A stretch of 64,000 nt of DNA from a virus, in IMG/VR virus record IMGVR_UViG_3300027816_000074, positions 44,620-108,619 of that record; one strand, given 5' to 3'. Shown one piece after another: positions 1 through 64,000 of this stretch; positions within the stretch are counted from its first letter, which is position 1, and each line of letters starts with the position of its first letter. Both the position numbers and the translations under genes were made by a program. The notes beneath the pieces are model-generated. The model did not search any database and was not told the origin of the DNA. It was given only the letters and a program-made list of their open reading frames with translations.

Positions 1-352
1 CAAACAAGGGTATCACAATCTTACGTTTAGCGTGAGTCCAAAACTAGGTGTAAGCGGAGAGAAGAAAGAAGACGCTATACGTCCAGATATCGTTAGAGAA
101 TATGAAGAACTAGGACACACTTATCTAAAATTCGTAGTCGCCACTGAAGAGGATCTTAAAGATGCAGAACAGGCAGTTCAAGAATATCGCGATAACGGTT
201 TCGAAGGTCACATTTATCTTATGCCTGTCGGGGGTGTTGAACGGGTGTACAATCTTAATAATAGAACAGTGGCACAGATGGCAATGCAAAAAGGATGGCG
301 GTACAGTGATCGACTTCAAGTGCCGTTATTTAAAAACGAATGGGGAACCTAA
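1..352 (+). CDS. queE: 7-carboxy-7-deazaguanine synthase QueE, C-terminal part (cut by window start)
   Basis: The reading frame is open from base 2, so this is the 3' end of a gene that begins before the window. About 116 residues are visible. They contain FSVSPKLGVSGE near the beginning and end in RYSDRLQVPLFKNEWGT, which I recognise as the C-terminal signature of QueE-type radical SAM enzymes. QueE contracts the ring of 6-carboxytetrahydropterin to give CDG, the precursor of preQ0, used for queuosine or for 7-deazaguanine DNA modification. The radical SAM cysteines would lie upstream and cannot be seen. The stop TAA overlaps the next start (TAATG), so the two genes are probably translationally coupled. 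Confidence 0.8.
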   Translation, partial: KQGYHNLTFSVSPKLGVSGEKKEDAIRPDIVREYEELGHTYLKFVVATEEDLKDAEQAVQEYRDNGFEGHIYLMPVGGVERVYNLNNRTVAQMAMQKGWRYSDRLQVPLFKNEWGT

Positions 353-801
353 TGAAAAACTTTATTAAAAAAATAACGGGCATCGAACGATTAGAAAAAG
401 AAAGAGCTGAATCATTAGCTCGTTTAGCTGAAGCTAAAGCTAGCGAAGAAGCAGCTAAAAAGGCAGAAGAAGAAGCTCGTCAACAAGAAGAATTGGCTAA
501 AATGACGCCAAAAGAACGAGCTACTGCTAACCAAGAACCTTATATTGCTGTTTTAGATACTAAGGTCAATCCAGAAAATCCTAGAAATGGCTTTTTTGAA
601 CTTGACTGGAACGAATACTTTATTGTACAATTAAGACAAGCGGGTTATGGTTTAGATGGTGATCCAGACGAGCTTGTTGTTGATTTATGGTTCCGTGACC
701 TTGCTCGTAATATCTTAGCCGAAGAAGGTCAAGATATTACTCGAGGAGCCGGATATATTAACGTTGTTCCAATTTCAAAAGGCAAATTAGAAGTTTCATG
801 A
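352..801 (+). CDS. Conserved phage protein with N-terminal coiled coil
   Basis: I do not recognise a function. About 149 residues. The first 60 are rich in Ala, Glu, Lys and Arg (ERLEKERAESLARLAEAKAS and onward) and should form a charged coiled coil. The rest is a globular segment with FFELDWNEYFIVQLRQAG. I chose the ATG at 352 because it overlaps the queE stop as TAATG with GGGG just upstream; an in-frame ATG at 340 is also possible. The stop overlaps the start of the RNase H gene by 4 nt, so the protein is made from the same message as the DNA-metabolism genes. It resembles small conserved proteins of T4-like marine phages. Confidence 0.7.
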   Translation: MKNFIKKITGIERLEKERAESLARLAEAKASEEAAKKAEEEARQQEELAKMTPKERATANQEPYIAVLDTKVNPENPRNGFFELDWNEYFIVQLRQAGYGLDGDPDELVVDLWFRDLARNILAEEGQDITRGAGYINVVPISKGKLEVS

Positions 802-1802
802 CATATATTCTAGTAGATACTGCTAATACATTTTTCCGTGCTAGGCACGTAGTTCGTGGAGATGCTGATACTAAACTTGGTATGGCTCTCCATATTACTT
901 TTAACAGTATTAAAAAGGCCTGGCAAGATTTTGAGGGCAAGCATGTTGTATTCTGTCTTGAAGGTCGATCATGGCGTAAAGACGTTTATACGCCCTATAA
1001 GGCTAATAGAGCCGAAACTCGAGCTGCTATGACTCCAAAAGAAGCAGAAGAAGATAAACTCTTTTGGGAAACCTTTGATAAGTTTAAGGAATTCATTACT
1101 GAGAAATCTAATTGTACTGTGTTACAACACCCACAGTTAGAAGCAGATGATCTTATTGCAGGATGGATACAAAGTCATCCTCACGACAGTCATGTTATTA
1201 TTAGCACTGACAGCGACTTTGCACAACTAATTTCTCCAACTGTTCGGCAATACAACGGCGTAGCAAATGTAACTACTACGCACAAAGGATATTTTGACGA
1301 TCGAGGAAAAGAAGTAATTGATAAAAAAACTAAGCAGCCGAAGCCGGCACCTAATCCACAATGGCTGCTATTCGAAAAATGTATGCGAGGTGATACAAGC
1401 GATAATGTGTTTTCAGCATACCCAGGAGTTCGCGTTAAAGGAACAAAAAATAAAGTAGGACTAACAGAAGCGTTTGAAGATAGAAACTCAAAAGGATTCG
1501 CGTGGAACAATCTCATGTTACAACGTTGGATGGATCATAACGGTGTTGAACATAGAGTGCTCGACGACTATAATAGAAATGTACAGCTCTGTGATCTAAC
1601 TGCACAACCTGATCATATTAGATCTTTGATTAAAGAAACTATTCATGCACAGACTAGTTCTCCTAAGAAAATTGACCAAGTTGGAATTCGAATGTTAAAA
1701 TTTTGTAATTTATTTGACTTACAAAAAATTTCAGACAACATTCAACAATATGCAGAACCATTCGCTGCCAAATATACTAGTAAAGAAGTTGAACTAATTT
1801 AA
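798..1802 (+). CDS. rnh: RNase H / 5'-3' exonuclease (T4 Rnh-like, FEN family)
   Basis: 334 residues, close to T4 RNase H (305). FEN/PIN-type metal-binding acidic residues stand in the expected order: D7 in ILVDTAN, E115-A-D117-D118 in LEADDLIAGW, D138 and D140 in STDSDFAQL, and D199/D202 in RGDTSDN. The T4 enzyme removes RNA primers and adjacent DNA from lagging-strand fragments 5' to 3'. The C-terminal half matches the helix-hairpin-helix and helical part of the family in position only. The start ATG overlaps the preceding stop (ATGA). The gene belongs to the phage replication set; gp46 and gp47 lie far to the right in the same orientation. Confidence 0.88.
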   Translation: MTYILVDTANTFFRARHVVRGDADTKLGMALHITFNSIKKAWQDFEGKHVVFCLEGRSWRKDVYTPYKANRAETRAAMTPKEAEEDKLFWETFDKFKEFITEKSNCTVLQHPQLEADDLIAGWIQSHPHDSHVIISTDSDFAQLISPTVRQYNGVANVTTTHKGYFDDRGKEVIDKKTKQPKPAPNPQWLLFEKCMRGDTSDNVFSAYPGVRVKGTKNKVGLTEAFEDRNSKGFAWNNLMLQRWMDHNGVEHRVLDDYNRNVQLCDLTAQPDHIRSLIKETIHAQTSSPKKIDQVGIRMLKFCNLFDLQKISDNIQQYAEPFAAKYTSKEVELI

Positions 1803-1819
1803 ATCTATAAAGGATACAA

Positions 1820-2290
1820 ATGAATTTAAAAGCTAAACCCATTATAGAAGGAAAGTATTGGATAATAGAAAAAGATGGTGAAAAGGTTGCTATCTTACAT
1901 AAAAAAGAAAACAACAAGTTTATGTTAAGTTCCAAAGACGGCGAAAAATATTTTAATCGTAAAGACGAACTAACTAAAATTTTTGGAAAAGATTTCTTTG
2001 GAAAATCTATCAAAACTAAAATCTCTTCAATAGAAGTAAGAGATGTTTACGGATTTCCTACACCATGTCATCCATACAATCCTCTTTTTGATATTAAGAG
2101 AAAATTACCTTTGTTTACAAAGAGTAGTCAAAGTAAAAGTTTATACTGTGCAGGATATTATACCATTAGATTTGATAAAGGATGGGTAAAATCGTTCTGT
2201 CCTAAACTAATCACTATTGAAAGATATGAATCCAGAGGACCTTTTAAAACTGAATTAGAAATGAAACAGGTACTTAGTCATGCAAAATAA
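1820..2290 (+). CDS. Conserved hypothetical protein of T4-like marine phages
   Basis: 156 residues, function not recognised. Basic and aromatic, with no transmembrane segment, signal peptide or cysteine motif. An N-terminal beta-rich part (YWIIEKDGEKVAILHKKENN) is followed by a segment with GFPTPCHPYNPLFD. The overall look is that of small conserved proteins seen near RNase H in T4-like cyanophages. The start has AAAGGA about 5 nt upstream, a good ribosome-binding site. The 3' end overlaps the next gene by 11 nt. Confidence 0.7.
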   Translation: MNLKAKPIIEGKYWIIEKDGEKVAILHKKENNKFMLSSKDGEKYFNRKDELTKIFGKDFFGKSIKTKISSIEVRDVYGFPTPCHPYNPLFDIKRKLPLFTKSSQSKSLYCAGYYTIRFDKGWVKSFCPKLITIERYESRGPFKTELEMKQVLSHAK

Positions 2291-2516
2291 TACTATTAAC
2301 ACATTACCTATTCAGCAGTTTATACAACAGGTAAGGGCTGCAGAACTAAGCCAACAAAGAGAAATTAAGTTAGATATAAAAACTGCTAAAAATTTAGCAT
2401 TTTGTTTAGGTGAAATTAGTGCTAAACTGCTGCAAGACTATACAGAAGTTCTTTCTGCACTACAAAAAACATCTGGAGAATCGGTTACTATAAAAATGGA
2501 CGGTGGTGGTTTTTAA
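2280..2516 (+). CDS. Small conserved hypothetical protein
   Basis: 78 residues, function not recognised. Predominantly helical (PIQQFIQQVRAAELSQQRE, then KNLAFCLGEISAKLLQDYTE), ending in the glycine-rich tail MDGGGF. The start lies inside the end of the previous gene, suggesting coupled translation. The size and helical pattern suit a small binding or regulatory protein, but nothing specific can be claimed. Confidence 0.6.
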   Translation: MQNNTINTLPIQQFIQQVRAAELSQQREIKLDIKTAKNLAFCLGEISAKLLQDYTEVLSALQKTSGESVTIKMDGGGF

Positions 2517-2526
2517 CTAAAAAATG

Positions 2527-2534
2527 GATAAATA
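2527..2534 (+). promoter_or_regulatory. Candidate gp55-type late promoter box (GATAAATA)
   Basis: GATAAATA differs from the T4 late box TATAAATA only at the first base and lies 26 nt upstream of the start at 2561. The same NATAAATA core recurs upstream of virion genes in this window, and the window encodes a gp55 homologue. By T4 spacing, transcription would begin near 2540. Confidence 0.45.
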
Positions 2535-2561
2535 TATACGTACATTTCGGAGACGTATATA
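2533..2561 (+). promoter_or_regulatory. Hairpin presenting the ribosome-binding site in its loop
   Basis: TATATACGT at 2533-2541 is the exact reverse complement of ACGTATATA at 2553-2561. The 11-nt loop contains CGGAG (ribosome-binding site, 2548-2552), and the A of the ATG at 2561 is the last paired base. Only transcripts starting upstream of the local late box would carry the whole stem. Confidence 0.45.
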
Positions 2562-2845
2562 TGTCGAGACCAAAACCAAAAGTTCTTCTGGAACAAGTAA
2601 ATAAAAAAAATTATAAATGCGATCAAATTTTAGAAGCAGAAGCAGTTTGGGCTGTCTTCTATAAAGGTAGTCCTTTCAATTTAAAAAGTTTTAATAGTTT
2701 AACTAGTTACCCTGGACCAAAATATAAAAAAGTCAGTTTTAGTAACCCCGGACATGCACACAATCTTGCTAAAAAATTAAATCAAATGTTTAATTGTAAA
2801 GATTTTCAAGTTTATAAATTAACATCCGGCGATCCAGTTAAATGA
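2561..2845 (+). CDS. Conserved hypothetical protein
   Basis: 94 residues, strongly basic, no recognised domain. Contains AVWAVFYKGSPFNLKSF and SFSNPGHAHNLAKKLNQMF. The pattern suggests a small alpha/beta protein with a conserved GHAHNLAKKLN helix. It starts 8 nt after a GGAG site that sits in a hairpin loop, and a late-type promoter box lies immediately upstream, so expression may be late and structure-dependent. The stop overlaps the next start as ATGA. Confidence 0.7.
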   Translation: MSRPKPKVLLEQVNKKNYKCDQILEAEAVWAVFYKGSPFNLKSFNSLTSYPGPKYKKVSFSNPGHAHNLAKKLNQMFNCKDFQVYKLTSGDPVK

Positions 2846-3237
2846 TAGCCAAGGAAACATACACAAAAATTTTTCTTAAACAAAAAGAAAAATCTTGTGA
2901 TCCTGCTAACATAAAAATTCATATGTTCAAATGGTGGCAAAGTCACCGTTCAAAAAAAGAAGGCGGATTGAGATTATCCGATGAAGGATACGATTTCTTA
3001 ACCAAAGAGCTAGAGTTAAGAAGTTACGAAGTTAAGTTCACTGAACCAATCGAACTAAGTCCCCAAACAATCATATTTTTTGATAGATATATTGATTGTC
3101 CTTATTATCTTACTAACAGTTATTTGGTTGTTTTTTCTGAAAAAAAAGCTTTTGAACTTTACATGTTTTCGGACGACATTCGAAAATACGGATTGGTTAA
3201 AGCTATGAAAAACAGAGAAGAAGTCCAAAATGGCTAA
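2842..3237 (+). CDS. Conserved hypothetical protein
   Basis: 131 residues, function not recognised. Soluble, with HMFKWWQSHRSKKEGGLRLS near the N-terminus and a hydrophobic, tyrosine-rich middle (FFDRYIDCPYYLTNSYLVVF). The sequence pattern recalls T4-like phage proteins of about 130 residues with a late-region helix ending in KYGLVKAMK. The start is coupled to the previous gene through ATGA. It is the last gene before the sigma70-type promoter at 3245. Confidence 0.7.
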   Translation: MIAKETYTKIFLKQKEKSCDPANIKIHMFKWWQSHRSKKEGGLRLSDEGYDFLTKELELRSYEVKFTEPIELSPQTIIFFDRYIDCPYYLTNSYLVVFSEKKAFELYMFSDDIRKYGLVKAMKNREEVQNG

Positions 3238-3244
3238 AAAGTAT

Positions 3245-3273
3245 TTGACAGTTGCCTAACTCTGTCATATAAT
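3245..3273 (+). promoter_or_regulatory. Perfect-consensus sigma70-type promoter
   Basis: TTGACA at 3245-3250, a 17-nt spacer, and TATAAT at 3268-3273. Both hexamers and the spacing are ideal for a bacterial housekeeping sigma factor. It lies 46 nt upstream of the MoxR gene, so that gene is probably transcribed by unmodified host polymerase early in infection. Confidence 0.85.
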
Positions 3274-3319
3274 ACTGACTGTAACACAATTTAACCACAA
3301 TTTTTTTAAAGGATAATAA

Positions 3320-4408
3320 ATGAGCGAAATCTCATCTCGACAAGTTGGACCCAATGCTGCTAAAAAAGGTTTGCGTAAAGCATTCAAGCACAAGCGTCCT
3401 GTATTCCTTTGGGGACCTCCGGGTATCGGTAAGTCGGACATTATTAAGCAGTTGGGCGTCGAGCTTGATGCTCATGTAATTGATGTTCGTTTGAGCCTCT
3501 GGGAGCCGACTGACATCAAAGGTATTCCGTACTTTGATTCTAACAATAGTACAATGGCATGGGCTCCCCCATCTGAATTGCCCAGTAAAGCACTAGCATC
3601 AAAATATAAAAATGTCATTTTGTTCCTAGACGAAATGAATTCTGCGGCGCCCACAGTACAGGCTGCTGCCTATCAGTTGATTCTTAATCGTCGTGTTGGC
3701 ACATATGAATTGCCTGACAATGTTTTTCTAGTTGCCGCTGGTAACCGCGAAAGCGACAAGGGTGTTACTTATCGTATGCCTGCTCCATTGGCGAACCGTT
3801 TTGTTCACTTGGAAATGCGTGTAGACTGGGACGACTACTTTGGTTGGGCTACTGAAAATAAGATCAATAAGGATGTCGTTGGTTTCCTTTCTTTCAGCAA
3901 AAAAGATCTTTATGATTTTGATCCTAAGTCTGCTAGTCGTGCATTTGCTACTCCTCGTACTTGGAGTTTTGTAAGTGAATTACTCGACGACGAAGACGGT
4001 GACGAGAACACTCTTACTGACTTGGTATCAGGTGCAGTGGGCGAAGGTCTTGCTATTAAATTTATGGCACATCGTAAAGTGGCTAGCAAGATGCCTAAGC
4101 CTGAAGATGTGTTAACTGGCAAGGTTAAAAAGATGGAATCAAAAGAGATTTCAGCTATGTACTCTTTGACTATTAGTTTGTGCTATGAACTCAAAGATGC
4201 ATGTGATAAAAACGATAAGGATTGGAACAAAAAAGTTAACAATTTCTTTAACTTTATCATGAATAACTTTGAAACTGAATTGGTTATTATGGGTACTAAG
4301 TTAGCACTTACACAGTATCAGCTGCCATTAGATCCAGACGAGATCGAATGTTTTGACGATTTCCATGCTAAATATGGCAAATATATTAGCCAAGCGACCG
4401 ATCGATAA
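3320..4408 (+). CDS. MoxR-family AAA+ ATPase
   Basis: 362 residues. Walker A is GPPGIGKS (residues 32-39), Walker B is VILFLDEMN with D104 and E105, the sensor region is AAGNRESDKG (N142), and an arginine follows in PLANRF (R160). This is the layout of MoxR/CbbQ-type AAA+ ATPases, which act as ring chaperones that insert cofactors or remodel proteins together with a VWA-domain partner. The next gene encodes exactly such a partner. The start has AAAGGA six nucleotides upstream and its own consensus promoter. The C-terminal 130 residues are helical. The family assignment is firm; the phage substrate is unknown. Confidence 0.88.
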   Translation: MSEISSRQVGPNAAKKGLRKAFKHKRPVFLWGPPGIGKSDIIKQLGVELDAHVIDVRLSLWEPTDIKGIPYFDSNNSTMAWAPPSELPSKALASKYKNVILFLDEMNSAAPTVQAAAYQLILNRRVGTYELPDNVFLVAAGNRESDKGVTYRMPAPLANRFVHLEMRVDWDDYFGWATENKINKDVVGFLSFSKKDLYDFDPKSASRAFATPRTWSFVSELLDDEDGDENTLTDLVSGAVGEGLAIKFMAHRKVASKMPKPEDVLTGKVKKMESKEISAMYSLTISLCYELKDACDKNDKDWNKKVNNFFNFIMNNFETELVIMGTKLALTQYQLPLDPDEIECFDDFHAKYGKYISQATDR

Positions 4409-4427
4409 TTGTTTGGTCCATTAAACA

Positions 4428-4456
4428 TTGACACCGCCTACGGGCGGTGTTATAAT
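4428..4456 (+). promoter_or_regulatory. Perfect-consensus sigma70-type promoter whose spacer holds a palindrome
   Basis: TTGACA at 4428-4433, 17-nt spacer, TATAAT at 4451-4456. ACACCGCC (4431-4438) and GGCGGTGT (4443-4450) are perfect inverted repeats around TACG. The right arm ends exactly at the -10 box and the left arm overlaps the last three bases of the -35 box. In RNA read through from the MoxR gene this would be an 8-bp stem with a C(UACG)G tetraloop, though no U-run follows. It may be an operator, a weak terminator or a processing stem. Confidence 0.85.
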
Positions 4457-4484
4457 ATGTACATACTAACAGTTAAGGAAAAAT

Positions 4485-5666
4485 ATGTATAATACTGATC
4501 CAATCGTTGATAAAATTGTTGTAGCTCGAGTTGGTCTCCTGCTACGTCATCCGTTTTTTGGTAACATGGCTACTCGTCTACAAATTAAAGAAGCAGACGA
4601 TTGGTGTCCTACTGCGGCTACTGACGGACGTCATTTATACTATAATACTAAATTTTTCGAAACTCTAAATATCAAACAAATTGAATTTGTTGTTGCACAC
4701 GAAATTCTACATAATGTGTTTGATCATATGAGTCGTGTCGAAGGCCGTGATCGATTCATTTGGAACGCGGCTGCTGACTATTGTGTAAATGGTCAATTAG
4801 TTCGAGACAAGATCGGAGAAGTTCCGCCAGAAATTAAAATATTTCATGACTCCAAATATTACGGTTGGGGTGCAGAACAAGTGTATGATGAAATCTTTTC
4901 AAACATGGATGAAGAGCAACTTAAAGCTCTAGGTCAGTTACTTGACGAACACATTGACTGGAATAAAGATAACGGCGACGGTAGGCCGTCATATTCAAAA
5001 GAAGAATTGAAAAAAATTCGTGACGAGATCAGAGATGCTACTATTCAAGCAGCTCAAGGTGCAGGCGCAGGTAATGTGCCATCGGGTGTAGAACGATTAA
5101 TTAAAGAATTAACAGAACCTAAAATAAATTGGCGCACATTGCTACGTCAACAAATCCAAAGCACTATTAAAAACGATTATACTTTTATGCGTCCAAATCG
5201 AAAAGGTTGGCACACTGGTGCTGTTTTACCAGGTATGCGATTTGACGAAACTATCGATATAGCTATTTCTTTAGATATGAGTGGATCCATTGGCGATGAT
5301 CAAGCTAGAGATTTCCTTTCAGAAATTAAAGGAATTATGGAAGAGTACAAAGATTTTAAGTTAAAGATTTGGTGCTTTGATACAAGTGTTTACAACGAGG
5401 CAGATTTTGACGGGTATAATGACGACATCGGAGGATACGAAGTCAAAGGTGGCGGTGGTACTGACTTTGATGCTAATTGGCATTATATGAAAGAAAACAA
5501 TATTGAACCAAAGAAATTTATCATGTTTACTGATGGATATCCTTGGGGTAGTTGGGGTGACGAAAATTACTGCGATACTGTCTTTATTATTCACGGTAAT
5601 GATAAAATTGTTCCGCCGTTTGGAACATATGCCTACTACGAAAATCCAAAATTTCAAGAATCATAA
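4485..5666 (+). CDS. VWA-like domain protein with HExxH metallopeptidase motif (DUF2201 type)
   Basis: 393 residues in two parts. The N-terminal part has the zinc-metallopeptidase motif HEILHNVFDH (H72, E73, H76, H81). The C-terminal part is a von Willebrand A-like domain with the MIDAS motif DMSGS (D264, S266, S268) and TDG (T349-G351). This combination is that of the COG3864/DUF2201 proteins, which pair with MoxR ATPases in bacteria. It follows the MoxR gene directly but has its own consensus promoter and an AAGGAA site 4 nt before the ATG. The protein could bind metal through either motif. Peptidase activity is an inference from HExxH alone. Confidence 0.87.
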   Translation: MYNTDPIVDKIVVARVGLLLRHPFFGNMATRLQIKEADDWCPTAATDGRHLYYNTKFFETLNIKQIEFVVAHEILHNVFDHMSRVEGRDRFIWNAAADYCVNGQLVRDKIGEVPPEIKIFHDSKYYGWGAEQVYDEIFSNMDEEQLKALGQLLDEHIDWNKDNGDGRPSYSKEELKKIRDEIRDATIQAAQGAGAGNVPSGVERLIKELTEPKINWRTLLRQQIQSTIKNDYTFMRPNRKGWHTGAVLPGMRFDETIDIAISLDMSGSIGDDQARDFLSEIKGIMEEYKDFKLKIWCFDTSVYNEADFDGYNDDIGGYEVKGGGGTDFDANWHYMKENNIEPKKFIMFTDGYPWGSWGDENYCDTVFIIHGNDKIVPPFGTYAYYENPKFQES

Positions 5667-5728
5667 TTTTGCTCATTTCTGTTCTATGAAACAAATTTTT
5701 ATCATATATAGTGTATAAGGAGATTATT

Positions 5729-5983
5729 ATGGAACACGAAACACAAGAAAATCAAATTAATTTAACTGCACAGTCTGCCGAAGCTCAGTCCGAGGCAGGC
5801 TCTCAAAATGCTGCTGGTACCGAATTAAACATCAATGATCTGGCTGCAATGAAAATGATTGTTGACATTGCTAGTTCAAGAGGTGCATTTAAGCCTGCAG
5901 AAATGATGGCAGTTGGACAAACTTATAATAAACTTACTGCATTCTTAAATGCTGTATCTAAAGGAGCATCTAATGGATCTTAA
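5729..5983 (+). CDS. Small conserved protein of T4-like cyanophages
   Basis: About 84 residues. The ATG at 5729 is chosen over an in-frame GTG at 5711 because AAGGAG ends 6 nt before it. An acidic, Gln/Ala-rich N-terminal tail precedes the conserved core INDLAAMKMIVDIASSRGAF and AEMMAVGQTYNKL. I recognise this core as a protein present in most T4-like marine phages, but its function is not known to me. Its 3' end overlaps the following gene, which is a conserved neighbour in such phages. Confidence 0.75.
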   Translation: MEHETQENQINLTAQSAEAQSEAGSQNAAGTELNINDLAAMKMIVDIASSRGAFKPAEMMAVGQTYNKLTAFLNAVSKGASNGS

Positions 5984-6593
5984 ACACGTAGGTCGCGTTA
6001 AGGCTGATGCAAAAAAATGCTTAGTCGTTTTTCGAACACTGCCTGGTGACTCTAGTTATTGCCTTATAGTTCCTACAGAGTTATTATCAGACAGTCAACA
6101 CGACGCGATTATTAGCTGCGTCGAAGGTAATACTGCACAAGCTTCCTTTGAGTTTGGCGAGGTATTAGCTAGGGTTCCATTTTCAGATGGTAGAATGATG
6201 TTACCAGCTTTACATGCTGAAGGAAAGCTAGTTAGAATAGCTACTAAAGATATTGAAATGATTCCTAATCATACTACTGCTATTCAGCTGTCTGAGTTAA
6301 ATCAAATGATTGCCGAGCAAAGAGGAACCACTGTAGATGAATTAGCTCTTAAATCGCCTAGTAAATCAGAAGGTCCAAAATCTGAAACAGTAGATGTGGC
6401 TACTATTCAAGAAGTACCGAAAGTTTCTGAACCTGATTTAGTTACTCCTAATCCAAATGCAACACCAGAGGAGACTGCAAAACTATACAGAAGTCAAGCA
6501 GACAAACTAAGTAAGGAAGCTGCAAACTTAAGAAGACTGGCGGAAGATCTTGTCCCAACGAAAAAACCAGAGCGAAAACAAATGGTTTCCTAA
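5973..6593 (+). CDS. Conserved protein of T4-like cyanophages (LKHVGRVK family)
   Basis: About 206 residues. The ATG at 5973 has AAGGAG 6 nt upstream, so it is preferred over the in-frame ATG at 5949. The N-terminal globular domain begins MDLKHVGRVKADAKKCLVVF and includes FGEVLARVPFSDGRMMLPALH. A short conserved ELNQMIAEQRGTTVDELAL motif follows, then a Pro/Glu/Ser-rich linker and a C-terminal coiled-coil helix (AKLYRSQADKLSKEAANLRR). The same architecture occurs in T4-like cyanophages next to the preceding gene. Function unknown. Confidence 0.75.
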   Translation: MDLKHVGRVKADAKKCLVVFRTLPGDSSYCLIVPTELLSDSQHDAIISCVEGNTAQASFEFGEVLARVPFSDGRMMLPALHAEGKLVRIATKDIEMIPNHTTAIQLSELNQMIAEQRGTTVDELALKSPSKSEGPKSETVDVATIQEVPKVSEPDLVTPNPNATPEETAKLYRSQADKLSKEAANLRRLAEDLVPTKKPERKQMVS

Positions 6594-6888
6594 AGATATC
6601 AACGATACTTGGTCTGAAATTTTTGAAGAAATTGAATTTGATGCTATACCAATTGAATACATACATGCCATTGATGTTGTTTTCAAAAATAAAAAAGTTT
6701 GGTCAATAGAAGTAGAAAAAAAATTATCCTATACATCGTGGAGTGATTTTGAGAAGGAAGTTCGAGAAATGCTCGGATCTTATAAAGATGACATAGAACA
6801 TGTTAATTTTAAACTCGACACAGAGAGACTTAGAGTAGACATTACAAACAGTACTAAAAAATTCTTCAAAAATAGAAAGTTAAAATGA
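6550..6888 (+). CDS. Conserved cyanophage-type protein with TTG start
   Basis: 112 residues. No ATG is available near the N-terminus, and the conserved sequence begins at the TTG at 6550 (SQRKNQSENKWFPKDIN), with GGAAGA just upstream. It contains FDAIPIEYIHAIDVVF and a C-terminal KLDTERLRVDI segment ending in a very basic tail. It overlaps the previous gene by 44 nt and the thyX start by 4 nt, so the three appear to be co-translated. Proteins of this pattern are common in T4-like cyanophages; function unknown. Confidence 0.68.
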   Translation: MSQRKNQSENKWFPKDINDTWSEIFEEIEFDAIPIEYIHAIDVVFKNKKVWSIEVEKKLSYTSWSDFEKEVREMLGSYKDDIEHVNFKLDTERLRVDITNSTKKFFKNRKLK

Positions 6889-7553
6889 AAGTAAAGTTAA
6901 TATCACATAGTACACCATCTCCTGAAATTCTTGCACAAGGGCTCGAAGATGCACAAGATCTTATAGCTTTTTGTGCAAGAGTAAGTAATCCAAGTAATCA
7001 GTTCAATACAGGAACCAGCGAAAAATTAATTAACTATCTAGTTAAACATAAACATTGGAGTCCGCTTGAAATGGTATCAGTGTGTTTAGAAATCGAAACA
7101 ACACGAGACATTGCAAGGCAAATGCTACGACATCGTAGTTTTAGCTTTCAAGAATTTAGTCAACGCTACGCTGATCCAACAAAGGACCTTAACTTTGTAC
7201 ATAGAGAGGCACGACTCCAGGATACTGCTAATCGACAGAACAGTATAGAAACCGACGATGACGACTTACAACAACAATGGCGTCGGTGGCAGAACAATGT
7301 TATTACTGAAGCACGTATGGCATATAATTGGGCTATTGAAAACGGTATAGCTAAAGAACAAGCTCGTGCTGTATTGCCGGAAGGGCTTATTGAAAGTCGT
7401 TTATATATGAACGGTACATTGCGTAGCTGGATACATTATATCGAACTTCGTTCCTCTAATGGAACACAAAAAGAACACATGGAAATTGCTCGTGCATGTG
7501 CAGAAGTAATTTCTAAAGTAGTTCCTATGATCAATAATTTTATTACTGATTAA
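6885..7553 (+). CDS. thyX: Flavin-dependent thymidylate synthase ThyX
   Basis: 222 residues, the usual length. The diagnostic RHRx7S motif is RHRSFSFQEFS (residues 82-92), followed by QRY, which binds FAD and dUMP. Downstream, EQARAVLPEG and the C-terminal LRSWIHYIELRSSNGTQKEH match the family. ThyX makes dTMP from dUMP using methylenetetrahydrofolate and NADPH and supports phage DNA synthesis. The start is coupled to the preceding gene (ATGA). The 3' end overlaps the convergent island gene by 11 nt with no separate terminator. Confidence 0.93.
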   Translation: MKVKLISHSTPSPEILAQGLEDAQDLIAFCARVSNPSNQFNTGTSEKLINYLVKHKHWSPLEMVSVCLEIETTRDIARQMLRHRSFSFQEFSQRYADPTKDLNFVHREARLQDTANRQNSIETDDDDLQQQWRRWQNNVITEARMAYNWAIENGIAKEQARAVLPEGLIESRLYMNGTLRSWIHYIELRSSNGTQKEHMEIARACAEVISKVVPMINNFITD

Positions 7554-8661
7554 ACCATTCAGTAAGTTTTTCTTTAAGATTTTTTCCGATCTGCTCTTGA
7601 ACAATCTGTCTATGCTGATTGTTCTTTTTTAGCCTCTCGTTGAGATTAGTAACGGACATTATGGAATCTTTGTTCTTTAAAAGACGTTCTAGCTCTTCTG
7701 CTACCATTTTTATTCGATTACCCGGATTTGGTTCTAAATCGTAAGAATGATCTACAATATCATCAAAGACATCAAACCCGTGATCCCTAACAGCTTGCAC
7801 ATGCCCTTTAACTGTTACAAATAATGGTATCTGATAAGATTGAAAAGCAAAAAACGTTTTCTCTGTTAAAAATACTCTATCACTAAAAATACCTCCACAG
7901 TAGTTAGTACATTTTGTTCCAGGTATAATAGAATCGTCATAAGTAGATTCTAAAACTACTTTTACTATTGAATCTATTGCTTCGGGCGGGTAAGTGACTA
8001 CATACTGATTTCTTTTTACTATTCCGTCAGCATACATTGGAAACAAATGTGTGTATTCTGCAGGTATTAATTCTTTATATAATTCGTCCCCGTAATCGTC
8101 TGAAACTCCAAAACTCACACACCCTAAATTTAAAAGGTCTCGTTTAACTAATTCTAAAGTAAATAATAATCTAAAATTTTTTGGATTTCTTGATAAAGAA
8201 TTGTAAAAAGTTTTTCTTTGAGAAATAGGCGTTAGTGCTCGCACTACACTTGTTAGATCCAATACAGGATTAATAACAAAAGGATTTGTACCTATGTGAG
8301 GGTAACTTCCGTCTGTAGTATATCCTGCATCAACAACCATTATATCTTCAATATTTTTTCCTGTTATTTCTAAAATAAAGTCTACTATTTCTTTCCATCT
8401 GTAATTTGGTAACGCTTCATTTCTGACCATTAATAAAAGTTTAGGGTATTCTTTTAATTTCTTTATGCTATGGCCAACAATAAAAAGTTTTATCCTGCCA
8501 AGGTTATCCCAATATTTTAAAGCTGCTACATCAAAATTAATTACGCCTATTTTACGTTTTCCTCTACCTTCTAGAAGATGAACTATGTCTCTGTTTAACC
8601 ATACCCAATCTTTATCTTTAACTCTCTCTTGTAGTACGTTTAAATGAGATTTACTTAGCAT
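7543..8661 (-). CDS. Putative glycosyltransferase (GT10-like C-terminal motif)
   Basis: About 372 residues from the ATG at 8661. The longer frame to 8730 lies wholly within the upstream gene. The C-terminal half has FLTEKTFFAFQSYQIPLFVT followed by HGFDVFDDIVDHSYD. This resembles the TEK...P...LGF..F...DESYD block of phage proteins related to family 10 (fucosyltransferase-like) glycosyltransferases. No clear domain is visible in the first 200 residues. It is the last gene of the leftward block beginning at 10367 and overlaps the radical SAM gene by 11 nt. A role in sugar transfer is inferred from this motif and from nearby glycosyltransferase-like genes. Confidence 0.6.
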   Translation of the reverse strand: MLSKSHLNVLQERVKDKDWVWLNRDIVHLLEGRGKRKIGVINFDVAALKYWDNLGRIKLFIVGHSIKKLKEYPKLLLMVRNEALPNYRWKEIVDFILEITGKNIEDIMVVDAGYTTDGSYPHIGTNPFVINPVLDLTSVVRALTPISQRKTFYNSLSRNPKNFRLLFTLELVKRDLLNLGCVSFGVSDDYGDELYKELIPAEYTHLFPMYADGIVKRNQYVVTYPPEAIDSIVKVVLESTYDDSIIPGTKCTNYCGGIFSDRVFLTEKTFFAFQSYQIPLFVTVKGHVQAVRDHGFDVFDDIVDHSYDLEPNPGNRIKMVAEELERLLKNKDSIMSVTNLNERLKKNNQHRQIVQEQIGKNLKEKLTEWFNQ

Positions 8662-9811
8662 AAGTTTTATCTCCAGGAAATAACGGTAGTTCAGTATTAG
8701 GTGCTCTTTTAGGAATTTTACTATCGGCACTACTTACACAACTTGGAGTAATACAAGGTTTAGGACTATCAAATAATCTAAAACCTGTTTCTATATTTCC
8801 CAATGGCACATCGTGACAGCTATAACTTCGTTTGATGCTTCCGTCTGGTTCGCGTATAATAATACCTCGATATCCACTACTACATTCCCATCCTTCAAAT
8901 TTGTTAAAATTAAAGGCATTAAATCGTTCGGCCTGATCCATGTACCACACCTTTTGTTCTTTATCTATAAATTCTACTTGAAAGTGTTGTGGGATATTTT
9001 GATTTTCTGCTTTATAAATTGGATCAGGCATCTTAACAAAAGTAGGAAATGGTCTTGAGACTAGTTTAGCAGTGGCAGCTTTAGCTTCAGTAAACGCCCG
9101 TTGAGGCATTCCGTTATGTAACTTTTCTAACATTTCAGAAGTATAACCATCTACTACCCGACTAGCAGTGGGATCGCTTTGAGGCTTTAATGTAACATTA
9201 ATACCCCTATTATGAAAGTAAAGAGCGTTTTCATAATCTTTATCAAACCACTCTGGTACCATGACCATATTAATTGTAACTTGTACATCATGGTCTTGAC
9301 AAAGTTCTAATTTATCTCCAAATTCTTTTAGCTTCTCTTTAGTGTCAACATGTTCAGTGTGTAGACTAGCAGTTATACTTGCACGGTGGAATTTACTAAC
9401 AGCAGGACAATATTCATCGTTAAACCATTTTACAGTTCTGCTCATATTAGTTGTCATATGAACACTGGTGTAATTTGTATTTGGGGCATCATTATTCAAA
9501 TGATTTAAAATATCTATGTACCCTGGATGAAAGGTTGGTTCGCCTCCACTAAGGCTAAAATGAAAACTATTAAATCCTCTTTCTCTAGCCTGTCGTTTAA
9601 TTTCGTCTACAGTTTTAATACATAATTCTGTTGGTCTATGATCTTTTTTATCACTCCGTGCATAAGGCCAACAATAGCTACAACGATAGTTACAATATCT
9701 GCCTAATAACCAACTTACTGTAAAAAGGTCTCTATATAACATATTTCGTTGTCCAACACGAACTATATTTTCAAACGGTATTTTTTTAAAATCGTATTCT
9801 GATTTTTCCAT
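8651..9811 (-). CDS. Radical SAM protein
   Basis: 386 residues. The [4Fe-4S]/SAM motif is CNYRCSYC (C40, C44, C47), followed by LSGGEPTFHPGY (GGEP near residue 90), the SAM-binding strand of the family. The C-terminal part carries further cysteines (C in KFEGWECSSGYRG, SYSCHDVPLG and CITPSCVSSAD) that could ligate a second cluster. The reaction is unknown. It is one of four radical SAM proteins in this island. Only one base separates the preceding stop from its ATG, and the downstream gene overlaps, so it is operonic with the SDR and the GT10-like gene. Confidence 0.85.
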   Translation of the reverse strand: MEKSEYDFKKIPFENIVRVGQRNMLYRDLFTVSWLLGRYCNYRCSYCWPYARSDKKDHRPTELCIKTVDEIKRQARERGFNSFHFSLSGGEPTFHPGYIDILNHLNNDAPNTNYTSVHMTTNMSRTVKWFNDEYCPAVSKFHRASITASLHTEHVDTKEKLKEFGDKLELCQDHDVQVTINMVMVPEWFDKDYENALYFHNRGINVTLKPQSDPTASRVVDGYTSEMLEKLHNGMPQRAFTEAKAATAKLVSRPFPTFVKMPDPIYKAENQNIPQHFQVEFIDKEQKVWYMDQAERFNAFNFNKFEGWECSSGYRGIIIREPDGSIKRSYSCHDVPLGNIETGFRLFDSPKPCITPSCVSSADSKIPKRAPNTELPLFPGDKTYAK

Positions 9812-9812
9812 G

Positions 9813-10367
9813 TTAAACTTTCTGAATTGGGTCTATGCTTATTTCGTTTATATGAAATTCTTTAGGCTGTTCAATAACCCATTTTATGTAATTTGCTGCA
9901 AGACTAATATCCATACAAGTCCTAGTTGGATGTTTATGTTGTACATTAGATAAACTACCAAAACTTACTAAAGTGACTGTAGGACCTCCTTGCCATACAC
10001 CGTTCATCGAAAGTGTATTACAATAATCTCTCAAAGCTTTTTTCTCTGCATTATATAACCATGCTCCGCCTTTTTTAACTCGATCAGTTGTTGATCCTAC
10101 ACAAATTATTTTTAGATCTTTTTTGTTTTCTATGCAAGATTTATAAACTGCATCTAGTAGTACAGTTTGGTTAAATTTCCATAGTGCTGAACAATTTATA
10201 AAAATATCGTAATCTAAAACTTTTTTGGCTAGAGATAACTGTCCATCCGCTGAGGTTAAATCGTAGCCAGTTGTCCTTGATACAAAAGTAGCGTCCGGAT
10301 ATATTTTAAATAGTTCAGAAGACAATCCAAAATTTTTATTTCCGGTTATTAGTATTTTGGAGCTCAC
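9813..10367 (-). CDS. Short-chain dehydrogenase/reductase-like protein (GTG start)
   Basis: 184 residues, shorter than the usual 250 of classical SDRs. The nucleotide-binding turn is TGNKNFG (residues 8-14), the NxAG-like strand is INCSALW (58-62), and the active-site pair is YNAEK (Y105, K109) with a serine in CVGSTTD. This supports an NAD(P)-dependent oxidoreductase or epimerase, possibly for a nucleotide sugar given the neighbours. The start is GTG at 10367 with AGAGGAAG directly upstream; no suitable in-frame ATG exists. It is the first gene of a leftward operon diverging from the rightward gene at 10450. Confidence 0.7.
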   Translation of the reverse strand: MSSKILITGNKNFGLSSELFKIYPDATFVSRTTGYDLTSADGQLSLAKKVLDYDIFINCSALWKFNQTVLLDAVYKSCIENKKDLKIICVGSTTDRVKKGGAWLYNAEKKALRDYCNTLSMNGVWQGGPTVTLVSFGSLSNVQHKHPTRTCMDISLAANYIKWVIEQPKEFHINEISIDPIQKV

Positions 10368-10401
10368 ATCTTCCTCTTATTTTTACTTTGAAATAGTAGC
10401 A

Positions 10402-10409
10402 TATAAATA
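10402..10409 (+). promoter_or_regulatory. T4-type late promoter box (TATAAATA)
   Basis: An exact TATAAATA lies in the intergenic gap between divergent genes, 40 nt upstream of the rightward start at 10450. A 6-bp hairpin (GCTAGT 10414-10419, ACTAGC 10424-10429, AAAA loop) begins where T4 spacing would place the transcription start. It suggests that the rightward half of the island is expressed late, together with the virion genes. Confidence 0.6.
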
Positions 10410-10449
10410 TTTAGCTAGTAAAAACTAGCCAACATAATTTGAAGAACCC

Positions 10450-11802
10450 ATGAGAAAACTAGTTAAAAATACATACATCATATACATTGTTGATGATAAC
10501 AAGGATTATAAAGACACCTTAGGTCAGGAAATTGGTTATAATCTTCTAGAAGCATCTGTAAGGCACGACATGCTTTACAAATACTTTTTATCTTACGACG
10601 ATGCATTTAAAAGTTTACAAACAGAAACAGCTCCTAAAGTCATTTTTACAAGACCAGGAAACACATTTGATCCAATATGGTTAGCACAGTTAGTTTCTAA
10701 AAATCCAGAGTATTCTCTAATTGGACATCTTTTAGACAAAGGTGAAGAATACTACGAACTACACAATCAATGTTTTATATTAGATGTTAAAGATTGGAAA
10801 CAATCCGGATCTCCTATGTATAATTCTCCTGGAGAGCAAACATGTACAAATATCAGTAGGAGCGAGAACAATTTTCATGATCACCACACTCCTTTATCAG
10901 TTGATAAAGGTGATGGAACAAAGACCTATAAAAAGATAAAGCCAGGCGGATTAATTATTAGTAAATTGTTAGAACACGGATTTAAAATTAGGCCGTGGAC
11001 TTCAGAAGAAAGAAAGCATAAGTTTTACCTATACGATGATCTAGTTTTAAAGTACGGATCTTATCTACGTATAGAATGTACGTTTGACGACACTATCTTT
11101 AATTGTACAAATGAACCAATTGTAAAATTTGAACTCCCGCAAATTAAAAGAATTGTAACTCCCGCAAACGGACTACAAGCCTTACAGATTATTGACAAGT
11201 GCCCTAATGCTACTACTGTAGATTTTAGAGATATTAGTCAATCTGCAATCAATTTTACAAAAAATGTTTTAGACAATTATATCGGAAAAGATTATGACCA
11301 ACTATGTTTTTCTAGCGGGTACAATCTTCAAGTTAGCAATCAAGAGTCTATTAGAAAATCAGAACAAGAATTTTTAAACGGGCTTGTAGAACCTTATTCC
11401 GAAATGCAGTTTAGATTACTAGAACTGAATTGTAACTATTTCAAAGAAAGCTTCTTTGAAATAGAAGATTTAATTAATAGGATGAATGGTAATACATTGT
11501 ATGCGTTTAGCAATATTCTGTCTTATAGGAAAACAGCATACTTGTACAGTCAAATTCATTTTAATTTAATGTTAAAAACATTAGCTAGTGCAGAAAGACT
11601 AGCAAAAAATGATAGTTATTTTTTAGGAATGTTACCTACTAGCGAAGCATCGACAAGAGGATATGCGTTAATGCATGTTAAAGATGTTAGTTTAGATCCT
11701 GATACAGAATTCAACTTTCCTTGGAGACAAAAATTATATGAATACTACACTGAATATCTCGGAATTCTTCGAGAAAAGGAAAGAAGAAAATCATTATCAT
11801 AA
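10450..11802 (+). CDS. Putative two-part glycan-modification protein (GT-like and methyltransferase-like regions)
   Basis: 450 residues, function not recognised with certainty. The N-terminal third contains VIFTRPGNTFDPIWLAQLV and SLIGHLLDKGEEYYELHNQC, a pattern I associate with glycosyltransferase-like proteins of marine phages. The central part (TPANGLQALQIIDKC, then TTVDFRDISQSAINFTK) looks like a nucleotide- or SAM-binding fold of a methyltransferase. No DxD motif is evident. The gene follows a late promoter box and opens the rightward block of two hydrolase-like genes and an oxygenase. Its 3' end overlaps the next gene by 65 nt, unusually long for this genome. Confidence 0.5.
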   Translation: MRKLVKNTYIIYIVDDNKDYKDTLGQEIGYNLLEASVRHDMLYKYFLSYDDAFKSLQTETAPKVIFTRPGNTFDPIWLAQLVSKNPEYSLIGHLLDKGEEYYELHNQCFILDVKDWKQSGSPMYNSPGEQTCTNISRSENNFHDHHTPLSVDKGDGTKTYKKIKPGGLIISKLLEHGFKIRPWTSEERKHKFYLYDDLVLKYGSYLRIECTFDDTIFNCTNEPIVKFELPQIKRIVTPANGLQALQIIDKCPNATTVDFRDISQSAINFTKNVLDNYIGKDYDQLCFSSGYNLQVSNQESIRKSEQEFLNGLVEPYSEMQFRLLELNCNYFKESFFEIEDLINRMNGNTLYAFSNILSYRKTAYLYSQIHFNLMLKTLASAERLAKNDSYFLGMLPTSEASTRGYALMHVKDVSLDPDTEFNFPWRQKLYEYYTEYLGILREKERRKSLS

Positions 11803-12478
11803 TTTAACTGAGATACCAAAACATCTAAATTTAGATGCTCAGTTAAAATGGATTATTGAAGAATCAAACTTAAGAACTCTTAGATTAAATGTTGAGATTC
11901 CCCATGAACAGATGTATCAAGAAGCTGAAATTCTTCTTGACGAATTTTATTCTCATCGAGACGAAGGCGAAGATCACAGAGGGTGGAAAAGTCTTGTTAT
12001 TCACGGACGAGGAAAACATATTACTCAAGGTGACGAACAATACGAAAATTTAAAAGATCTTCCCGACTATCATTGGACTGAGATAGCCGACAAATGTCCT
12101 ATAACAACTATGTGGTTAAAAAGTTGTTGGCCTTTAGATAAATTTCTCAGGGTACGATTTATGCTTTTAGAACCAGATGGCTACATTATGCCTCATAGAG
12201 ATAACAATAAAAGAAAGTTACAAGCAATTAATATAGCGTTAAATAATCCAGTTGGTTGCGAATTTGGTATGGAAAACTACGGAGTTATACCATGGAAATC
12301 TGGAGATGTTAGATTAATAGATATAAGCACGAATCATGCTGTTTGGAACAATAGTAAAACTCCCAGAATACATATTATTGTACATGGATGGCCAGTTCAA
12401 CAATATAAAGAGTACAGAAATTTAGTTATAGAAAGTTATAAAAAAACATATGAAGAATATATTGCATCTTGGAAGTAG
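11738..12478 (+). CDS. 2-oxoglutarate/Fe(II) oxygenase, aspartyl/asparaginyl hydroxylase-like
   Basis: 246 residues. The double-stranded beta-helix iron triad and co-substrate arginine appear in order: H153 and D155 in MPHRDNN, H200 in ISTNHAVWNN, and R210 in TPRIHIIVHG. This is the pattern of aspartyl/asparaginyl beta-hydroxylase-like oxygenases. The acceptor could be a protein, a sugar or a small molecule. The first ATG makes the gene overlap its neighbour by 65 nt. The next methionine is at about residue 59, too far in to be attractive, so the overlap may be real or a non-ATG start may be used. The next gene begins within its last 29 nt. Confidence 0.72.
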   Translation: MNTTLNISEFFEKRKEENHYHNLTEIPKHLNLDAQLKWIIEESNLRTLRLNVEIPHEQMYQEAEILLDEFYSHRDEGEDHRGWKSLVIHGRGKHITQGDEQYENLKDLPDYHWTEIADKCPITTMWLKSCWPLDKFLRVRFMLLEPDGYIMPHRDNNKRKLQAINIALNNPVGCEFGMENYGVIPWKSGDVRLIDISTNHAVWNNSKTPRIHIIVHGWPVQQYKEYRNLVIESYKKTYEEYIASWK

Positions 12479-13184
12479 TTGGAGTGAAGTAAATGGTGTA
12501 CCTAATCATAGCTTACCATTTTTTGTAACAGAAGGCCTTATTAATCGAGGTATTGATGTAAACTATTATTCAACAGCTATGGGCGGTTGTGGATTAGGTG
12601 TTCAATTTGAAATTTTATTAAACATTTTAAACGGTAAAGAAAAAATTGATTTTGTTTTATTTGAAGTAACTACATTTGACAGATTTCATTGTCAACTATT
12701 AGACTCTGATATTGTATGGGAAAAAGAAGATAGTCATCCTAATATTGTACAATGTCGAAACTGGCTTATTAAAAACTATATTTTTTGGATGCCGCTGCAT
12801 AAAGAAATTATTAATCAACATTGGCCTTATCTGTCGAATAAAGGAACATATTTAAAAATGGCCAAACTTTTAAATGCGGGCGACTTTAATTGGGAAAGTA
12901 TTTTTTTAAGTAGAATAGTAACAATTAAAAATTTACTTAAAAAAAGAAATATTCCGTTTTTAATATATGCACACGATTCGAAACAAATGGTAGATAAAAC
13001 TCGGATATCTCAATTAGTACTTAAAGAAATATACGACGAACTAGACTTTTGTGTTAACGAGTACATTGGTATTGAAACTTTTAAGAAATTTGCCATCGAC
13101 AGAGGATTTCATATGTCGCCCAACGGTGACAGATATATAGCTGAAAATGTTTTAATACCAAAAATTATTGAAAAATTAAAATGA
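12450..13184 (+). CDS. SGNH-hydrolase-like protein (tandem copy 1)
   Basis: 244 residues. The N-terminus ILHLGSSWSEVNG aligns with the GDS block of SGNH/GDSL hydrolases (S10 as candidate nucleophile). GGCGLG near residue 45 fits the glycine block. H221 in RGFHMSPNGDRYIAE fits the catalytic histidine block. SGNH enzymes often remove or transfer O-acetyl groups on glycans. The next gene is a clear paralogue with the same three landmarks, and their ends overlap (ATGA). No signal peptide is present, so the enzyme is probably cytosolic. The DxxH aspartate is less certain here than in the second copy. Confidence 0.65.
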   Translation: MKNILHLGSSWSEVNGVPNHSLPFFVTEGLINRGIDVNYYSTAMGGCGLGVQFEILLNILNGKEKIDFVLFEVTTFDRFHCQLLDSDIVWEKEDSHPNIVQCRNWLIKNYIFWMPLHKEIINQHWPYLSNKGTYLKMAKLLNAGDFNWESIFLSRIVTIKNLLKKRNIPFLIYAHDSKQMVDKTRISQLVLKEIYDELDFCVNEYIGIETFKKFAIDRGFHMSPNGDRYIAENVLIPKIIEKLK

Positions 13185-13888
13185 AAAAAATATTACATTT
13201 AGGGTGCAGTTGGAGTCAATTTAATCACGAAGGACAAAAAGGAGTACCTGAAAATACAGTCGAAGTATTAAAAGAGAAAAATGTTGATGTTCTCTATTAC
13301 AGTGCATCCCATGGTGGTTGCGATCTTGGAACACAATTTGAAGTACTAAAATCAGAGATAGGTAAAGGCTACGATTTTATTATATTTCAAGTTACTTCTG
13401 ACAGTAGACATCATATAAGAACTGGTCATTATAATTTAGACTGGACTCCTACTGTTTCTCATCCAAACATTTATAAGTGTGATGTTTCTTTAAGAAAAAG
13501 TTTTGTGTTCTGGAATCCAAATTACGGAAAAGCTATAGATCAATTCTGGCATAAACATAACAGAGATTATCGAATGGCTGCTAAACTTAGTTACTCTTAC
13601 GACTGGGATGATCAAAGTTTATACTTTGGTCAAATATGTTCGATTAAAAAAATATTAGAAAAATCTAATACTCCTTACATAATCTATAGTCATCGGAATA
13701 TCTGGTGGGAAAAACATAATAATATCTTTCAGGCTCACACAACTGATCTACTTGATTTTGATGTTGAAACACAATTAGGTGACAATTTTAATTCTTATAT
13801 TGTAGACGACGGACACCATTTAAGTAGTCAAGGAAATAGGATAGTAGCCGAAGAATTAATTGTTCCTAGACTACTACCCTATCTATAA
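13181..13888 (+). CDS. SGNH-hydrolase-like protein (tandem copy 2)
   Basis: 235 residues, paralogous to the preceding gene. The shared features are ILHLGCSWSQ (S10), GGCDLGTQFEVL, the SHPNIYKC segment (SHPNIVQC in copy 1) and the C-terminal block DDGHHLSSQGNR (D209/D210, H212/H213), a good SGNH catalytic Asp-His block. This suggests an esterase or acyl hydrolase acting on carbohydrate. The stop ends one base before the convergent gene's stop codon, so no intergenic terminator exists. Confidence 0.68.
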   Translation: MKKILHLGCSWSQFNHEGQKGVPENTVEVLKEKNVDVLYYSASHGGCDLGTQFEVLKSEIGKGYDFIIFQVTSDSRHHIRTGHYNLDWTPTVSHPNIYKCDVSLRKSFVFWNPNYGKAIDQFWHKHNRDYRMAAKLSYSYDWDDQSLYFGQICSIKKILEKSNTPYIIYSHRNIWWEKHNNIFQAHTTDLLDFDVETQLGDNFNSYIVDDGHHLSSQGNRIVAEELIVPRLLPYL

Positions 13889-14791
13889 TTACATCTTAGC
13901 TTGTTCTTTTCGCCACTCTATAAGTAAATCATCATCGAGTTCAACTAAGAAAGTTAGTAATAAACCCATCTTAGCGTTCCATAATTTTTTACCTTTGCTC
14001 TTAGTACCTTCATTAGTATTATGCAACTGTACTGCATCGAACCACATAGGTTTACCTGGTTCCCAATCTAAAATAGTTTCAGCACTTAAACCTTTTAATC
14101 TTTCATACGGAGTATTCATTACCTGCTCAAAAACAGATTTATCAAAAGGTGTTGCATTGTTTTCTTTAGGAACAGCAGTTCCTTGACCGTCATAGAATTG
14201 AAGTTCAGTGTAATCAGTGGTAATTTTATACACACTAGCAATATTAGGAACTAGACCGCCACCATTATAAACATGCGCCCAGTCAATATGTCGCTGATCG
14301 AAGAATACAATTTGTCCACCATCTTCTTCATTAAGATGTGTTCCTATCCATAAAGGTAACAACCAATTTTTCCAACAAGTGTATTTTCGTTGTTCGTGAT
14401 TCAACGGGACTTTATCAAATGTAGTTGTAAAATCTTCAGGCCTTATACTATCATTATGTAATCCATATTGTTGGGGAGTAATAAAATAATTACCGCCCAC
14501 TTGTGGACTTTTTTCAGCAGGTATACCTAAACACTGATCGATTCTATCTTTAAATTTTAAATAAACTTCATGTAACTGTCCTGCTACTAACACAGTTCCG
14601 TTTTTATTCATTCTAACTTCTTTGCCTCCGGCAAATGCAAATTTCCAAATCCAATCTAATTCTTCTTTTGAAAACATTGCATCTTCAGATTTTGATGCTC
14701 GGCTAATATGCCTACGCATATTTTCAACTGCTATAGGATGATCCATTGGAAGCATATAATGCTCCCTTCTTAAACCTTTAGTGTACTCCAT
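13889..14791 (-). CDS. 2-oxoglutarate/Fe(II) oxygenase-like protein
   Basis: 300 residues. The likely iron triad is H112 and D114 in YGLHNDSIRP plus H257 in DAVQLHNTNEG, with K274 in LWNAKMGLLL in the position of the 2-oxoglutarate-binding basic residue. The sequence between them (WIGTHLNEEDGGQIVFFDQR) is typical of the jelly-roll strand of prolyl-hydroxylase-like enzymes. It ends the leftward block that begins at 24481. The ATG at 14791 has AGGAG 6 nt upstream and overlaps the radical SAM stop by 14 nt. The close link to a radical SAM gene suggests both act on the same substrate, which is unknown. Confidence 0.7.
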   Translation of the reverse strand: MEYTKGLRREHYMLPMDHPIAVENMRRHISRASKSEDAMFSKEELDWIWKFAFAGGKEVRMNKNGTVLVAGQLHEVYLKFKDRIDQCLGIPAEKSPQVGGNYFITPQQYGLHNDSIRPEDFTTTFDKVPLNHEQRKYTCWKNWLLPLWIGTHLNEEDGGQIVFFDQRHIDWAHVYNGGGLVPNIASVYKITTDYTELQFYDGQGTAVPKENNATPFDKSVFEQVMNTPYERLKGLSAETILDWEPGKPMWFDAVQLHNTNEGTKSKGKKLWNAKMGLLLTFLVELDDDLLIEWRKEQAKM

Positions 14792-16184
14792 AAAATACTC
14801 CTGTCATTTCTGGAAAAATTTCTTCAAAATTTAAACCTCTATGTGTATCAAGTGCTTTTAAATATTCTGTTGTTTCAGGTAATCGGTTAGTCCAATCTTC
14901 TGATTTCATAAATTTAATCATGCCGCGCAATCTTTTGATACCATACTCGGCGTTAAGCCACTGTTCTTTTGTTACCTTACCTTTATGCCATTCAGGAACA
15001 CCTAGTTCCCAGTTTTCTATCCACCATGGTATAAATTCCTCATAGTGTTGTTCGCATTTGTCTTTAAACCATTGAGGTAAGATCTTGACATTTAGGTGTG
15101 GTGGCCAATATACAAAATGATGATTAATTCCACCTGCACCAAATGGCCACATGTTAATCTTTTTATAGTTCTGTTGTAATTTCCATTTGATAAATTCTGG
15201 AATATAATAAATGTTCAATGCCTGTACTGCACATGCAACTGTAATTTCTACGTTGTCAGATGTTTGTGTATCTAGAATCTTAAATACTTCTTCTGTACGT
15301 TCCCATTTACTAGGATATCTAATATAGGCATTCTTTTCACCTATTGCATCAACACTATAATGGAATCGAACAAGTTTAAATTCTTTCCATAACTCAAATA
15401 AATCTTCTCGCCATTCGACTCCGTTACTGTTATAACGAAGTTCTAAATTCTTAGCATGTCCTTGCTTTATACATTCTTCTAAAATTTCGTAATGTTCTTC
15501 TATGATTAATGGCTCGCCACCTGCAAAATAAAGCTGTTGCATATTCGGGATTTGTTCATAGAATTGCTGCCAAAAAAGAGGATTATTTTTATGCCAATTA
15601 AAACTTGAGCCGTTAACACTGCCCTTGTTTTCCCATGCCATGGTCTTGCTTAATTCTCTATTCTGTATAGTAGGATGGATCTTATTCCATTCTGGAATCC
15701 AATTACTACTATCATGCGGACTGCACATTACACAGGCTAATTGACATTTAGATCCGAATCTAAGATCAATATATTTTAAATTAGGAGGGACTTGTCCATC
15801 ATCTGTTGTCTGTGCAATTAACTGATCGATGTCCACACGCTGAGCCCAATAGTTAGTTTCCCATTGTCTTTTGCTTACATGACCAGATTCTTCTTCTTTA
15901 TAACATTTTGAACAGCTTTCTGGCTGTCCATTATCTAACATAATTTTTCTTACATTTTTCATGTAAGTGCTGTTCCAGCTTGATTGGAAATCGCTAACAT
16001 TTAAGTTAGCTGGTTTACCTTCTTCTGTCTTCAACATTCCGACATGACCCCCGGTTTCAGCATTTGTAGATCCAACACCGCTAGCATTAGCAGTGCAACA
16101 TACTCTCATACTACCGTCAGGTCTTGTACTTAAATGTATCCAAGGAAGAATACAAAATGTGTCTGATGGATATTTTTGTGTCAT
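14778..16184 (-). CDS. Radical SAM protein with N-terminal twitch-like cysteine region
   Basis: 468 residues. The catalytic motif CQLACVMC (C147, C151, C154) lies unusually far from the N-terminus, and AGGEPLI follows as the SAM-binding strand. The first 100 residues contain C11 in FCILPWIHLS, C29-C30 in MRVCCTA and C91/C94 in SCSKC. These look like auxiliary-cluster ligands of SPASM/twitch type placed before the radical SAM barrel. The same layout occurs in the gene at 17367. SPASM enzymes act on peptides and on sugars, and the phage substrate is unknown. A CTAAATA-like sequence lies just upstream, a weak late-promoter candidate. Confidence 0.85.
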   Translation of the reverse strand: MTQKYPSDTFCILPWIHLSTRPDGSMRVCCTANASGVGSTNAETGGHVGMLKTEEGKPANLNVSDFQSSWNSTYMKNVRKIMLDNGQPESCSKCYKEEESGHVSKRQWETNYWAQRVDIDQLIAQTTDDGQVPPNLKYIDLRFGSKCQLACVMCSPHDSSNWIPEWNKIHPTIQNRELSKTMAWENKGSVNGSSFNWHKNNPLFWQQFYEQIPNMQQLYFAGGEPLIIEEHYEILEECIKQGHAKNLELRYNSNGVEWREDLFELWKEFKLVRFHYSVDAIGEKNAYIRYPSKWERTEEVFKILDTQTSDNVEITVACAVQALNIYYIPEFIKWKLQQNYKKINMWPFGAGGINHHFVYWPPHLNVKILPQWFKDKCEQHYEEFIPWWIENWELGVPEWHKGKVTKEQWLNAEYGIKRLRGMIKFMKSEDWTNRLPETTEYLKALDTHRGLNFEEIFPEMTGVFYGVH

Positions 16185-16204
16185 GGAAATATTTAGTTAT
16201 TATG

Positions 16205-17383
16205 TTAATTGGCAAATTGGTTACTGAACATATCGTTTTTTACACCACATGTTTTGGCACAGATTTGTAATTTCCCGTCAGCACAACTAGATTTGGTCCA
16301 ACTATTAGGAACAATATCTTGAAAATATAATCCATTTACGATTGATTCTAAACTGTGATTTTTGGCATTTAAATTTTCTTTTCCTACTTTATTAATTGCT
16401 TGCCAAATTTGGCCGCCTTCTGGTAACCAATACCAAACATACATTTGTCCGGCGGTCCAACAACAAGGTTGAACAATACCTTCAGCTGAAACATAAAGAC
16501 TTTTTTCTTCTGCTACTTTACATTTTATTGGAACTTCGTCCCAATACTTCTCCATTGGTTTTTTCTTAGAGGGATCAATATGAAATTTTTGTTTACTTTG
16601 CACAATGAATGCTTCTTCTGCTTTACTTGGAACAAAAGAAATAGTATCTTCTAGTTTTTTATCAATTTTACTTAATTCTGCTAATGCTGTATTTTTATAC
16701 TTGTCATCAGTAGGAGGTTTTAAAAGAGTAGTTGCTTGTCCTTTACGATTGGCCGCTTGATGAGTGTCTTTTGTTGCGCCCGAGGCATTGCTGAAAAATC
16801 TTGCTGATTTTTTAAATTGAAACTTTTCAAACCCCATTTTCCCACTTAATGCTCTGGCCTCGTCGACCTGATGTTCGTTGTGTTCAAATACAATATAATC
16901 CCATCTTGCCCTGCCGCCAGCATTTATAAAAGCCTGAGCATTTTCCATAATTTTAGACCATATAGTATTTTGTCTGTACAGATGATTAGTATCTTCTAAT
17001 CCGTCTAAACTAAACACTACATTAGAATTTTTTCCCATAACTTGAGCAAGACGTGCCCACCAATCCGGTTTCTTCGCACTGCCGTTGGTGTGCATACTTA
17101 AATTCATTTTAGGATTAGATTGTCTAAAATATTCAAATATTTCTAAAGTATCTCTAGCAGCAATAGGATCTCCATAATTGCCACACATATATAGTCTGTC
17201 TAATTGCTGTATAAACTCAACTGTAAATATTCTTTTAACATCATCAAGATGTAATTCTGTGTTTGGTAACTGAGGATTGTCTTCGCCACCGTTAATGTTT
17301 CTAGCACACATTGGGCAGGCTGCGTTACAGCTATCTGTAACTTCTAAGTGTACAGTTCTAATGTCGTTATAGTGGTATATCAT
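16205..17383 (-). CDS. Radical SAM protein with C-terminal SPASM/twitch-like region
   Basis: About 392 residues from the ATG at 17383; an in-frame TTG at 17392 is an alternative. The catalytic motif is CNAACPMC, 19-26 residues from the start, after the strand VHLEVTD. The C-terminal part has IVQPCCWTAG and CADGKLQICAKTCG, giving the cysteine supply of an auxiliary cluster in the usual position after the barrel. It therefore differs from its two neighbours, whose extra cysteines come first. It overlaps the upstream gene by 17 nt. The substrate is not evident. Confidence 0.85.
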   Translation of the reverse strand: MIYHYNDIRTVHLEVTDSCNAACPMCARNINGGEDNPQLPNTELHLDDVKRIFTVEFIQQLDRLYMCGNYGDPIAARDTLEIFEYFRQSNPKMNLSMHTNGSAKKPDWWARLAQVMGKNSNVVFSLDGLEDTNHLYRQNTIWSKIMENAQAFINAGGRARWDYIVFEHNEHQVDEARALSGKMGFEKFQFKKSARFFSNASGATKDTHQAANRKGQATTLLKPPTDDKYKNTALAELSKIDKKLEDTISFVPSKAEEAFIVQSKQKFHIDPSKKKPMEKYWDEVPIKCKVAEEKSLYVSAEGIVQPCCWTAGQMYVWYWLPEGGQIWQAINKVGKENLNAKNHSLESIVNGLYFQDIVPNSWTKSSCADGKLQICAKTCGVKNDMFSNQFAN

Positions 17384-18641
17384 CTTGTTCAAATAGATAA
17401 CTAAATTGTTTTAAATAATCTTTATTTACTGCTTCTTGAAAATACAGAAATTCTTCTTTTAACTTATTATTTGCTCTTGTACTAAAATCGTGATTGTCTA
17501 ATAAATCAAAAACATTTTGAAAGTCTGATTTATAATCTAAATTACAATCGTTAATAACATTAATTAAAGATTGTTTTGACTTCATAATATATTTTTTTGG
17601 AAGAACATTAATAGACATTGATCGTGGCCAAGTGAGTATAATTGGTTTAATTACACATCTTTTATCTCCAAGTGTTTTTTTCCACCAATAAATTAAATTA
17701 TCTAAATATCTTACATTTAACCCGCTGACTACAGGTACTAAAGTAAGTTGGAAATTATCGTCTACATGTTTGACCGCTAAGTTAACATTTTTTTCAATAT
17801 TATTCCAATCTGAACTCGTTCTTAAATATTCATTCAATTCGCCATACGCATCAATACTTAAATTTAATTCTACACTTTTAAAACTTTTAAGAAGATTTAA
17901 TTGGTATTCGCTAAACTGAGACGTATTTGTATTACACCAGAATACAATGTTTGATGAGTAACCTTGCTCAACAAGAAAGGTTATAAAGTTCCAAAGAGGT
18001 TTAATAATAAAAGGTTCGCCGCCTGTAACATACAGATGCTCTAACTTATTTGCAATGTCTTTAAGCCCTTCCCAAAAAGTTTCACTTTTATCTAATTGTT
18101 CTTCTCCTGGATTATTAGACCACCATCGTTGATTTAACAACATTGTCTTTTTTTCTTCTCCCATTTTTTGCCCTATAGAAGTAATTAAAGAAGACCAATC
18201 TGTAGAACACATAATGCAAGCATAGTTACAAGTTTTAGCTACTTGCAAATTATAATAGCTGGGTACTAACTTTGTATCAAACTTTTCCCAATTAGAAAAA
18301 TCTTCAGGTAATGAAGTATCATAATTTTGTTGAAAGACATTCCACTCTTCTAATCGTTTAGAAACTAATCCTTGTTTTTCTTTGATCCAACAAGATTCAC
18401 ATTCTGAAAGTTTTTCTCCATTTATCATCCGTTTTCTAGATTCGTTGTAGTATGAATTATTAAAAATTTCTATAATCTTTGTAGACTTACCGTCAACTTT
18501 TTCTATGTCAGGATTATACTTTGCTTCGCAACAAAATTTTATTTGTCCTTTAGTTTCTGTACTAAAATGATTGAATAACAAAGGACACATTGTTGGATGT
18601 GTACCTGGAGAAAATCTATTTAAAAATTCTTCTCGATTCAT
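17367..18641 (-). CDS. Radical SAM protein with N-terminal twitch-like cysteine region
   Basis: 424 residues. The catalytic motif is CNYACIMC (C138, C142, C145), with VTGGEPFII following. The N-terminal 100 residues carry C19, C37-C38 in IKFCCEA and C81/C84 in CESC, the same order and spacing as the gene at 14778, so the two are distant paralogues. AAGGAAACACA precedes the ATG, and the start overlaps the previous stop (ATGA). The architecture suggests an auxiliary iron-sulphur cluster. Function unknown. Confidence 0.85.
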   Translation of the reverse strand: MNREEFLNRFSPGTHPTMCPLLFNHFSTETKGQIKFCCEAKYNPDIEKVDGKSTKIIEIFNNSYYNESRKRMINGEKLSECESCWIKEKQGLVSKRLEEWNVFQQNYDTSLPEDFSNWEKFDTKLVPSYYNLQVAKTCNYACIMCSTDWSSLITSIGQKMGEEKKTMLLNQRWWSNNPGEEQLDKSETFWEGLKDIANKLEHLYVTGGEPFIIKPLWNFITFLVEQGYSSNIVFWCNTNTSQFSEYQLNLLKSFKSVELNLSIDAYGELNEYLRTSSDWNNIEKNVNLAVKHVDDNFQLTLVPVVSGLNVRYLDNLIYWWKKTLGDKRCVIKPIILTWPRSMSINVLPKKYIMKSKQSLINVINDCNLDYKSDFQNVFDLLDNHDFSTRANNKLKEEFLYFQEAVNKDYLKQFSYLFEQDDIPL

Positions 18642-19009
18642 TGTGTTTCCTTATCCCAATACATTTTATTATTTTTTTGATAAAAGTAATCTTTTTGCAT
18701 TTCATATACATCATCGTAATCTACTCTATAATGAAATGCTTGACTTTTTAAGTATATTGCTATTCTAACATATGCAGCAGGTTTCGACTCTGGTCTAGGT
18801 CCCGAAGTTTTATATTGGATGTGCCAAACTGCATTATCAGTTTGTATTTGACATCCACCTTTTTTATTCCAAAATCCTAATATTTTTTCAAAATCTTCCA
18901 CCTTTAACATGTAAGTGTTTACTGTGTTAGAGCTGACAAGAATACTTAAACTAACTTCGTTAGTTTCTTTAAACAAATAAATTTTTAATGGCTTGGTAAA
19001 TTCTAACAT
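18638..19009 (-). CDS. Hypothetical protein
   Basis: 123 residues, not recognised. A beta-rich N-terminal half (IYLFKETNEVSLSILVSS) and a segment CQIQTDNAVWHIQYKTSGP are followed by VRIAIYLKSQAFHYRVDYDD and a lysine/tyrosine-rich tail. No membrane segment or catalytic motif is seen. It is sandwiched between two small genes and the radical SAM genes, with TAATG and ATGA overlaps on both sides, so it is part of the same operon. Confidence 0.6.
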   Translation of the reverse strand: MLEFTKPLKIYLFKETNEVSLSILVSSNTVNTYMLKVEDFEKILGFWNKKGGCQIQTDNAVWHIQYKTSGPRPESKPAAYVRIAIYLKSQAFHYRVDYDDVYEMQKDYFYQKNNKMYWDKETQ

Positions 19010-19233
19010 TAATTATCCAAAACTAATTTAACATCTTTTCCTGGACCAACATGACTTGGTAATCCACCATACTCGTTGATATACCATTCAATTACAGCCT
19101 TATACCAATTTTGGCTATCGTGATGAGCCTGCTGGTTAAATTTAAAAATATTATTGTTGGTAGCTTCTATAGCTACTAGAGCTCTTGCAGATTCTTTTTG
19201 AAGAGTTCTTAAATCAAAATCATTTATATCCAA
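19009..19233 (-). CDS. Small hypothetical protein (TTG start)
   Basis: 74 residues, not recognised. It contains the helix LQKESARALVAIEATNNNIF followed by AHHDSQNWYKAVIEWYINEY. The only possible start is the TTG at 19233, which lies inside the end of the methyltransferase-like gene; AGGAGA is about 12 nt upstream, so the start is uncertain. The stop overlaps the next start as TAATG. Small acidic partner proteins of this size can be chaperones or substrates of modifying enzymes, but nothing in the sequence shows this. Confidence 0.45.
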   Translation of the reverse strand: MDINDFDLRTLQKESARALVAIEATNNNIFKFNQQAHHDSQNWYKAVIEWYINEYGGLPSHVGPGKDVKLVLDN

Positions 19234-20329
19234 TTCTCAAAAATCTCCTATATTTTGGTAATTCTAATTCACCTTCGTACAGACAATCTCTCATCGGAGT
19301 TTTGTCTGTAAAGTCAATCAAAGAACTAGAACAGTTTACGTGATCTTCAATGTCAAAATAATCGTTAGTTTGCAAAATCACTAGTGTCCCATCTGGTATA
19401 CTTTCGTACCATTGATTAAAATTTCCTATATGTTCACAACTAGTATTAATTATCGTATTAGGAATATCTACTAAAGTTACTGTTGTTCCGTCTGGCTTAA
19501 AAACATCGTAAGTTGTCTTATTATAATTTAAGCTTAAAATGTCAGCAATTCCAGCTTTAAATTTCCACGAATCCATTTCCCACGGTTTATTAAATCTTTC
19601 TGCTATTTTAACACAACTAGGATCAATATCAAAACTTCTAACTTTGTTAATTTTTAAATTGCTTTCGAACATCATTACAGCAAGAGTACCGTACCAGCCT
19701 GCACATAAAAATACCGTTCCTAAATCTAAATCAAGTTTCTTTAGCTCATGTATTAACCACATTTTGCTAGCTAGTTGTCCTCGAGAAAAACAATCGTCAT
19801 CATAATTTACTTGTTCAATATAAAAACTTTTAAATGCTGAAACAAACTGTGTTTCTAATTCGTTAGATAAAATCTTCCAAAGACTCCAAACGTTGTCTTC
19901 TAGTACTAATTTTCTTAATTCTTCATTATTACAAATCCTAAAAATACTATATAAATTTTCTTCAACAACTGCCTTTCTTAATTCTTCATTTTCTACTAAT
20001 CTAAAAATACTGTGTAAATTTTTTTCAGTTACAGCTTTTCTTAATTCTTCAATTCCATCGTTTTCTAAATTAGGAATAACTCTAAAAATACTATACATAT
20101 TTTCTTCAATGACTGCTTTTCTTATATCCTCAGTATATTCATTCTCATCAAAAAGTCTAAAAATACTGTGTAGATTTTTCTCCATTACAGCTTTTCTTAA
20201 TTCTTCATTATCTAATAATCTAAAAATACTAGAAAAGTCTTTATCAGTATAAGACCTGCGTAAATCAGATATTCGTTCATTAGTATTGAATAACAGTTCA
20301 AATCTATCCAACAAATCTTTAATTTCCAT
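19220..20329 (-). CDS. Methyltransferase-like protein with N-terminal SIFR repeat array
   Basis: About 369 residues from the ATG at 20329 (a TTG three bases earlier is possible). Residues about 22-156 hold six imperfect repeats of the form EELRKAVxEENLYSIFR, separated by linkers of variable length. The C-terminal domain has TVFLCAGWYGTLAVMMF (SAM-binding motif I position) and VRSFDIDPSCVKIAE with acidic D234/D236, then TLVDIPNTII, as in class I methyltransferases. The start overlaps the upstream gene by 11 nt. The repeats may form a helical scaffold that positions a partner. The acceptor is unknown. Confidence 0.65.
   Translation of the reverse strand: MEIKDLLDRFELLFNTNERISDLRRSYTDKDFSSIFRLLDNEELRKAVMEKNLHSIFRLFDENEYTEDIRKAVIEENMYSIFRVIPNLENDGIEELRKAVTEKNLHSIFRLVENEELRKAVVEENLYSIFRICNNEELRKLVLEDNVWSLWKILSNELETQFVSAFKSFYIEQVNYDDDCFSRGQLASKMWLIHELKKLDLDLGTVFLCAGWYGTLAVMMFESNLKINKVRSFDIDPSCVKIAERFNKPWEMDSWKFKAGIADILSLNYNKTTYDVFKPDGTTVTLVDIPNTIINTSCEHIGNFNQWYESIPDGTLVILQTNDYFDIEDHVNCSSSLIDFTDKTPMRDCLYEGELELPKYRRFLRIGYK
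19862..20266 (-). repeat. Coding tandem repeats, six units of about 60-81 bp
   Basis: On the plus strand the core is CTAAAAATACT, preceded by TTAATTCTTCATT-like sequence and followed by TTTTCTTC..AC.GC.TTTCTT, repeated with degeneracy. The units encode the SIFR repeats of the methyltransferase-like protein. Linker lengths differ by whole codons, so the frame is kept throughout. Confidence 0.85.
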
Positions 20330-20999
20330 CAAATTTTTCCTTTAACCATATAAAGTCGTTTATTTTTTTTAAGGCATCAACGTTGCCTTTGTTTTCAGTT
20401 CCGTAGTTAGTACCCTCATGCGCACCGCGAATTGCATATTCTCCATAAGGCTTATCAGATCCTACTGATCTCCAAACATTTAATCTTTCCTCAGTCTCAT
20501 TAGATTTTTGCCTATCAATTACTTTACTACTTAATTTTACACACTCTCTAAATGCACTTTTCCATGTATTAAACGGATCAGTATTAAAAACAGTAATATT
20601 ACTAACCTGGGAAACTGGAACAAAATGTCTACTAATACTAGTTGTCATATCAGGTTTAGAAACATCCATATTTAAAGTTAGTTTTCTTGGGAGAAGTTTG
20701 ATTCCTCCGTATCCGTACACTAGTCCGTTAACTGGATTTAGACTTCTCCAGACGTGAACATGTTCTAGATACTGATTAGAAACATTATAATCAAAATTAA
20801 AATCTTCTAACACTTTTGCATCACCATCAACAACCCAAAACATCTTAGTTAAACATTTCTGTGCTGCGGCAATGTGTGCTTGATGTATTCCTTTAACTCC
20901 GTGTACACGTTTTGTCATTGGAAAGTTGTTTAGTAAATTTTTGTAATTTTCCTCAGCATTAGGTTCTTGGTAGCTGATAAACACAATGTCATACATCAT
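20319..20999 (-). CDS. Glycosyltransferase-like protein (paralogue of the gene at 20996-21925)
   Basis: 226 residues. It starts MMYDIVFISYQEPNAEENY and carries MFWVVDGDAKVLEDF, a DxD-like acidic motif after a hydrophobic strand, as in GT-A glycosyltransferases. NPVNGLVYGYGGIKLLPRKL and FNTWKSAFRECVKLSSKV are nearly matched in the next gene. It ends VGSDKPYGEYAIRGAHEGTN. The sugar donor and acceptor cannot be inferred. The ATG overlaps the preceding stop (ATGA). The two genes derive from a duplication and may transfer successive residues. Confidence 0.6.
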   Translation of the reverse strand: MMYDIVFISYQEPNAEENYKNLLNNFPMTKRVHGVKGIHQAHIAAAQKCLTKMFWVVDGDAKVLEDFNFDYNVSNQYLEHVHVWRSLNPVNGLVYGYGGIKLLPRKLTLNMDVSKPDMTTSISRHFVPVSQVSNITVFNTDPFNTWKSAFRECVKLSSKVIDRQKSNETEERLNVWRSVGSDKPYGEYAIRGAHEGTNYGTENKGNVDALKKINDFIWLKEKFDGN

Positions 21000-21925
21000 C
21001 GTTTAACAACTCTAGCACCAGTAGTTACTCTAGAAGGGTTAGTAAACACTTCTTTAAAAAATTTACTCTGTATTGGATCAAGCGGACTACTCACAGGAAT
21101 ATCTAATTCGCTTTTAAGTTTTTCTCCTAAAATTTCTACTTCATCTTTCATACGATCTTCAGTCAGTGTTGCATTTTGATCTTCCCAAAATTGATTTAAC
21201 CATTTAAAATCTCTAACATTTACATAATCCCAATCAGTACAATTTGTCATATAACATCCTTGTCTTGCCCCGAACATTGCCCAGTAACCGTTTTCTACAT
21301 CTGATCCAACATTTAACCAGGCTAACAATCTATGATAATTCTTTTTATGTACACTGTGAATAAATTTTTTAGTATTTTCTAGTTTAACTCCTTGTGTCAA
21401 ACTCATTTTGACACCTTCACGGAATCCGGCCCGCCATGCTTGCCAAGGTGTAGCATTATTATACACCCAACTCATGCATTCGTCTAATGTTATGTAATTA
21501 ATATCCCAACAAAAATCAACTTGGCTTTGAGGATTATTAGCGTCAGCGTTTTCATGAGTTTTCATGTTCAACACGAACTCTCTGGGCCAACTTTTGATCC
21601 CACCGTTTCCATACATTAATCCGTTTACTACATTTAATGCACACCAAGACACTACACTTCGATTATATAACTCTTCTGAATCAATTTCAATTGTTTGTTC
21701 AAAAAATTTAGGATTTACTATGTTATCTCCATCAATTATAACGATTCTTTCGGTGTCTGCTAATTTTGCACAGGCCTTGTGCGCTGAATCAGATCCTTCA
21801 ACACCGTGTACACGCTTTGCCCACGGGCATTTAGTTAGCAAATCTGCATAATTTTTTTCAGCGTTTGGCTCGTCATAGCTCAAATATATCACATCGCAAT
21901 CAATAATGTTAAAAGTTTTAGTCAT
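20996..21925 (-). CDS. Glycosyltransferase-like protein
   Basis: 309 residues. Shared with the neighbour: VIYLSYDEPNAEKNYADLL, then RIVIIDGDNIVNPKFF (DGD motif), NVVNGLMYGNGGIKSWPRE, AWRAGFREGVKMSL and LNVGSDVENGYWAMFGARQG. This copy has an extra C-terminal tail of about 70 residues (after WLNQFWEDQN) that is charged and probably flexible. The layout fits a GT-A-like nucleotidyl-sugar fold of the type seen in marine phage genomes. Sugar specificity is unknown. Coupled to both neighbours through 4-nt overlaps. Confidence 0.6.
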   Translation of the reverse strand: MTKTFNIIDCDVIYLSYDEPNAEKNYADLLTKCPWAKRVHGVEGSDSAHKACAKLADTERIVIIDGDNIVNPKFFEQTIEIDSEELYNRSVVSWCALNVVNGLMYGNGGIKSWPREFVLNMKTHENADANNPQSQVDFCWDINYITLDECMSWVYNNATPWQAWRAGFREGVKMSLTQGVKLENTKKFIHSVHKKNYHRLLAWLNVGSDVENGYWAMFGARQGCYMTNCTDWDYVNVRDFKWLNQFWEDQNATLTEDRMKDEVEILGEKLKSELDIPVSSPLDPIQSKFFKEVFTNPSRVTTGARVVKR

Positions 21926-22473
21926 AATAATCCATATGTTTTAAAATACTGTTCTGTTACCATTGAAAACTTTGTTAAATCGTTTTCGTTTTCGTAAGCA
22001 TACGGAACTTCGATAAAGTCATTTTCAACTAAATCATATAATTGAAATCTTATTGTTCTAATTAAAAAGTGTATGTCTTGTTTTTTACAAATATAGAAAT
22101 TTATATTCCTATTTTGATCTCTTAATATTCTTTTTTTAACTGTAGGCGAAAGTCTAAATCTCCAACAATTGGACATTCTTTGAATCAAGCACTCTTCACG
22201 TGAATCAATCATTGGTCTAATAATGTGAATATAACTGTGTACTGTAGGAGGTATAGATTTTTCAACTTCTTTAATTTCATAACTACCGTCATCGGCAAAA
22301 GTTATCATACAATTACCAATTTGAAATCCACTACTTGAAAATTTTTGCTGTTCGTCAAAGTCTAAAGCTATAAATTTTTTAGATTCTTCTAATTCAGGAC
22401 TTATAGATTCTATAACTCCGCTATCATTAAAATATAAAAATATGTCTGTTGGATTATATTTTTTCTTCGGCAT
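21922..22473 (-). CDS. Hypothetical protein
   Basis: 183 residues, not recognised. A lysine-rich start (MPKKKYNPTDIFLYF) is followed by an acidic, beta-rich half (MITFADDGSYEIKEVEKS) and a basic half (NCWRFRLSPTVKKRILRDQN). No membrane segment or catalytic signature is visible. The gene overlaps the upstream glycosyltransferase-like gene by 20 nt and is in the same operon. Confidence 0.6.
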   Translation of the reverse strand: MPKKKYNPTDIFLYFNDSGVIESISPELEESKKFIALDFDEQQKFSSSGFQIGNCMITFADDGSYEIKEVEKSIPPTVHSYIHIIRPMIDSREECLIQRMSNCWRFRLSPTVKKRILRDQNRNINFYICKKQDIHFLIRTIRFQLYDLVENDFIEVPYAYENENDLTKFSMVTEQYFKTYGLL

Positions 22474-23308
22474 TTTTCTTTAATTTATTTTCAAGTTTTT
22501 GAATAATCTCATGTGTTAAAAACTCATCTTCTACATAATGGAATACACCGTTTTGCAAAATATTTCCTATTTTTAATTCGCATTGATCAGTAAACACACT
22601 ACTTACAGTATCATACCAAGAAAAGGGCAACAATGACCAATCTTGTAATGCTGGTTTCATATGTGTAAAGGTTGGGATTGACAGAGTTTTTAGTGTACAT
22701 TGTTCCTCAACATCTAAAATTTTTAAAATCAATGCCGACGAAACATCCATACTAGCCCAAGTTTGTTGAGTGCTAGGACAAAATTTTTGATAAAAGGTCT
22801 GATAATTTTTTGTTAAAATTTCTAACCATTTATAAAATTCAAAAGAACTTTCATTTTTTTTGAAATAATGTAATCCAAAATATGTATTTGGTAATTTATT
22901 TTCTTCAAAAGATTGTCTATAATAATTAGAAGTAATTTTATTACCTCGATAATTAAACACGTTGCTAGATAACACTACATCTTTATTTTTTAAAACATTC
23001 CACCAATGATCATTAGAATTCAACAATAGCATATCGCTGTCATAAACTAAATTTTCTTTAAACGGTGTTACATAAATTATTTTCCATCTATTTTCAATTT
23101 TCCAAACACTGTCTTTAGCTTCATCATTCCACGGAATTTCGACTATATAATCAAATACTTTTTTATAGTGCTCGGGTACTTTGTCATTAGTAATAACACA
23201 AACTTGATTTATTTTATTATGTAATTTTATACTTAATGCAAGTGCGTATGCCTGTCTAAGATAGTTTACATCAGAATTTTGAGCAAAAATAACATGACCT
23301 TTAGACAT
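22454..23308 (-). CDS. Glycosyltransferase-like protein, GT8-type DxD motif
   Basis: 284 residues. The N-terminal VIFAQNSDVNYLRQAYALAL and SIKLHNKINQVCVITND look like the nucleotide-sugar binding strand of GT-A enzymes, and NLVYDSDMLLLNSNDHWW provides the DxD metal-binding motif (YDSD). Later parts (NTYFGLHYFKKNESSFEFYK and LSIPTFTHMKP) fit the acceptor side. A paralogue lies immediately upstream. It overlaps both neighbours by 8-20 nt. The sugar is unknown. Confidence 0.68.
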   Translation of the reverse strand: MSKGHVIFAQNSDVNYLRQAYALALSIKLHNKINQVCVITNDKVPEHYKKVFDYIVEIPWNDEAKDSVWKIENRWKIIYVTPFKENLVYDSDMLLLNSNDHWWNVLKNKDVVLSSNVFNYRGNKITSNYYRQSFEENKLPNTYFGLHYFKKNESSFEFYKWLEILTKNYQTFYQKFCPSTQQTWASMDVSSALILKILDVEEQCTLKTLSIPTFTHMKPALQDWSLLPFSWYDTVSSVFTDQCELKIGNILQNGVFHYVEDEFLTHEIIQKLENKLKKNAEEKI

Positions 23309-24134
23309 ATAATTCCTTATTGTCCATTAATCGTAGTAAACTAAGTTTATTCATAACATGCACATCCATACCTTCAGTCTTGGACACAATGTATTCATTA
23401 GCAGACGAGGGATGTTCTAATAAAAATGTCATTTTATTATCTTCAAATGATAAGATATGATCTTTATCTAATACATATGCTATTTTGGCTGGAAATATTT
23501 CTATAAAATTTTCTTTAGAAAACCCATTAAACATATGTATCGCAATACTATACGCGATGTCATTTCGATAATTTGAACTTAATGTTTGATACATCATCAC
23601 ATAATAGCTCCAATTATCTTTAATATATTCAACTAAATTAAAAAATAATTGATTCTTTTCAGTTTTTCTAAAATAAAAAACAGTGGCCCAATAAAAATCA
23701 ATGCTATATTCACTAATGTGATTAAATTCTTTGATATTTCTCCAACTAGCTAGATCAAAACTATCTTTAAAAATTAAAAAATCGCTAGTCTTACCCCAGC
23801 AACAATTTAAAAAATCAGAGTTAATTATATAATCGCAGTCAATTACTAAAGTTTCATCGTAAGGACTTAGGTCATAACAGGTGTGTCTAGAAAGATTATT
23901 CCACTCATCGACAAAGTTTTTTAAAGACCCGTCATGAAATAATCTTTTTTGACCCAATTCTTTCGCTAAAAGAATAACATTGTCAAATAAATTTTCTTTA
24001 TCAACTTGTACATCAGTAACTAATGTAACAGGTACCTTTAAAAATTGTGCGACTCTACTAGCAGCCAGCTTGGCTAATTTAACATAATCAATAGTTTCGT
24101 TATTGAAGGCAAAGATTAAGACACCCTTAGTCAT
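23301..24134 (-). CDS. Glycosyltransferase-like protein
   Basis: 277 residues, related in layout to the next gene: VLIFAFNNETIDYVKLAKLA, then PVTLVTDVQVD, and ETLVIDCDYIINSDF with DCD as the DxD motif. HISEYSIDFYWATVFYFRK corresponds to the HYFKK region of the neighbour. The protein lacks a signal peptide and membrane helix and is probably cytosolic. The ATG overlaps the stop of the upstream gene (ATGA). Confidence 0.62.
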   Translation of the reverse strand: MTKGVLIFAFNNETIDYVKLAKLAASRVAQFLKVPVTLVTDVQVDKENLFDNVILLAKELGQKRLFHDGSLKNFVDEWNNLSRHTCYDLSPYDETLVIDCDYIINSDFLNCCWGKTSDFLIFKDSFDLASWRNIKEFNHISEYSIDFYWATVFYFRKTEKNQLFFNLVEYIKDNWSYYVMMYQTLSSNYRNDIAYSIAIHMFNGFSKENFIEIFPAKIAYVLDKDHILSFEDNKMTFLLEHPSSANEYIVSKTEGMDVHVMNKLSLLRLMDNKELYV

Positions 24135-24481
24135 AATTGAACTAAACTCTCAACCTTTCTAGAAAGTTTTAATTGTTGATATTTGGTTTGATAACTGTTA
24201 ACTGCCATAAAGTACTGATTTAGAATATCTTCTAAAAACACATTAAGATTTTTGATCTTGATGGGAAGGTCGTTATCATCTATAAGCACCACATCTGTAT
24301 CTTGTTTCAAGTCTATAAGAGTTTTTACAAAAGTTATTAGATCTTTTGATACTTGGAACGTGTGCCCTTGGAAAAAATAAACTAGATTTTGTTTGAATTC
24401 TTGCTTTAAAATTGACTTTTGATTAGCTAAAGTTGTCATATAATTGGCAACTTCATACGCTTTTTGAACTTTGTCGTCCAT
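24131..24481 (-). CDS. Conserved protein of T4-like marine phages
   Basis: About 116 residues from the ATG at 24481, chosen because GGAG sits 5 nt upstream; a longer frame reaches 24517. It contains VQKAYEVANYMTTLANQKS, ITFVKTLIDLKQDTDVVLID, and FLEDILNQYFMAVNSYQTKY. I recognise this pattern as a conserved small protein of T4-like cyanophages whose function is not known to me. It stands first in the leftward island block, just after a hairpin terminator that separates it from the virion genes. Confidence 0.7.
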   Translation of the reverse strand: MDDKVQKAYEVANYMTTLANQKSILKQEFKQNLVYFFQGHTFQVSKDLITFVKTLIDLKQDTDVVLIDDNDLPIKIKNLNVFLEDILNQYFMAVNSYQTKYQQLKLSRKVESLVQL

Positions 24482-24496
24482 TTTTACTCCAAAAAA

Positions 24497-24527
24497 ATAA
24501 CTATACTGCCTAAGCAAGTATAGTTAT
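24497..24527. terminator. Bidirectional intrinsic terminator
   Basis: An 11-bp stem (ATAACTATACT 24497-24507, AGTATAGTTAT 24517-24527) with a 9-nt loop. A T-run follows on the plus strand (24529-24536), and seven A's at 24491-24497 supply a U-run on the minus strand. In the leftward direction it lies between the structural gene ending at 24559 and the gene starting at 24481. Confidence 0.7.
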
Positions 24528-24558
24528 CTTTTTTTTAAGCCTTAATCTAAAGTCTTGA

Positions 24559-25614
24559 TTAAGTCATTGTGGATGTAACTGTTGGAGCGACAATTGTAAC
24601 ACTGTTAGTTCCGGAAGTTTGAATAGTTCCAACCGGTCTTAATAAAGCACAGTTACTAGCAAATGTTCCGTCAACTTGTTCATCGTTAGGGCCACCGCCG
24701 CCAACTGAAGCATCATTATAAGTGATGATGAATGTCATTCCCGAGTTGTCTGCTGTTTTTTGAGCTGTCATAGTAACAGAAGCAGTATTGTACGGAGTGT
24801 TAGTCGCACCAGTTACAACTGAACCAGCAATAGTAAAGAATGTCTGTGGGCTAGTTGTTAATGTTCTATAATTAACACTAGTAGTAACTGTACCGCTATA
24901 CAAACCAGCAGTAGAAACAGTAACAGTATCTCCTCTAAACTCAATTGTTCCAAAATTAAGCAATGCTGTCCAGTAGGTGTTTTTATTGTTAACTGATCCA
25001 CCGGTACGACTTGCGCTAAATCTAAAACTTCCGCCTGCATTAAAGAAATGTCTTAGATTAGCAGCGGAGTTAGCTGTTGTTGACCCTTGATTACCGCTTG
25101 CTGGATTAGCAGTACTGCCAGTAACAGTAATAGTATGAACTCTAGTACCATTAAAAGTAGCAGTAGTTGAATTTGAACCAGCCGCATTTGCTAATGTTGT
25201 TAGCGAAAACTGAGCTGGGATCGTTACTGTGTTGTTGATAACTGAAACTATTAAATTAGCCTCAGCTGGTCTAACTAGTTTGTCTGTTGCAATTTGTCCG
25301 GACATGTTGGTATATTGTACTCTAAGCGCATCAGAAATAACAGATGTACTTGTTGGAACAATAAGTTGATTATAGGAACCAGCTGGACTACCAGTTGCTC
25401 CGGAGCCGTTAGTAATACCCACTCCCTGGTGATTTCTGATTCTTATCAAATCGTTTCGTAGATTTGTAAACTGACTCAATCTAATAGTTGATCCTGCCAC
25501 AACTTGAGAAGAAGCTACTGATTGTCCATAACCAGAATTCCCGCTACCGGTGCCTAAAATAGATGCAACTGAAGATTGAATAGCATTATATTGTGCTGCT
25601 GTAATTTTTGCCAT
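24559..25614 (-). CDS. Virion structural protein
   Basis: 351 residues, rich in Ser, Thr, Asn, Gly and Val with very few charges, typical of beta-structured phage fibre or decoration proteins. The N-terminus MAKITAAQYNAIQSSVASIL followed by GTGSGNSGYGQSVASSQV is a pattern I know from structural proteins of T4-like cyanophages. The rest (TVSTAGLYSGTVTTSVNYRT and similar) consists of beta strands. It is the last gene of the leftward virion operon and precedes the bidirectional terminator. Exact position in the virion unknown. Confidence 0.7.
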   Translation of the reverse strand: MAKITAAQYNAIQSSVASILGTGSGNSGYGQSVASSQVVAGSTIRLSQFTNLRNDLIRIRNHQGVGITNGSGATGSPAGSYNQLIVPTSTSVISDALRVQYTNMSGQIATDKLVRPAEANLIVSVINNTVTIPAQFSLTTLANAAGSNSTTATFNGTRVHTITVTGSTANPASGNQGSTTANSAANLRHFFNAGGSFRFSASRTGGSVNNKNTYWTALLNFGTIEFRGDTVTVSTAGLYSGTVTTSVNYRTLTTSPQTFFTIAGSVVTGATNTPYNTASVTMTAQKTADNSGMTFIITYNDASVGGGGPNDEQVDGTFASNCALLRPVGTIQTSGTNSVTIVAPTVTSTMT

Positions 25615-25626
25615 TTTTTCAATTCC

Positions 25627-27120
25627 TTATAAAATAACTGCTTCGACTAATTTGACACCAGAATCATTGTTTGATTCTAGGGCAATAGCGAAAATATTAA
25701 AAATTCCCTTGCTAATAGTGTTACCTACCGCAACTCTTTCGGCACAACCATCGTTGGCCGCAATTAATCGGTCACCTTTGTTTACTGGACCAACCACTTT
25801 TACTGGCACTCTTCCTTTTAAAGCAATGTATGTGCCGCCTTCTAGTGTACTGTTCATCATATAAGCAGGGTTTCCACTTACTACACCTAGTGCTCTGTCA
25901 CCACTTTGTGATGCAGTCACTTCAGCGTCACCGCCTACAGTAACTACGGTTCCTACAATGTAGTCACTGTCAGCTAGATATTTTTCTGCTAAGTCAGCAA
26001 ATTGTGCTTGTAAAGCAATACCTGTAAAATATTCGCCTTTGATTGAGCCTGGAGGTATAGTAGTACCATCTATTACTTCTGAAGTATCGGTTCTACAAAC
26101 AATCGTTCCGGAAGTGCCGGTAATATCAGCTGCTGCATAACTGCCGCCGGCTTCTCTTAAAGTATTAGATTGTGTAGCAGTACCATTAAATTGTGTAGCA
26201 TATACTACAGCATACTTTGCTCCAGGGTCACCAATATCGTACGTATTTCCAACATCGGGCATAATTTTAGTTGGAAATATCTGCATAAGTTTTGCATTAC
26301 CTACACCTAATGTTAAACTTGAGCCAGTAGCTCTTACTGTAGGATCCGACCCTTGCATTAAACATTCAAGTTTAGGAGTCGAAGTTCCTACAGTAAAACC
26401 AGAATTAGAAAATGATGCTACGCTAGTAAACGCTGCATTTACACCGGATTTAGTAACATAATCTGAAGATGGGATTCCACCTAACTGATCAGCATCAGAT
26501 GCTACTCCGTGATACTTATATCCTGCATCGGCACTTAGCGTGAGTCCTGTTTTGATTTCAGTAAAGTATTCTAATTCAGTAGGTTTATCTGGTTCCGATA
26601 ATACAAAATCGGCCGAAGAACTTACTGTAAATACTCCAATATCTTCTACGATACCTGCAATAATATATCTTAGAGTATTGTCATCTGCTGTAACTTCAAG
26701 TGCCTTCATTTGAATAGTGCCTTGTCCGGCAATACCCTGTGGCCCAATTAGAACTTTTTCTGTTCCGTTCCAAACATATAACAAGTCGTTGTCTGTATCA
26801 AACCAAAAATCGCCTGCTACTAATCCCGATGGTTCTTGACCACTAGCAATAGAGCCGCCAGCGACTTTAAATCGTGTACCGTCAAAGTAATTAAGTTTTT
26901 TAGTGCTAGAATTATACCAAAGTTGTCCGGCAATTTTTCGAGGTGGCTCAGTTCCGCCTGCAAAATTTTCTAGCAAATGTACAAAGTTTTCATTCTGCAC
27001 TTCTCCGTATCCGGCATAGTTTTTTCCAACTAACTTGATATCTAAAGTGCTATCAACAGTGCCATCTTCTACGATTATTGGATCGAAAGCGCCACTGTAT
27101 CTATCAATTGTGTACGGCAT
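25627..27120 (-). CDS. Tail fibre-like structural protein (paralogue 1)
   Basis: 497 residues. The N-terminal 130 residues (IKLVGKNYAGYGEVQNENFV, then AGQLWYNSSTKKLNYFDGTR, FWFDTDNDLLYVWNG) form a module shared with the next two genes. The C-terminal part carries NTYDIGDPGAKYAVVYATQF and then FADLAEKYLADSDYIVGTVV and ALKGRVPVKVVGPVNKGD, a beta-rich block common at the ends of phage fibre proteins. It starts at an ATG with AAGGGG and lies directly behind a GATAAATA late box. Presumably a receptor-binding or fibre subunit. Confidence 0.75.
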   Translation of the reverse strand: MPYTIDRYSGAFDPIIVEDGTVDSTLDIKLVGKNYAGYGEVQNENFVHLLENFAGGTEPPRKIAGQLWYNSSTKKLNYFDGTRFKVAGGSIASGQEPSGLVAGDFWFDTDNDLLYVWNGTEKVLIGPQGIAGQGTIQMKALEVTADDNTLRYIIAGIVEDIGVFTVSSSADFVLSEPDKPTELEYFTEIKTGLTLSADAGYKYHGVASDADQLGGIPSSDYVTKSGVNAAFTSVASFSNSGFTVGTSTPKLECLMQGSDPTVRATGSSLTLGVGNAKLMQIFPTKIMPDVGNTYDIGDPGAKYAVVYATQFNGTATQSNTLREAGGSYAAADITGTSGTIVCRTDTSEVIDGTTIPPGSIKGEYFTGIALQAQFADLAEKYLADSDYIVGTVVTVGGDAEVTASQSGDRALGVVSGNPAYMMNSTLEGGTYIALKGRVPVKVVGPVNKGDRLIAANDGCAERVAVGNTISKGIFNIFAIALESNNDSGVKLVEAVIL

Positions 27121-27141
27121 TAATTACCCCTTTATTCAAAA

Positions 27142-27149
27142 TATTTATC
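27142..27149 (-). promoter_or_regulatory. Candidate late promoter box (GATAAATA, minus strand)
   Basis: The plus strand reads TATTTATC, giving GATAAATA on the minus strand, 22 nt upstream of the fibre gene that starts at 27120. It lies in the short gap between two fibre genes and matches the T4 late box except for the first base. Confidence 0.5.
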
Positions 27150-27150
27150 A

Positions 27151-29070
27151 TCAAACGCTACTTGTTAGGTTAGTTACAAAGGACCAAGCATGTTTTTCGG
27201 CAGTTCCTACGACTGAAAATGATCCTTGATCTGTGCCCAGATTACTGTAGGTAAATGAGCTTGGGCCAGTTACTGTAATACTTGTTAAGGCACTAAATGT
27301 AGTGTCTGTTGAACAAACAATATCAATTACATTTCCAGTGCTGTATCCATGAGGACTACCAACTGTAATTGTTGCTAAATTTGTCGCTCTAGCAGCAGTC
27401 GATAATGCAACTGTTGCAGAAGCAGTAACTTGAAATTTCTTTAAAAATCTAGATACAGGATTAATATTATCATCTAAAGTGCAGTGTACTCTAGCTACAG
27501 CACCGACTCGAAATTCATCTTCGGGATAAATGTCATGACAGACTAATGCAATACTGTCATCAGTTGGTGCCGGTAAATCTGTAATATCTAATGAAAACCC
27601 TACAGGTCTAGTATCAACATAAGATCTGTTTGCTGCATCAGTTTGACTTACTGGAGCTGTTACATTCTTAATTAAACTAGAATTAACATCAACTGATCCT
27701 GATCCATTTGGACTAATAATAATATTGCCGTTTGTATCTGTAGAACTTACAGTATTTCCGTTAATGTTTATATTATCAATGTTAAGTTGTGCTAGAGTTC
27801 CTAAAGAAGTTAAACTTGAACTAACTACAGATGGGCCTAATGTGGTAGAACTTAAAATTAAAGAATTGTCAATTCTGTATTCTGTTCCGGTAGGAATATT
27901 AATAGTTTGAGATAGTTCCCAAGCATCATTTGACAAGTTGTATAATATAGTTTTGTCTGTTGCTCCGACTAAAATTATTCCGCCACCGTCGGCACTTAAA
28001 TCAGTCTGAGCAGTACTATCGCCCAATGCAGGACGATTCAATTCAATATTTTTATCTTCTGAAGTGATAACTGTAGTATTCATTGTAACAGTTTCACCTT
28101 CGACAATTAAGTCGCCTGTAATTCTTGCATCACCGGTTACATCAAGATTATATTCTGGGTATTCGTTAAAGATACCAACTCGACCTTCTAATGTTTCAAT
28201 TTTTAAAGCAGATATCGGGCCACCGCCCCGTAATGCTTTAATACTAAACCCTTGATTGATCGCATTACTAGAGATTTCAAATATTGTATCATCTACATAT
28301 ATTTGGCTTTCGTCTGCTTCTCCTAACTTTAAAGGAGTAGAGTTTTGAATAGTTATTGTACCTATTGTCCCAGTGTCTTGATAGGTTGTCATAAAATTAG
28401 ACACGGATCTAACTGTACCATTTTCATCAACTAAATTTTCTGCTGCTGAAGCAGTTACATAAAACTTAGGAGAAATAGTTCCAGGATTGAACCCTTTTCT
28501 AATTGTATTTGAAATACCGTTAGTGGAAGGATATCCAGGTATAATTTTCTTTGGTGTGAATTCTGAAGTGTCTTTACTAAAAATTCCTAATAATATTTGT
28601 GCGCACCAGAGATAAACTAAAGTTCTACTTGTTTCAGTTGTATCTAAAATTGTTTCAACTGTAAATCCTGAAAGACCTTGACTACTTTTATATACTGGTC
28701 CAGCTAATACTAAATCTGACCCATCATAAAAATACATTTGATTATCAGTTGGGTTAATCCAAATGTCGCCTTGAGCTAGTGCAGGTTGTGTAGAACTGAC
28801 TGTTGAACCGCCAGCTGCTTTAAATCTAGAACCATCATATACTTTTAATTTGTTTACGCTAGTATCGAACCACAACTGTCCTGTTATTTTGTTCGATGGT
28901 TCAGTAGTAGATGCAAAATTTTCTAATAGTTTTAAAAAATTCTCATTGATATATTCACCGTAGCCGGAAACATTTTTACCAATTAAGGTAAGATCTGTAG
29001 TTTGATCAATGGTTCCATCTATAATTTGAGTAATCTCTACATTTTCTGTGTTATTAATTTTATAGGTCAT
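27151..29070 (-). CDS. Tail fibre-like structural protein (paralogue 2)
   Basis: 639 residues. The N-terminal module repeats that of its neighbours: LTLIGKNVSGYGEYINENFL, then ITGQLWFDTSVNKLKVYDGS and DIWINPTDNQMYFYDGS. The middle has YNLDVTGDARITGDLIVEGE and NIIISPNGSGSVDVNSSLIK, the repeat style of fibre shafts. The C-terminal 150 residues differ from both paralogues, as expected for a receptor-facing tip. The start overlaps the end of the third paralogue by 4 nt. Presumably a fibre subunit; which fibre is not clear. Confidence 0.75.
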   Translation of the reverse strand: MTYKINNTENVEITQIIDGTIDQTTDLTLIGKNVSGYGEYINENFLKLLENFASTTEPSNKITGQLWFDTSVNKLKVYDGSRFKAAGGSTVSSTQPALAQGDIWINPTDNQMYFYDGSDLVLAGPVYKSSQGLSGFTVETILDTTETSRTLVYLWCAQILLGIFSKDTSEFTPKKIIPGYPSTNGISNTIRKGFNPGTISPKFYVTASAAENLVDENGTVRSVSNFMTTYQDTGTIGTITIQNSTPLKLGEADESQIYVDDTIFEISSNAINQGFSIKALRGGGPISALKIETLEGRVGIFNEYPEYNLDVTGDARITGDLIVEGETVTMNTTVITSEDKNIELNRPALGDSTAQTDLSADGGGIILVGATDKTILYNLSNDAWELSQTINIPTGTEYRIDNSLILSSTTLGPSVVSSSLTSLGTLAQLNIDNININGNTVSSTDTNGNIIISPNGSGSVDVNSSLIKNVTAPVSQTDAANRSYVDTRPVGFSLDITDLPAPTDDSIALVCHDIYPEDEFRVGAVARVHCTLDDNINPVSRFLKKFQVTASATVALSTAARATNLATITVGSPHGYSTGNVIDIVCSTDTTFSALTSITVTGPSSFTYSNLGTDQGSFSVVGTAEKHAWSFVTNLTSSV

Positions 29071-31415
29071 GCAATTACCCCAGTAAAGATTATGTAGTTA
29101 ATTGTTGTAAATGGGTTAGTGACATCAATTGGTTGTCCTAACGAGCCTGTTGTGTCAATTCCGCCACTGTTTGTTAAGTATTGTGCTTGCAAAGGTGCAG
29201 TGCCTCCTAATCCCGATATCGCATCAAGATCCGGTGGAGTTCCAGCAACTTGTCTTACAGCATAATATTGATTTCCTGCACCACCTTTTAGATTGTGGCT
29301 ATGCTGTGGAAGTTGGCTTACAGCTATCGAAACCTCCGGATTACCACTTGATTTTCCAATAGTTGTACTAAACGGAGTTTCGACACTACCATCAATGATA
29401 GGTCTAGCTCCAGAAAATCCTGTTATTGGTAACGTTACTGTTACAAATATTACTGCCGGTGACACCGGAGTTGGTAATGAAGGTATACCTGATCCAACAA
29501 CAAGTGCCCCGGTAAATGTACCTTCAGTGAACTCTGTTCCTTTGGCATTAAGAACTACCGATGTTACCTGTCCAAGAGAATTTACTATCACATCAACAGT
29601 TAATCCTACGCCGTCTCCGCCGCTAATTTGAACATTAGTATAAGTTGTTGATACTGCTGCGTAACCATCGCCCGGATCGTCTATCACAAAATCAAACTGA
29701 GTAGATCTAGTAATAAAGGTCTGATTGTCCATACTATCTCTACCTAGTGCGAATCTTCCTCGCATATCCGGTAAGGCAAATGTATTGATACCAATTAAAA
29801 GAGTTTGTTCTTTATATTTGTATCCAATGACTGCAAATAAATCAGGATAAGCACCAATGGTTATCTCGCTACCGTCGCAAAATAAATATCCGCTTGGAGG
29901 AGTTTCTCCAGCATATGGTAGAATAGTTCCGGCTGGTATAATAGGAACATTGTTTAGAAGATTTGCTTTAGTTACTTTTCTTAAACCCGTATTAGGTCTG
30001 TGTATTAATAGTTCATCAGTAAACTCGGAACTAAAAATTTCAGTTTTATTTGTTACAAGGTTTTGGCTTAATGTTGCTTGGAATTGTACATTCCCTCCAA
30101 CAGTCTCGCCATTAAACGCAATAGCAGGAGCTGAAATATCCCCTGTGATACTAAAGTTAGTAGTACCAACTAACCTAATAGCCGAAGTTGCTGTTCCAGT
30201 TAAACTACCGGTCACGGGACCTATAAATTCTCCTGAATATACTTTATCAGCATAGACATTCCTCCATGCTTTTCCGCCAGATACTGACGGATTAGTTCCT
30301 AAATCATAAGAACTATCTAAGTTTGGTATAATACTATTTGAGGTAATTTGCCCAGCAACACTAAGATTTTCTCCTACTGTTACTGATTTTTCTACGCTTA
30401 TGCCGCCAGCGGTTGCAATAGATAATGCGCCCGTTCCTGATACAGTTAAGCTATTACTAATCTTAGCTGATCCTGTTACATCTAATTCTGTATCAGGAGA
30501 TAAATTATTAATTCCAACTCTAGGACCTGTTGCTAAAATTCTTAATGCAACTGAATCTGTTCCGCCGTTATTAACTACAAAGTCAATACTTGATCCAGAT
30601 GTTTTGTGATATATCTTTGCTGATCCAGCAGTATCTGTACTAATAGATGTAGATGCATTTGCTCCTACACTAATGCCTCCATCATTTCTAACAGAAAAAG
30701 AATAGTTAGTATAGGATGCTACATCTGACCGCAAAAAATTCGCCGCTGGTATAATCTTATTAGATACTACTAGCCCGTCAGCTGCTTCCGCTGTTCCCCA
30801 AAGTTTATTAGTTTCAGTGTTATCGTTAAAGTTTAAAGCAGAAACATTAATACCTTGTTTTATTTCTGTAAACCCAAGAATTGCTGCCTTAGGTGAAAAT
30901 CTATCTTTACTAATGATTGCTACACGATTACCGTTTGAAAACATTGTAACAACATTATAATCTTGGCCATCTTTACCTGTTATTGTTTCGCCTTCAGCAC
31001 CAGTCTTATTGACTTCGTTAAAGTTTGGTCCTATTAATGCCCAAGATGAACCGTTGTATAGGTACAACTGTTGATTTTCAGTATCAACCCATAAATCGCC
31101 TGGACGTCCTGAGGTCGGAGTTGCGCTTGCTCTAAAAATATTTCCAGCAGGAACAAAATTTTCTCCATCAAAAACTTGTAATTGTTGGGTGCTAGGACTT
31201 GCATCAAACCAAAGTTGTCCGGTAACTGGGTTTTCTGGCTGGGCGTTGCTGGCAAAATTTTCTAATAAGTGTAAGAAGTTTTCAGCTATGTCAACACCGT
31301 AAGAGGTAGTATTCCTTCCGGTAAATTTTATACTAGTGGAGTTATCTCCAATCTGGTCTTGTACCTGTATTGGTTCCTTGTTAGTATCAGTGTAATTAAC
31401 TAGGTAGTATCCCAT
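29067..31415 (-). CDS. Tail fibre-like protein with tail collar domain (paralogue 3)
   Basis: About 782 residues from the ATG at 31415, which has GAGG 6 nt upstream; a GTG four codons earlier is possible. The shared N-terminal module includes IKFTGRNTTSYGVDIAENFL and VTGQLWFDASPSTQQLQVFD. Near residues 493-560 lies a phage tail-collar domain (GTILPYAGETPPSGYLFCDG, then FALPDMRGRFALGRD). A glycine-rich tip follows, with ISGGDGVGLTVDVIVNSLGQ and SQLPQHSHNLKGG. It is coupled to the upstream structural gene with a 1-nt gap. Collar domains mark fibre or short-tail-fibre ends, so this is the best candidate for a receptor-binding fibre. Confidence 0.82.
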   Translation of the reverse strand: MGYYLVNYTDTNKEPIQVQDQIGDNSTSIKFTGRNTTSYGVDIAENFLHLLENFASNAQPENPVTGQLWFDASPSTQQLQVFDGENFVPAGNIFRASATPTSGRPGDLWVDTENQQLYLYNGSSWALIGPNFNEVNKTGAEGETITGKDGQDYNVVTMFSNGNRVAIISKDRFSPKAAILGFTEIKQGINVSALNFNDNTETNKLWGTAEAADGLVVSNKIIPAANFLRSDVASYTNYSFSVRNDGGISVGANASTSISTDTAGSAKIYHKTSGSSIDFVVNNGGTDSVALRILATGPRVGINNLSPDTELDVTGSAKISNSLTVSGTGALSIATAGGISVEKSVTVGENLSVAGQITSNSIIPNLDSSYDLGTNPSVSGGKAWRNVYADKVYSGEFIGPVTGSLTGTATSAIRLVGTTNFSITGDISAPAIAFNGETVGGNVQFQATLSQNLVTNKTEIFSSEFTDELLIHRPNTGLRKVTKANLLNNVPIIPAGTILPYAGETPPSGYLFCDGSEITIGAYPDLFAVIGYKYKEQTLLIGINTFALPDMRGRFALGRDSMDNQTFITRSTQFDFVIDDPGDGYAAVSTTYTNVQISGGDGVGLTVDVIVNSLGQVTSVVLNAKGTEFTEGTFTGALVVGSGIPSLPTPVSPAVIFVTVTLPITGFSGARPIIDGSVETPFSTTIGKSSGNPEVSIAVSQLPQHSHNLKGGAGNQYYAVRQVAGTPPDLDAISGLGGTAPLQAQYLTNSGGIDTTGSLGQPIDVTNPFTTINYIIFTGVIA

Positions 31416-31416
31416 A

Positions 31417-32025
31417 TTACACCTCACTTAAACCAGTTAGACTTTGAATTCTAACGGTGTAGTCTACTTGAATTACCCTATTCAGTGATTTCTGTACGGG
31501 ATGGAATATTACGTGAGTTAACAATCTTCCAGTACCTGTTGCACTGTACGCTCTAAGACCAAGTTCATCAAAAACGAAATCTCCGTTATTATTCGACGTA
31601 TTATCAAATGCTTCTTGTCCGGCTGGCTCACCGTAATCTAAAAAACAAGTTACAAAAACATCTGTATAATTAGTTCCTGTAACATGTCTAGTCTCGACCC
31701 TATTTCTCGTAGGGTCTATATTTGTTCTTTGTCTATCGTTAACGACTTTAGAGAATTTTTCATTATACAAAGTTGCATTAGTGCCTGTTGAATTTGGTGT
31801 CAAATATGTAATAATTCCGGTAGGATCAATTGTAGTTCCCCCGTTACCAAATACCATTTCTTGTATAAATCCTTGCCCTTCGTTCGCAATACTTTCAGCA
31901 AGGGCAATGCTAATGTTTTCATAATGAATAGCATTTCTTTTATTCACAACGATTTCGCCCGTGTCTGGGTGCCATATTTTTATATGGCCTTCTATATGTA
32001 ATCCTGAATGATCTTTACCTTGCAT
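31417..32025 (-). CDS. Virion structural protein of T4-like marine phages
   Basis: 202 residues, beta-rich and soluble. It has HIEGHIKIWHPDTGEIVVNK, FIQEMVFGNGGTTIDPTGII and FVFDELGLRAYSATGTGRLL. I recognise the pattern from structural proteins located between the giant wedge-region protein and the fibres in T4-like marine phages. Its position corresponds loosely to T4 gp8-gp11, but no homology to a specific one can be claimed. It has its own GATAAATA late box and starts 75 nt after the giant gene's stop. Confidence 0.65.
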   Translation of the reverse strand: MQGKDHSGLHIEGHIKIWHPDTGEIVVNKRNAIHYENISIALAESIANEGQGFIQEMVFGNGGTTIDPTGIITYLTPNSTGTNATLYNEKFSKVVNDRQRTNIDPTRNRVETRHVTGTNYTDVFVTCFLDYGEPAGQEAFDNTSNNNGDFVFDELGLRAYSATGTGRLLTHVIFHPVQKSLNRVIQVDYTVRIQSLTGLSEV

Positions 32026-32044
32026 AATAATCTCGCTAATAAAT

Positions 32045-32052
32045 TATTTATC
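32045..32052 (-). promoter_or_regulatory. Candidate late promoter box (GATAAATA, minus strand)
   Basis: The plus strand reads TATTTATC, which is GATAAATA on the minus strand, 20 nt upstream of the ATG at 32025. It allows the small structural and fibre genes to be transcribed independently of the 13.8-kb gene before them. Confidence 0.5.
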
Positions 32053-32100
32053 AACACGCATAATACACTATTTTAATAACATATCTGTTATTTTTTAAGA

Positions 32101-35100
32101 TTATGGTGTTTTATTAGGCCATGCTCCTTCGTATCTTTTTAAAAATTTTGCTATTGGAGTATTAGAGAACGATAAGGATTTCCCTGGCTCATTCCAAATC
32201 TTCCCTTGTCGTTTAACTATACTAATCTTAGTTCCAATACTTGGAATTTCGCTTAACAATACACCCTTTGTAGTGCCATCGACTGCAAAATCTGCATCAA
32301 ATTCAACATCTGCTCCAGGACTTTCGGGTCCGTTATCTAAGCAGTGTACTTCATAAGGATGTTTCTTTAATCTTCTGTTTCCAGTAAAGAATTTCCACTT
32401 ATCTGAATCATTAAAAAAGCTATCAGAGCTTATATGATCGCTTGTACATCTATAGTTATAGCTACCATAAATTACAATATCTCCTAAATTGTAACTTGTA
32501 TCTGATGTCCAATCTCCCATTACTAGCCAACCCCCGACAAACACTTCAACATCATCGCACTGTCCAAACTGTGTTGGGGTTGATGATCGGCGCCATCCAG
32601 TATATAAAGTACTTCCGTCGGCTACGGTTCCTGATGTTAATGCTGGAGTAAACTCTAACGGTACTAATTTAGTGCTACCGTCGCTATAATGATTTTCTAT
32701 AATTAACTCATCATTATAAGGAATAGTTTCTGAAAAACTAATATCTTGTACAAGCATACCAAAACTATGTAATGTAGGTACACCTGTACCTAAAGTTCCT
32801 CTTCTTAACTGACCTAGAATATTTCCATTTTTATAAAGATATTCTATACGTTCTCCGTTAATTTCAATAATTCCTGGAATATTTTTTAAACTTAATGGAT
32901 CTGCTAACACACTTCCATTAGTAACTTCAATTTCTGAATCATAATAATTTAATTCTCTTGCTAAGGAAGTTTGCTTGTCAGAGCGTAATCTCTTATAATG
33001 CACCCTATTTAAAATATCTTTAAATTGCATGTAACTAATTGCTTGCTCAGTTACTTGATCATTGAATACTATAATCTCAACTATATCGCTAGATATTAGA
33101 TCTTCAGACAGCATTATTGATTGTTTTAAAGGATGTAAAGAATAATCTACACTATGAGTTAATAATTTTCTATTCTTAGTTACCCATACATAATCGTCTG
33201 AAGACACTGGTGCCTTTAAAGAAAACATACCGGCAGTATTTTTCTTAAATTCATAATAGTCTGCAGACATTGGAACTATTGTACCTTGGGATTCTAATTT
33301 GTTATTTGTTCTTTCTACATTAAGGATATCATGATTGTAGTATGTAATAACTTCAACCTCAGTACCTGTTGGATATGACTCTGTAAGTATTAAGTTAGTT
33401 ACGCCGCCACTGTCAATTTCAATTCTGTAATCAGCATCAGTTAAAATTGCAATAGATAGCACTGTTCCTTCGACATACGAAGAACTTAACAATGTAACCG
33501 ATATTCCTGCACCATTAAAAGTATAATCAATCACAGGAGATAGCAGCTTACCATCAACATATACTGATAAATTAGAGATAGTTAATGTACTTGGAGTTAA
33601 CTGATATTGAGGAATATTGTAAGTTAACTGACCTCCACTTAATGTAAAATAAAATGTTCTAGGAGATCTTAAAACTTCTTGTCCTACTCTTACAATTGAA
33701 TTTCTTCCAAACGGTAATTTTTTACCTATAGGAATAGTAAGAGTATAACTAAACACTTCTTCTTCTGCTTCAAAAGATTCAGATCGAATAATTGACATCT
33801 TATCAAGTACTGGTGTTCCTTCGATAATAGGAGTAATTGCATAGGTAATCACAGAATCTAATTCAGGCGGTGCTGCAAATTTTATTCCTAATTTACCTAT
33901 ACTAGATTCTCCATATGATTCATCAGTTTCAAATAAAACATAGTCTATTGCTTCGCCGTTAACTAGAACGAATCCTTCAAAATTACTTGACCAAGATGCT
34001 CTAGTTATGAATTCTGTTGAAACACCGTCAGCTATAAAATAATCTAAATCAACTACATTAGATGAATTTAATCCAAAAGATGTAATGTTAACTATCTGTG
34101 TATTAGACGCTGCTGCTGTTAACTTAACTTCATTTAGTTTCCAATCGTACTGATAATCAACACCTCTGGTTAAAATTTGATCGTCCAATTTTACAATTAA
34201 TACAGCATTTCCATTTGGAATCTGATCAAGGGTAAAACTAGATGTTGAATTGTCTCCTTTGTAATTTTTAGAGATAATTTTTGCAGACCCGCTTGTTGGT
34301 CTATTATAAACTTTAATTGCTACAGTGTCAGAAATATGTCCTGGTACAACTTCTTCGGGTGCCGAACTTGACGTTGGTGTAACGAATCCGTCACCGTCAA
34401 TAATAATATCATCTGCATTTAACCCTGTAGCAGATGAATAATCAATTGGTCCTCCGTCAAGACGTATGTCATAGTTAGTTTCTAAAGGTTTATAGCTGCC
34501 ATCGCTTGTTGATCGTCTTACAATAACAATATCATTGCTGTTAATTGTAATTTTATCTTCGGGGATCACCACTGTTTGATTTACTCCGTCTCCTACAAAT
34601 GTAGCCATTACTGCATCAGGGTATCCAGGAATAGGAACACCTTCATAATCATAGTTGTCGATTCTAACAGGCGGCAAATAACCGTTCACAGACCTTAGGT
34701 CCTCAGGATCGTACCTACTAATATAAACGTTAATTTCTTCATTTAATGCAGGAACATAATCTAAAACTACTTCATAATTCGCACCGGTATAGACATAATC
34801 ATCAAAAGAATCATCAAATGTGTCCCACGGAATTGTCATCCAAGGTAAGTTATCCCAGCCGTATTGTATATTGAAATCAAGACCAACTATGTTTACGCCA
34901 CCGTAGTCAACGCCTGTCATTAATTGACTTAGTTGCTTACCTAATTGAGCAGTCTGAGGATCGTAATAAAAATTAATTCTATCCGCAGCATTAAGATGTA
35001 TAGATGATTTATTATATCTAATAACTACAGTTGCACCTTTTGTCGGCGGAGTTTCAAAAATTACAGATCCGTAGTACTGTGTAAATCCATTTATTTGTGT

Positions 35101-38100
35101 ATTCTTAACAACTAATCTATAATCATCTCTTAATATTTCAACATTATTAATTGTAATTAAAGTTTTCCCAACCTCAGTATTTGGTGCCCATTTTAGATCA
35201 AATTGTAATCTCTTTCCTGTTACTTGAATGTCGCCAGAGAATGTTTCTGTTTCAAGAATACTAGTTACTGCATATGTTCTAGTTGTTCTATCAAATCTCA
35301 TTTTAATCATAGAACTTCTAACGACACCATTTTCAATAATTGCTACAGCTCTAGCATAATTGTCTGATAAGGCTGTTCCTCCAGAAAGAGTTACAATTGG
35401 TGCTTTAAGGAATCTAGTTCCGGAATTTATTATTCGAATTTTAGACACCTGTCCGTTTGAAATAAATGCTTTTGCCGATGCTTTTACTCCATAACTATCT
35501 TCTATAATAACGGTTGGGGCTGTTATATATCCAGAACCTCCATCTACGATTTCAATCGAACTTAGTGTAAATCCAACATTATCATACCAATGTTTCCACG
35601 GATATTCCGATAATACACTAGTACCACTAATCTCTGTTACAGGAGGAACCGCATTTACGGTCTCAGAAACCCTAACATTTACTGGAATAATTGTATCCTG
35701 ATTACTAATAGTAGATTGTAAATCAAAGTCTGTTAGACTTAACGGAGTATTTTGAACTGTATTATACGTACTGATAAATTCTCTAATTTTAGTTCTATAA
35801 GGTTTAACTTCATTAATATAATCTTCAAAATTATCTAAGTTATCATTATTGTAGGTAACTTTTTGTTTTAAACTACCTACATTATGTTTTGCCTTTACAA
35901 AACTAGTTTTAAATACCCAATCAACTAATGTTTGCTCCGATAGTACATATCTAATACTTGAGAAGAACAGTTTTAAATATTCAACTCTTAATGTATCGAC
36001 AAAAATTTTATCTTTAAAAGAATTTAAAATTACTCTTAATTCGACTGAGGCAAATTCATCGTACCCGTCAGAATCAAATAAACTTCCATCGTAGCCAACA
36101 CCACCTTCTTTATATTTGTAAAGATTATCTTTAAATTGTATAGTTCCTTGATAACGACCAACGACACTATAACTTTGAGTATAATCAACACTTGTACTAT
36201 CTGCATATTTTTCAAGGATTATCCAGCCGCCTGATCCTATATTGTTAACTTTAACTGTGTCTCCAATTTTGGTTTTAAGTAATGGTAGCTGATAAGTACC
36301 GTCTACTGCATAATCTACTTTAGTAAATTGGTTGTAACCTGTAGCATAATAATCAATATAATCCCAATATTGAGTTACATCGTATGTTTGAGTTTTTGCT
36401 CTAAACCAGGAAACATTATCCCACTGATAAATGCTCCATCGATTAAGAGCAGCAGAATCACTATTAACAAGTACGCTATAATATCTTACTGTTAATCGTG
36501 TACCATCTGAATATCCTTGTCCAGGATTATTAATTAAAACTTCAGTAATTTGGCCTTTTGAGTTTATTACTGGTAGTATATCTGCATTTTTTCCTGATCC
36601 GTATATTTTAATAGACGGTGCAGTTGTATATCCATATCCAGAATTACTAATAACTACTTCAGTAATTCGTCCATCAGTAATAACAGGAGTTAATATTGCC
36701 TGGCGGAGACTATCAGTATTAATAAATCTTAATTCTAATTCTGTATCGATAACTCTATCGTAAAGTCTAGAAACAGACGAGGGCTTTGGTTCAGTCATTA
36801 ACAAATCGCTCAAGTCATAATCATCTGCTATTAGATTTTTAGCTAGTACAGAATTTGCACGTTCAAATAGTTGTTTTAATGCTTCTAATCTATTAACAAA
36901 CATACTCTGTCTTGGCCTAGATTCAATACCATATCGTAATTTAATAGGTAAATTTAAATCCGGTAGAGGTCTATCATTAGCATCCTTGCCTACTAAACTG
37001 TAAAACCATTTTTCTTCAATCTCTTTAGGAATAGATGTATTCTCGTTTTCAGAAATAATTTTCCACTGATAATGTGAATTGTTATCTGTCTTATCAATTA
37101 TCCAATACTGGAAATTTAGATTTACATCATTATTCTCAAGTAATGATTTAAAATTATAAAGATTTATACTGTTCTTTGATAAGAAAGAAACAAACTGATA
37201 TCCCTGAGCTTTTGGATCTGAAATTAAATTTGCAACATCAGTAGCACTGATATTTCTTCCTGCTACTGATGGCACTGTAACTTTGTTTTTAACCCAAAAA
37301 TAGTAAGTGTTCTTAAATGTTTTTGAAATACTATCGTATCGTTTCTTAATACTGTAGGCATTATCGCCGTATAAACTTTGACCGCTTATTCCTTGACTTA
37401 AACCGGATTCAGTATCTGCAATATCGTCCCATGCAGATGGTAAAATCTTTGATTCTACCCATTCGTAGATATCAATACTTGCATTTTTATGCAAGGTATT
37501 CCATGTGCTTGATCTGTATATTAGGTCTTCAACATAGCTGTCTAAAAATTTTGCGTTGGTTAAGTCCCACCATAATACGCCAACCTGTTCCGACGTCCAG
37601 TCTAAACCTTCATCTACGTTTAAGTCGTTATTACTATAAGAATAGATCGCAGGATCAAAATAGGTTTTAAATTTAATTTCTTGATCAGCAGGTCCGGCAA
37701 TCTTTCCTTGCACAGGATCTATTACGTCTAGGTAATTTAATAATGTATTTGTTCTTGAATTATAAACGAATAATTTTTTAATTTTTTCAACGTCTACTAC
37801 TGCAGACTCTTGATAAAGTTTTTTCCAACTGTATTGAGTTTTTAGTTTTTTAAATGAATATACAATTCCTGTATTTTCAACGTAGCTATCGTCATACTCT
37901 GGTGCCGAAACTAGTATAGTACTATCGGCTACCGCAATACTTTCTCCGTATTTTAGTAAGGAAGAATCATTAAACGTTAAACTTTCTCCATATATGAAGT
38001 TAGTATAATACTTGTCAAATATATCTATTCTTCCGTTATCTAGAATAACAGTGCTGCCGTCTTGGAAGGTGTCGCCTTTCTTACTAAACACTAATAGTGT

Positions 38101-41100
38101 TTTATCATCATTCATGAACTCAATGGTTGACCCGAATCTTTCGTCAACCTCATCACTGATACTACGAATAATTTGAGCTTTTTCATAGGTTTCGCTAGTT
38201 AAATCATAGACAAATATTTTTCCGTTGTTGGAAGCGCCTACTATGTCTGTAATTCCAATGGCTAGCGAATCTCCAGTACTGCTTAATGCTACACTGGCTC
38301 CAAATCTTGTGTTTGCTTCAAGATCGCCTGTCGCTGGTTCTAATACTGGTAAAATAAGATCGTAGCTATTGCCATTATACTGATATACAAATACCTTGTC
38401 TGCATTAGGGGCTGATATTGCTAAACGATCCCCTGAGGAAGAAAAATCAAAATCATAAGCAAACTTATCAGAAGCAGGGCTAGTGTCCTCAATGTTTAAT
38501 ACATCGTTGGGGAAATATCCTAATATATTTTTATCAGTTACTACTGTCCATTGATCAATATCAAATGCACCGGCAGATAAATCCTCAATTGCTTCATATA
38601 TACTTTGATTATAAAATACTAAATCTCCCTGGTAATACTCAATTAAACTGCTAAAGGCGCCACGATACCTTCTATCATAATCCATGTGCCACTCAATGCC
38701 GCTATCGTCACTTACGTTAGAGTATCTATACAGATATAATTTTCCAGATAGAGGACTTGTTATACCAAGAATATACTCTCCATTAGACTGAGAGAACTTC
38801 ATCTTTGTACCAAATTCTTCGTTGTTTAATACAGGATGAGGGCTAGTAAATGATGTTACTACTCTGTATGTTCCATCAGCAATTCTTTTGTATAAAACAA
38901 CCAATCCTTGACCAACATAGCCAGAAGGTGTTCCTGATTTAGTTGCTTCGATTAATCTTGCGGGAGTCCAGTCTTGAGCAAATTGATCAATAGTTGATGT
39001 TTCAGCATCTAATAAGTTAGTTGCAGCTTGCCAATGAACATTTCCAACTCGAACAATGTCGTTTTCATTATAATTTGCTGTTGAATTATAATTGCCGCGG
39101 TAAGTTGTTTTAATGTTAGAAGCACGAGGAGCAGCAATAGCTAACCACTCTGCATCTTCTGACATTGCCAATTTAGTTCCAAAGCCGCTATTTGTAAAAT
39201 CTGCTATAGGACCTAAGGCTGACACAGTAAGTTCTTGTAGTCTTCCCCAAGTTCCATTGAATACATTGTATATTAATACTTTATTTTGTTCTGTTCCTAC
39301 AGCCAAAGTAGTTCCAAGCTTGTTTGTAGCTAGGGCAATACCAAATTTTTCTTCGGTTCTTGGCTCATCATTTTTTAATTCTACTTTAGCATATACTGGA
39401 GAATTTTTCCAAACTGCCCAGTTGTTAGACTGTTCATTTGAATCTGCCCATATCAGTTCTCCGGCTTTAATATTTGTAGATAAAATTTCATTAGCTAAAT
39501 CAATACTTTCAAGTCTCTGACTAACAAAAATCAATTCTCTAGTTGCGCCTGATAATCCTTGAAAGTTTGGAATTTCTTTTTCTACAACTATAGTATCGTC
39601 TATTAGATCAGACACTGTATAAAATCCGTCAGCGTCGCCTGACGATTGTAATCCAAATACATCCCCAATAGATAAATTAGGAGTTATATCACATTCAAAT
39701 GTTAAGATTCCGTTGTCATATGTTGCACCTATAATAGTAAATGGTGCTCGAGTAATTCTATAAACATTCCAATAATCGCCGCCTGCATTTAATGTTTCAA
39801 AGGCGCACCAAATGTAATCTCCTATTGAAAATTCATTTGGATTTTGATCTAAAAGGTCAAGTAAAGAATCAACACTAAGTGTTACGTCGTCGTATCTTAC
39901 ATACCCAGGAGTTCTTAAAAATCTTGTTTTATGAGATCTTATTGGCCAAGGATTACTAGAATAATTAACTGTTCTAACAACAAGGTCTGTTGGCACTTGT
40001 CTGTAAACAGAGTCAACAATATTAGAATCAATAGAATTAACAAATTCAATTGGCTGTGGATTAATTTTAAAATTATCTTCTTTTAGTTTAATTTCAATTT
40101 CATCAAACGCTGCACTTGCACCGTATTCTCCTACTCTAACAGCCCATTCTTCATCAAACACAAGACTATCTTGGTCGTTTGCACTTAAAACGTCAAACAG
40201 TTTGTTTAAAACATTCTTTGTGCCCTTCTCAATAATCATACCTTGATAAAACTTATACTGACTTACGTCGTCTCGAATAATATTTTCAAGGTACTGTCTA
40301 TTTTGATATCCAATTAAATGTTGCGCTACTTTTTGTTGGCCTGCATCAAAATTATCTGTGTCTAAATCATAGAAATCAGTAAACTGTTCTGCTTTATAAT
40401 CCCAGTTAGGAATTAACCTAGGTGTAGGTTTTTCTAATAGTAGCTTCCACTCATTACTATTAAACAGTTCTACTCCGGGAATAAATTTGTTTGCACTATA
40501 ATAAAATTCTTTAAACTTTACAATTGTTCCTAACGAGTAATCTGTCCAAGGCTCCCAATCTTTAATTACTGCTTCATCATAGATAAATCCTGGAATACTA
40601 AATCCGCCTGTCCAGCTTTGAGTAAGGTAGCCGTTTATTTTAATTCTTTCTTGACGATACCCTGGTTCTAAATCATAGATAACATCATTAAACATTGTTC
40701 TATTATCTATAACAACTACATGTTCTTTTTGTATTAGATAAAAAGTAGCTGAATAAATTCCGTGGCTAGTGTTTGCAGGACTTACTGAATAATTGTTATC
40801 TGTTCTATAAATGCTTGTTAGATCAGGATCTAATTTTTGCCCGTCAACTCTTAAAATGTTATATCCGTAAAAACTATCTTTAATATCATTAACTACTGAA
40901 AACTCAGTATTAAGAGTAATTTTTTCTGCTGCAGGACTTAGAGAGATAACTGCTCCAGTTTTCCATTTCTGAGTAGCCCAGAACATAAATTCTTTTAAGC
41001 TGGTGTTCCAATTAGAAATACTTTCAGTGTTAGTATTAAAGTCGTCAAATACAAATCCTTGGTCTTCTAAATAGATACCGTATCCTTCTAAAAAACTTAC

Positions 41101-44100
41101 CACTTCTTGTATTGTACTAAGTGTAGTTCCGTAACTTAATTTTAATACTTTACGTTTTTCCCAAACTTTACCAAGAGTGGCAACTACTCCGCCTGTTTCT
41201 GGGAGACTTGGTAATAAGACATAAAGATCTTTATCAAAAGTATCTCCGCTTATGTGATTAGTTTTTACTCTATAATATCTTCCGTTGTATCTAATTACTT
41301 TTCCAGCTACATAAGTTTGGTTAGTATCAAAATCTGTAAATGATTCGCTTATTCCGCCAATTCTAATAGTAGGACCGTCTTGTAATTTAGAATAGTAACT
41401 AAAATACGGTTCGTCTTGATTATACCCTGCAATATTAAATCCGTCAGACACTTTAACAATAATAACTCCACTATAAGAAATTTTTCTAATTGGAGAGCTA
41501 GTGTTAAGAACAATGTTATAATTCTCCTGCGGAACAAATACATTATTTTTAGAAGTTGGAGATTTAGAATCAAGAATTAATCTAAATTTTTCCTTACTGG
41601 TAAATCCGCCAAGTTTGCTGACTATTCTATTTGTTAAAGACGACAAGTCACTCTTATAACTAGAAATATTATAATTGTTGATAGTAAAAATATGATCAGA
41701 GATATAATTTATTAATCCGCTGGAATATTCTCGAGTAGCATCATTAACATTCGAAGGTAAAATTATATCCTGAAGTCTTATACGAAGATTGGTGTCTTTG
41801 TATACTAACTGATTGGCTTTATTTTTTACAATTCTACTTCTATCAAAGCAAGTTCCTAATGTTTTGTTAGGAGATAAGGTTAAGAAGGCTAGAAGCGCAG
41901 CAAACGGATAAAGACTTGATCTTCTCCATGCTGTCTCAACTGGACCTTGATCTCCAAATTCTAAATATCCGGCTGGGCTTGGATTTATTACGCCAGTGAC
42001 CATTCCGGTTTCGTACGGACTTATTAATCTTCCTTGATGGTCAACAGGAATCATATCTATCAGTCCTGGCCGCTTGTAGTGCAACTTTCTAGTTACTGGT
42101 TTTCCTGGCTCTCGAACTGCACCGTCATTTAAATCTTGCCAAAGAATTCTATTATTAGCAGTGTATGGCGCTGGTCCATATACTGATTCCCACCATACAG
42201 GTTTAATAGTAAATCCTAAAACTTCCCAAGGATGTGAATGCGGTCTGTCTGTATCAAGGAGCCATTTATAAATTGCTCTCCAGTGTGCTGGCACGGGTCT
42301 TCCGTCAGGTGCAATGTTTCCTCTATAATTGAAAGTAAAGCCGTTAGTTCTGTCATACGTTGGTAATCTAGTGTAATCTTGATCTATTTGGCTTGACCAG
42401 TAATAAAAATATTTTGATAGGACTTGATTGTATTCATCTAAATCATAGTCTGTATTTCTAAAGTAACCTGGGATAGTATCTTCAATGTTAAAAATTTCTG
42501 GATTGTAAGAGATTTTTATATTATTATAAATTCTTTTTTCTAACTCTAGAAGCAATTCATCTCTATAATCACCAAATGCAATAGTAATACTTCCGTCGTG
42601 TCCTTGTATAACATCTGTAGGTTCAATATAAGTTGTATCTTGAAAAATTTCAGGAACAAACTTTGGCCAGATGCCTAATTTTGTTGGTGTAGGAGGTACG
42701 AAAGTTCCGTCAGTTGACTCGTACTCATATACTTCAATCAAGTCATCCTCGTTGATGTCTAAGATGATTTCTAAATATCCTGAAGAAGTAAAGGTATAAT
42801 TCAATCCGTAAAGTAGTTGTTCACCATTTAGATAAACTAAAACTGACTTATTTGATAATGCTGACATATCAAATACATCAGAAATTGGGTACATCTTTAC
42901 ACGAGAATCCAACACAGGATATTCAGTTTTTTTACTTGGTCCATAGGCAAACATATCGCTTAGATAATAAGGATTTGTTTTAGGAGTCTGTTGATTTATT
43001 TGATATAAAATCTCATCAACATGGTCCCTAATATTGCTGCCAGAACCTGATTCTTCGGCTAGTCTTAAAAATAATCTTTTGAATGTTGCATACGTTTCTT
43101 TAGCGTCTTCAACAGATTTTAGAACATTAGCAGTTTTTGAACCAAGATGATAAAGGCTAAAATTTAACGGACATGTGTGCTGAACGAACCGTGTACCGTA
43201 CGAGGATGTGTCTCCTAAGTCTCTAAGATTACCTTGTCCAATATAATTTCCTACAAATCCTGGAATATTTTCAGAGATTGAAGATACATGATCAATAACT
43301 TCGCCTAAAGTAAAGTATTGTAAATTATTGTTTAAAGGATTATTTTGTAAACTTAAAGGTATTTCGTAATATCCTTTTTTATTCTTAGCTTGTTTTGCAA
43401 AGCATTTTAAGGTTATTACATCTGAATCTGTAATTGTTATTCTACTGTTTTGATTAAGCGATACGTATTTGTAGTTTATTCCTGTTTCTACAGTAAACGC
43501 AGTCTTTGGAATTCTTTTACCGTTAATTAAAACTCTAACTTCAAGATCTAATAAATCGTTTGCATTATCGTATACGTCAATAGGAAAGTTATTCTTATAT
43601 TCTGTACCTTCGTAAATTCTAATAATAGGTTGAGCATTAGTAATTAAATTCTTACACCATCCATTAGAATATTCTTCAAGATTATATCCGTGAATAATTT
43701 TTAAAAATCCAGTATCTGTATTTTTTGATAGTGTAACAAAGTTTTCTTTATATTGAAAATAATCTGTTAATAGATTAAATTCAAATAATATGTCTCCTAC
43801 ATTTGCTATATTTTGATAAGATAACCCGAACCCTAATTCAGAGTCGGCACTAAGTGAAGAAGTTTTATATGAAAAAATCTTATTTCCTGCAAAACTTGAT
43901 CCGTCGTAAACAGAAATGTCTGCAAAGCTATTTCCATCCTCGTCAAATAAATCAAATAAAGGAGACTGATTTACTGTTATTTTTTGCTGGCCTTTGTTCC
44001 AAATGGATCCATTATAATAATACATTGATCCTTGATTTTCTTGGCCGAACTTTACAAGAACTGTTTCTCCGTTAATAGGAACAGTATCGTCAGTTTCAAT

Positions 44101-45900
44101 TAGAGTAATTTGATCTTGTGCTACCGTTACTATATCAAGCAAGTGATTTCCTTCACTTTGCGAGGTTAAGGTAACAACTTGTGTTAGATTTTTATCTGAA
44201 TATAGTCTAATTCTTTTATTATCAACTACGTAAACATAATAAACTTGGCGATTAACTAGTCCACCAATTGCAGTGTTACCGTTTGACAAATATTCTACTC
44301 GTCTTCCGTTAACTAATCCGTGATCAATATCAAGATTAAGGTGGTTAGTCGGAATTTCTACATTTGTAATTCCGTTAAATTCAACTTGTCGATTAGCTGG
44401 CTTTACGTTGATAAACTTAACTTCAAAAATTTTCCCTTGAACTCGTATATCTGTATCAGCTGTGAACAGAATTCTCTGGCCGTTTACTAGATCTACATTA
44501 TCAATATTATAACCTAAACTTCCTTCAATAGTACTAAAAACGTCAGTAGTAAATGTATCTACTAAATCTACATTTTTCTTTGCAACTGATCCAAAATTAT
44601 ATAATTTTACACCTGCATCAAATTCAATAATTGGTCTTTTTGCTCTTCCGCTCTGATCAATATCTGGCGCTAAAGAATTTAATTCATAACTAGTTTTAAT
44701 CACATCTTCGTGGAACCATCGATTATATCTAGCCCACGGATTTCTATCTGGACTTGATCTATTGATAGTAATATAATCTTTTGATGCAGCTAAACTATTT
44801 GCATCACTAAAAGGTAAAAAATCAAAAGGAGTGTCATCGAACAACACCTGACTATCAGAAGTATATGTGCTGATGATTTCTAAATCTTTTTCGCTTACTA
44901 ATGTAATTTTATTTCCTACACCCTCAACATACCAAATAGAATTAGAATACTTTTCAGGAGATACAGTTCCAGTAAATTTAATTTTCATTCCGTTACTAAA
45001 AGAAACACCATTAGACATAGTATAAGTCTTTTTGCCTAGGATGTCTTTTTCAACATCTAAAAATGTGTTTTCTGTAATGTCTTGTATTTTAAATATGCCC
45101 GAAGTATCAATATTATTTTCACTTGTGTAAAATAAAAAGTCCGGTGCGTCCTCAGGAATTGAAAATTTAATTTCTCCTACTTCTACAGCATTTTGACTTA
45201 CACCCTGCAAGTAACGATCTGTTGAGCCAATAGTTCGTTCAGTTTTAATACTGAATGGTTCTCCTGGAGAATTAATTATAAAATTATAAGTTTGTCCTCT
45301 GTATAATGTTAAAGAAGGATTTTTACTTAATCCGTCTGGTGTGAAAACAAAAGACCGGTTATCTCCCTCGTCAACAGTAACAACAGTATAAGTGCTTTCT
45401 ATTGCTAGTTGTTGTCCTGCTACAGAAATAACAGGAGGGCCATAGGGTAACCAAAAATACTGTTGAAAATTAGCAAATTTGTCCCAGCAGATATGAGGTT
45501 CCCAAGAATAAAATTCTTGCTTGTTTAATCTCTCATGGTTATCAACGATTCCGTTGTTGATCTTAACATGATTAATGTGATCTATATAATCTTTTAAAAA
45601 TGATACATTGCCTAAGTAGTCTTGAATAATTGCTGCAGGTTCAAGTTGATAATTAGATCTATCAATATCCGATGCTTCAATAAAAATATCGCTAGCCGTG
45701 ACTGCTTTGGCGTTTTTTCTTCCAATGTAGCCATTTACTTTTTTAACTTTTCCAGGCTGTGTTAGTTGATCTATAGTGGCTTCGGTAAATTTTTTGTTAG
45801 CATCTGTTCTATAAAATCTAGGAAGAAGACTTGACGATCTTCTTTTTTCGTTTGAATTTATAGGGACACCGTTCTCATTTTGATTTTTATCGTATGCCAT
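32101..45900 (-). CDS. Giant baseplate/tail structural protein, 4599 residues
   Basis: One uninterrupted frame, over a fifth of the window. The N-terminal 170 residues (SLLPRFYRTDANKKFTEATI, then CWDKFANFQQYFWLPYGPP) are conserved in giant proteins of T4-like marine phages. The rest looks modular: a seven-unit FG-GAP/integrin-like propeller (about residues 2182-2686), at least five CBM5/12-like segments (for example YNLGDIVIYGSYNYRC near 4470), GSGYxxAP beta motifs near 3110 and 3455, and repeated NGxxLxxGxDYxF units near 1022, 3583, 3903, 3980, 4113 and 4240. It follows gp6, the position of T4 gp7 (wedge), but is over four times as long. A role in wedge assembly and surface-glycan binding is inferred. 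Confidence 0.85.
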   Translation of the reverse strand: MAYDKNQNENGVPINSNEKRRSSSLLPRFYRTDANKKFTEATIDQLTQPGKVKKVNGYIGRKNAKAVTASDIFIEASDIDRSNYQLEPAAIIQDYLGNVSFLKDYIDHINHVKINNGIVDNHERLNKQEFYSWEPHICWDKFANFQQYFWLPYGPPVISVAGQQLAIESTYTVVTVDEGDNRSFVFTPDGLSKNPSLTLYRGQTYNFIINSPGEPFSIKTERTIGSTDRYLQGVSQNAVEVGEIKFSIPEDAPDFLFYTSENNIDTSGIFKIQDITENTFLDVEKDILGKKTYTMSNGVSFSNGMKIKFTGTVSPEKYSNSIWYVEGVGNKITLVSEKDLEIISTYTSDSQVLFDDTPFDFLPFSDANSLAASKDYITINRSSPDRNPWARYNRWFHEDVIKTSYELNSLAPDIDQSGRAKRPIIEFDAGVKLYNFGSVAKKNVDLVDTFTTDVFSTIEGSLGYNIDNVDLVNGQRILFTADTDIRVQGKIFEVKFINVKPANRQVEFNGITNVEIPTNHLNLDIDHGLVNGRRVEYLSNGNTAIGGLVNRQVYYVYVVDNKRIRLYSDKNLTQVVTLTSQSEGNHLLDIVTVAQDQITLIETDDTVPINGETVLVKFGQENQGSMYYYNGSIWNKGQQKITVNQSPLFDLFDEDGNSFADISVYDGSSFAGNKIFSYKTSSLSADSELGFGLSYQNIANVGDILFEFNLLTDYFQYKENFVTLSKNTDTGFLKIIHGYNLEEYSNGWCKNLITNAQPIIRIYEGTEYKNNFPIDVYDNANDLLDLEVRVLINGKRIPKTAFTVETGINYKYVSLNQNSRITITDSDVITLKCFAKQAKNKKGYYEIPLSLQNNPLNNNLQYFTLGEVIDHVSSISENIPGFVGNYIGQGNLRDLGDTSSYGTRFVQHTCPLNFSLYHLGSKTANVLKSVEDAKETYATFKRLFLRLAEESGSGSNIRDHVDEILYQINQQTPKTNPYYLSDMFAYGPSKKTEYPVLDSRVKMYPISDVFDMSALSNKSVLVYLNGEQLLYGLNYTFTSSGYLEIILDINEDDLIEVYEYESTDGTFVPPTPTKLGIWPKFVPEIFQDTTYIEPTDVIQGHDGSITIAFGDYRDELLLELEKRIYNNIKISYNPEIFNIEDTIPGYFRNTDYDLDEYNQVLSKYFYYWSSQIDQDYTRLPTYDRTNGFTFNYRGNIAPDGRPVPAHWRAIYKWLLDTDRPHSHPWEVLGFTIKPVWWESVYGPAPYTANNRILWQDLNDGAVREPGKPVTRKLHYKRPGLIDMIPVDHQGRLISPYETGMVTGVINPSPAGYLEFGDQGPVETAWRRSSLYPFAALLAFLTLSPNKTLGTCFDRSRIVKNKANQLVYKDTNLRIRLQDIILPSNVNDATREYSSGLINYISDHIFTINNYNISSYKSDLSSLTNRIVSKLGGFTSKEKFRLILDSKSPTSKNNVFVPQENYNIVLNTSSPIRKISYSGVIIVKVSDGFNIAGYNQDEPYFSYYSKLQDGPTIRIGGISESFTDFDTNQTYVAGKVIRYNGRYYRVKTNHISGDTFDKDLYVLLPSLPETGGVVATLGKVWEKRKVLKLSYGTTLSTIQEVVSFLEGYGIYLEDQGFVFDDFNTNTESISNWNTSLKEFMFWATQKWKTGAVISLSPAAEKITLNTEFSVVNDIKDSFYGYNILRVDGQKLDPDLTSIYRTDNNYSVSPANTSHGIYSATFYLIQKEHVVVIDNRTMFNDVIYDLEPGYRQERIKINGYLTQSWTGGFSIPGFIYDEAVIKDWEPWTDYSLGTIVKFKEFYYSANKFIPGVELFNSNEWKLLLEKPTPRLIPNWDYKAEQFTDFYDLDTDNFDAGQQKVAQHLIGYQNRQYLENIIRDDVSQYKFYQGMIIEKGTKNVLNKLFDVLSANDQDSLVFDEEWAVRVGEYGASAAFDEIEIKLKEDNFKINPQPIEFVNSIDSNIVDSVYRQVPTDLVVRTVNYSSNPWPIRSHKTRFLRTPGYVRYDDVTLSVDSLLDLLDQNPNEFSIGDYIWCAFETLNAGGDYWNVYRITRAPFTIIGATYDNGILTFECDITPNLSIGDVFGLQSSGDADGFYTVSDLIDDTIVVEKEIPNFQGLSGATRELIFVSQRLESIDLANEILSTNIKAGELIWADSNEQSNNWAVWKNSPVYAKVELKNDEPRTEEKFGIALATNKLGTTLAVGTEQNKVLIYNVFNGTWGRLQELTVSALGPIADFTNSGFGTKLAMSEDAEWLAIAAPRASNIKTTYRGNYNSTANYNENDIVRVGNVHWQAATNLLDAETSTIDQFAQDWTPARLIEATKSGTPSGYVGQGLVVLYKRIADGTYRVVTSFTSPHPVLNNEEFGTKMKFSQSNGEYILGITSPLSGKLYLYRYSNVSDDSGIEWHMDYDRRYRGAFSSLIEYYQGDLVFYNQSIYEAIEDLSAGAFDIDQWTVVTDKNILGYFPNDVLNIEDTSPASDKFAYDFDFSSSGDRLAISAPNADKVFVYQYNGNSYDLILPVLEPATGDLEANTRFGASVALSSTGDSLAIGITDIVGASNNGKIFVYDLTSETYEKAQIIRSISDEVDERFGSTIEFMNDDKTLLVFSKKGDTFQDGSTVILDNGRIDIFDKYYTNFIYGESLTFNDSSLLKYGESIAVADSTILVSAPEYDDSYVENTGIVYSFKKLKTQYSWKKLYQESAVVDVEKIKKLFVYNSRTNTLLNYLDVIDPVQGKIAGPADQEIKFKTYFDPAIYSYSNNDLNVDEGLDWTSEQVGVLWWDLTNAKFLDSYVEDLIYRSSTWNTLHKNASIDIYEWVESKILPSAWDDIADTESGLSQGISGQSLYGDNAYSIKKRYDSISKTFKNTYYFWVKNKVTVPSVAGRNISATDVANLISDPKAQGYQFVSFLSKNSINLYNFKSLLENNDVNLNFQYWIIDKTDNNSHYQWKIISENENTSIPKEIEEKWFYSLVGKDANDRPLPDLNLPIKLRYGIESRPRQSMFVNRLEALKQLFERANSVLAKNLIADDYDLSDLLMTEPKPSSVSRLYDRVIDTELELRFINTDSLRQAILTPVITDGRITEVVISNSGYGYTTAPSIKIYGSGKNADILPVINSKGQITEVLINNPGQGYSDGTRLTVRYYSVLVNSDSAALNRWSIYQWDNVSWFRAKTQTYDVTQYWDYIDYYATGYNQFTKVDYAVDGTYQLPLLKTKIGDTVKVNNIGSGGWIILEKYADSTSVDYTQSYSVVGRYQGTIQFKDNLYKYKEGGVGYDGSLFDSDGYDEFASVELRVILNSFKDKIFVDTLRVEYLKLFFSSIRYVLSEQTLVDWVFKTSFVKAKHNVGSLKQKVTYNNDNLDNFEDYINEVKPYRTKIREFISTYNTVQNTPLSLTDFDLQSTISNQDTIIPVNVRVSETVNAVPPVTEISGTSVLSEYPWKHWYDNVGFTLSSIEIVDGGSGYITAPTVIIEDSYGVKASAKAFISNGQVSKIRIINSGTRFLKAPIVTLSGGTALSDNYARAVAIIENGVVRSSMIKMRFDRTTRTYAVTSILETETFSGDIQVTGKRLQFDLKWAPNTEVGKTLITINNVEILRDDYRLVVKNTQINGFTQYYGSVIFETPPTKGATVVIRYNKSSIHLNAADRINFYYDPQTAQLGKQLSQLMTGVDYGGVNIVGLDFNIQYGWDNLPWMTIPWDTFDDSFDDYVYTGANYEVVLDYVPALNEEINVYISRYDPEDLRSVNGYLPPVRIDNYDYEGVPIPGYPDAVMATFVGDGVNQTVVIPEDKITINSNDIVIVRRSTSDGSYKPLETNYDIRLDGGPIDYSSATGLNADDIIIDGDGFVTPTSSSAPEEVVPGHISDTVAIKVYNRPTSGSAKIISKNYKGDNSTSSFTLDQIPNGNAVLIVKLDDQILTRGVDYQYDWKLNEVKLTAAASNTQIVNITSFGLNSSNVVDLDYFIADGVSTEFITRASWSSNFEGFVLVNGEAIDYVLFETDESYGESSIGKLGIKFAAPPELDSVITYAITPIIEGTPVLDKMSIIRSESFEAEEEVFSYTLTIPIGKKLPFGRNSIVRVGQEVLRSPRTFYFTLSGGQLTYNIPQYQLTPSTLTISNLSVYVDGKLLSPVIDYTFNGAGISVTLLSSSYVEGTVLSIAILTDADYRIEIDSGGVTNLILTESYPTGTEVEVITYYNHDILNVERTNNKLESQGTIVPMSADYYEFKKNTAGMFSLKAPVSSDDYVWVTKNRKLLTHSVDYSLHPLKQSIMLSEDLISSDIVEIIVFNDQVTEQAISYMQFKDILNRVHYKRLRSDKQTSLARELNYYDSEIEVTNGSVLADPLSLKNIPGIIEINGERIEYLYKNGNILGQLRRGTLGTGVPTLHSFGMLVQDISFSETIPYNDELIIENHYSDGSTKLVPLEFTPALTSGTVADGSTLYTGWRRSSTPTQFGQCDDVEVFVGGWLVMGDWTSDTSYNLGDIVIYGSYNYRCTSDHISSDSFFNDSDKWKFFTGNRRLKKHPYEVHCLDNGPESPGADVEFDADFAVDGTTKGVLLSEIPSIGTKISIVKRQGKIWNEPGKSLSFSNTPIAKFLKRYEGAWPNKTP

Positions 45901-48900
45901 TAAACACTCCCAATCGTGCTGCTAAGAATATTTTGTTCATTTAGTGTTGTTGATTGTATAAAGATTTCACCAGAGCTCTTAATTTTTGTTGCAGTAATTG
46001 CGGAAATAATTTCAATATTATCCACAGATGCTCCGCTTACAAATATTTGATCTCTTTCTGCTTGAATTTCATATAAGCTACCAAAAAATAAATTTGATTT
46101 ATTAGGTACAATAATAAAATTTACAATATCTGGTGCTAATTGATTCATCACATATGTTGCTAGTTCTGTAAAGTAAAAACTATCTCCGAAGTCCCAATTT
46201 TCCAAAGAGAAAAATTGATTTATTGCAGATAACGCTCTTGATTTAATATCATTATCACTTACTACCTTTTCAGAATTTTTAACAATTTTAAAGGTTGCTT
46301 GAAGGTCCGGAGATGCCTTATTTCCAAATAAAATTTTATATTTGACAGGATGGTAGATAATTTCATCGCTAATAGATTTTATTTTATTAAGATCTGTAGA
46401 TAATAAATTAAACAACTCATCGCTGCTTGGTGGTAGTGGTTCGGTCGTTAAACTTCCTTGTAGGTATCTTCGATATTCTTTATCGTAGTTTTTAGTTAAA
46501 ACAAAAATGTCTACAATATTAGTAAGGCCTGGATCAATTCTAGATTCGTAATCAGCATTATGAATATACTGAAAATTTAAATTATCTCTTCCTTGAAATA
46601 CTCGATATGAATCACTAAAACTTAATTTTCCTTGGGATAGATTTAATTTTTTAACTACATCCGTATCAACAAAATAAAAATGCTGACTGTCGTTGTAGTC
46701 ATTAAAATTAATCACAGAACTTTCTGAGGGTAGAATTATTACTTCTCCCGTATTTGAAAGATATCTATAATCTTCTTGCCCTTGTGCGATTGAATATTTT
46801 TCAAGTACTACATAGTACTTTGAACTGCTTTTGTTAATAAGTTGTTCAAATAATTCTGGGTTATCTACTACACTATCTTCATCAGTGTCAGTAAATGTAA
46901 TTTGAATCTTTTTAGTATCTACGTAACCATCTAATCCTTTAAACTCTTCAGAAATTTCCCAATCTAAATCTAATGTATAGGGAATAGTTAACGACGGTCG
47001 TGTATTAATTCGTAAAATTTTTATTTTATCCTTGATTGTAGTATTTGATTTCACATCATATACTTTATCCGAAGCATCAAAATAAAAACGTATCTGTTTA
47101 TCACTTTCGAAGATGTATCTTAGTTGTCTATATTGGACAGTATAGTACTCGGTGTCAGTTGTGAATAAAAATATCCAACTGTTATCTAATTTTGAATTTC
47201 CAATATCTCCAGCCTTGCCTAAACTAAATGTTGTGCTTTGGTTAAGATTGGCTTCAAAAATAATTTTCCAGGTCTTTGTATTAACATCGTATCGAAGTCC
47301 AAATGGTTTATTAGAATAAATTAAATCAACCATTGTACTGACTACAGTAGTCTCAAGAGAAGTGCGCCATCTAGGGATAATTTGTTGTAACACTGCGTTT
47401 GACGGTATTACATCGTTCAATAGTACTGTTCCAGCACCATCTGGCTTAATACCAGTATTATTATTTGTGCCGTCACCGTATACGCTAACAACCTTAGTCC
47501 ATAGCACCGATGATGCATTAGGAATTAGGCTGGTGTTTTCAGTAGTAGTAACAATTTTATTGCTATCGGATGTGTCAAAATATTGTGTTGCAGAATTAGG
47601 TACTACAAATTTTAATAAGGCTCCAAATTCTATATGTTTTAACTCAGTAGTTGTAAATGCTCCTGTTTTAAAAGGAATAATTTCAGATAGGTCGGTAAAA
47701 TATCCGGTAGACTGATTAGTATCAGAAGTTACGTTTATCCACTTAACATCAACCGGTGCGGTATCTACATTTGGAAATTCTGAATAGTAAAAATCTCTTA
47801 ATGTATTTTTTTCTAAGATAGATGAAATTTCATTATAAATGACACTCTCAATATCTGTTCTAGTCAAATAACTGAACTTAAAATTGTCAATAAATTTTTC
47901 AATATACACAGCCCCATCGTCGGCAAATAAATTAGTCTTACTATACTTCCCGGTTGGATCAACTAGATCAAAATATCGACTTATGCCACTGCTAGATCTA
48001 TTGATTGATTTTATTTTTGCTACACTTTGACTTACTGATAAAGGACTAATATTATAATCCTCAGCTGTAATCATTCTATTTTGTGTGTAATATGTAGCCG
48101 GTGCATTATTTTTAATTTCTGCATTTGTTTCTGATGCTGCGGAATTCGCCACACTTGTTTGTAATGACATTGTAATTGTCAGTGTTTCAACTTGACCAAT
48201 ATTAGAAACGTAAGGAATATCAATAGTGATTCCTCTAACATCTTTTGGATTAATTGTATAATTTAATCCGTTACTAATTCTATAGTATACTCTAAATGTG
48301 CCAAGCGGTAAGTTTCCAAATGTACCGTCACTAAACGATAAACTTACGCGATCACTTGATCGTGTAATAACAGTAAAAATATTTTTAATATTTTTTTGCA
48401 GACTGTTATAAATGATATTGTTACCCTCTAATGAAGGAACTTTAGCCCACTGCTCTGTTTCAAATCCATTGTTATCAATTTTATAAAGCCACATGTCGCT
48501 GTTGTTAACATTAACAGCGTCAAGGTCAACTACTTCGTTAGTTGAAGGTTGAGTAATTGTAAACGTTCCTTGATTTAATGTACCTTGTCTAAAATGTAAA
48601 AAGAATCCAGTTGAATTACTTGCTGGGCCTTTTCCGTCTTCTCTATAAAGGAAAGCAAGATTGTTTGCGACGCTAGGGGACTCTTCGTATATTTCGTCAG
48701 CTCCAGTAAACACAGTGCTAACTATTTCAAAATCCATGTTACGGCCGTCTACTGTTTTTGTAAACGAGTAAACCGGAACATCTGCATTTACGCTCTGAAA
48801 TCTATATTGTTCAGTTGGGACTCCGTATACTGTCTTTTTATCGTCCGGATTTCCAAACTGTTTGCTTGCAGGTATAGCTGCATTTATTATTTTAATAAAT

Positions 48901-49364
48901 TGATCGTACCAATTAGTATTAGCAGGATCATTCCACAATACAGTTTGTCCGGATAAATTTCGTCCGTTACTATCAACAACTGTTTGTGTAGTGCTTACGC
49001 TAGTGAACTTTAGTAATCCGCTAGCAGGAATATTCCTTTTTGGCGTGTAGCTTAGTAATCTAGCTAGACGTAGGACACTATCTCTGCGTTCTGCAAGTTC
49101 TAAAAAGTTTTCTCTAGCATTTAAATCAACCCTAAATGCAACATTTTGTCCCAAAAATGCTATTAGATCAATTAATGCAAGGTACTCGCTAGATTCAATA
49201 TAATCATTAAAATCTTCTGGATAATTTTCTCGAAGATAGCTAATCATAGTTCTACGAAGATTTTCAAAATCGTAACTTTGAAAGTCTGCGTTTCTATAAC
49301 TTTGGTATATTCTTTTCCAGTCTTCTGCGACTAAAAGTCTATTTTGTCTATCAGTTGCTGACAT
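45900..49364 (-). CDS. 6: Baseplate wedge subunit gp6 homologue (enlarged)
   Basis: 1154 residues against about 660 in T4. The N-terminus (LRENYPEDFNDYIESSEYLA, then LIDLIAFLGQNVAFRVDLNA and RENFLELAERRDSVLRLARL) is diagnostic of T4 gp6. The C-terminus (SLENWDFGDSFYFTELATYV, IVNFIIVPNK) matches the baseplate J-like end. The extra length is in the middle. gp6 forms the wedge ring that drives the dome-to-star transition of the baseplate. The stop shares one base with the next gene's start, so the giant protein is translated right after it. A late box and AGGAAA precede the ATG. Confidence 0.9.
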   Translation of the reverse strand: MSATDRQNRLLVAEDWKRIYQSYRNADFQSYDFENLRRTMISYLRENYPEDFNDYIESSEYLALIDLIAFLGQNVAFRVDLNARENFLELAERRDSVLRLARLLSYTPKRNIPASGLLKFTSVSTTQTVVDSNGRNLSGQTVLWNDPANTNWYDQFIKIINAAIPASKQFGNPDDKKTVYGVPTEQYRFQSVNADVPVYSFTKTVDGRNMDFEIVSTVFTGADEIYEESPSVANNLAFLYREDGKGPASNSTGFFLHFRQGTLNQGTFTITQPSTNEVVDLDAVNVNNSDMWLYKIDNNGFETEQWAKVPSLEGNNIIYNSLQKNIKNIFTVITRSSDRVSLSFSDGTFGNLPLGTFRVYYRISNGLNYTINPKDVRGITIDIPYVSNIGQVETLTITMSLQTSVANSAASETNAEIKNNAPATYYTQNRMITAEDYNISPLSVSQSVAKIKSINRSSSGISRYFDLVDPTGKYSKTNLFADDGAVYIEKFIDNFKFSYLTRTDIESVIYNEISSILEKNTLRDFYYSEFPNVDTAPVDVKWINVTSDTNQSTGYFTDLSEIIPFKTGAFTTTELKHIEFGALLKFVVPNSATQYFDTSDSNKIVTTTENTSLIPNASSVLWTKVVSVYGDGTNNNTGIKPDGAGTVLLNDVIPSNAVLQQIIPRWRTSLETTVVSTMVDLIYSNKPFGLRYDVNTKTWKIIFEANLNQSTTFSLGKAGDIGNSKLDNSWIFLFTTDTEYYTVQYRQLRYIFESDKQIRFYFDASDKVYDVKSNTTIKDKIKILRINTRPSLTIPYTLDLDWEISEEFKGLDGYVDTKKIQITFTDTDEDSVVDNPELFEQLINKSSSKYYVVLEKYSIAQGQEDYRYLSNTGEVIILPSESSVINFNDYNDSQHFYFVDTDVVKKLNLSQGKLSFSDSYRVFQGRDNLNFQYIHNADYESRIDPGLTNIVDIFVLTKNYDKEYRRYLQGSLTTEPLPPSSDELFNLLSTDLNKIKSISDEIIYHPVKYKILFGNKASPDLQATFKIVKNSEKVVSDNDIKSRALSAINQFFSLENWDFGDSFYFTELATYVMNQLAPDIVNFIIVPNKSNLFFGSLYEIQAERDQIFVSGASVDNIEIISAITATKIKSSGEIFIQSTTLNEQNILSSTIGSV

Positions 49365-49386
49365 ATCTGTTTCCTATTAACAGATA

Positions 49387-49394
49387 TATTTATT
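49387..49394 (-). promoter_or_regulatory. Candidate late promoter box (AATAAATA, minus strand)
   Basis: The plus strand reads TATTTATT, giving AATAAATA on the minus strand, 23 nt upstream of the gp6 start, between genes 25 and 6. One mismatch to the T4 late box. It fits separate late expression of gp6 and the giant protein. Confidence 0.45.
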
Positions 49395-49414
49395 GGAATT
49401 TATTATCTGGGTGT

Positions 49415-49858
49415 TTAATTGATAAGCCCGTTATCCTGGTCAAATTTAAATCTTAGGGCTTCGGAAATGTTATAAGGCAAGTAAGTCAGTGAACACTCAA
49501 TTTGAATACCTGTTTCGTACTGTGTTACAATTATTTGATCTGCTCTAACACGCGGATCATAGTTAATGATAGTTTCAACATTTTTTGTTATCAAGTTTTT
49601 CACTTGATCAGTTAATGGTTCAAACAATAAATCCCAAATTACAGTACCAAATTCGGGCTGCTCTAATCGTTCACCTTGTCTGATATGGAAATGATTAATG
49701 ATATCCTGTTTAATCAAGTTAAGATCATAGAGAGTATATGAGTTAGTATCACTAGAAAGTGTACTGAACCCACGATATGTCCGTGCGCCAGGGATAAAGT
49801 TAGCCTGCTTAGGAGCAGGTAAAGTTATATTTTCATATAATCTGTTTCCAGTAACCAT
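49415..49858 (-). CDS. 25: Baseplate wedge protein gp25 homologue
   Basis: 147 residues (T4: 132). The GPW/gp25 family core is plain: LYDLNLIKQDIINHFHIRQG, then ERLEQPEFGTVIWDLLFEPL, with EFG as the conserved turn. gp25 sits at the inner ring of the baseplate and nucleates sheath assembly. It lies 7 nt after gene 5 and before gene 6, an order typical of T4-like cyanophages. No anomalies. Confidence 0.92.
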   Translation of the reverse strand: MVTGNRLYENITLPAPKQANFIPGARTYRGFSTLSSDTNSYTLYDLNLIKQDIINHFHIRQGERLEQPEFGTVIWDLLFEPLTDQVKNLITKNVETIINYDPRVRADQIIVTQYETGIQIECSLTYLPYNISEALRFKFDQDNGLIN

Positions 49859-49865
49859 AAACTAT

Positions 49866-51443
49866 TTAACTCCCTTTTCTAAATGTATCAACAATGCTTA
49901 GTTTTTTCCACTGTGGTGCTGCTGATGATAGAGATGTTGATTGTCCTTCGTATCTACCGTCAACATCTCTATCAGTTTTTGTAGGTTTAACTTCAGTAGG
50001 ATTTAAATTTTCGTGTTGAGGATATGGTTCATGCGTTGGCATTCTTCGCATAATCATGTTTCCTTTACTACCAGTATCAGTAGGCAACAGATGTGTTTTT
50101 AATTCTTTAGGAACTTGAGCTTCAACGGCGGCTGTTGCAGATGGTCCGTTCATATGAATTTTGCTTGCTGTTTCAATATGTTGGCTTCCACTCTTAATAT
50201 AAGTGTAAGCTCCGGCAGTAAATGCATTATTTTTTGTAGTTTTCCAATCAACATTGCCTTTTGTAGTGTGTTTAAAATTTTCATTAACTGTAGACTCAAC
50301 GTTCTTTTTAACTAAAATTCGTTGATTCTCATCTACAATTAATACACTATCTTTATTGACATGTGTGTGCATTTCACCTGCAACCTTAGTATTAAAATTG
50401 CGTCCGGCCTGCATATTAATATCACGCTCTGCAAAGAAATTTAAATCCTGTGCAGTATGTACACTTATACTATCTTCAGCATAGATATCAATTTTTCCAT
50501 CACTTGATAACTCAATCCAGCTGGTTCCTCTAGCATTACCAATGTAGATTAAATCTTCACTATTATGTAATAGTATTTGATGCCCAGTTCGAGTGCGAAT
50601 TCTAATCAATTCATTATGTGGAATTTTTTTGTCGCCGTCTGTTTCATCTGCTTCTACATTTGCATATTCAGGAGGGCCTTCACTAGCAGTTTTTTTTCTT
50701 AAAAACTTATCGTCGCCATCATCCATGACTAAAGTTGACCCGCCTAATCTACTGACAAATGCTCCTGCAATCTTATGTTCAAATTTTCCAACTTTGCCTC
50801 TTTTTCCGGACTTATCTACTGGTCCGGGGGTTGACACTCCAAATACTGCACTAGGAACTTCTCGGCGGGCACTAGATGTTGTAAGACCTCTAATATCATC
50901 TTCTAATAACCCTTGAGTTTCTAAAACATCTTGCAGATAAGTGTGTACTGGTTTTTTAATTTTAGTTGGATCTTGAACTGCTTCGTTTATATCTTTGTTA
51001 TATTCTGCAACCGGCACTGTAGGTTTCTTGCCATCTTTACTATAGCTTGTTGATGCCATTCCTGGCACCATAAAATTCATATATCTGTCTTGAACACAGC
51101 CTATCCAGAATCCTTTTTTAGGATCACCGTTGGCAAATATAACCATTACTGTAGTTCCTATGTCCGGTGGAATCATCCACCAGCCATAACTTTTTTGAGT
51201 TTCATCGTAGGTATCGTTGTCAGAATCTTTTCCTAAAAAATCTGCACTAGTGACTCCATAAAAAGGACTTAGATATTTGACTTGGAATACCTGTCCTTCC
51301 CTTGAATCACTGTTTCCCACAGGATGTAATAGTTCTACTTCTAATGTCCCCATGTACTCTGTATCGAGGTGGCTGACAATTTTTGCCAGAAACGGTCCTG
51401 GATTTGGTAATGATTCTTGCGATGATCTAGTTAACTCTGGCAT
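49866..51443 (-). CDS. 5: Baseplate central spike / hub protein gp5-like, without lysozyme domain
   Basis: 525 residues. The N-terminal OB-fold-like domain (GPFLAKIVSHLDTEYMGTLE, then WWMIPPDIGTTVMVIFANGD and KKGFWIGCVQDRYMNFMVPG) matches gp5/VgrG-type spike proteins. The C-terminal part has the short repeats of a needle beta-helix (SSDGKIDIYAEDSISVHTAQ, DINMQAGRNFNTKVAGEM). The T4 lysozyme domain that would stand between them is absent: only about 150 residues of charged linker are present, with no E-D-T catalytic pattern. The spike pierces the outer membrane; wall digestion must come from elsewhere. Confidence 0.85.
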   Translation of the reverse strand: MPELTRSSQESLPNPGPFLAKIVSHLDTEYMGTLEVELLHPVGNSDSREGQVFQVKYLSPFYGVTSADFLGKDSDNDTYDETQKSYGWWMIPPDIGTTVMVIFANGDPKKGFWIGCVQDRYMNFMVPGMASTSYSKDGKKPTVPVAEYNKDINEAVQDPTKIKKPVHTYLQDVLETQGLLEDDIRGLTTSSARREVPSAVFGVSTPGPVDKSGKRGKVGKFEHKIAGAFVSRLGGSTLVMDDGDDKFLRKKTASEGPPEYANVEADETDGDKKIPHNELIRIRTRTGHQILLHNSEDLIYIGNARGTSWIELSSDGKIDIYAEDSISVHTAQDLNFFAERDINMQAGRNFNTKVAGEMHTHVNKDSVLIVDENQRILVKKNVESTVNENFKHTTKGNVDWKTTKNNAFTAGAYTYIKSGSQHIETASKIHMNGPSATAAVEAQVPKELKTHLLPTDTGSKGNMIMRRMPTHEPYPQHENLNPTEVKPTKTDRDVDGRYEGQSTSLSSAAPQWKKLSIVDTFRKGS

Positions 51444-51446
51444 ATT

Positions 51447-53921
51447 TTAAATTGTAAATGGTTGTCTAACTGGCGGTGTTACAGGTACTACAGTTCCTTT
51501 ATTATCTACTACATTTTTCTCACCAGTTTGGTTAGTTTTAGTAATAGCAGCAAGAACATTAGCTTGTGTCTGTTCCCATGTGGGAGGATTATCCGAAGCA
51601 ACTGCAAGAGAAGGTGTAGCAGGAGCTTCATCTTTAAGTTCTTGTATCATTCTTCGTGTCATACTTAATTGCTGTACAAATTTACCCCTAGAAAAATTAC
51701 TAACAATAGTTTGAACTTTATAAAGTCCGCTGTACTCTGCTACTAATTTATCCGGACCAAATTCGTAAAATCCGGTATTTTCATTCAAATCAACTGGTGT
51801 TCTAAAATTTAAAACTAAATCTACTTCGCCACTTTGATAATCTATAGTACCGTCTGCATTAATATTAATTAAGCTTGTTTCTGGTGCAGTATAATTACCC
51901 ATTCCACTATCACCAAGATAGTACGGATCTCCGATAATTTCCATATCAACAGCAAGCATGTCTGCGCCTTCAGTTAAAATATCATGGAACTGTCTGGCGA
52001 TTCGTGTTTCTACAGTTTCAATTCCGCCACCGCCGGCGTTATCAGTACGAGTACTAATTGCATCGTATCTTCGTTGAGTGCCCATTGAGTTATCTGGTAT
52101 CACTGTATTCCCAGTAGAATTTTGTGCTCTTTCTACTGTTTCGTCAACTGCGCCGCTTTCTTGTGTTTGTTTTTTAACATCTTGATTAAGAATACCAGAA
52201 TCAGCAGTATAACTTTGATAAAAGCCTGCGTTAAAGTGCATGTTAAAACTTAAAACATCTAGATTTTTACCGGTAAACACATAGTTGTATTCTTTAATTG
52301 CTTGTTTTTTAAGTTTATCAATCCCTGGAGGAGGTGTATTAGGTGGCATAAATCTACTCGAGTGTACTAGATACGGCACTATCCTATATACTATTATTTT
52401 AGGTTTCTCTCCAGTTTGTCCTAAGTTAGCATCAGTTGATTTATTGTAAACTTGTGTTTCAATTCTCCACCAAGGAATCATTCCTTCATTAGTAATTTGA
52501 TTATTACTAGTTGCTTGTCTAGCATAATCGCTTTGTAAAATAACTTGATTGATTACATTGGTTATATTGCTACCCTGTTTAAATCTAAAATCAGAAGTGT
52601 TTACTGGACTTACAACTCCTGCTCGATTATAATATCCGCTTGATTCATTGTATGCAGCATTATCTTTGGCAAATTCTTTATCAGCTGCTCGAGAACTATC
52701 AAATGCCATCTGAGCTGATCCAATTTTGTTTACTGAGGATTGAGTGTAATATGCAGAATCCCCTCCCTTGCTAATTCCTAATTTGTTTTCAATAGTAGTT
52801 GCAGCACCTACTTGATTAGGATTCGTTGTAGCAGAGGTTGTTGATGTTGTTGATACGTTGCCTGTTGTTTTTAAATCTGTAGGAAATAAAATTACAACTT
52901 CATCAGGAACAGAAACCTGAGCTTGTGTGTCTTTATTTGCAGTTTCTCTAATTCTATCATTTATTTGTTTTTGAAGACTCTTTGGTCCTGATTGCAACAT
53001 TTCTTGTACTGTTGCTCCAGCAATGTTAACTTCTGTCAGTAGCATTGAGTAAGAATCTGCGAACCCTTGTTCGTTCCATGGGTATGCTTCAACTGCATAT
53101 GTTGCACCTTTAGCATCAACTGCCATCTCAACTTCTCTTAATTTTAAAGGAATATATCGAGTAGTTCCTGGTATATTAACTGATGTATTATCGCTGTCTA
53201 CATGCCCTGCAAATTCAATTTTAAGTAAAAAAGGTGCTGTAAGATAATTTTGATGTCCGGCATTTTTAGCTGCAATTTGGATAGCCTGCATAAACAATCC
53301 CATGCTATAAGTTTCTGTAATTTGAAAACTTAATCCAGTAGCATTTGTATTTCCTGTAGTTTTATCAAACCCCATTGCGCCTTCGATACGCAAATTATCC
53401 ATAAAGAAATCAAATTTTCCCGAAGGGTTATTCTGTGTTGTTATAGCTGTAGGGATTCTGTTATCCGGAAGTCCGCTACCGCTTCTAAGGACGATAGTGT
53501 TTGGACGAAATATTCCTTTTCGATATGTTTCATCAGGAAAATTAATTTCTTCATCAGTCAATACCGACAGGGTAAAAATGTAGTTTACTGTAGAGTAAAC
53601 ACCTAAGATGTTAGGAAACGGTGGCGTTTCATTTATAGGAACTATAGTTTTTTCTGCTGCACTGTATTCTGATAACTTTCCAACATCTGCTAACTCTAAA
53701 ATTTTAACATTAGGTAAGGAAGGAATCCCTGGTAAATTATTAGCTGCTATCTGCTTTAATGCATTGCCGCCGGCTGATACTAGATCTTTAACATTTCCAG
53801 AAACTGACAGATTCTTTGCTAGTCCTGTATTGCCTACTGTAGTATTACTGCCAGTTGATGCTGTAGTTGCACCTGGGTAATTAGGGCTTGTATAGCCTGG
53901 AGGGAAAAAACCTGGTGGCAT
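51447..53921 (-). CDS. Baseplate hub-region structural protein
   Basis: 824 residues. It begins with a Pro/Gly-rich leader (MPPGFFPPGYTSPNYPG). A conserved domain follows with YSTVNYIFTLSVLTDEEINF and FFMDNLRIEGAMGFDKTTG, then FQITETYSMGLFMQAIQIAA and PLKLREVEMAVDAKGATYAV. The C-terminal third has MEIIGDPYYLGDSGMGNYTA and KVQTIVSNFSRGKFVQQLSM, reminiscent of gp27-like hub or LysM-associated tail proteins. Its place between gp53 and gp5 supports a hub role. It is much larger than T4 gp27 (391), so the name gp27 is not used. Confidence 0.7.
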   Translation of the reverse strand: MPPGFFPPGYTSPNYPGATTASTGSNTTVGNTGLAKNLSVSGNVKDLVSAGGNALKQIAANNLPGIPSLPNVKILELADVGKLSEYSAAEKTIVPINETPPFPNILGVYSTVNYIFTLSVLTDEEINFPDETYRKGIFRPNTIVLRSGSGLPDNRIPTAITTQNNPSGKFDFFMDNLRIEGAMGFDKTTGNTNATGLSFQITETYSMGLFMQAIQIAAKNAGHQNYLTAPFLLKIEFAGHVDSDNTSVNIPGTTRYIPLKLREVEMAVDAKGATYAVEAYPWNEQGFADSYSMLLTEVNIAGATVQEMLQSGPKSLQKQINDRIRETANKDTQAQVSVPDEVVILFPTDLKTTGNVSTTSTTSATTNPNQVGAATTIENKLGISKGGDSAYYTQSSVNKIGSAQMAFDSSRAADKEFAKDNAAYNESSGYYNRAGVVSPVNTSDFRFKQGSNITNVINQVILQSDYARQATSNNQITNEGMIPWWRIETQVYNKSTDANLGQTGEKPKIIVYRIVPYLVHSSRFMPPNTPPPGIDKLKKQAIKEYNYVFTGKNLDVLSFNMHFNAGFYQSYTADSGILNQDVKKQTQESGAVDETVERAQNSTGNTVIPDNSMGTQRRYDAISTRTDNAGGGGIETVETRIARQFHDILTEGADMLAVDMEIIGDPYYLGDSGMGNYTAPETSLININADGTIDYQSGEVDLVLNFRTPVDLNENTGFYEFGPDKLVAEYSGLYKVQTIVSNFSRGKFVQQLSMTRRMIQELKDEAPATPSLAVASDNPPTWEQTQANVLAAITKTNQTGEKNVVDNKGTVVPVTPPVRQPFTI

Positions 53922-53922
53922 A

Positions 53923-54222
53923 TTATACTCCTAACACTGCTTTTAAACTTGACCCTTTAGGTATATAAATTTGTTTTCCTGGAGTAAAATCAAATATAGG
54001 GTCTTGTAAAATATCTAAATTTCTTTGTATAAAGACCCACCACAATCTTGGAGTGCCGTATAGGTCATAAGCTAATAAATCTGGTCGGTGTGTATATTGA
54101 CTTTCAATGGTATAAAGAAAGTCATCGGGTTCGGCACTTACTGGACGTATTGCTAGTAAATCTAAATAACCATTAGTAAACGATGTAGTAAACCAAGGAC
54201 TGGTAGTAGAATATTTGGCCAT
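53923..54222 (-). CDS. 53: Baseplate wedge protein gp53 homologue
   Basis: 99 residues, about half of T4 gp53 (196). The family core is well kept: YTIESQYTHRPDLLAYDLYG, then TPRLWWVFIQRNLDILQDPI and FDFTPGKQIYIPKG. gp53 staples neighbouring wedges together around the hub. The N-terminal region is short and the T4 C-terminal extension is missing, as far as can be told from one sequence. The ATG overlaps the gp48 stop by one base. Confidence 0.9.
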   Translation of the reverse strand: MAKYSTTSPWFTTSFTNGYLDLLAIRPVSAEPDDFLYTIESQYTHRPDLLAYDLYGTPRLWWVFIQRNLDILQDPIFDFTPGKQIYIPKGSSLKAVLGV

Positions 54223-55172
54223 TATACGAATCCTACAGGGTTATTAACATATTCACCGTTAACAAATTTTTGTAAACTAAATTGTCTAACAGTTTCTCTA
54301 CTGTAAACAGGTTGTAGAGTTATTGTTATCTCACTCTTAGTAGGAACATGTGTTGTTCCCATCGGAGGACCTTGATTAGTTAAAGAAGAACTAGAAGGAA
54401 GAGGTGGTGCTCCAAAGGCTCCGCCAACTATATTATTTTGTAGTCCAGGAATTGACAACGAAGGTCTTGAGCTTGTTTGGGAGCCCGGGGCTCCTACTTT
54501 TGTAGTAATGTAGTTAACATCGGCAGGTAATCCTATTTGAAAACTTTTTACCACCACAGGAATATTCTTAAATACGTAATCTCCATAGCCATTAAGCTTT
54601 AAAATTACAGGAGGATTACCAGCATTTTCACTCTGTCCTGAAAACATTTTTGTAGCACTCCGTAAAAAATGTACCACAGCAAGCCAATACGCTGCCTGTA
54701 CGCCATCTTCGGAATAGAATGTACCTTGAATAGATATCTGATCAACCTTTGAATTTTCATATGCAAAAAATCCAAAGTTTTGATGCACTGGAGATTGATC
54801 GCCGTAACTGGCAGCACCGGACATTGTTATACTAGGAGTATAAGGAAAAATTAGCCCGCCAGCATCAATTAACGGTTTCAGTACCGGACTTTTATCAAAA
54901 AATGTACCTGGCGGTAGGCTAAGACGAACACGCCAGTCTTGTCCATCACTAAAGCTAGCACTTGCTCCGCCAAACGATCCTAGGATATTTCCACCTGGTG
55001 GTAATCCTATACTTCGAAGACTTGATAGTAGCTTTTGTGGGTCGGATATGTTGTTAAGTGCTGCGCCTAAGTTAGCAGCTAGTCCGAGTCCAGCAGAAAT
55101 ACCGGACCCAATAGTTCTTGCAGTTGTACCGGCAGTTCTTGCAATTGATGCCGGATCAAAATTTGTTGGCAT
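54222..55172 (-). CDS. 48: Baseplate tail-tube cap gp48 homologue
   Basis: About 316 residues from the ATG at 55172, preceded by AAGGAG with 8-nt spacing; a longer frame to 55217 overlaps promoter elements and is less likely. Conserved blocks include DWRVRLSLPPGTFFDKSPVL, FPYTPSITMSGAASYGDQSP and QISIQGTFYSEDGVQAAYWL, known from T4-like gp48. gp48 caps the hub and starts tail-tube polymerisation. The protein has a Gly/Ala-rich N-terminus and a Pro/Ser linker near residues 250-270. First gene of the leftward baseplate operon. Confidence 0.87.
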   Translation of the reverse strand: MPTNFDPASIARTAGTTARTIGSGISAGLGLAANLGAALNNISDPQKLLSSLRSIGLPPGGNILGSFGGASASFSDGQDWRVRLSLPPGTFFDKSPVLKPLIDAGGLIFPYTPSITMSGAASYGDQSPVHQNFGFFAYENSKVDQISIQGTFYSEDGVQAAYWLAVVHFLRSATKMFSGQSENAGNPPVILKLNGYGDYVFKNIPVVVKSFQIGLPADVNYITTKVGAPGSQTSSRPSLSIPGLQNNIVGGAFGAPPLPSSSSLTNQGPPMGTTHVPTKSEITITLQPVYSRETVRQFSLQKFVNGEYVNNPVGFV

Positions 55173-55192
55173 TCGACGTTCTCCTTGTCCAT

Positions 55193-55200
55193 TATTTATT
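55193..55200 (-). promoter_or_regulatory. Candidate late promoter box (AATAAATA, minus strand)
   Basis: The plus strand reads TATTTATT; the minus strand gives AATAAATA, 21 nt upstream of the gp48 start at 55172. Its last two plus-strand bases are the first two of the rightward TTGACA box for gene 55. Confidence 0.5.
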
Positions 55201-55227
55201 GACAAAATTAAGTGCATAGTTTATAAT
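55199..55227 (+). promoter_or_regulatory. Perfect-consensus sigma70-type promoter of gene 55
   Basis: TTGACA at 55199-55204, a 17-nt spacer, TATAAT at 55222-55227. The start codon of the late sigma gene follows 20 nt later with AAAGGA in between. The gene for the late sigma factor is thus likely read by host sigma70, and the -35 box overlaps the leftward late box of the baseplate operon. Confidence 0.85.
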
Positions 55228-55247
55228 TTTACAACAAAGGATTCATA

Positions 55248-56075
55248 ATGACCGTAAAAATCAATTATCTTAACAATAAAGACTTATTAGACGAAATACA
55301 CAAATCAAAAAATACATATTCCAGCTATTCTAAACCAGAATATCACAGATATGATATAATTTTACCGCATGTTGACAAAATTAATATTCGAACAATCGCA
55401 GAAGCTAAACGTAACCAAGCGAAAAGACTTGGTCAAATAGAATATGAACGACGTAAAGCTGCCAAGGAAAAAGTAAAACAAGCCGACTGCGAAGTTGATT
55501 ACAAAAAAATTCTGAAAACTGATTTGGTTTTTAGAATCATGACTTACGATCATATTCCATTAAACGCCACTAGAAAAAAGAATCCTAAAACAACTGCTGA
55601 TGGCAGGGACAAAGTAAACTTTCCTCCATTCCAACACTGGAAATTTGACGAAAACGACATACTAGTGTGTGTAGGAAAAAGCCACTGGAAGGGCGATCTA
55701 GAAAAAGGAAAGTTCAGTAAGGATCATGGACAAATAACAAATACCCTAGCCCGAATGTATATTAAACTTTGCGAACGTTACGCCACACGAGGTAATGTTA
55801 GAGGTTATACATACAACGATGAAATGCGCGGACAGGCTATTTTACAACTAACACAGATAGGACTACAATTCGATGAGTCAAAGTCAGATAATCCTTTTGC
55901 TTATTTCACTGCTGCTGTTACTAATAGCTTCGTTCGAATAATCAATATTGAAAAAAGAAATCAAAGTATTAGAGACGACATACTGGAAATAAACGGAATG
56001 AATCCTAGTTATACTAGAACGGGGCAGGCAGAGTATGCTGCTGCTTCAAAGCGAAACGAGGGGTACGATGACTAA
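55248..56075 (+). CDS. 55: Late-transcription sigma factor gp55 homologue
   Basis: 275 residues, longer than T4 gp55 (185). The conserved blocks are FPPFQHWKFDENDILVCVGK, SHWKGDLEKGKFSKDHGQIT, NTLARMYIKLCERYATRGNV and RGYTYNDEMRGQAILQLTQI, followed by NPFAYFTAAVTNSFVRIINI, which corresponds to the sigma region-2-like DNA/core binding part. A lysine-rich N-terminal extension precedes it. gp55 directs host polymerase to TATAAATA-type late promoters, for which candidates occur in this window. It has its own sigma70-type promoter. The last 8 nt overlap gene 47. Confidence 0.93.
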   Translation: MTVKINYLNNKDLLDEIHKSKNTYSSYSKPEYHRYDIILPHVDKINIRTIAEAKRNQAKRLGQIEYERRKAAKEKVKQADCEVDYKKILKTDLVFRIMTYDHIPLNATRKKNPKTTADGRDKVNFPPFQHWKFDENDILVCVGKSHWKGDLEKGKFSKDHGQITNTLARMYIKLCERYATRGNVRGYTYNDEMRGQAILQLTQIGLQFDESKSDNPFAYFTAAVTNSFVRIINIEKRNQSIRDDILEINGMNPSYTRTGQAEYAAASKRNEGYDD

Positions 56076-57081
56076 CCTGTTTAAGAAAGCAGCGTGTTTC
56101 ACTGACATACATTTTGGGTTAAAATCAAATAGCAGCATACACAATCAAGACTGCGAAGATTTTGTAGACTGGTATATTACTAAAGCAAAGGAGGAAGGCT
56201 GTGATACTGGAATTTTTCTCGGCGATTGGCATCATAATCGCAACAGTCTTAATATCACTACGATGGATTATAGCCTTAGAGCCCTTGAAAAACTGGGCCA
56301 AGCTTTTGATCAATTTTATTTTTTTCCTGGTAATCACGATCTTTATTACAAAGATAAACGGGATATACATAGTGTAGAATTTGGAAAGTACATTCCTGGT
56401 ATTACAGTTGTACACAAACCAGTAACCATAGGTGATGTAACAATGTGTCCGTGGTTAGTAGGCGATGAATGGAAAACTATTGGCAAGTCAGGGGGCAAAT
56501 ACATCTTTGGCCACTTTGAATTGCCGACGTTTTTTATGAATGCCATGGTGCAGATGCCGGACCACGGAGACATTAAATTAAGCGATTTTCAAAACTATGA
56601 ATTAGGATTCAGCGGACATTTTCATAAACGTCAGCAACAAAAGAATATGATTTATATTGGCAATGCATTCCCGCACAATTACGCAGATAACTGGGACGAC
56701 GATCGTGGAATGATGGTACTTGAATGGGGTAAGCAACCTGAATACCATACATGGCCAGGGCAACCTACATTTAGAACTACTAAGCTTAGTGACTTGATTG
56801 ATCGTGCAGAAGATATTATACTACCTAAAGCACATCTTCGTGTTAGCTTAGACATTGACATCAGCTACGAAGAAGCTAGTTTTATTAAAGAAAAATTTAT
56901 GGGCGATTATGACATTAGAGAACTTACTCTAATTCCCGAAAAGAAAGAAATTGAAATCAATACCAATATTGATATTCGAGCATTTGAATCAGTAGATCAA
57001 ATAGTGTCCAGTCAACTAGTAAACATAGAAAGCGAGACATATGATTCAAAAGTTTTACTATCAATCTACAATAATCTATGA
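56068..57081 (+). CDS. 47: Recombination endonuclease subunit gp47 (Mre11/SbcD-like)
   Basis: About 337 residues from the ATG at 56068 (GAGGGG upstream), the same size as T4 gp47 (339). Metallophosphoesterase motifs are in order: CFTDIHFG (D13, H15), FLGDWHHNRNS, FPGNHDLYY and FSGHFHKRQ. With gp46 it forms the nuclease that resects DNA ends for recombination-dependent replication. The stop overlaps gene 46 as ATGA, ensuring balanced synthesis of the two subunits. Confidence 0.93.
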   Translation: MTNLFKKAACFTDIHFGLKSNSSIHNQDCEDFVDWYITKAKEEGCDTGIFLGDWHHNRNSLNITTMDYSLRALEKLGQAFDQFYFFPGNHDLYYKDKRDIHSVEFGKYIPGITVVHKPVTIGDVTMCPWLVGDEWKTIGKSGGKYIFGHFELPTFFMNAMVQMPDHGDIKLSDFQNYELGFSGHFHKRQQQKNMIYIGNAFPHNYADNWDDDRGMMVLEWGKQPEYHTWPGQPTFRTTKLSDLIDRAEDIILPKAHLRVSLDIDISYEEASFIKEKFMGDYDIRELTLIPEKKEIEINTNIDIRAFESVDQIVSSQLVNIESETYDSKVLLSIYNNL

Positions 57082-58859
57082 TTAAAATAAAAAATCTAAC
57101 TGTTAAAAATTTTATGAGTGTGGGTAATCAAACCCAAGCTGTAGATTTTGAACGAGAGCAATTAACACTTGTACTAGGCGAAAATCTAGACATGGGCGGC
57201 GACGATGGTGGCAGTCGCAACGGAACTGGTAAAACTACTATTGTCAACGCCTTAAGCTATGCATTATTTGGTCAAGCATTGACAAATATTAAAAAAGACA
57301 ATCTAATTAATAAAATTAACAATAAGAATATGTTAGTTACCCTGTCTTTTGAAAAAGATGGAATAGATTATAGGATTGAACGAGGACGTAAACCTAATAT
57401 CTTAAAGTTTTATATCAACGATGTAGAACAAGAAGGCGATGAAACCGACGACGCTCAAGGAGATATGCGCGAAACGCAAAAAGATTTAGACGATCTTTTA
57501 GGTATGAGTCACGATATGTTTAAACATATTGTAGCTCTTAATACCTACACTGAGCCGTTTTTAAGTATGCGAGCTAATGATCAGAGATCAATTATTGAGC
57601 AACTATTAGGTATAACTCTTCTAAGTGAAAAAGCAGAGTCGCTAAAAGAGCAGATACGAGAAACTAAAGAACAAGTGCAGCAAGAAAACGCAAACATTGA
57701 AGCTGCAAAAAAGTCAAACGAAAAAATTGAACAAAGCATTGCTGGGTTAGAGACTAGAAAGTCAGCTTGGCATAATCAAAGAGAGATTGATTGTCTTAAA
57801 CTAGCTGAAAAAATTGTTGAACTACAGTCAGTTGATATAGAAAAAGAACTAGAGCAACATGCAAAATTAAAAAGTTATGACGAACTGGCAGCAAAAATAA
57901 AAAGTTTAAACAAAGAAAAGGCTACGCTAGAAACTGCAATTATACAGGCAGATAAGACTGTTAAAAAATATGAAAAAGAAGTAGAAAAACTTAAAGATCA
58001 TAAATGTCCATCATGCGAACAAATGCTGCAAGATCACAAGCATGACGAAATGAAAATTTTAGCAGAAAAAAATCTAGAAGATGCGTGTACTTACTTAGAA
58101 AGTGTATCTAACAATTATGCACAGACTGTAAAAGAACTTGAAGAGATAGGTGATATTAACGGCAGACCTTCAACTTTTTACGATACTATTGAAGAAGCAC
58201 TTAAACATCAAAACAATCTTGAAAGTTTAATAGAATCTTTAGGTAAAAGACAACAGGAGACTGATCCCTATACTGAACAAATTGAAGATTTAAAAAATAC
58301 TGCCTTACAAGAAATTACTTGGGATCAAATAAACGTCTTGAATAATCTTAAAGAGCACCAAGAGTTTCTGTTAAAATTACTGACTAACAAAGATTCTTTT
58401 ATTCGTAAAAAAATTATAGATCAGAATTTAGCTTATCTAAACAACAGGTTGTCGTTCTACTTAGACAAAATGGGCTTACCGCATCAAGTAACATTCTTAA
58501 ATGACTTAAATGTAGAAATTACACAACTAGGTCAAGATTTAGATTTTGATAATTTAAGTAGAGGCGAACGAAATAGACTTATACTAGGCCTAAGTTGGAG
58601 CTTCCGAGATGTATGGGAAAGCTTATATCAGAATATTAATCTGTTATTTGTTGATGAACTTATTGACAACGGTCTAGATGCAATAGGTGTTGAAAATGCT
58701 CTTGGCGTCTTAAAGAAGATGGCTAGGGAACGTAATAAAAACATCTATCTAATCAGTCATAAGGATGAGTTAGTAGGGCGTGTAAACAATGTTTTAAAAG
58801 TTATTAAAGAAAACGGGTTCACATCTTATTCTTCAGATTTAGAGATTTTAAATGACTAG
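57078..58859 (+). CDS. 46: Recombination endonuclease subunit gp46 (Rad50/SbcC-like)
   Basis: 593 residues (T4: 560). Walker A is GSRNGTGKTT (residues 45-54), long coiled coils flank the zinc hook CPSC (about residue 311), the ABC signature appears as NLSRGERNRLILGLSW, and Walker B is NLLFVDELIDNGLD (near residue 524). It is an SMC-like ATPase that binds DNA and clamps gp47. A glycine/aspartate-rich insert (LDMGGDDGGS) precedes the P-loop. The 3' end overlaps the next gene by 8 nt. Confidence 0.94.
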   Translation: MIKIKNLTVKNFMSVGNQTQAVDFEREQLTLVLGENLDMGGDDGGSRNGTGKTTIVNALSYALFGQALTNIKKDNLINKINNKNMLVTLSFEKDGIDYRIERGRKPNILKFYINDVEQEGDETDDAQGDMRETQKDLDDLLGMSHDMFKHIVALNTYTEPFLSMRANDQRSIIEQLLGITLLSEKAESLKEQIRETKEQVQQENANIEAAKKSNEKIEQSIAGLETRKSAWHNQREIDCLKLAEKIVELQSVDIEKELEQHAKLKSYDELAAKIKSLNKEKATLETAIIQADKTVKKYEKEVEKLKDHKCPSCEQMLQDHKHDEMKILAEKNLEDACTYLESVSNNYAQTVKELEEIGDINGRPSTFYDTIEEALKHQNNLESLIESLGKRQQETDPYTEQIEDLKNTALQEITWDQINVLNNLKEHQEFLLKLLTNKDSFIRKKIIDQNLAYLNNRLSFYLDKMGLPHQVTFLNDLNVEITQLGQDLDFDNLSRGERNRLILGLSWSFRDVWESLYQNINLLFVDELIDNGLDAIGVENALGVLKKMARERNKNIYLISHKDELVGRVNNVLKVIKENGFTSYSSDLEILND

Positions 58860-59097
58860 TGATATTCACGAACAAATAATTAGAACCTTTATAAAATATT
58901 TTGAGGCGAATCAGCGTTGGGAAACTAAACAGACGCATACTTCAGGCATTGAAGCTAGGGCACTGCTATCTGAAATTAGAAGATTAGCTACAATTAGACG
59001 AGTAGAAATAGGCGAAGTAAGAAAAAACAAACCAAAAATTAAATCACCAAAATACAAACAATCACTTTTACAGGACAAACAAGACGACGAGGCATAA
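58852..59097 (+). CDS. Small conserved protein of T4-like phages
   Basis: 81 residues. The first half is a conserved helix-rich block (IHEQIIRTFIKYFEANQRWE, then EARALLSEIRRLATIRRVEI). The second half is lysine-rich and probably disordered (KNKPKIKSPKYKQSLLQDKQ). The same small gene follows gene 46 in T4-like cyanophages. The basic tail suggests nucleic-acid binding; function unknown. The start overlaps the end of gene 46. Confidence 0.7.
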   Translation: MTSDIHEQIIRTFIKYFEANQRWETKQTHTSGIEARALLSEIRRLATIRRVEIGEVRKNKPKIKSPKYKQSLLQDKQDDEA

Positions 59098-59105
59098 ACA
59101 AGTTG

Positions 59106-59567
59106 ATGTCATGGTATTATCAAAATCAACTTGTTACAGAATTGCCTGAAGACTGTGTGGGATTCGTGTATCTTATCACTAATACAGCTACAGGCAGAAA
59201 ATATATAGGCAAAAAACTGGCAAAATTCAGTAAAACTAGCTATAAAACAGTAACACTTAAAAACGGTACTAAAAAAAAGAAACGCATTAAGTCAAAAATA
59301 GACTCCGATTGGCAAAAATACTATGGCTCAAACGACAGGCTCAATCAAGATGTTACAACATTAGGTCCTGATCGCTTTCTCAGAGAAATTCTCTTTTACT
59401 GTAAAAGCAAGTCAGAATGTAGTTATATTGAAGCAAGAGAACAATTTGATCGTAGAGTTCTCGAAACTGACGACTACTATAATGGCATAATCAATGTACG
59501 TGTAGGCAGTTCACCATCGCTTAGACAGGCTCTTCTAGAACACAATTTAAAATCATCTAACACTTAA
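59106..59567 (+). CDS. GIY-YIG-like endonuclease-domain protein
   Basis: 153 residues from the ATG at 59106; a TTG one codon earlier is possible, and the ribosome-binding site is weak. The N-terminal part has the GIY-like strand FVYLITN (residues 20-26) and YIGKK (YIG, 33-35), then KLAKFSKTSYKTVTLKNGTK with a lysine-rich loop, and EAREQFDRRVL near the middle. This matches small GIY-YIG-like proteins conserved in T4-like phages. No separate DNA-binding domain is present, so a free-standing homing endonuclease is less likely than a repair or processing nuclease. It directly precedes the structured gene-free region. Confidence 0.68.
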   Translation: MSWYYQNQLVTELPEDCVGFVYLITNTATGRKYIGKKLAKFSKTSYKTVTLKNGTKKKKRIKSKIDSDWQKYYGSNDRLNQDVTTLGPDRFLREILFYCKSKSECSYIEAREQFDRRVLETDDYYNGIINVRVGSSPSLRQALLEHNLKSSNT

Positions 59568-60040
59568 GGTTAGCGGGCCAGTTTGTAATACCGCTGTGGA
59601 AAAACCGACGTAAGAAATCGGACACGTAACATATTGATGCACTCCCGTGGAGTTAATCCACTATCCTGAAAAATTGGAAGCGAGTCAGAGGGTTCGAACC
59701 ATATGCCCAACGCATTGATATAGTATGAATGTTAGCATACGAAAAACCGTGCTATAAAAACTTAGACACTAGGAACGAGGTCTAAGGCGCTTTTTAAGCG
59801 TATCGACGTAGGTTGGGAAAGGTCAGAGCCCATTAGTACACGGTAAAAACACCTACTTCCACGTATGGCTGGGGCAACTCACATGAAAATTGGAACCTGT
59901 AGGAGGTTCCGTTTGACCTAAACAATCTACATGAATTTTAAACAGTTATCACATACGTGATAACTTCTAATTATATCATTAAATAAAGAAAAGCTCGAGC
60001 GTTAGCGAAGAGCAGATGAACGCAGTTCATCTTAAATCAT
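59568..60040 (+). ncRNA. Gene-free, hairpin-rich stretch; candidate large structured RNA
   Basis: No open frame of useful length. Perfect stems: AGCGG/CCGCT (59572-59576, 59591-59595); GTGGA/TCCAC (59647-59651, 59657-59661); palindrome GGTTCGAACC (59691-59700); GTATG/CATAC (59723-59727, 59736-59740); CTTAGAC/GTCTAAG (59761-59767, 59780-59786); CGCTT/AAGCG (59788-59792, 59796-59800); GTAGGT/ACCTAC (59808-59813, 59851-59856); GGAACC/GGTTCC (59892-59897, 59905-59910); GTTATCAC/GTGATAAC (59945-59952, 59957-59964); AGATGAAC/GTTCATCT (60014-60021, 60025-60032). G+C over 59581-59940 is about 43% by hand count, above the neighbouring genes. The strand follows the flanking genes. I cannot assign an RNA family; GOLLD, ROOL or a degenerate intron are possibilities. 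Confidence 0.6.
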
Positions 60041-60059
60041 TCTAAATAAATAAAATATC

Positions 60060-61052
60060 ATGAGAATTTCTGATCTTATCGCTGAAGCTGGTCCTACTAG
60101 TTATGTACCCGCTAGTCCTGGAAGCCCTATTGTGGTGCCTACTCCACTAACACCACCAGCTACACCTACACCAAGTCCTAGTGCGCCTGCACCAACACCT
60201 TCAGGTCCTGATCCTGATAAAAGAGCAGAACGTCGTAGTAAGGTAGAGCGAGGTAGAAAAATACAGAGAAAAATACAGTCAGGTAAAAATTATCTAATTG
60301 ATCTAATTCAAGAACGTAGGAACGAGCCTGCATACAATAAGCTGGGCAGAGCTAGTTTTCTAAAACTTGGCGGTGCTACGACACGTATTCTAAGACTGAT
60401 AGGCTACGCAGATCTTGCTACTGGTTATTGGACAGACATTGCTATTGTAGAAAAGGAACTAGCTCGACAAGTTGCTGCTGGTGAAATTACCAAAGAGCAG
60501 GCCAATGAAGACTACAACGAAACTCGTAAACAGCTATTAGCCACAATCGTAACTATCATTGCTGCCAGTTCCTTTATCAAGTATGCTCTACGCACAGCCA
60601 TGGGTTTAAGATGGCTAGTTCGTGCGTTTGGTCTAGTAGAAACTGCTGCCACTGGCGGTCTCGGAATTGGATTATTAATTGCTTCTGAAATTGCTATGAC
60701 TTATTTTATGACTTGGGCCACCAGTGATGAAGGCAAGAAAACTATAGCAGAGATTATCACCTATCCAATCATTGGAGATATTAAAGCCAGCGATGCAATT
60801 GGCTTCCTAGCAACTGCACCAATTGACAAAGTCAAATCACTATTCAGTACATGGACTAAGAGTGATGCAAAGCCTAACAAGCCTGGAGATCCTGCAAAAC
60901 CAGATCAAGGACAGGGAACACAGCCAGCTGATGGTAAATGGAAACCTAATGGTCCTAAACCAGATCCTGCTAAACCCGGAGAACCAGGTTCCTACAGTCA
61001 GTTTGCAACAGATCCAGAACTGAAAAAAGCTCTACAGGCTGCTGGTCTTTAA
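60060..61052 (+). CDS. Proline-rich protein with two membrane-type segments
   Basis: 330 residues, function not recognised. Layout: MRISDLIAEAG start, a Pro/Thr/Ser-rich stretch (residues 17-50), a very basic segment (54-75), a helical core, two hydrophobic segments (about 159-178, TIVTIIAASSFIKYAL; about 196-219, GGLGIGLLIASEIAMTYFM), and a Pro/Lys/Gly-rich C-terminal region. No Shine-Dalgarno sequence is visible before the ATG, and an AATAAATA-like box ends only 7 nt upstream. It lies between the structured region and the tail hub genes and could be a structural or membrane-active protein. The 3' end overlaps the convergent small gene by 4 nt. Confidence 0.65.
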   Translation: MRISDLIAEAGPTSYVPASPGSPIVVPTPLTPPATPTPSPSAPAPTPSGPDPDKRAERRSKVERGRKIQRKIQSGKNYLIDLIQERRNEPAYNKLGRASFLKLGGATTRILRLIGYADLATGYWTDIAIVEKELARQVAAGEITKEQANEDYNETRKQLLATIVTIIAASSFIKYALRTAMGLRWLVRAFGLVETAATGGLGIGLLIASEIAMTYFMTWATSDEGKKTIAEIITYPIIGDIKASDAIGFLATAPIDKVKSLFSTWTKSDAKPNKPGDPAKPDQGQGTQPADGKWKPNGPKPDPAKPGEPGSYSQFATDPELKKALQAAGL

Positions 61053-61273
61053 ATTAAAGGAAGACCAGCTTCTTGGCTGGCTTTGAGATTTTCATCAATG
61101 ATGTTGGCCAGTATTTCTCTATCTTCATAACTGTAGAGATAGAACAGGTCAGTGCTGCTGACACCTCCCCGCATATACCAACTTATTCTAAAAATTTCGT
61201 GTTTTATCTGCTTGATTTGATTTTCAAAGCGGCTGATCAGTTTTTCAATGTCAGAGTTTGATTTAGTGATCAA
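61049..61273 (-). CDS. Small conserved protein adjacent to gp26 (YMRGG family)
   Basis: 74 residues. The core KHEIFRISWYMRGGVSSTDL followed by YSYEDREILANIIDENLKAS is a pattern I know from T4-like phages, where the gene sits next to the baseplate hub gene 26. The start overlaps the gp26 stop by 4 nt, so translation is coupled. A role in hub assembly is inferred only from this position. Confidence 0.72.
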   Translation of the reverse strand: MITKSNSDIEKLISRFENQIKQIKHEIFRISWYMRGGVSSTDLFYLYSYEDREILANIIDENLKASQEAGLPLI

Positions 61274-62094
61274 GCTTGATCGAAAAAATTTGCTTGATCC
61301 AATGTGATTTCAAGATCTACTTGATGTCCGCAATTAGAACACTTAGCAGGAAATTTAGGAATCTCTAATGCTGCCTGTGCTCGATCAAAGAATTCAGTGA
61401 CCTTGGCAAACAGTTCTCTATCTGAATTTCTAATCCATTCAGTAATGTGTTCAACATTATCAACAACATTTTCTAATGTTTCTACACTTTCTATACGAGC
61501 AATTATAGATTCAGCTTTGATTGCAGCCATTTCTTCGTAGACTGTATCAACAATTTTTTGCTGTTCTTCTTGATCTTGAAGTTCTAGTGCTTGATATAAT
61601 TGCCTACGAATTGCAAAATTTCTTAGATTAATTTCGGTGATTTGTTTGTAATTTAAAGGTCTAATATTAATTTTTATAGGGTCAATTATTAGAGTATTTT
61701 CTGCTTTAATGGCGCCTAAATGATCAATTATTGTTTTCAAATCAGCTTCGTAACTATTTTCATGCTGGCATTCACTACAGGTATGATCTATAGTCATTTT
61801 GTCCCCATAGGTTGCAATTCTAATGGCCACTAATAATAATTCTAGATCAAGACTAGGAACATTCCAAGCACTTTTAATATAAGGACAACAGCTTTCTATA
61901 ATTTTTACAGTAGCCTCACCGTTCAACAGCGCATCAGGGGTTTTGGCTAATACTTCATCCATGCCTGTCATGCCCATAATTGGTACATTATTAGAATCGC
62001 CGATAAACGAACCATTAGGATAATACATGCCTCTGCTGGGCAGTGACACAAATACTTTAGGTTGTCTAAAGTATTTTTGTAGCGGATTACTCAT
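61270..62094 (-). CDS. 26: Baseplate hub protein gp26 homologue
   Basis: 274 residues (T4: 208). The family blocks are FVSLPSRGMYYPNGSF, MTGMDEVLAKTPDALLNGEA, CCPYIKSAWNVPSLDLELLL, and AIRIATYGDKMTIDHTCSEC. Two CxxC pairs (CSEC in the middle, CSNCGHQ near the C-terminus) could bind a zinc ion. T4 gp26 is needed for assembly of the central hub. An exact minus-strand TATAAATA lies 28 nt upstream and GGAG stands just before the ATG. Confidence 0.85.
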   Translation of the reverse strand: MSNPLQKYFRQPKVFVSLPSRGMYYPNGSFIGDSNNVPIMGMTGMDEVLAKTPDALLNGEATVKIIESCCPYIKSAWNVPSLDLELLLVAIRIATYGDKMTIDHTCSECQHENSYEADLKTIIDHLGAIKAENTLIIDPIKINIRPLNYKQITEINLRNFAIRRQLYQALELQDQEEQQKIVDTVYEEMAAIKAESIIARIESVETLENVVDNVEHITEWIRNSDRELFAKVTEFFDRAQAALEIPKFPAKCSNCGHQVDLEITLDQANFFDQA

Positions 62095-62105
62095 TTTTTA
62101 CTCCA

Positions 62106-62113
62106 GATAAATA
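62106..62113 (+). promoter_or_regulatory. Candidate late promoter box (GATAAATA)
   Basis: GATAAATA on the plus strand, 41 nt upstream of the tape-measure-like start at 62155. By T4 spacing, transcription would begin near 62119, almost opposite the start predicted for the leftward promoter. Confidence 0.5.
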
Positions 62114-62122
62114 TAATACGAG

Positions 62123-62130
62123 TATTTATA
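62123..62130 (-). promoter_or_regulatory. T4-type late promoter box (TATAAATA, minus strand)
   Basis: The plus strand reads TATTTATA, an exact TATAAATA on the minus strand, 28 nt upstream of the gp26 start. It faces the rightward GATAAATA box with only 9 nt between the two motifs. Confidence 0.6.
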
Positions 62131-62154
62131 TACTCATATTTTAGGAAAAAATAA

Positions 62155-64000
62155 ATGCCTTTAGACCGCGGCGACATAGACATTATAAGCGAAGCATTTA
62201 AACGTGCTATGAAAGATGGCGGGCCGTCAATGCCTTCAGCTCCGTCTGTTCCAGGCGGAAAACCTCCTTCGCAGTGGACCAAAACAATAGATGCAGTAGG
62301 CGGTGAATTACTAGGATTAGGTAAAGCAGCTACTGGTATTGCGTCTGAAGGATTTGGCAAAATGCTGCAGGGCGGCGTTAAAGTATCTGATGGATTTAAC
62401 ATTGTCAGTCAAAATCTTATAGCATCAGACAGCCACATAGGTAAAGCACTTGGCGGTATAGCAAAAGTGGGCGGTAACATTGTTACTTCGCTTGAAGACA
62501 CTATAACCACATTAGACGGACTCAGTAACACCGGTGCTTCTTTTGGAAATAGTCTAGTAGAATTAAGAATGGCCAGTGCAGGTACAAGATTACCTCTTAG
62601 AGAGTTTAGTGAGGTAATTGCTAAGAACAGTACAGCATTTGCAAAACTACCAGGTGGTGTTAATGAAGGAGCAAAGTTATTTGCTAAAGCTAGTGAGGAG
62701 ATGTTTGACAAAAGCGGTCTAATTGATAATTTGACCAAAATGGGATATACCTCTACAGATTTGAACAGTATCCTAAGCTACACAATTAGTCAACAAAAAC
62801 GCTTAAATTTAAATGACGCTGAAGCAACAGCTAATGCTATAAAACAAGCAGAATCATTAGCGTTTGAGATGGATGCTATTGCCAAGATAACAGGCAAAAG
62901 TCGTAAAGAACAAGAAGACGAGTTAAGAAAACAAAAAGAAAACGGACAAGTAAGAGCAGCAGTTGACCTTGCCTTAAGAAAAGGTGGCGAAGGTGTAAAA
63001 ACAGCATTTGATTCTATGACCGCAGCCAGTAAAATAGCAGGGCCAGACTTTGCTAAACTACAAGAACAGATGTTTGCTATGGGTCGTCCTTCTAAAGACA
63101 TGGCAGAAAAGTTCGCTATGGCCGGAGGTGAAGCTCAAAGATTAATGAAAGCATCAGCTGATGCAGCTAAACGCGGCGACGAAGCTACTGCTAAACGTCT
63201 GACACAAGAAGCTGCTATAGCCTACGCTGCGAATCAAAGATCAGAAGCTATGATGACTCTAGCATCGCAAGGAAATCAGTCTGCTATAGAATCTAATCAG
63301 AATGTAGCAGCGTTTTCTGATCGGATGGCAGCTACTGCTAAAGAACTTAAAGTTGATCTTAACACTCGAGAAGGTCAAAGAAAAGTTTTAGAAAAGATTA
63401 ATGCAGATACTGCTAAAGAGCAAAAGTCAAACGGCGACGGTGTAACTAGGACAACAAAAGCTGTAACCAACAATCTAAACGATCTTTCTGCAGGCGTACA
63501 AAAAGCAACTTACGGACAATTACAGAATAACAAAGTTATTGGCAAAGCATTTGACGATTATTACAAGACTCTAGATGCTGCAAAAGGTAAAGATAATAAA
63601 ATACGAGCAGAAGCCGAACAAAAAACTGATAAAGCACTTACAAACTTGTTAGGTATGATTTCTGATCAAAGACCAGACAGTAAATCAATGATAGACGCAA
63701 TACAAAAGGGGCTAGCTGAGTCAAAAGAACGAGGTACAGGACTAACTGCTGACTCTGCAGAGATGAGAGGCTTACTGGCGTTCTTGAAAAATGATAAAAG
63801 TAAAGATGCATTAATGGCTACAATGGAAAAACAAGCCAAGGCTCAAAATATGGATACTAATAAGTATCTTCAAAACATATTAGCACAAGGTCCTGGTGCA
63901 ACTAAACAACTTGTTGACGCTGCTCTATCTGAAAGTAACAGACGGACTGCCGAAGAGCAAAGAAAAGCTCGACAGACTCCTGGAGAAAGTAGATTAGAAG
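62155..64000 (+). CDS. Tail tape-measure-like protein, N-terminal part (cut by window end)
   Basis: The frame stays open from the ATG at 62155 to the end of the window: 615 codons with no stop. AGGA lies 8 nt upstream. The protein begins MPLDRGDIDIISEAFKRAMK, then has a Gly/Ala-rich amphipathic region (GGELLGLGKAATGIASEGFG) and long Ala/Lys/Glu/Gln helices (QAESLAFEMDAIAKITGKS, KEQEDELRKQKENGQVRAAV). This is how phage tail-length tape-measure proteins look, and its place next to gp26 fits the T4 gp29 (hub/tail length) slot. Identity is inferred from composition and position. Confidence 0.7.
   Translation, partial: MPLDRGDIDIISEAFKRAMKDGGPSMPSAPSVPGGKPPSQWTKTIDAVGGELLGLGKAATGIASEGFGKMLQGGVKVSDGFNIVSQNLIASDSHIGKALGGIAKVGGNIVTSLEDTITTLDGLSNTGASFGNSLVELRMASAGTRLPLREFSEVIAKNSTAFAKLPGGVNEGAKLFAKASEEMFDKSGLIDNLTKMGYTSTDLNSILSYTISQQKRLNLNDAEATANAIKQAESLAFEMDAIAKITGKSRKEQEDELRKQKENGQVRAAVDLALRKGGEGVKTAFDSMTAASKIAGPDFAKLQEQMFAMGRPSKDMAEKFAMAGGEAQRLMKASADAAKRGDEATAKRLTQEAAIAYAANQRSEAMMTLASQGNQSAIESNQNVAAFSDRMAATAKELKVDLNTREGQRKVLEKINADTAKEQKSNGDGVTRTTKAVTNNLNDLSAGVQKATYGQLQNNKVIGKAFDDYYKTLDAAKGKDNKIRAEAEQKTDKALTNLLGMISDQRPDSKSMIDAIQKGLAESKERGTGLTADSAEMRGLLAFLKNDKSKDALMATMEKQAKAQNMDTNKYLQNILAQGPGATKQLVDAALSESNRRTAEEQRKARQTPGESRLE

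Follow-up and report, generated by a model that had tools for sequence, protein, structure and literature searches.

Large folded phage RNAs such as ROOL and GOLLD are widespread yet functionally unexplained: both are ornate, intricately folded molecules found in phages as well as prophages, for which cryo-EM has revealed a homo-oligomeric RNA cage (PMC12286853). A different kind of reference point is Polynucleobacter-1 (RF01718), a 141-nt orphan motif in Rfam whose name appears, in the literature searched, solely in its 2010 description (Weinberg et al. 2010, PMC2864571); the table in that work gives it a 'y' in a column that we read as cis-regulatory. Here we analyze a gene-free stretch within a 64,000-nt segment (the window) of a 108,619-base virus record. 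Our results indicate that, in T4-like phages, the stretch probably encodes a multi-domain non-coding RNA of ~480 nt, one that would act in trans and be equipped with a twin-site 3′ module. A preliminary description of this DNA had proposed a candidate large phage-encoded structured RNA, an interpretation that the comparison of related sequences supports.

The gap free of open reading frames (ORFs) extends over 492 nt (59568-60059), from the GIY-YIG stop codon at 59567 to the next ATG at 60060, with no credible ORF in between, as the preliminary description had stated, and the perfect stems it claimed are present. Its assertion that this is the only gap above 300 nt does not hold under the criterion used here, the lack of cover by an ORF of at least 100 aa, since positions 2291-2841 (551 nt) and 63102-64000 (899 nt, touching the window edge) are likewise uncovered, and short genes may fill both. 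For 59568-60040 the G+C content amounts to 0.414, and for 59568-59940 to 0.437, while the whole window has 0.347; the claimed excess over the flanks is borne out for the kilobase upstream (0.345) and fails for the kilobase downstream (0.432). Folding energy gives z-scores of -3.8 on the + strand and -2.3 on the - strand with 100 shuffles, and of -2.8 with 15 shuffles, where two of 45 other window segments score lower. Single-sequence folding energy supports structure only weakly and is unremarkable beside other window segments. By comparative evidence, namely a kept position and extensive compensatory change, the stretch clearly exceeds chance. The features delineated in the window and in related loci are compiled in Table 1.

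Table 1. Features of the RNA locus. Positions refer to the window, except for the last five rows, which refer to the locus named in each.
Feature	Position	Strand	Basis or remark
SegE-type GIY-YIG endonuclease gene, TTG start	59103-59567	+	PF19835, E 1.7e-32; synteny
Large structured RNA, type A (predicted)	59568-60040 (ends approximate, about 59557-60035; ~480 nt)	+	locus, covariation
5′ hairpin	59571-59576 with 59591-59596	+	covarying helix, 6 bp
Long-range helix	59631-59637 with 59715-59721	+	7 bp, 3 pairs covary strongly
Long-range helix	59749-59752 with 59834-59838	+	5 aligned pairs, all among top covarying
Hairpin CTTAGAC...GTCTAAG, loop TAGGAACGA	59762-59786	+	compensatory changes, loop invariant
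Core	59805-59856	+	consensus pairs
Pseudoknot GAC/GUC	59805-59807 with 59822-59824	+	two pairs covary, 99-100% canonical
Core stem GUAGGU/ACCUAC	59808-59813 with 59851-59856	+	consensus pairs
Core stem UGGG/CCCA	59814-59817 with 59829-59832	+	consensus pairs
R1 (ACUC ACAUGA A)	59877-59887	+	hexamer identical to R2
Hairpin GGAACC/GGUUCC between R1 and R2	59892-59910	+	replaced in other phages
R2 (AUCU ACAUGA A)	59925-59935	+	hexamer identical to R1
Tail hairpin, internal-loop motif GAGCGnnAGCGAA	59993-60013	+	regular expression
Second tail hairpin GAUGAACGCAGUUCAUC	60015-60031	+	six consensus pairs, all with compensatory double changes
T4-type late promoter motif CTAAATAAATA	60042-60052	+	ATAAATA-type motif
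Variable late gene, 330 aa, N-terminus MRISDLIAEA (capsid-targeting-like)	60060-61052	+
ORF after GIY-YIG	L008 536-1606		RNA comes after ORF
ORF after GIY-YIG	L029 4431-5261		RNA comes after ORF
ORF after GIY-YIG	L063 4426-5571
ORF after GIY-YIG	L049 4420-5538
ORF after GIY-YIG	L022 4432-5250

Used as query in a protein search, the GIY-YIG gene yielded 80 viral loci, most of which have a G+C-rich gap of like length after this gene; the whole stretch is present at 77-80% identity in two of them, and parts of it in others. Two pattern scans of IMG/VR contigs, retrieving at least 120 stretches each, extended the collection to at least 227 unique loci. Among the matches listed, the GIY-YIG gene lies within the available upstream DNA at 197 of the 227, and most display the order gp46, p81, GIY-YIG, RNA, variable gene, p74, gp26. 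Two types of RNA occupy this one locus, type A (that of the window) and a sister type B. Named phages yielded no significant match in nucleotide searches with the window and with type A and type B RNAs, and GIY-YIG relatives in five named phage records are followed by no gap of comparable length. The GIY-YIG-like gene noted earlier directly before the stretch is SegE-type and syntenic, though not obligatory: it is absent from the Rhodobacteraceae copies described below, and in some phages an extra ORF intervenes. Such ORFs directly after the GIY-YIG gene encode ~270-380 aa without a confident Pfam family. The SegE-type protein is labeled 'NAD synthetase' in phrog_447 (PHROG) and in many records, which looks like a propagated misannotation.

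Searched with Rfam covariance models, the window RNA matches no family, either at gathering score or at E 10. This includes GOLLD and ROOL, the RNAs that the preliminary description had named for comparison. Weak minus-strand matches to RgsA, snR73 and mir-135 fell far below gathering scores and were discarded. Type B RNAs, conversely, score 83-121 bits against RF01718, covering all of its 141 positions, at a place immediately following the GIY-YIG gene. Membership of RF01718 was set at a covariance-model score of at least 37 bits; the window lies below this threshold and gives no match even at E 10, nor is there one in G000. Because this score is not reached, the window RNA is not a member of RF01718, despite sharing the locus, the R1/R2 module and the tail with the type B carriers. 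The lack of any signature of a known RNA, asserted in the preliminary description, accordingly applies to the window and not to its sister RNAs at the same locus. Since type B carries RF01718 as its 5′ domain, this family seems to represent a single domain within a far larger phage RNA. The domain at the 5′ end is exchangeable, being of RF01718 type in type B and different in type A, and the window RNA is related only remotely to anything catalogued. ARAGORN detects neither tRNA nor tmRNA in the window; a tRNA-like part, suggested by the T-loop-like GGTTCGAACC, was rejected on the grounds that GGTTCGAACC is not conserved.

Compensatory base changes among homologues, whose absence the preliminary description would have taken as evidence against an RNA, are abundant. 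In 39 type A RNAs, RNAalifold identifies 31 consensus pairs, 17 of them with double compensatory changes, and further helices were found in two independent alignments. In larger alignments, counted without a phylogenetic null model, the 50 pairs with the strongest covariation stack about three times more often in antiparallel than in parallel orientation (15 vs 5 in type A, 8 vs 3 in type B), and canonical covarying pairs show more G-U than A-C (0.117 vs 0.022 in type A, 0.083 vs 0.014 in type B). Because the covarying pairs are Watson-Crick and antiparallel and favor G-U over A-C, we infer with high confidence that a conserved large phage RNA exists and is read from the + strand. In the predicted fold, the helix pairing 59631-59637 with 59715-59721 encloses a variable part of the 5′ domain. 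In the core, a UGGG/CCCA hairpin is capped by a GUAGGU/ACCUAC stem, and the hairpin loop folds back to form a pseudoknot; in type B a by-eye analogue pairs GUYNN with NNRAC around GGTACCGG...ACCGCC. The GAGCGnnAGCGAA tail motif was found by regular expression in 148 of 215 loci among the matches listed, and occurs once in the window's own record. Neither a sigma-70-type promoter nor an intrinsic terminator was found on the + strand at the RNA, which weighs against reading the stretch as an RNA gene. The type A RNA of two loci (L011 and L020) contains, 3′ of the AGGAACGA hairpin, an AT-rich insert with an inverted repeat (TAGTGTATAC...TATACACTATA) that looks like a small mobile repeat.

The 3′ module is built on two short elements with the general forms ACUC-rsAUrA-w (R1) and AUCU-rsAUrA-w (R2). 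Their hexamers (rsAUrA) are identical to each other within every one of the 118 loci obtained in the pair of searches that left R1/R2 identity unconstrained, in spite of occurring as eight variants; were the two sites independent, identity would be expected in a fraction of ~0.18 (the sum of squared variant frequencies). The overall count, among the matches listed, is 227/227, a figure that includes a type A scan in which part of the motif was fixed. Parsimony on a FastTree tree of GIY-YIG proteins assigns 53 changes to the hexamer variant, an approximate number in that the tree rests on one short gene. The base following the hexamer agrees between R1 and R2 in 99% of cases. The three bases 5′ of the hexamer, conversely, are CTC in R1 and TCT in R2 at all 227 loci listed, where the search required ACTC and ATCT and may have missed exceptions. 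The intervening hairpin is swapped wholesale in other phages, for UUUGCCC/GGGCAAA or UUCACCG/CGGUGAA. Among alignment columns within the RNA, no third column covaries convincingly with R1/R2, and a single search of phage genomes for the complementary target WTYRTSYGGGT revealed no conserved partner elsewhere, and in G000 none fitting that genome's own variant.

Downstream, the tail hairpins end just before the T4-type late promoter motif. Motifs of the ATAAATA type are concentrated between +50 and +150 past R2, with hardly any upstream, and a late-promoter motif separates the RNA from the next gene in 104 of 119 loci. The slot after the RNA is hypervariable in gene content, unlike the RNA. Close to the N-terminus, 43/119 downstream genes, compared with 9% of control ORFs, have a hydrophobic-x-E-[AGSN] motif (MKxxEIIxE-like), and these N-termini resemble, at the level of sequence, those that target T4 internal proteins to the capsid.

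Five Rhodobacteraceae genomes contain a relative of the RNA's 3′ part with equal hexamers, and a sixth genome emerged among 150 members of the family; many of the 31 pattern matches in genome contigs were set aside as chance, having unequal hexamers or coding-like sequence. The 3′ module and the tail are common to phage and Rhodobacteraceae copies, with the tail motif downstream of the latter wherever enough sequence is present. An ATAAATA-like motif precedes the RNA in three of these copies, and likewise in G001 in the second copy. As regards the twin elements, one Rhodobacteraceae genome has a second copy with a difference at one place, C vs T. Where contigs are long enough (L293, L295, L296, L298 and L334), a ~188-aa tyrosine recombinase gene lies near the RNA relative, with a ~500-aa integrase beside it in L293 and L298. 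These islands are possibly phage satellites sharing the element with a T4-like helper. The use of R1/R2 as recombinase crossover sites, suggested by this proximity, was rejected, given that the window's own record contains no PF00589 match.

The chief rival to a trans-acting RNA is an element working at the DNA level, such as a replication origin or packaging site with a folding transcript (for instance, an origin primer RNA), in which R1 and R2 would be iteron-like binding sites in the DNA. The stretch lies at the junction of the rightward operon with convergent late genes, R1 and R2 are direct repeats, and the presence of the element on recombinase-bearing chromosomal islands is what a satellite borrowing a phage origin or packaging site would show. 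The strand-asymmetric G-U excess and the many compensatory pairs, however, indicate selection on RNA, leaving this explanation unlikely. If the stretch were instead a leader regulating the late gene after it in cis, this would account for an RNA that always lies just upstream of a gene, and for the entry of Polynucleobacter-1 in the 2010 table; yet the late-promoter motif stands between the two, and the downstream gene varies greatly where the RNA does not, so we deem a leader quite unlikely.

Recombination between R1 and R2, instead of a shared partner, might also maintain their identity, as these are direct repeats placed 48 nt apart, start to start. Gene conversion tends, however, to erase the kind of sharp boundary observed at CTC vs TCT, and we hold this origin of the identity to be very unlikely. 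Least credible, to the point of being nearly negligible, is the idea that the stretch is a mobile ribozyme or self-splicing intron that homes together with the adjoining GIY-YIG gene: Rfam finds no self-splicing intron core in the stretch, the flanking genes are complete and none is interrupted, the locus is fixed, and copies without GIY-YIG exist.

Under the preferred reading of a trans-acting non-coding RNA, the molecule would be transcribed from the + strand, either forming the 3′ portion of the gp47-gp46-GIY-YIG operon transcript or being cut from it, and would end before the late promoter. The 3′ module would serve as its working end, where a rigid hairpin stands between two identical elements of 6-7 nt that may form a site pair for one co-evolving partner. 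Because the hexamers change only together, R1 and R2 can be viewed as paired sites for a single partner, and we propose, with moderate to low confidence, that they are twin binding sites. The partner could be RNA, a DNA site or protein; the fixed CUC/UCU difference leans weakly towards base pairing with RNA or DNA over a protein partner, because both CUC and UCU can pair with a G-rich sequence through G-U wobble. More tentatively, and with somewhat more doubt than assurance, the phage and island copies might together represent an unrecognized class of large phage RNA, with RF01718 as a detachable 5′ domain and twin 6-7-nt sites, carried also on Rhodobacteraceae tyrosine-recombinase islands.

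Set against described systems, an RNA that keeps one locus across many uncultured T4-like phages would add a further large phage RNA to those known. It resembles ROOL and GOLLD in being large, ornate and phage-borne, and differs from them in being shorter and in lying in a window without tRNA, whereas ROOL and GOLLD are often near tRNA islands. To our knowledge the R1/R2 pair has no counterpart in either. Two short sites that change only together offer a handle on function, predicting one partner that binds both. The locus is also akin to T4-like head-protein loci with capsid-targeting N-termini, through the MKxxEIIxE-like N-termini behind a late promoter, although we know of no described locus of that kind that includes such an RNA. 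Finally, the Rfam model of RF01718 comprises 141 nt alone, whereas the phage RNA goes on through the core, the R1/R2 module and the tail hairpins, re-framing this orphan motif as part of what appears to be a much larger molecule.
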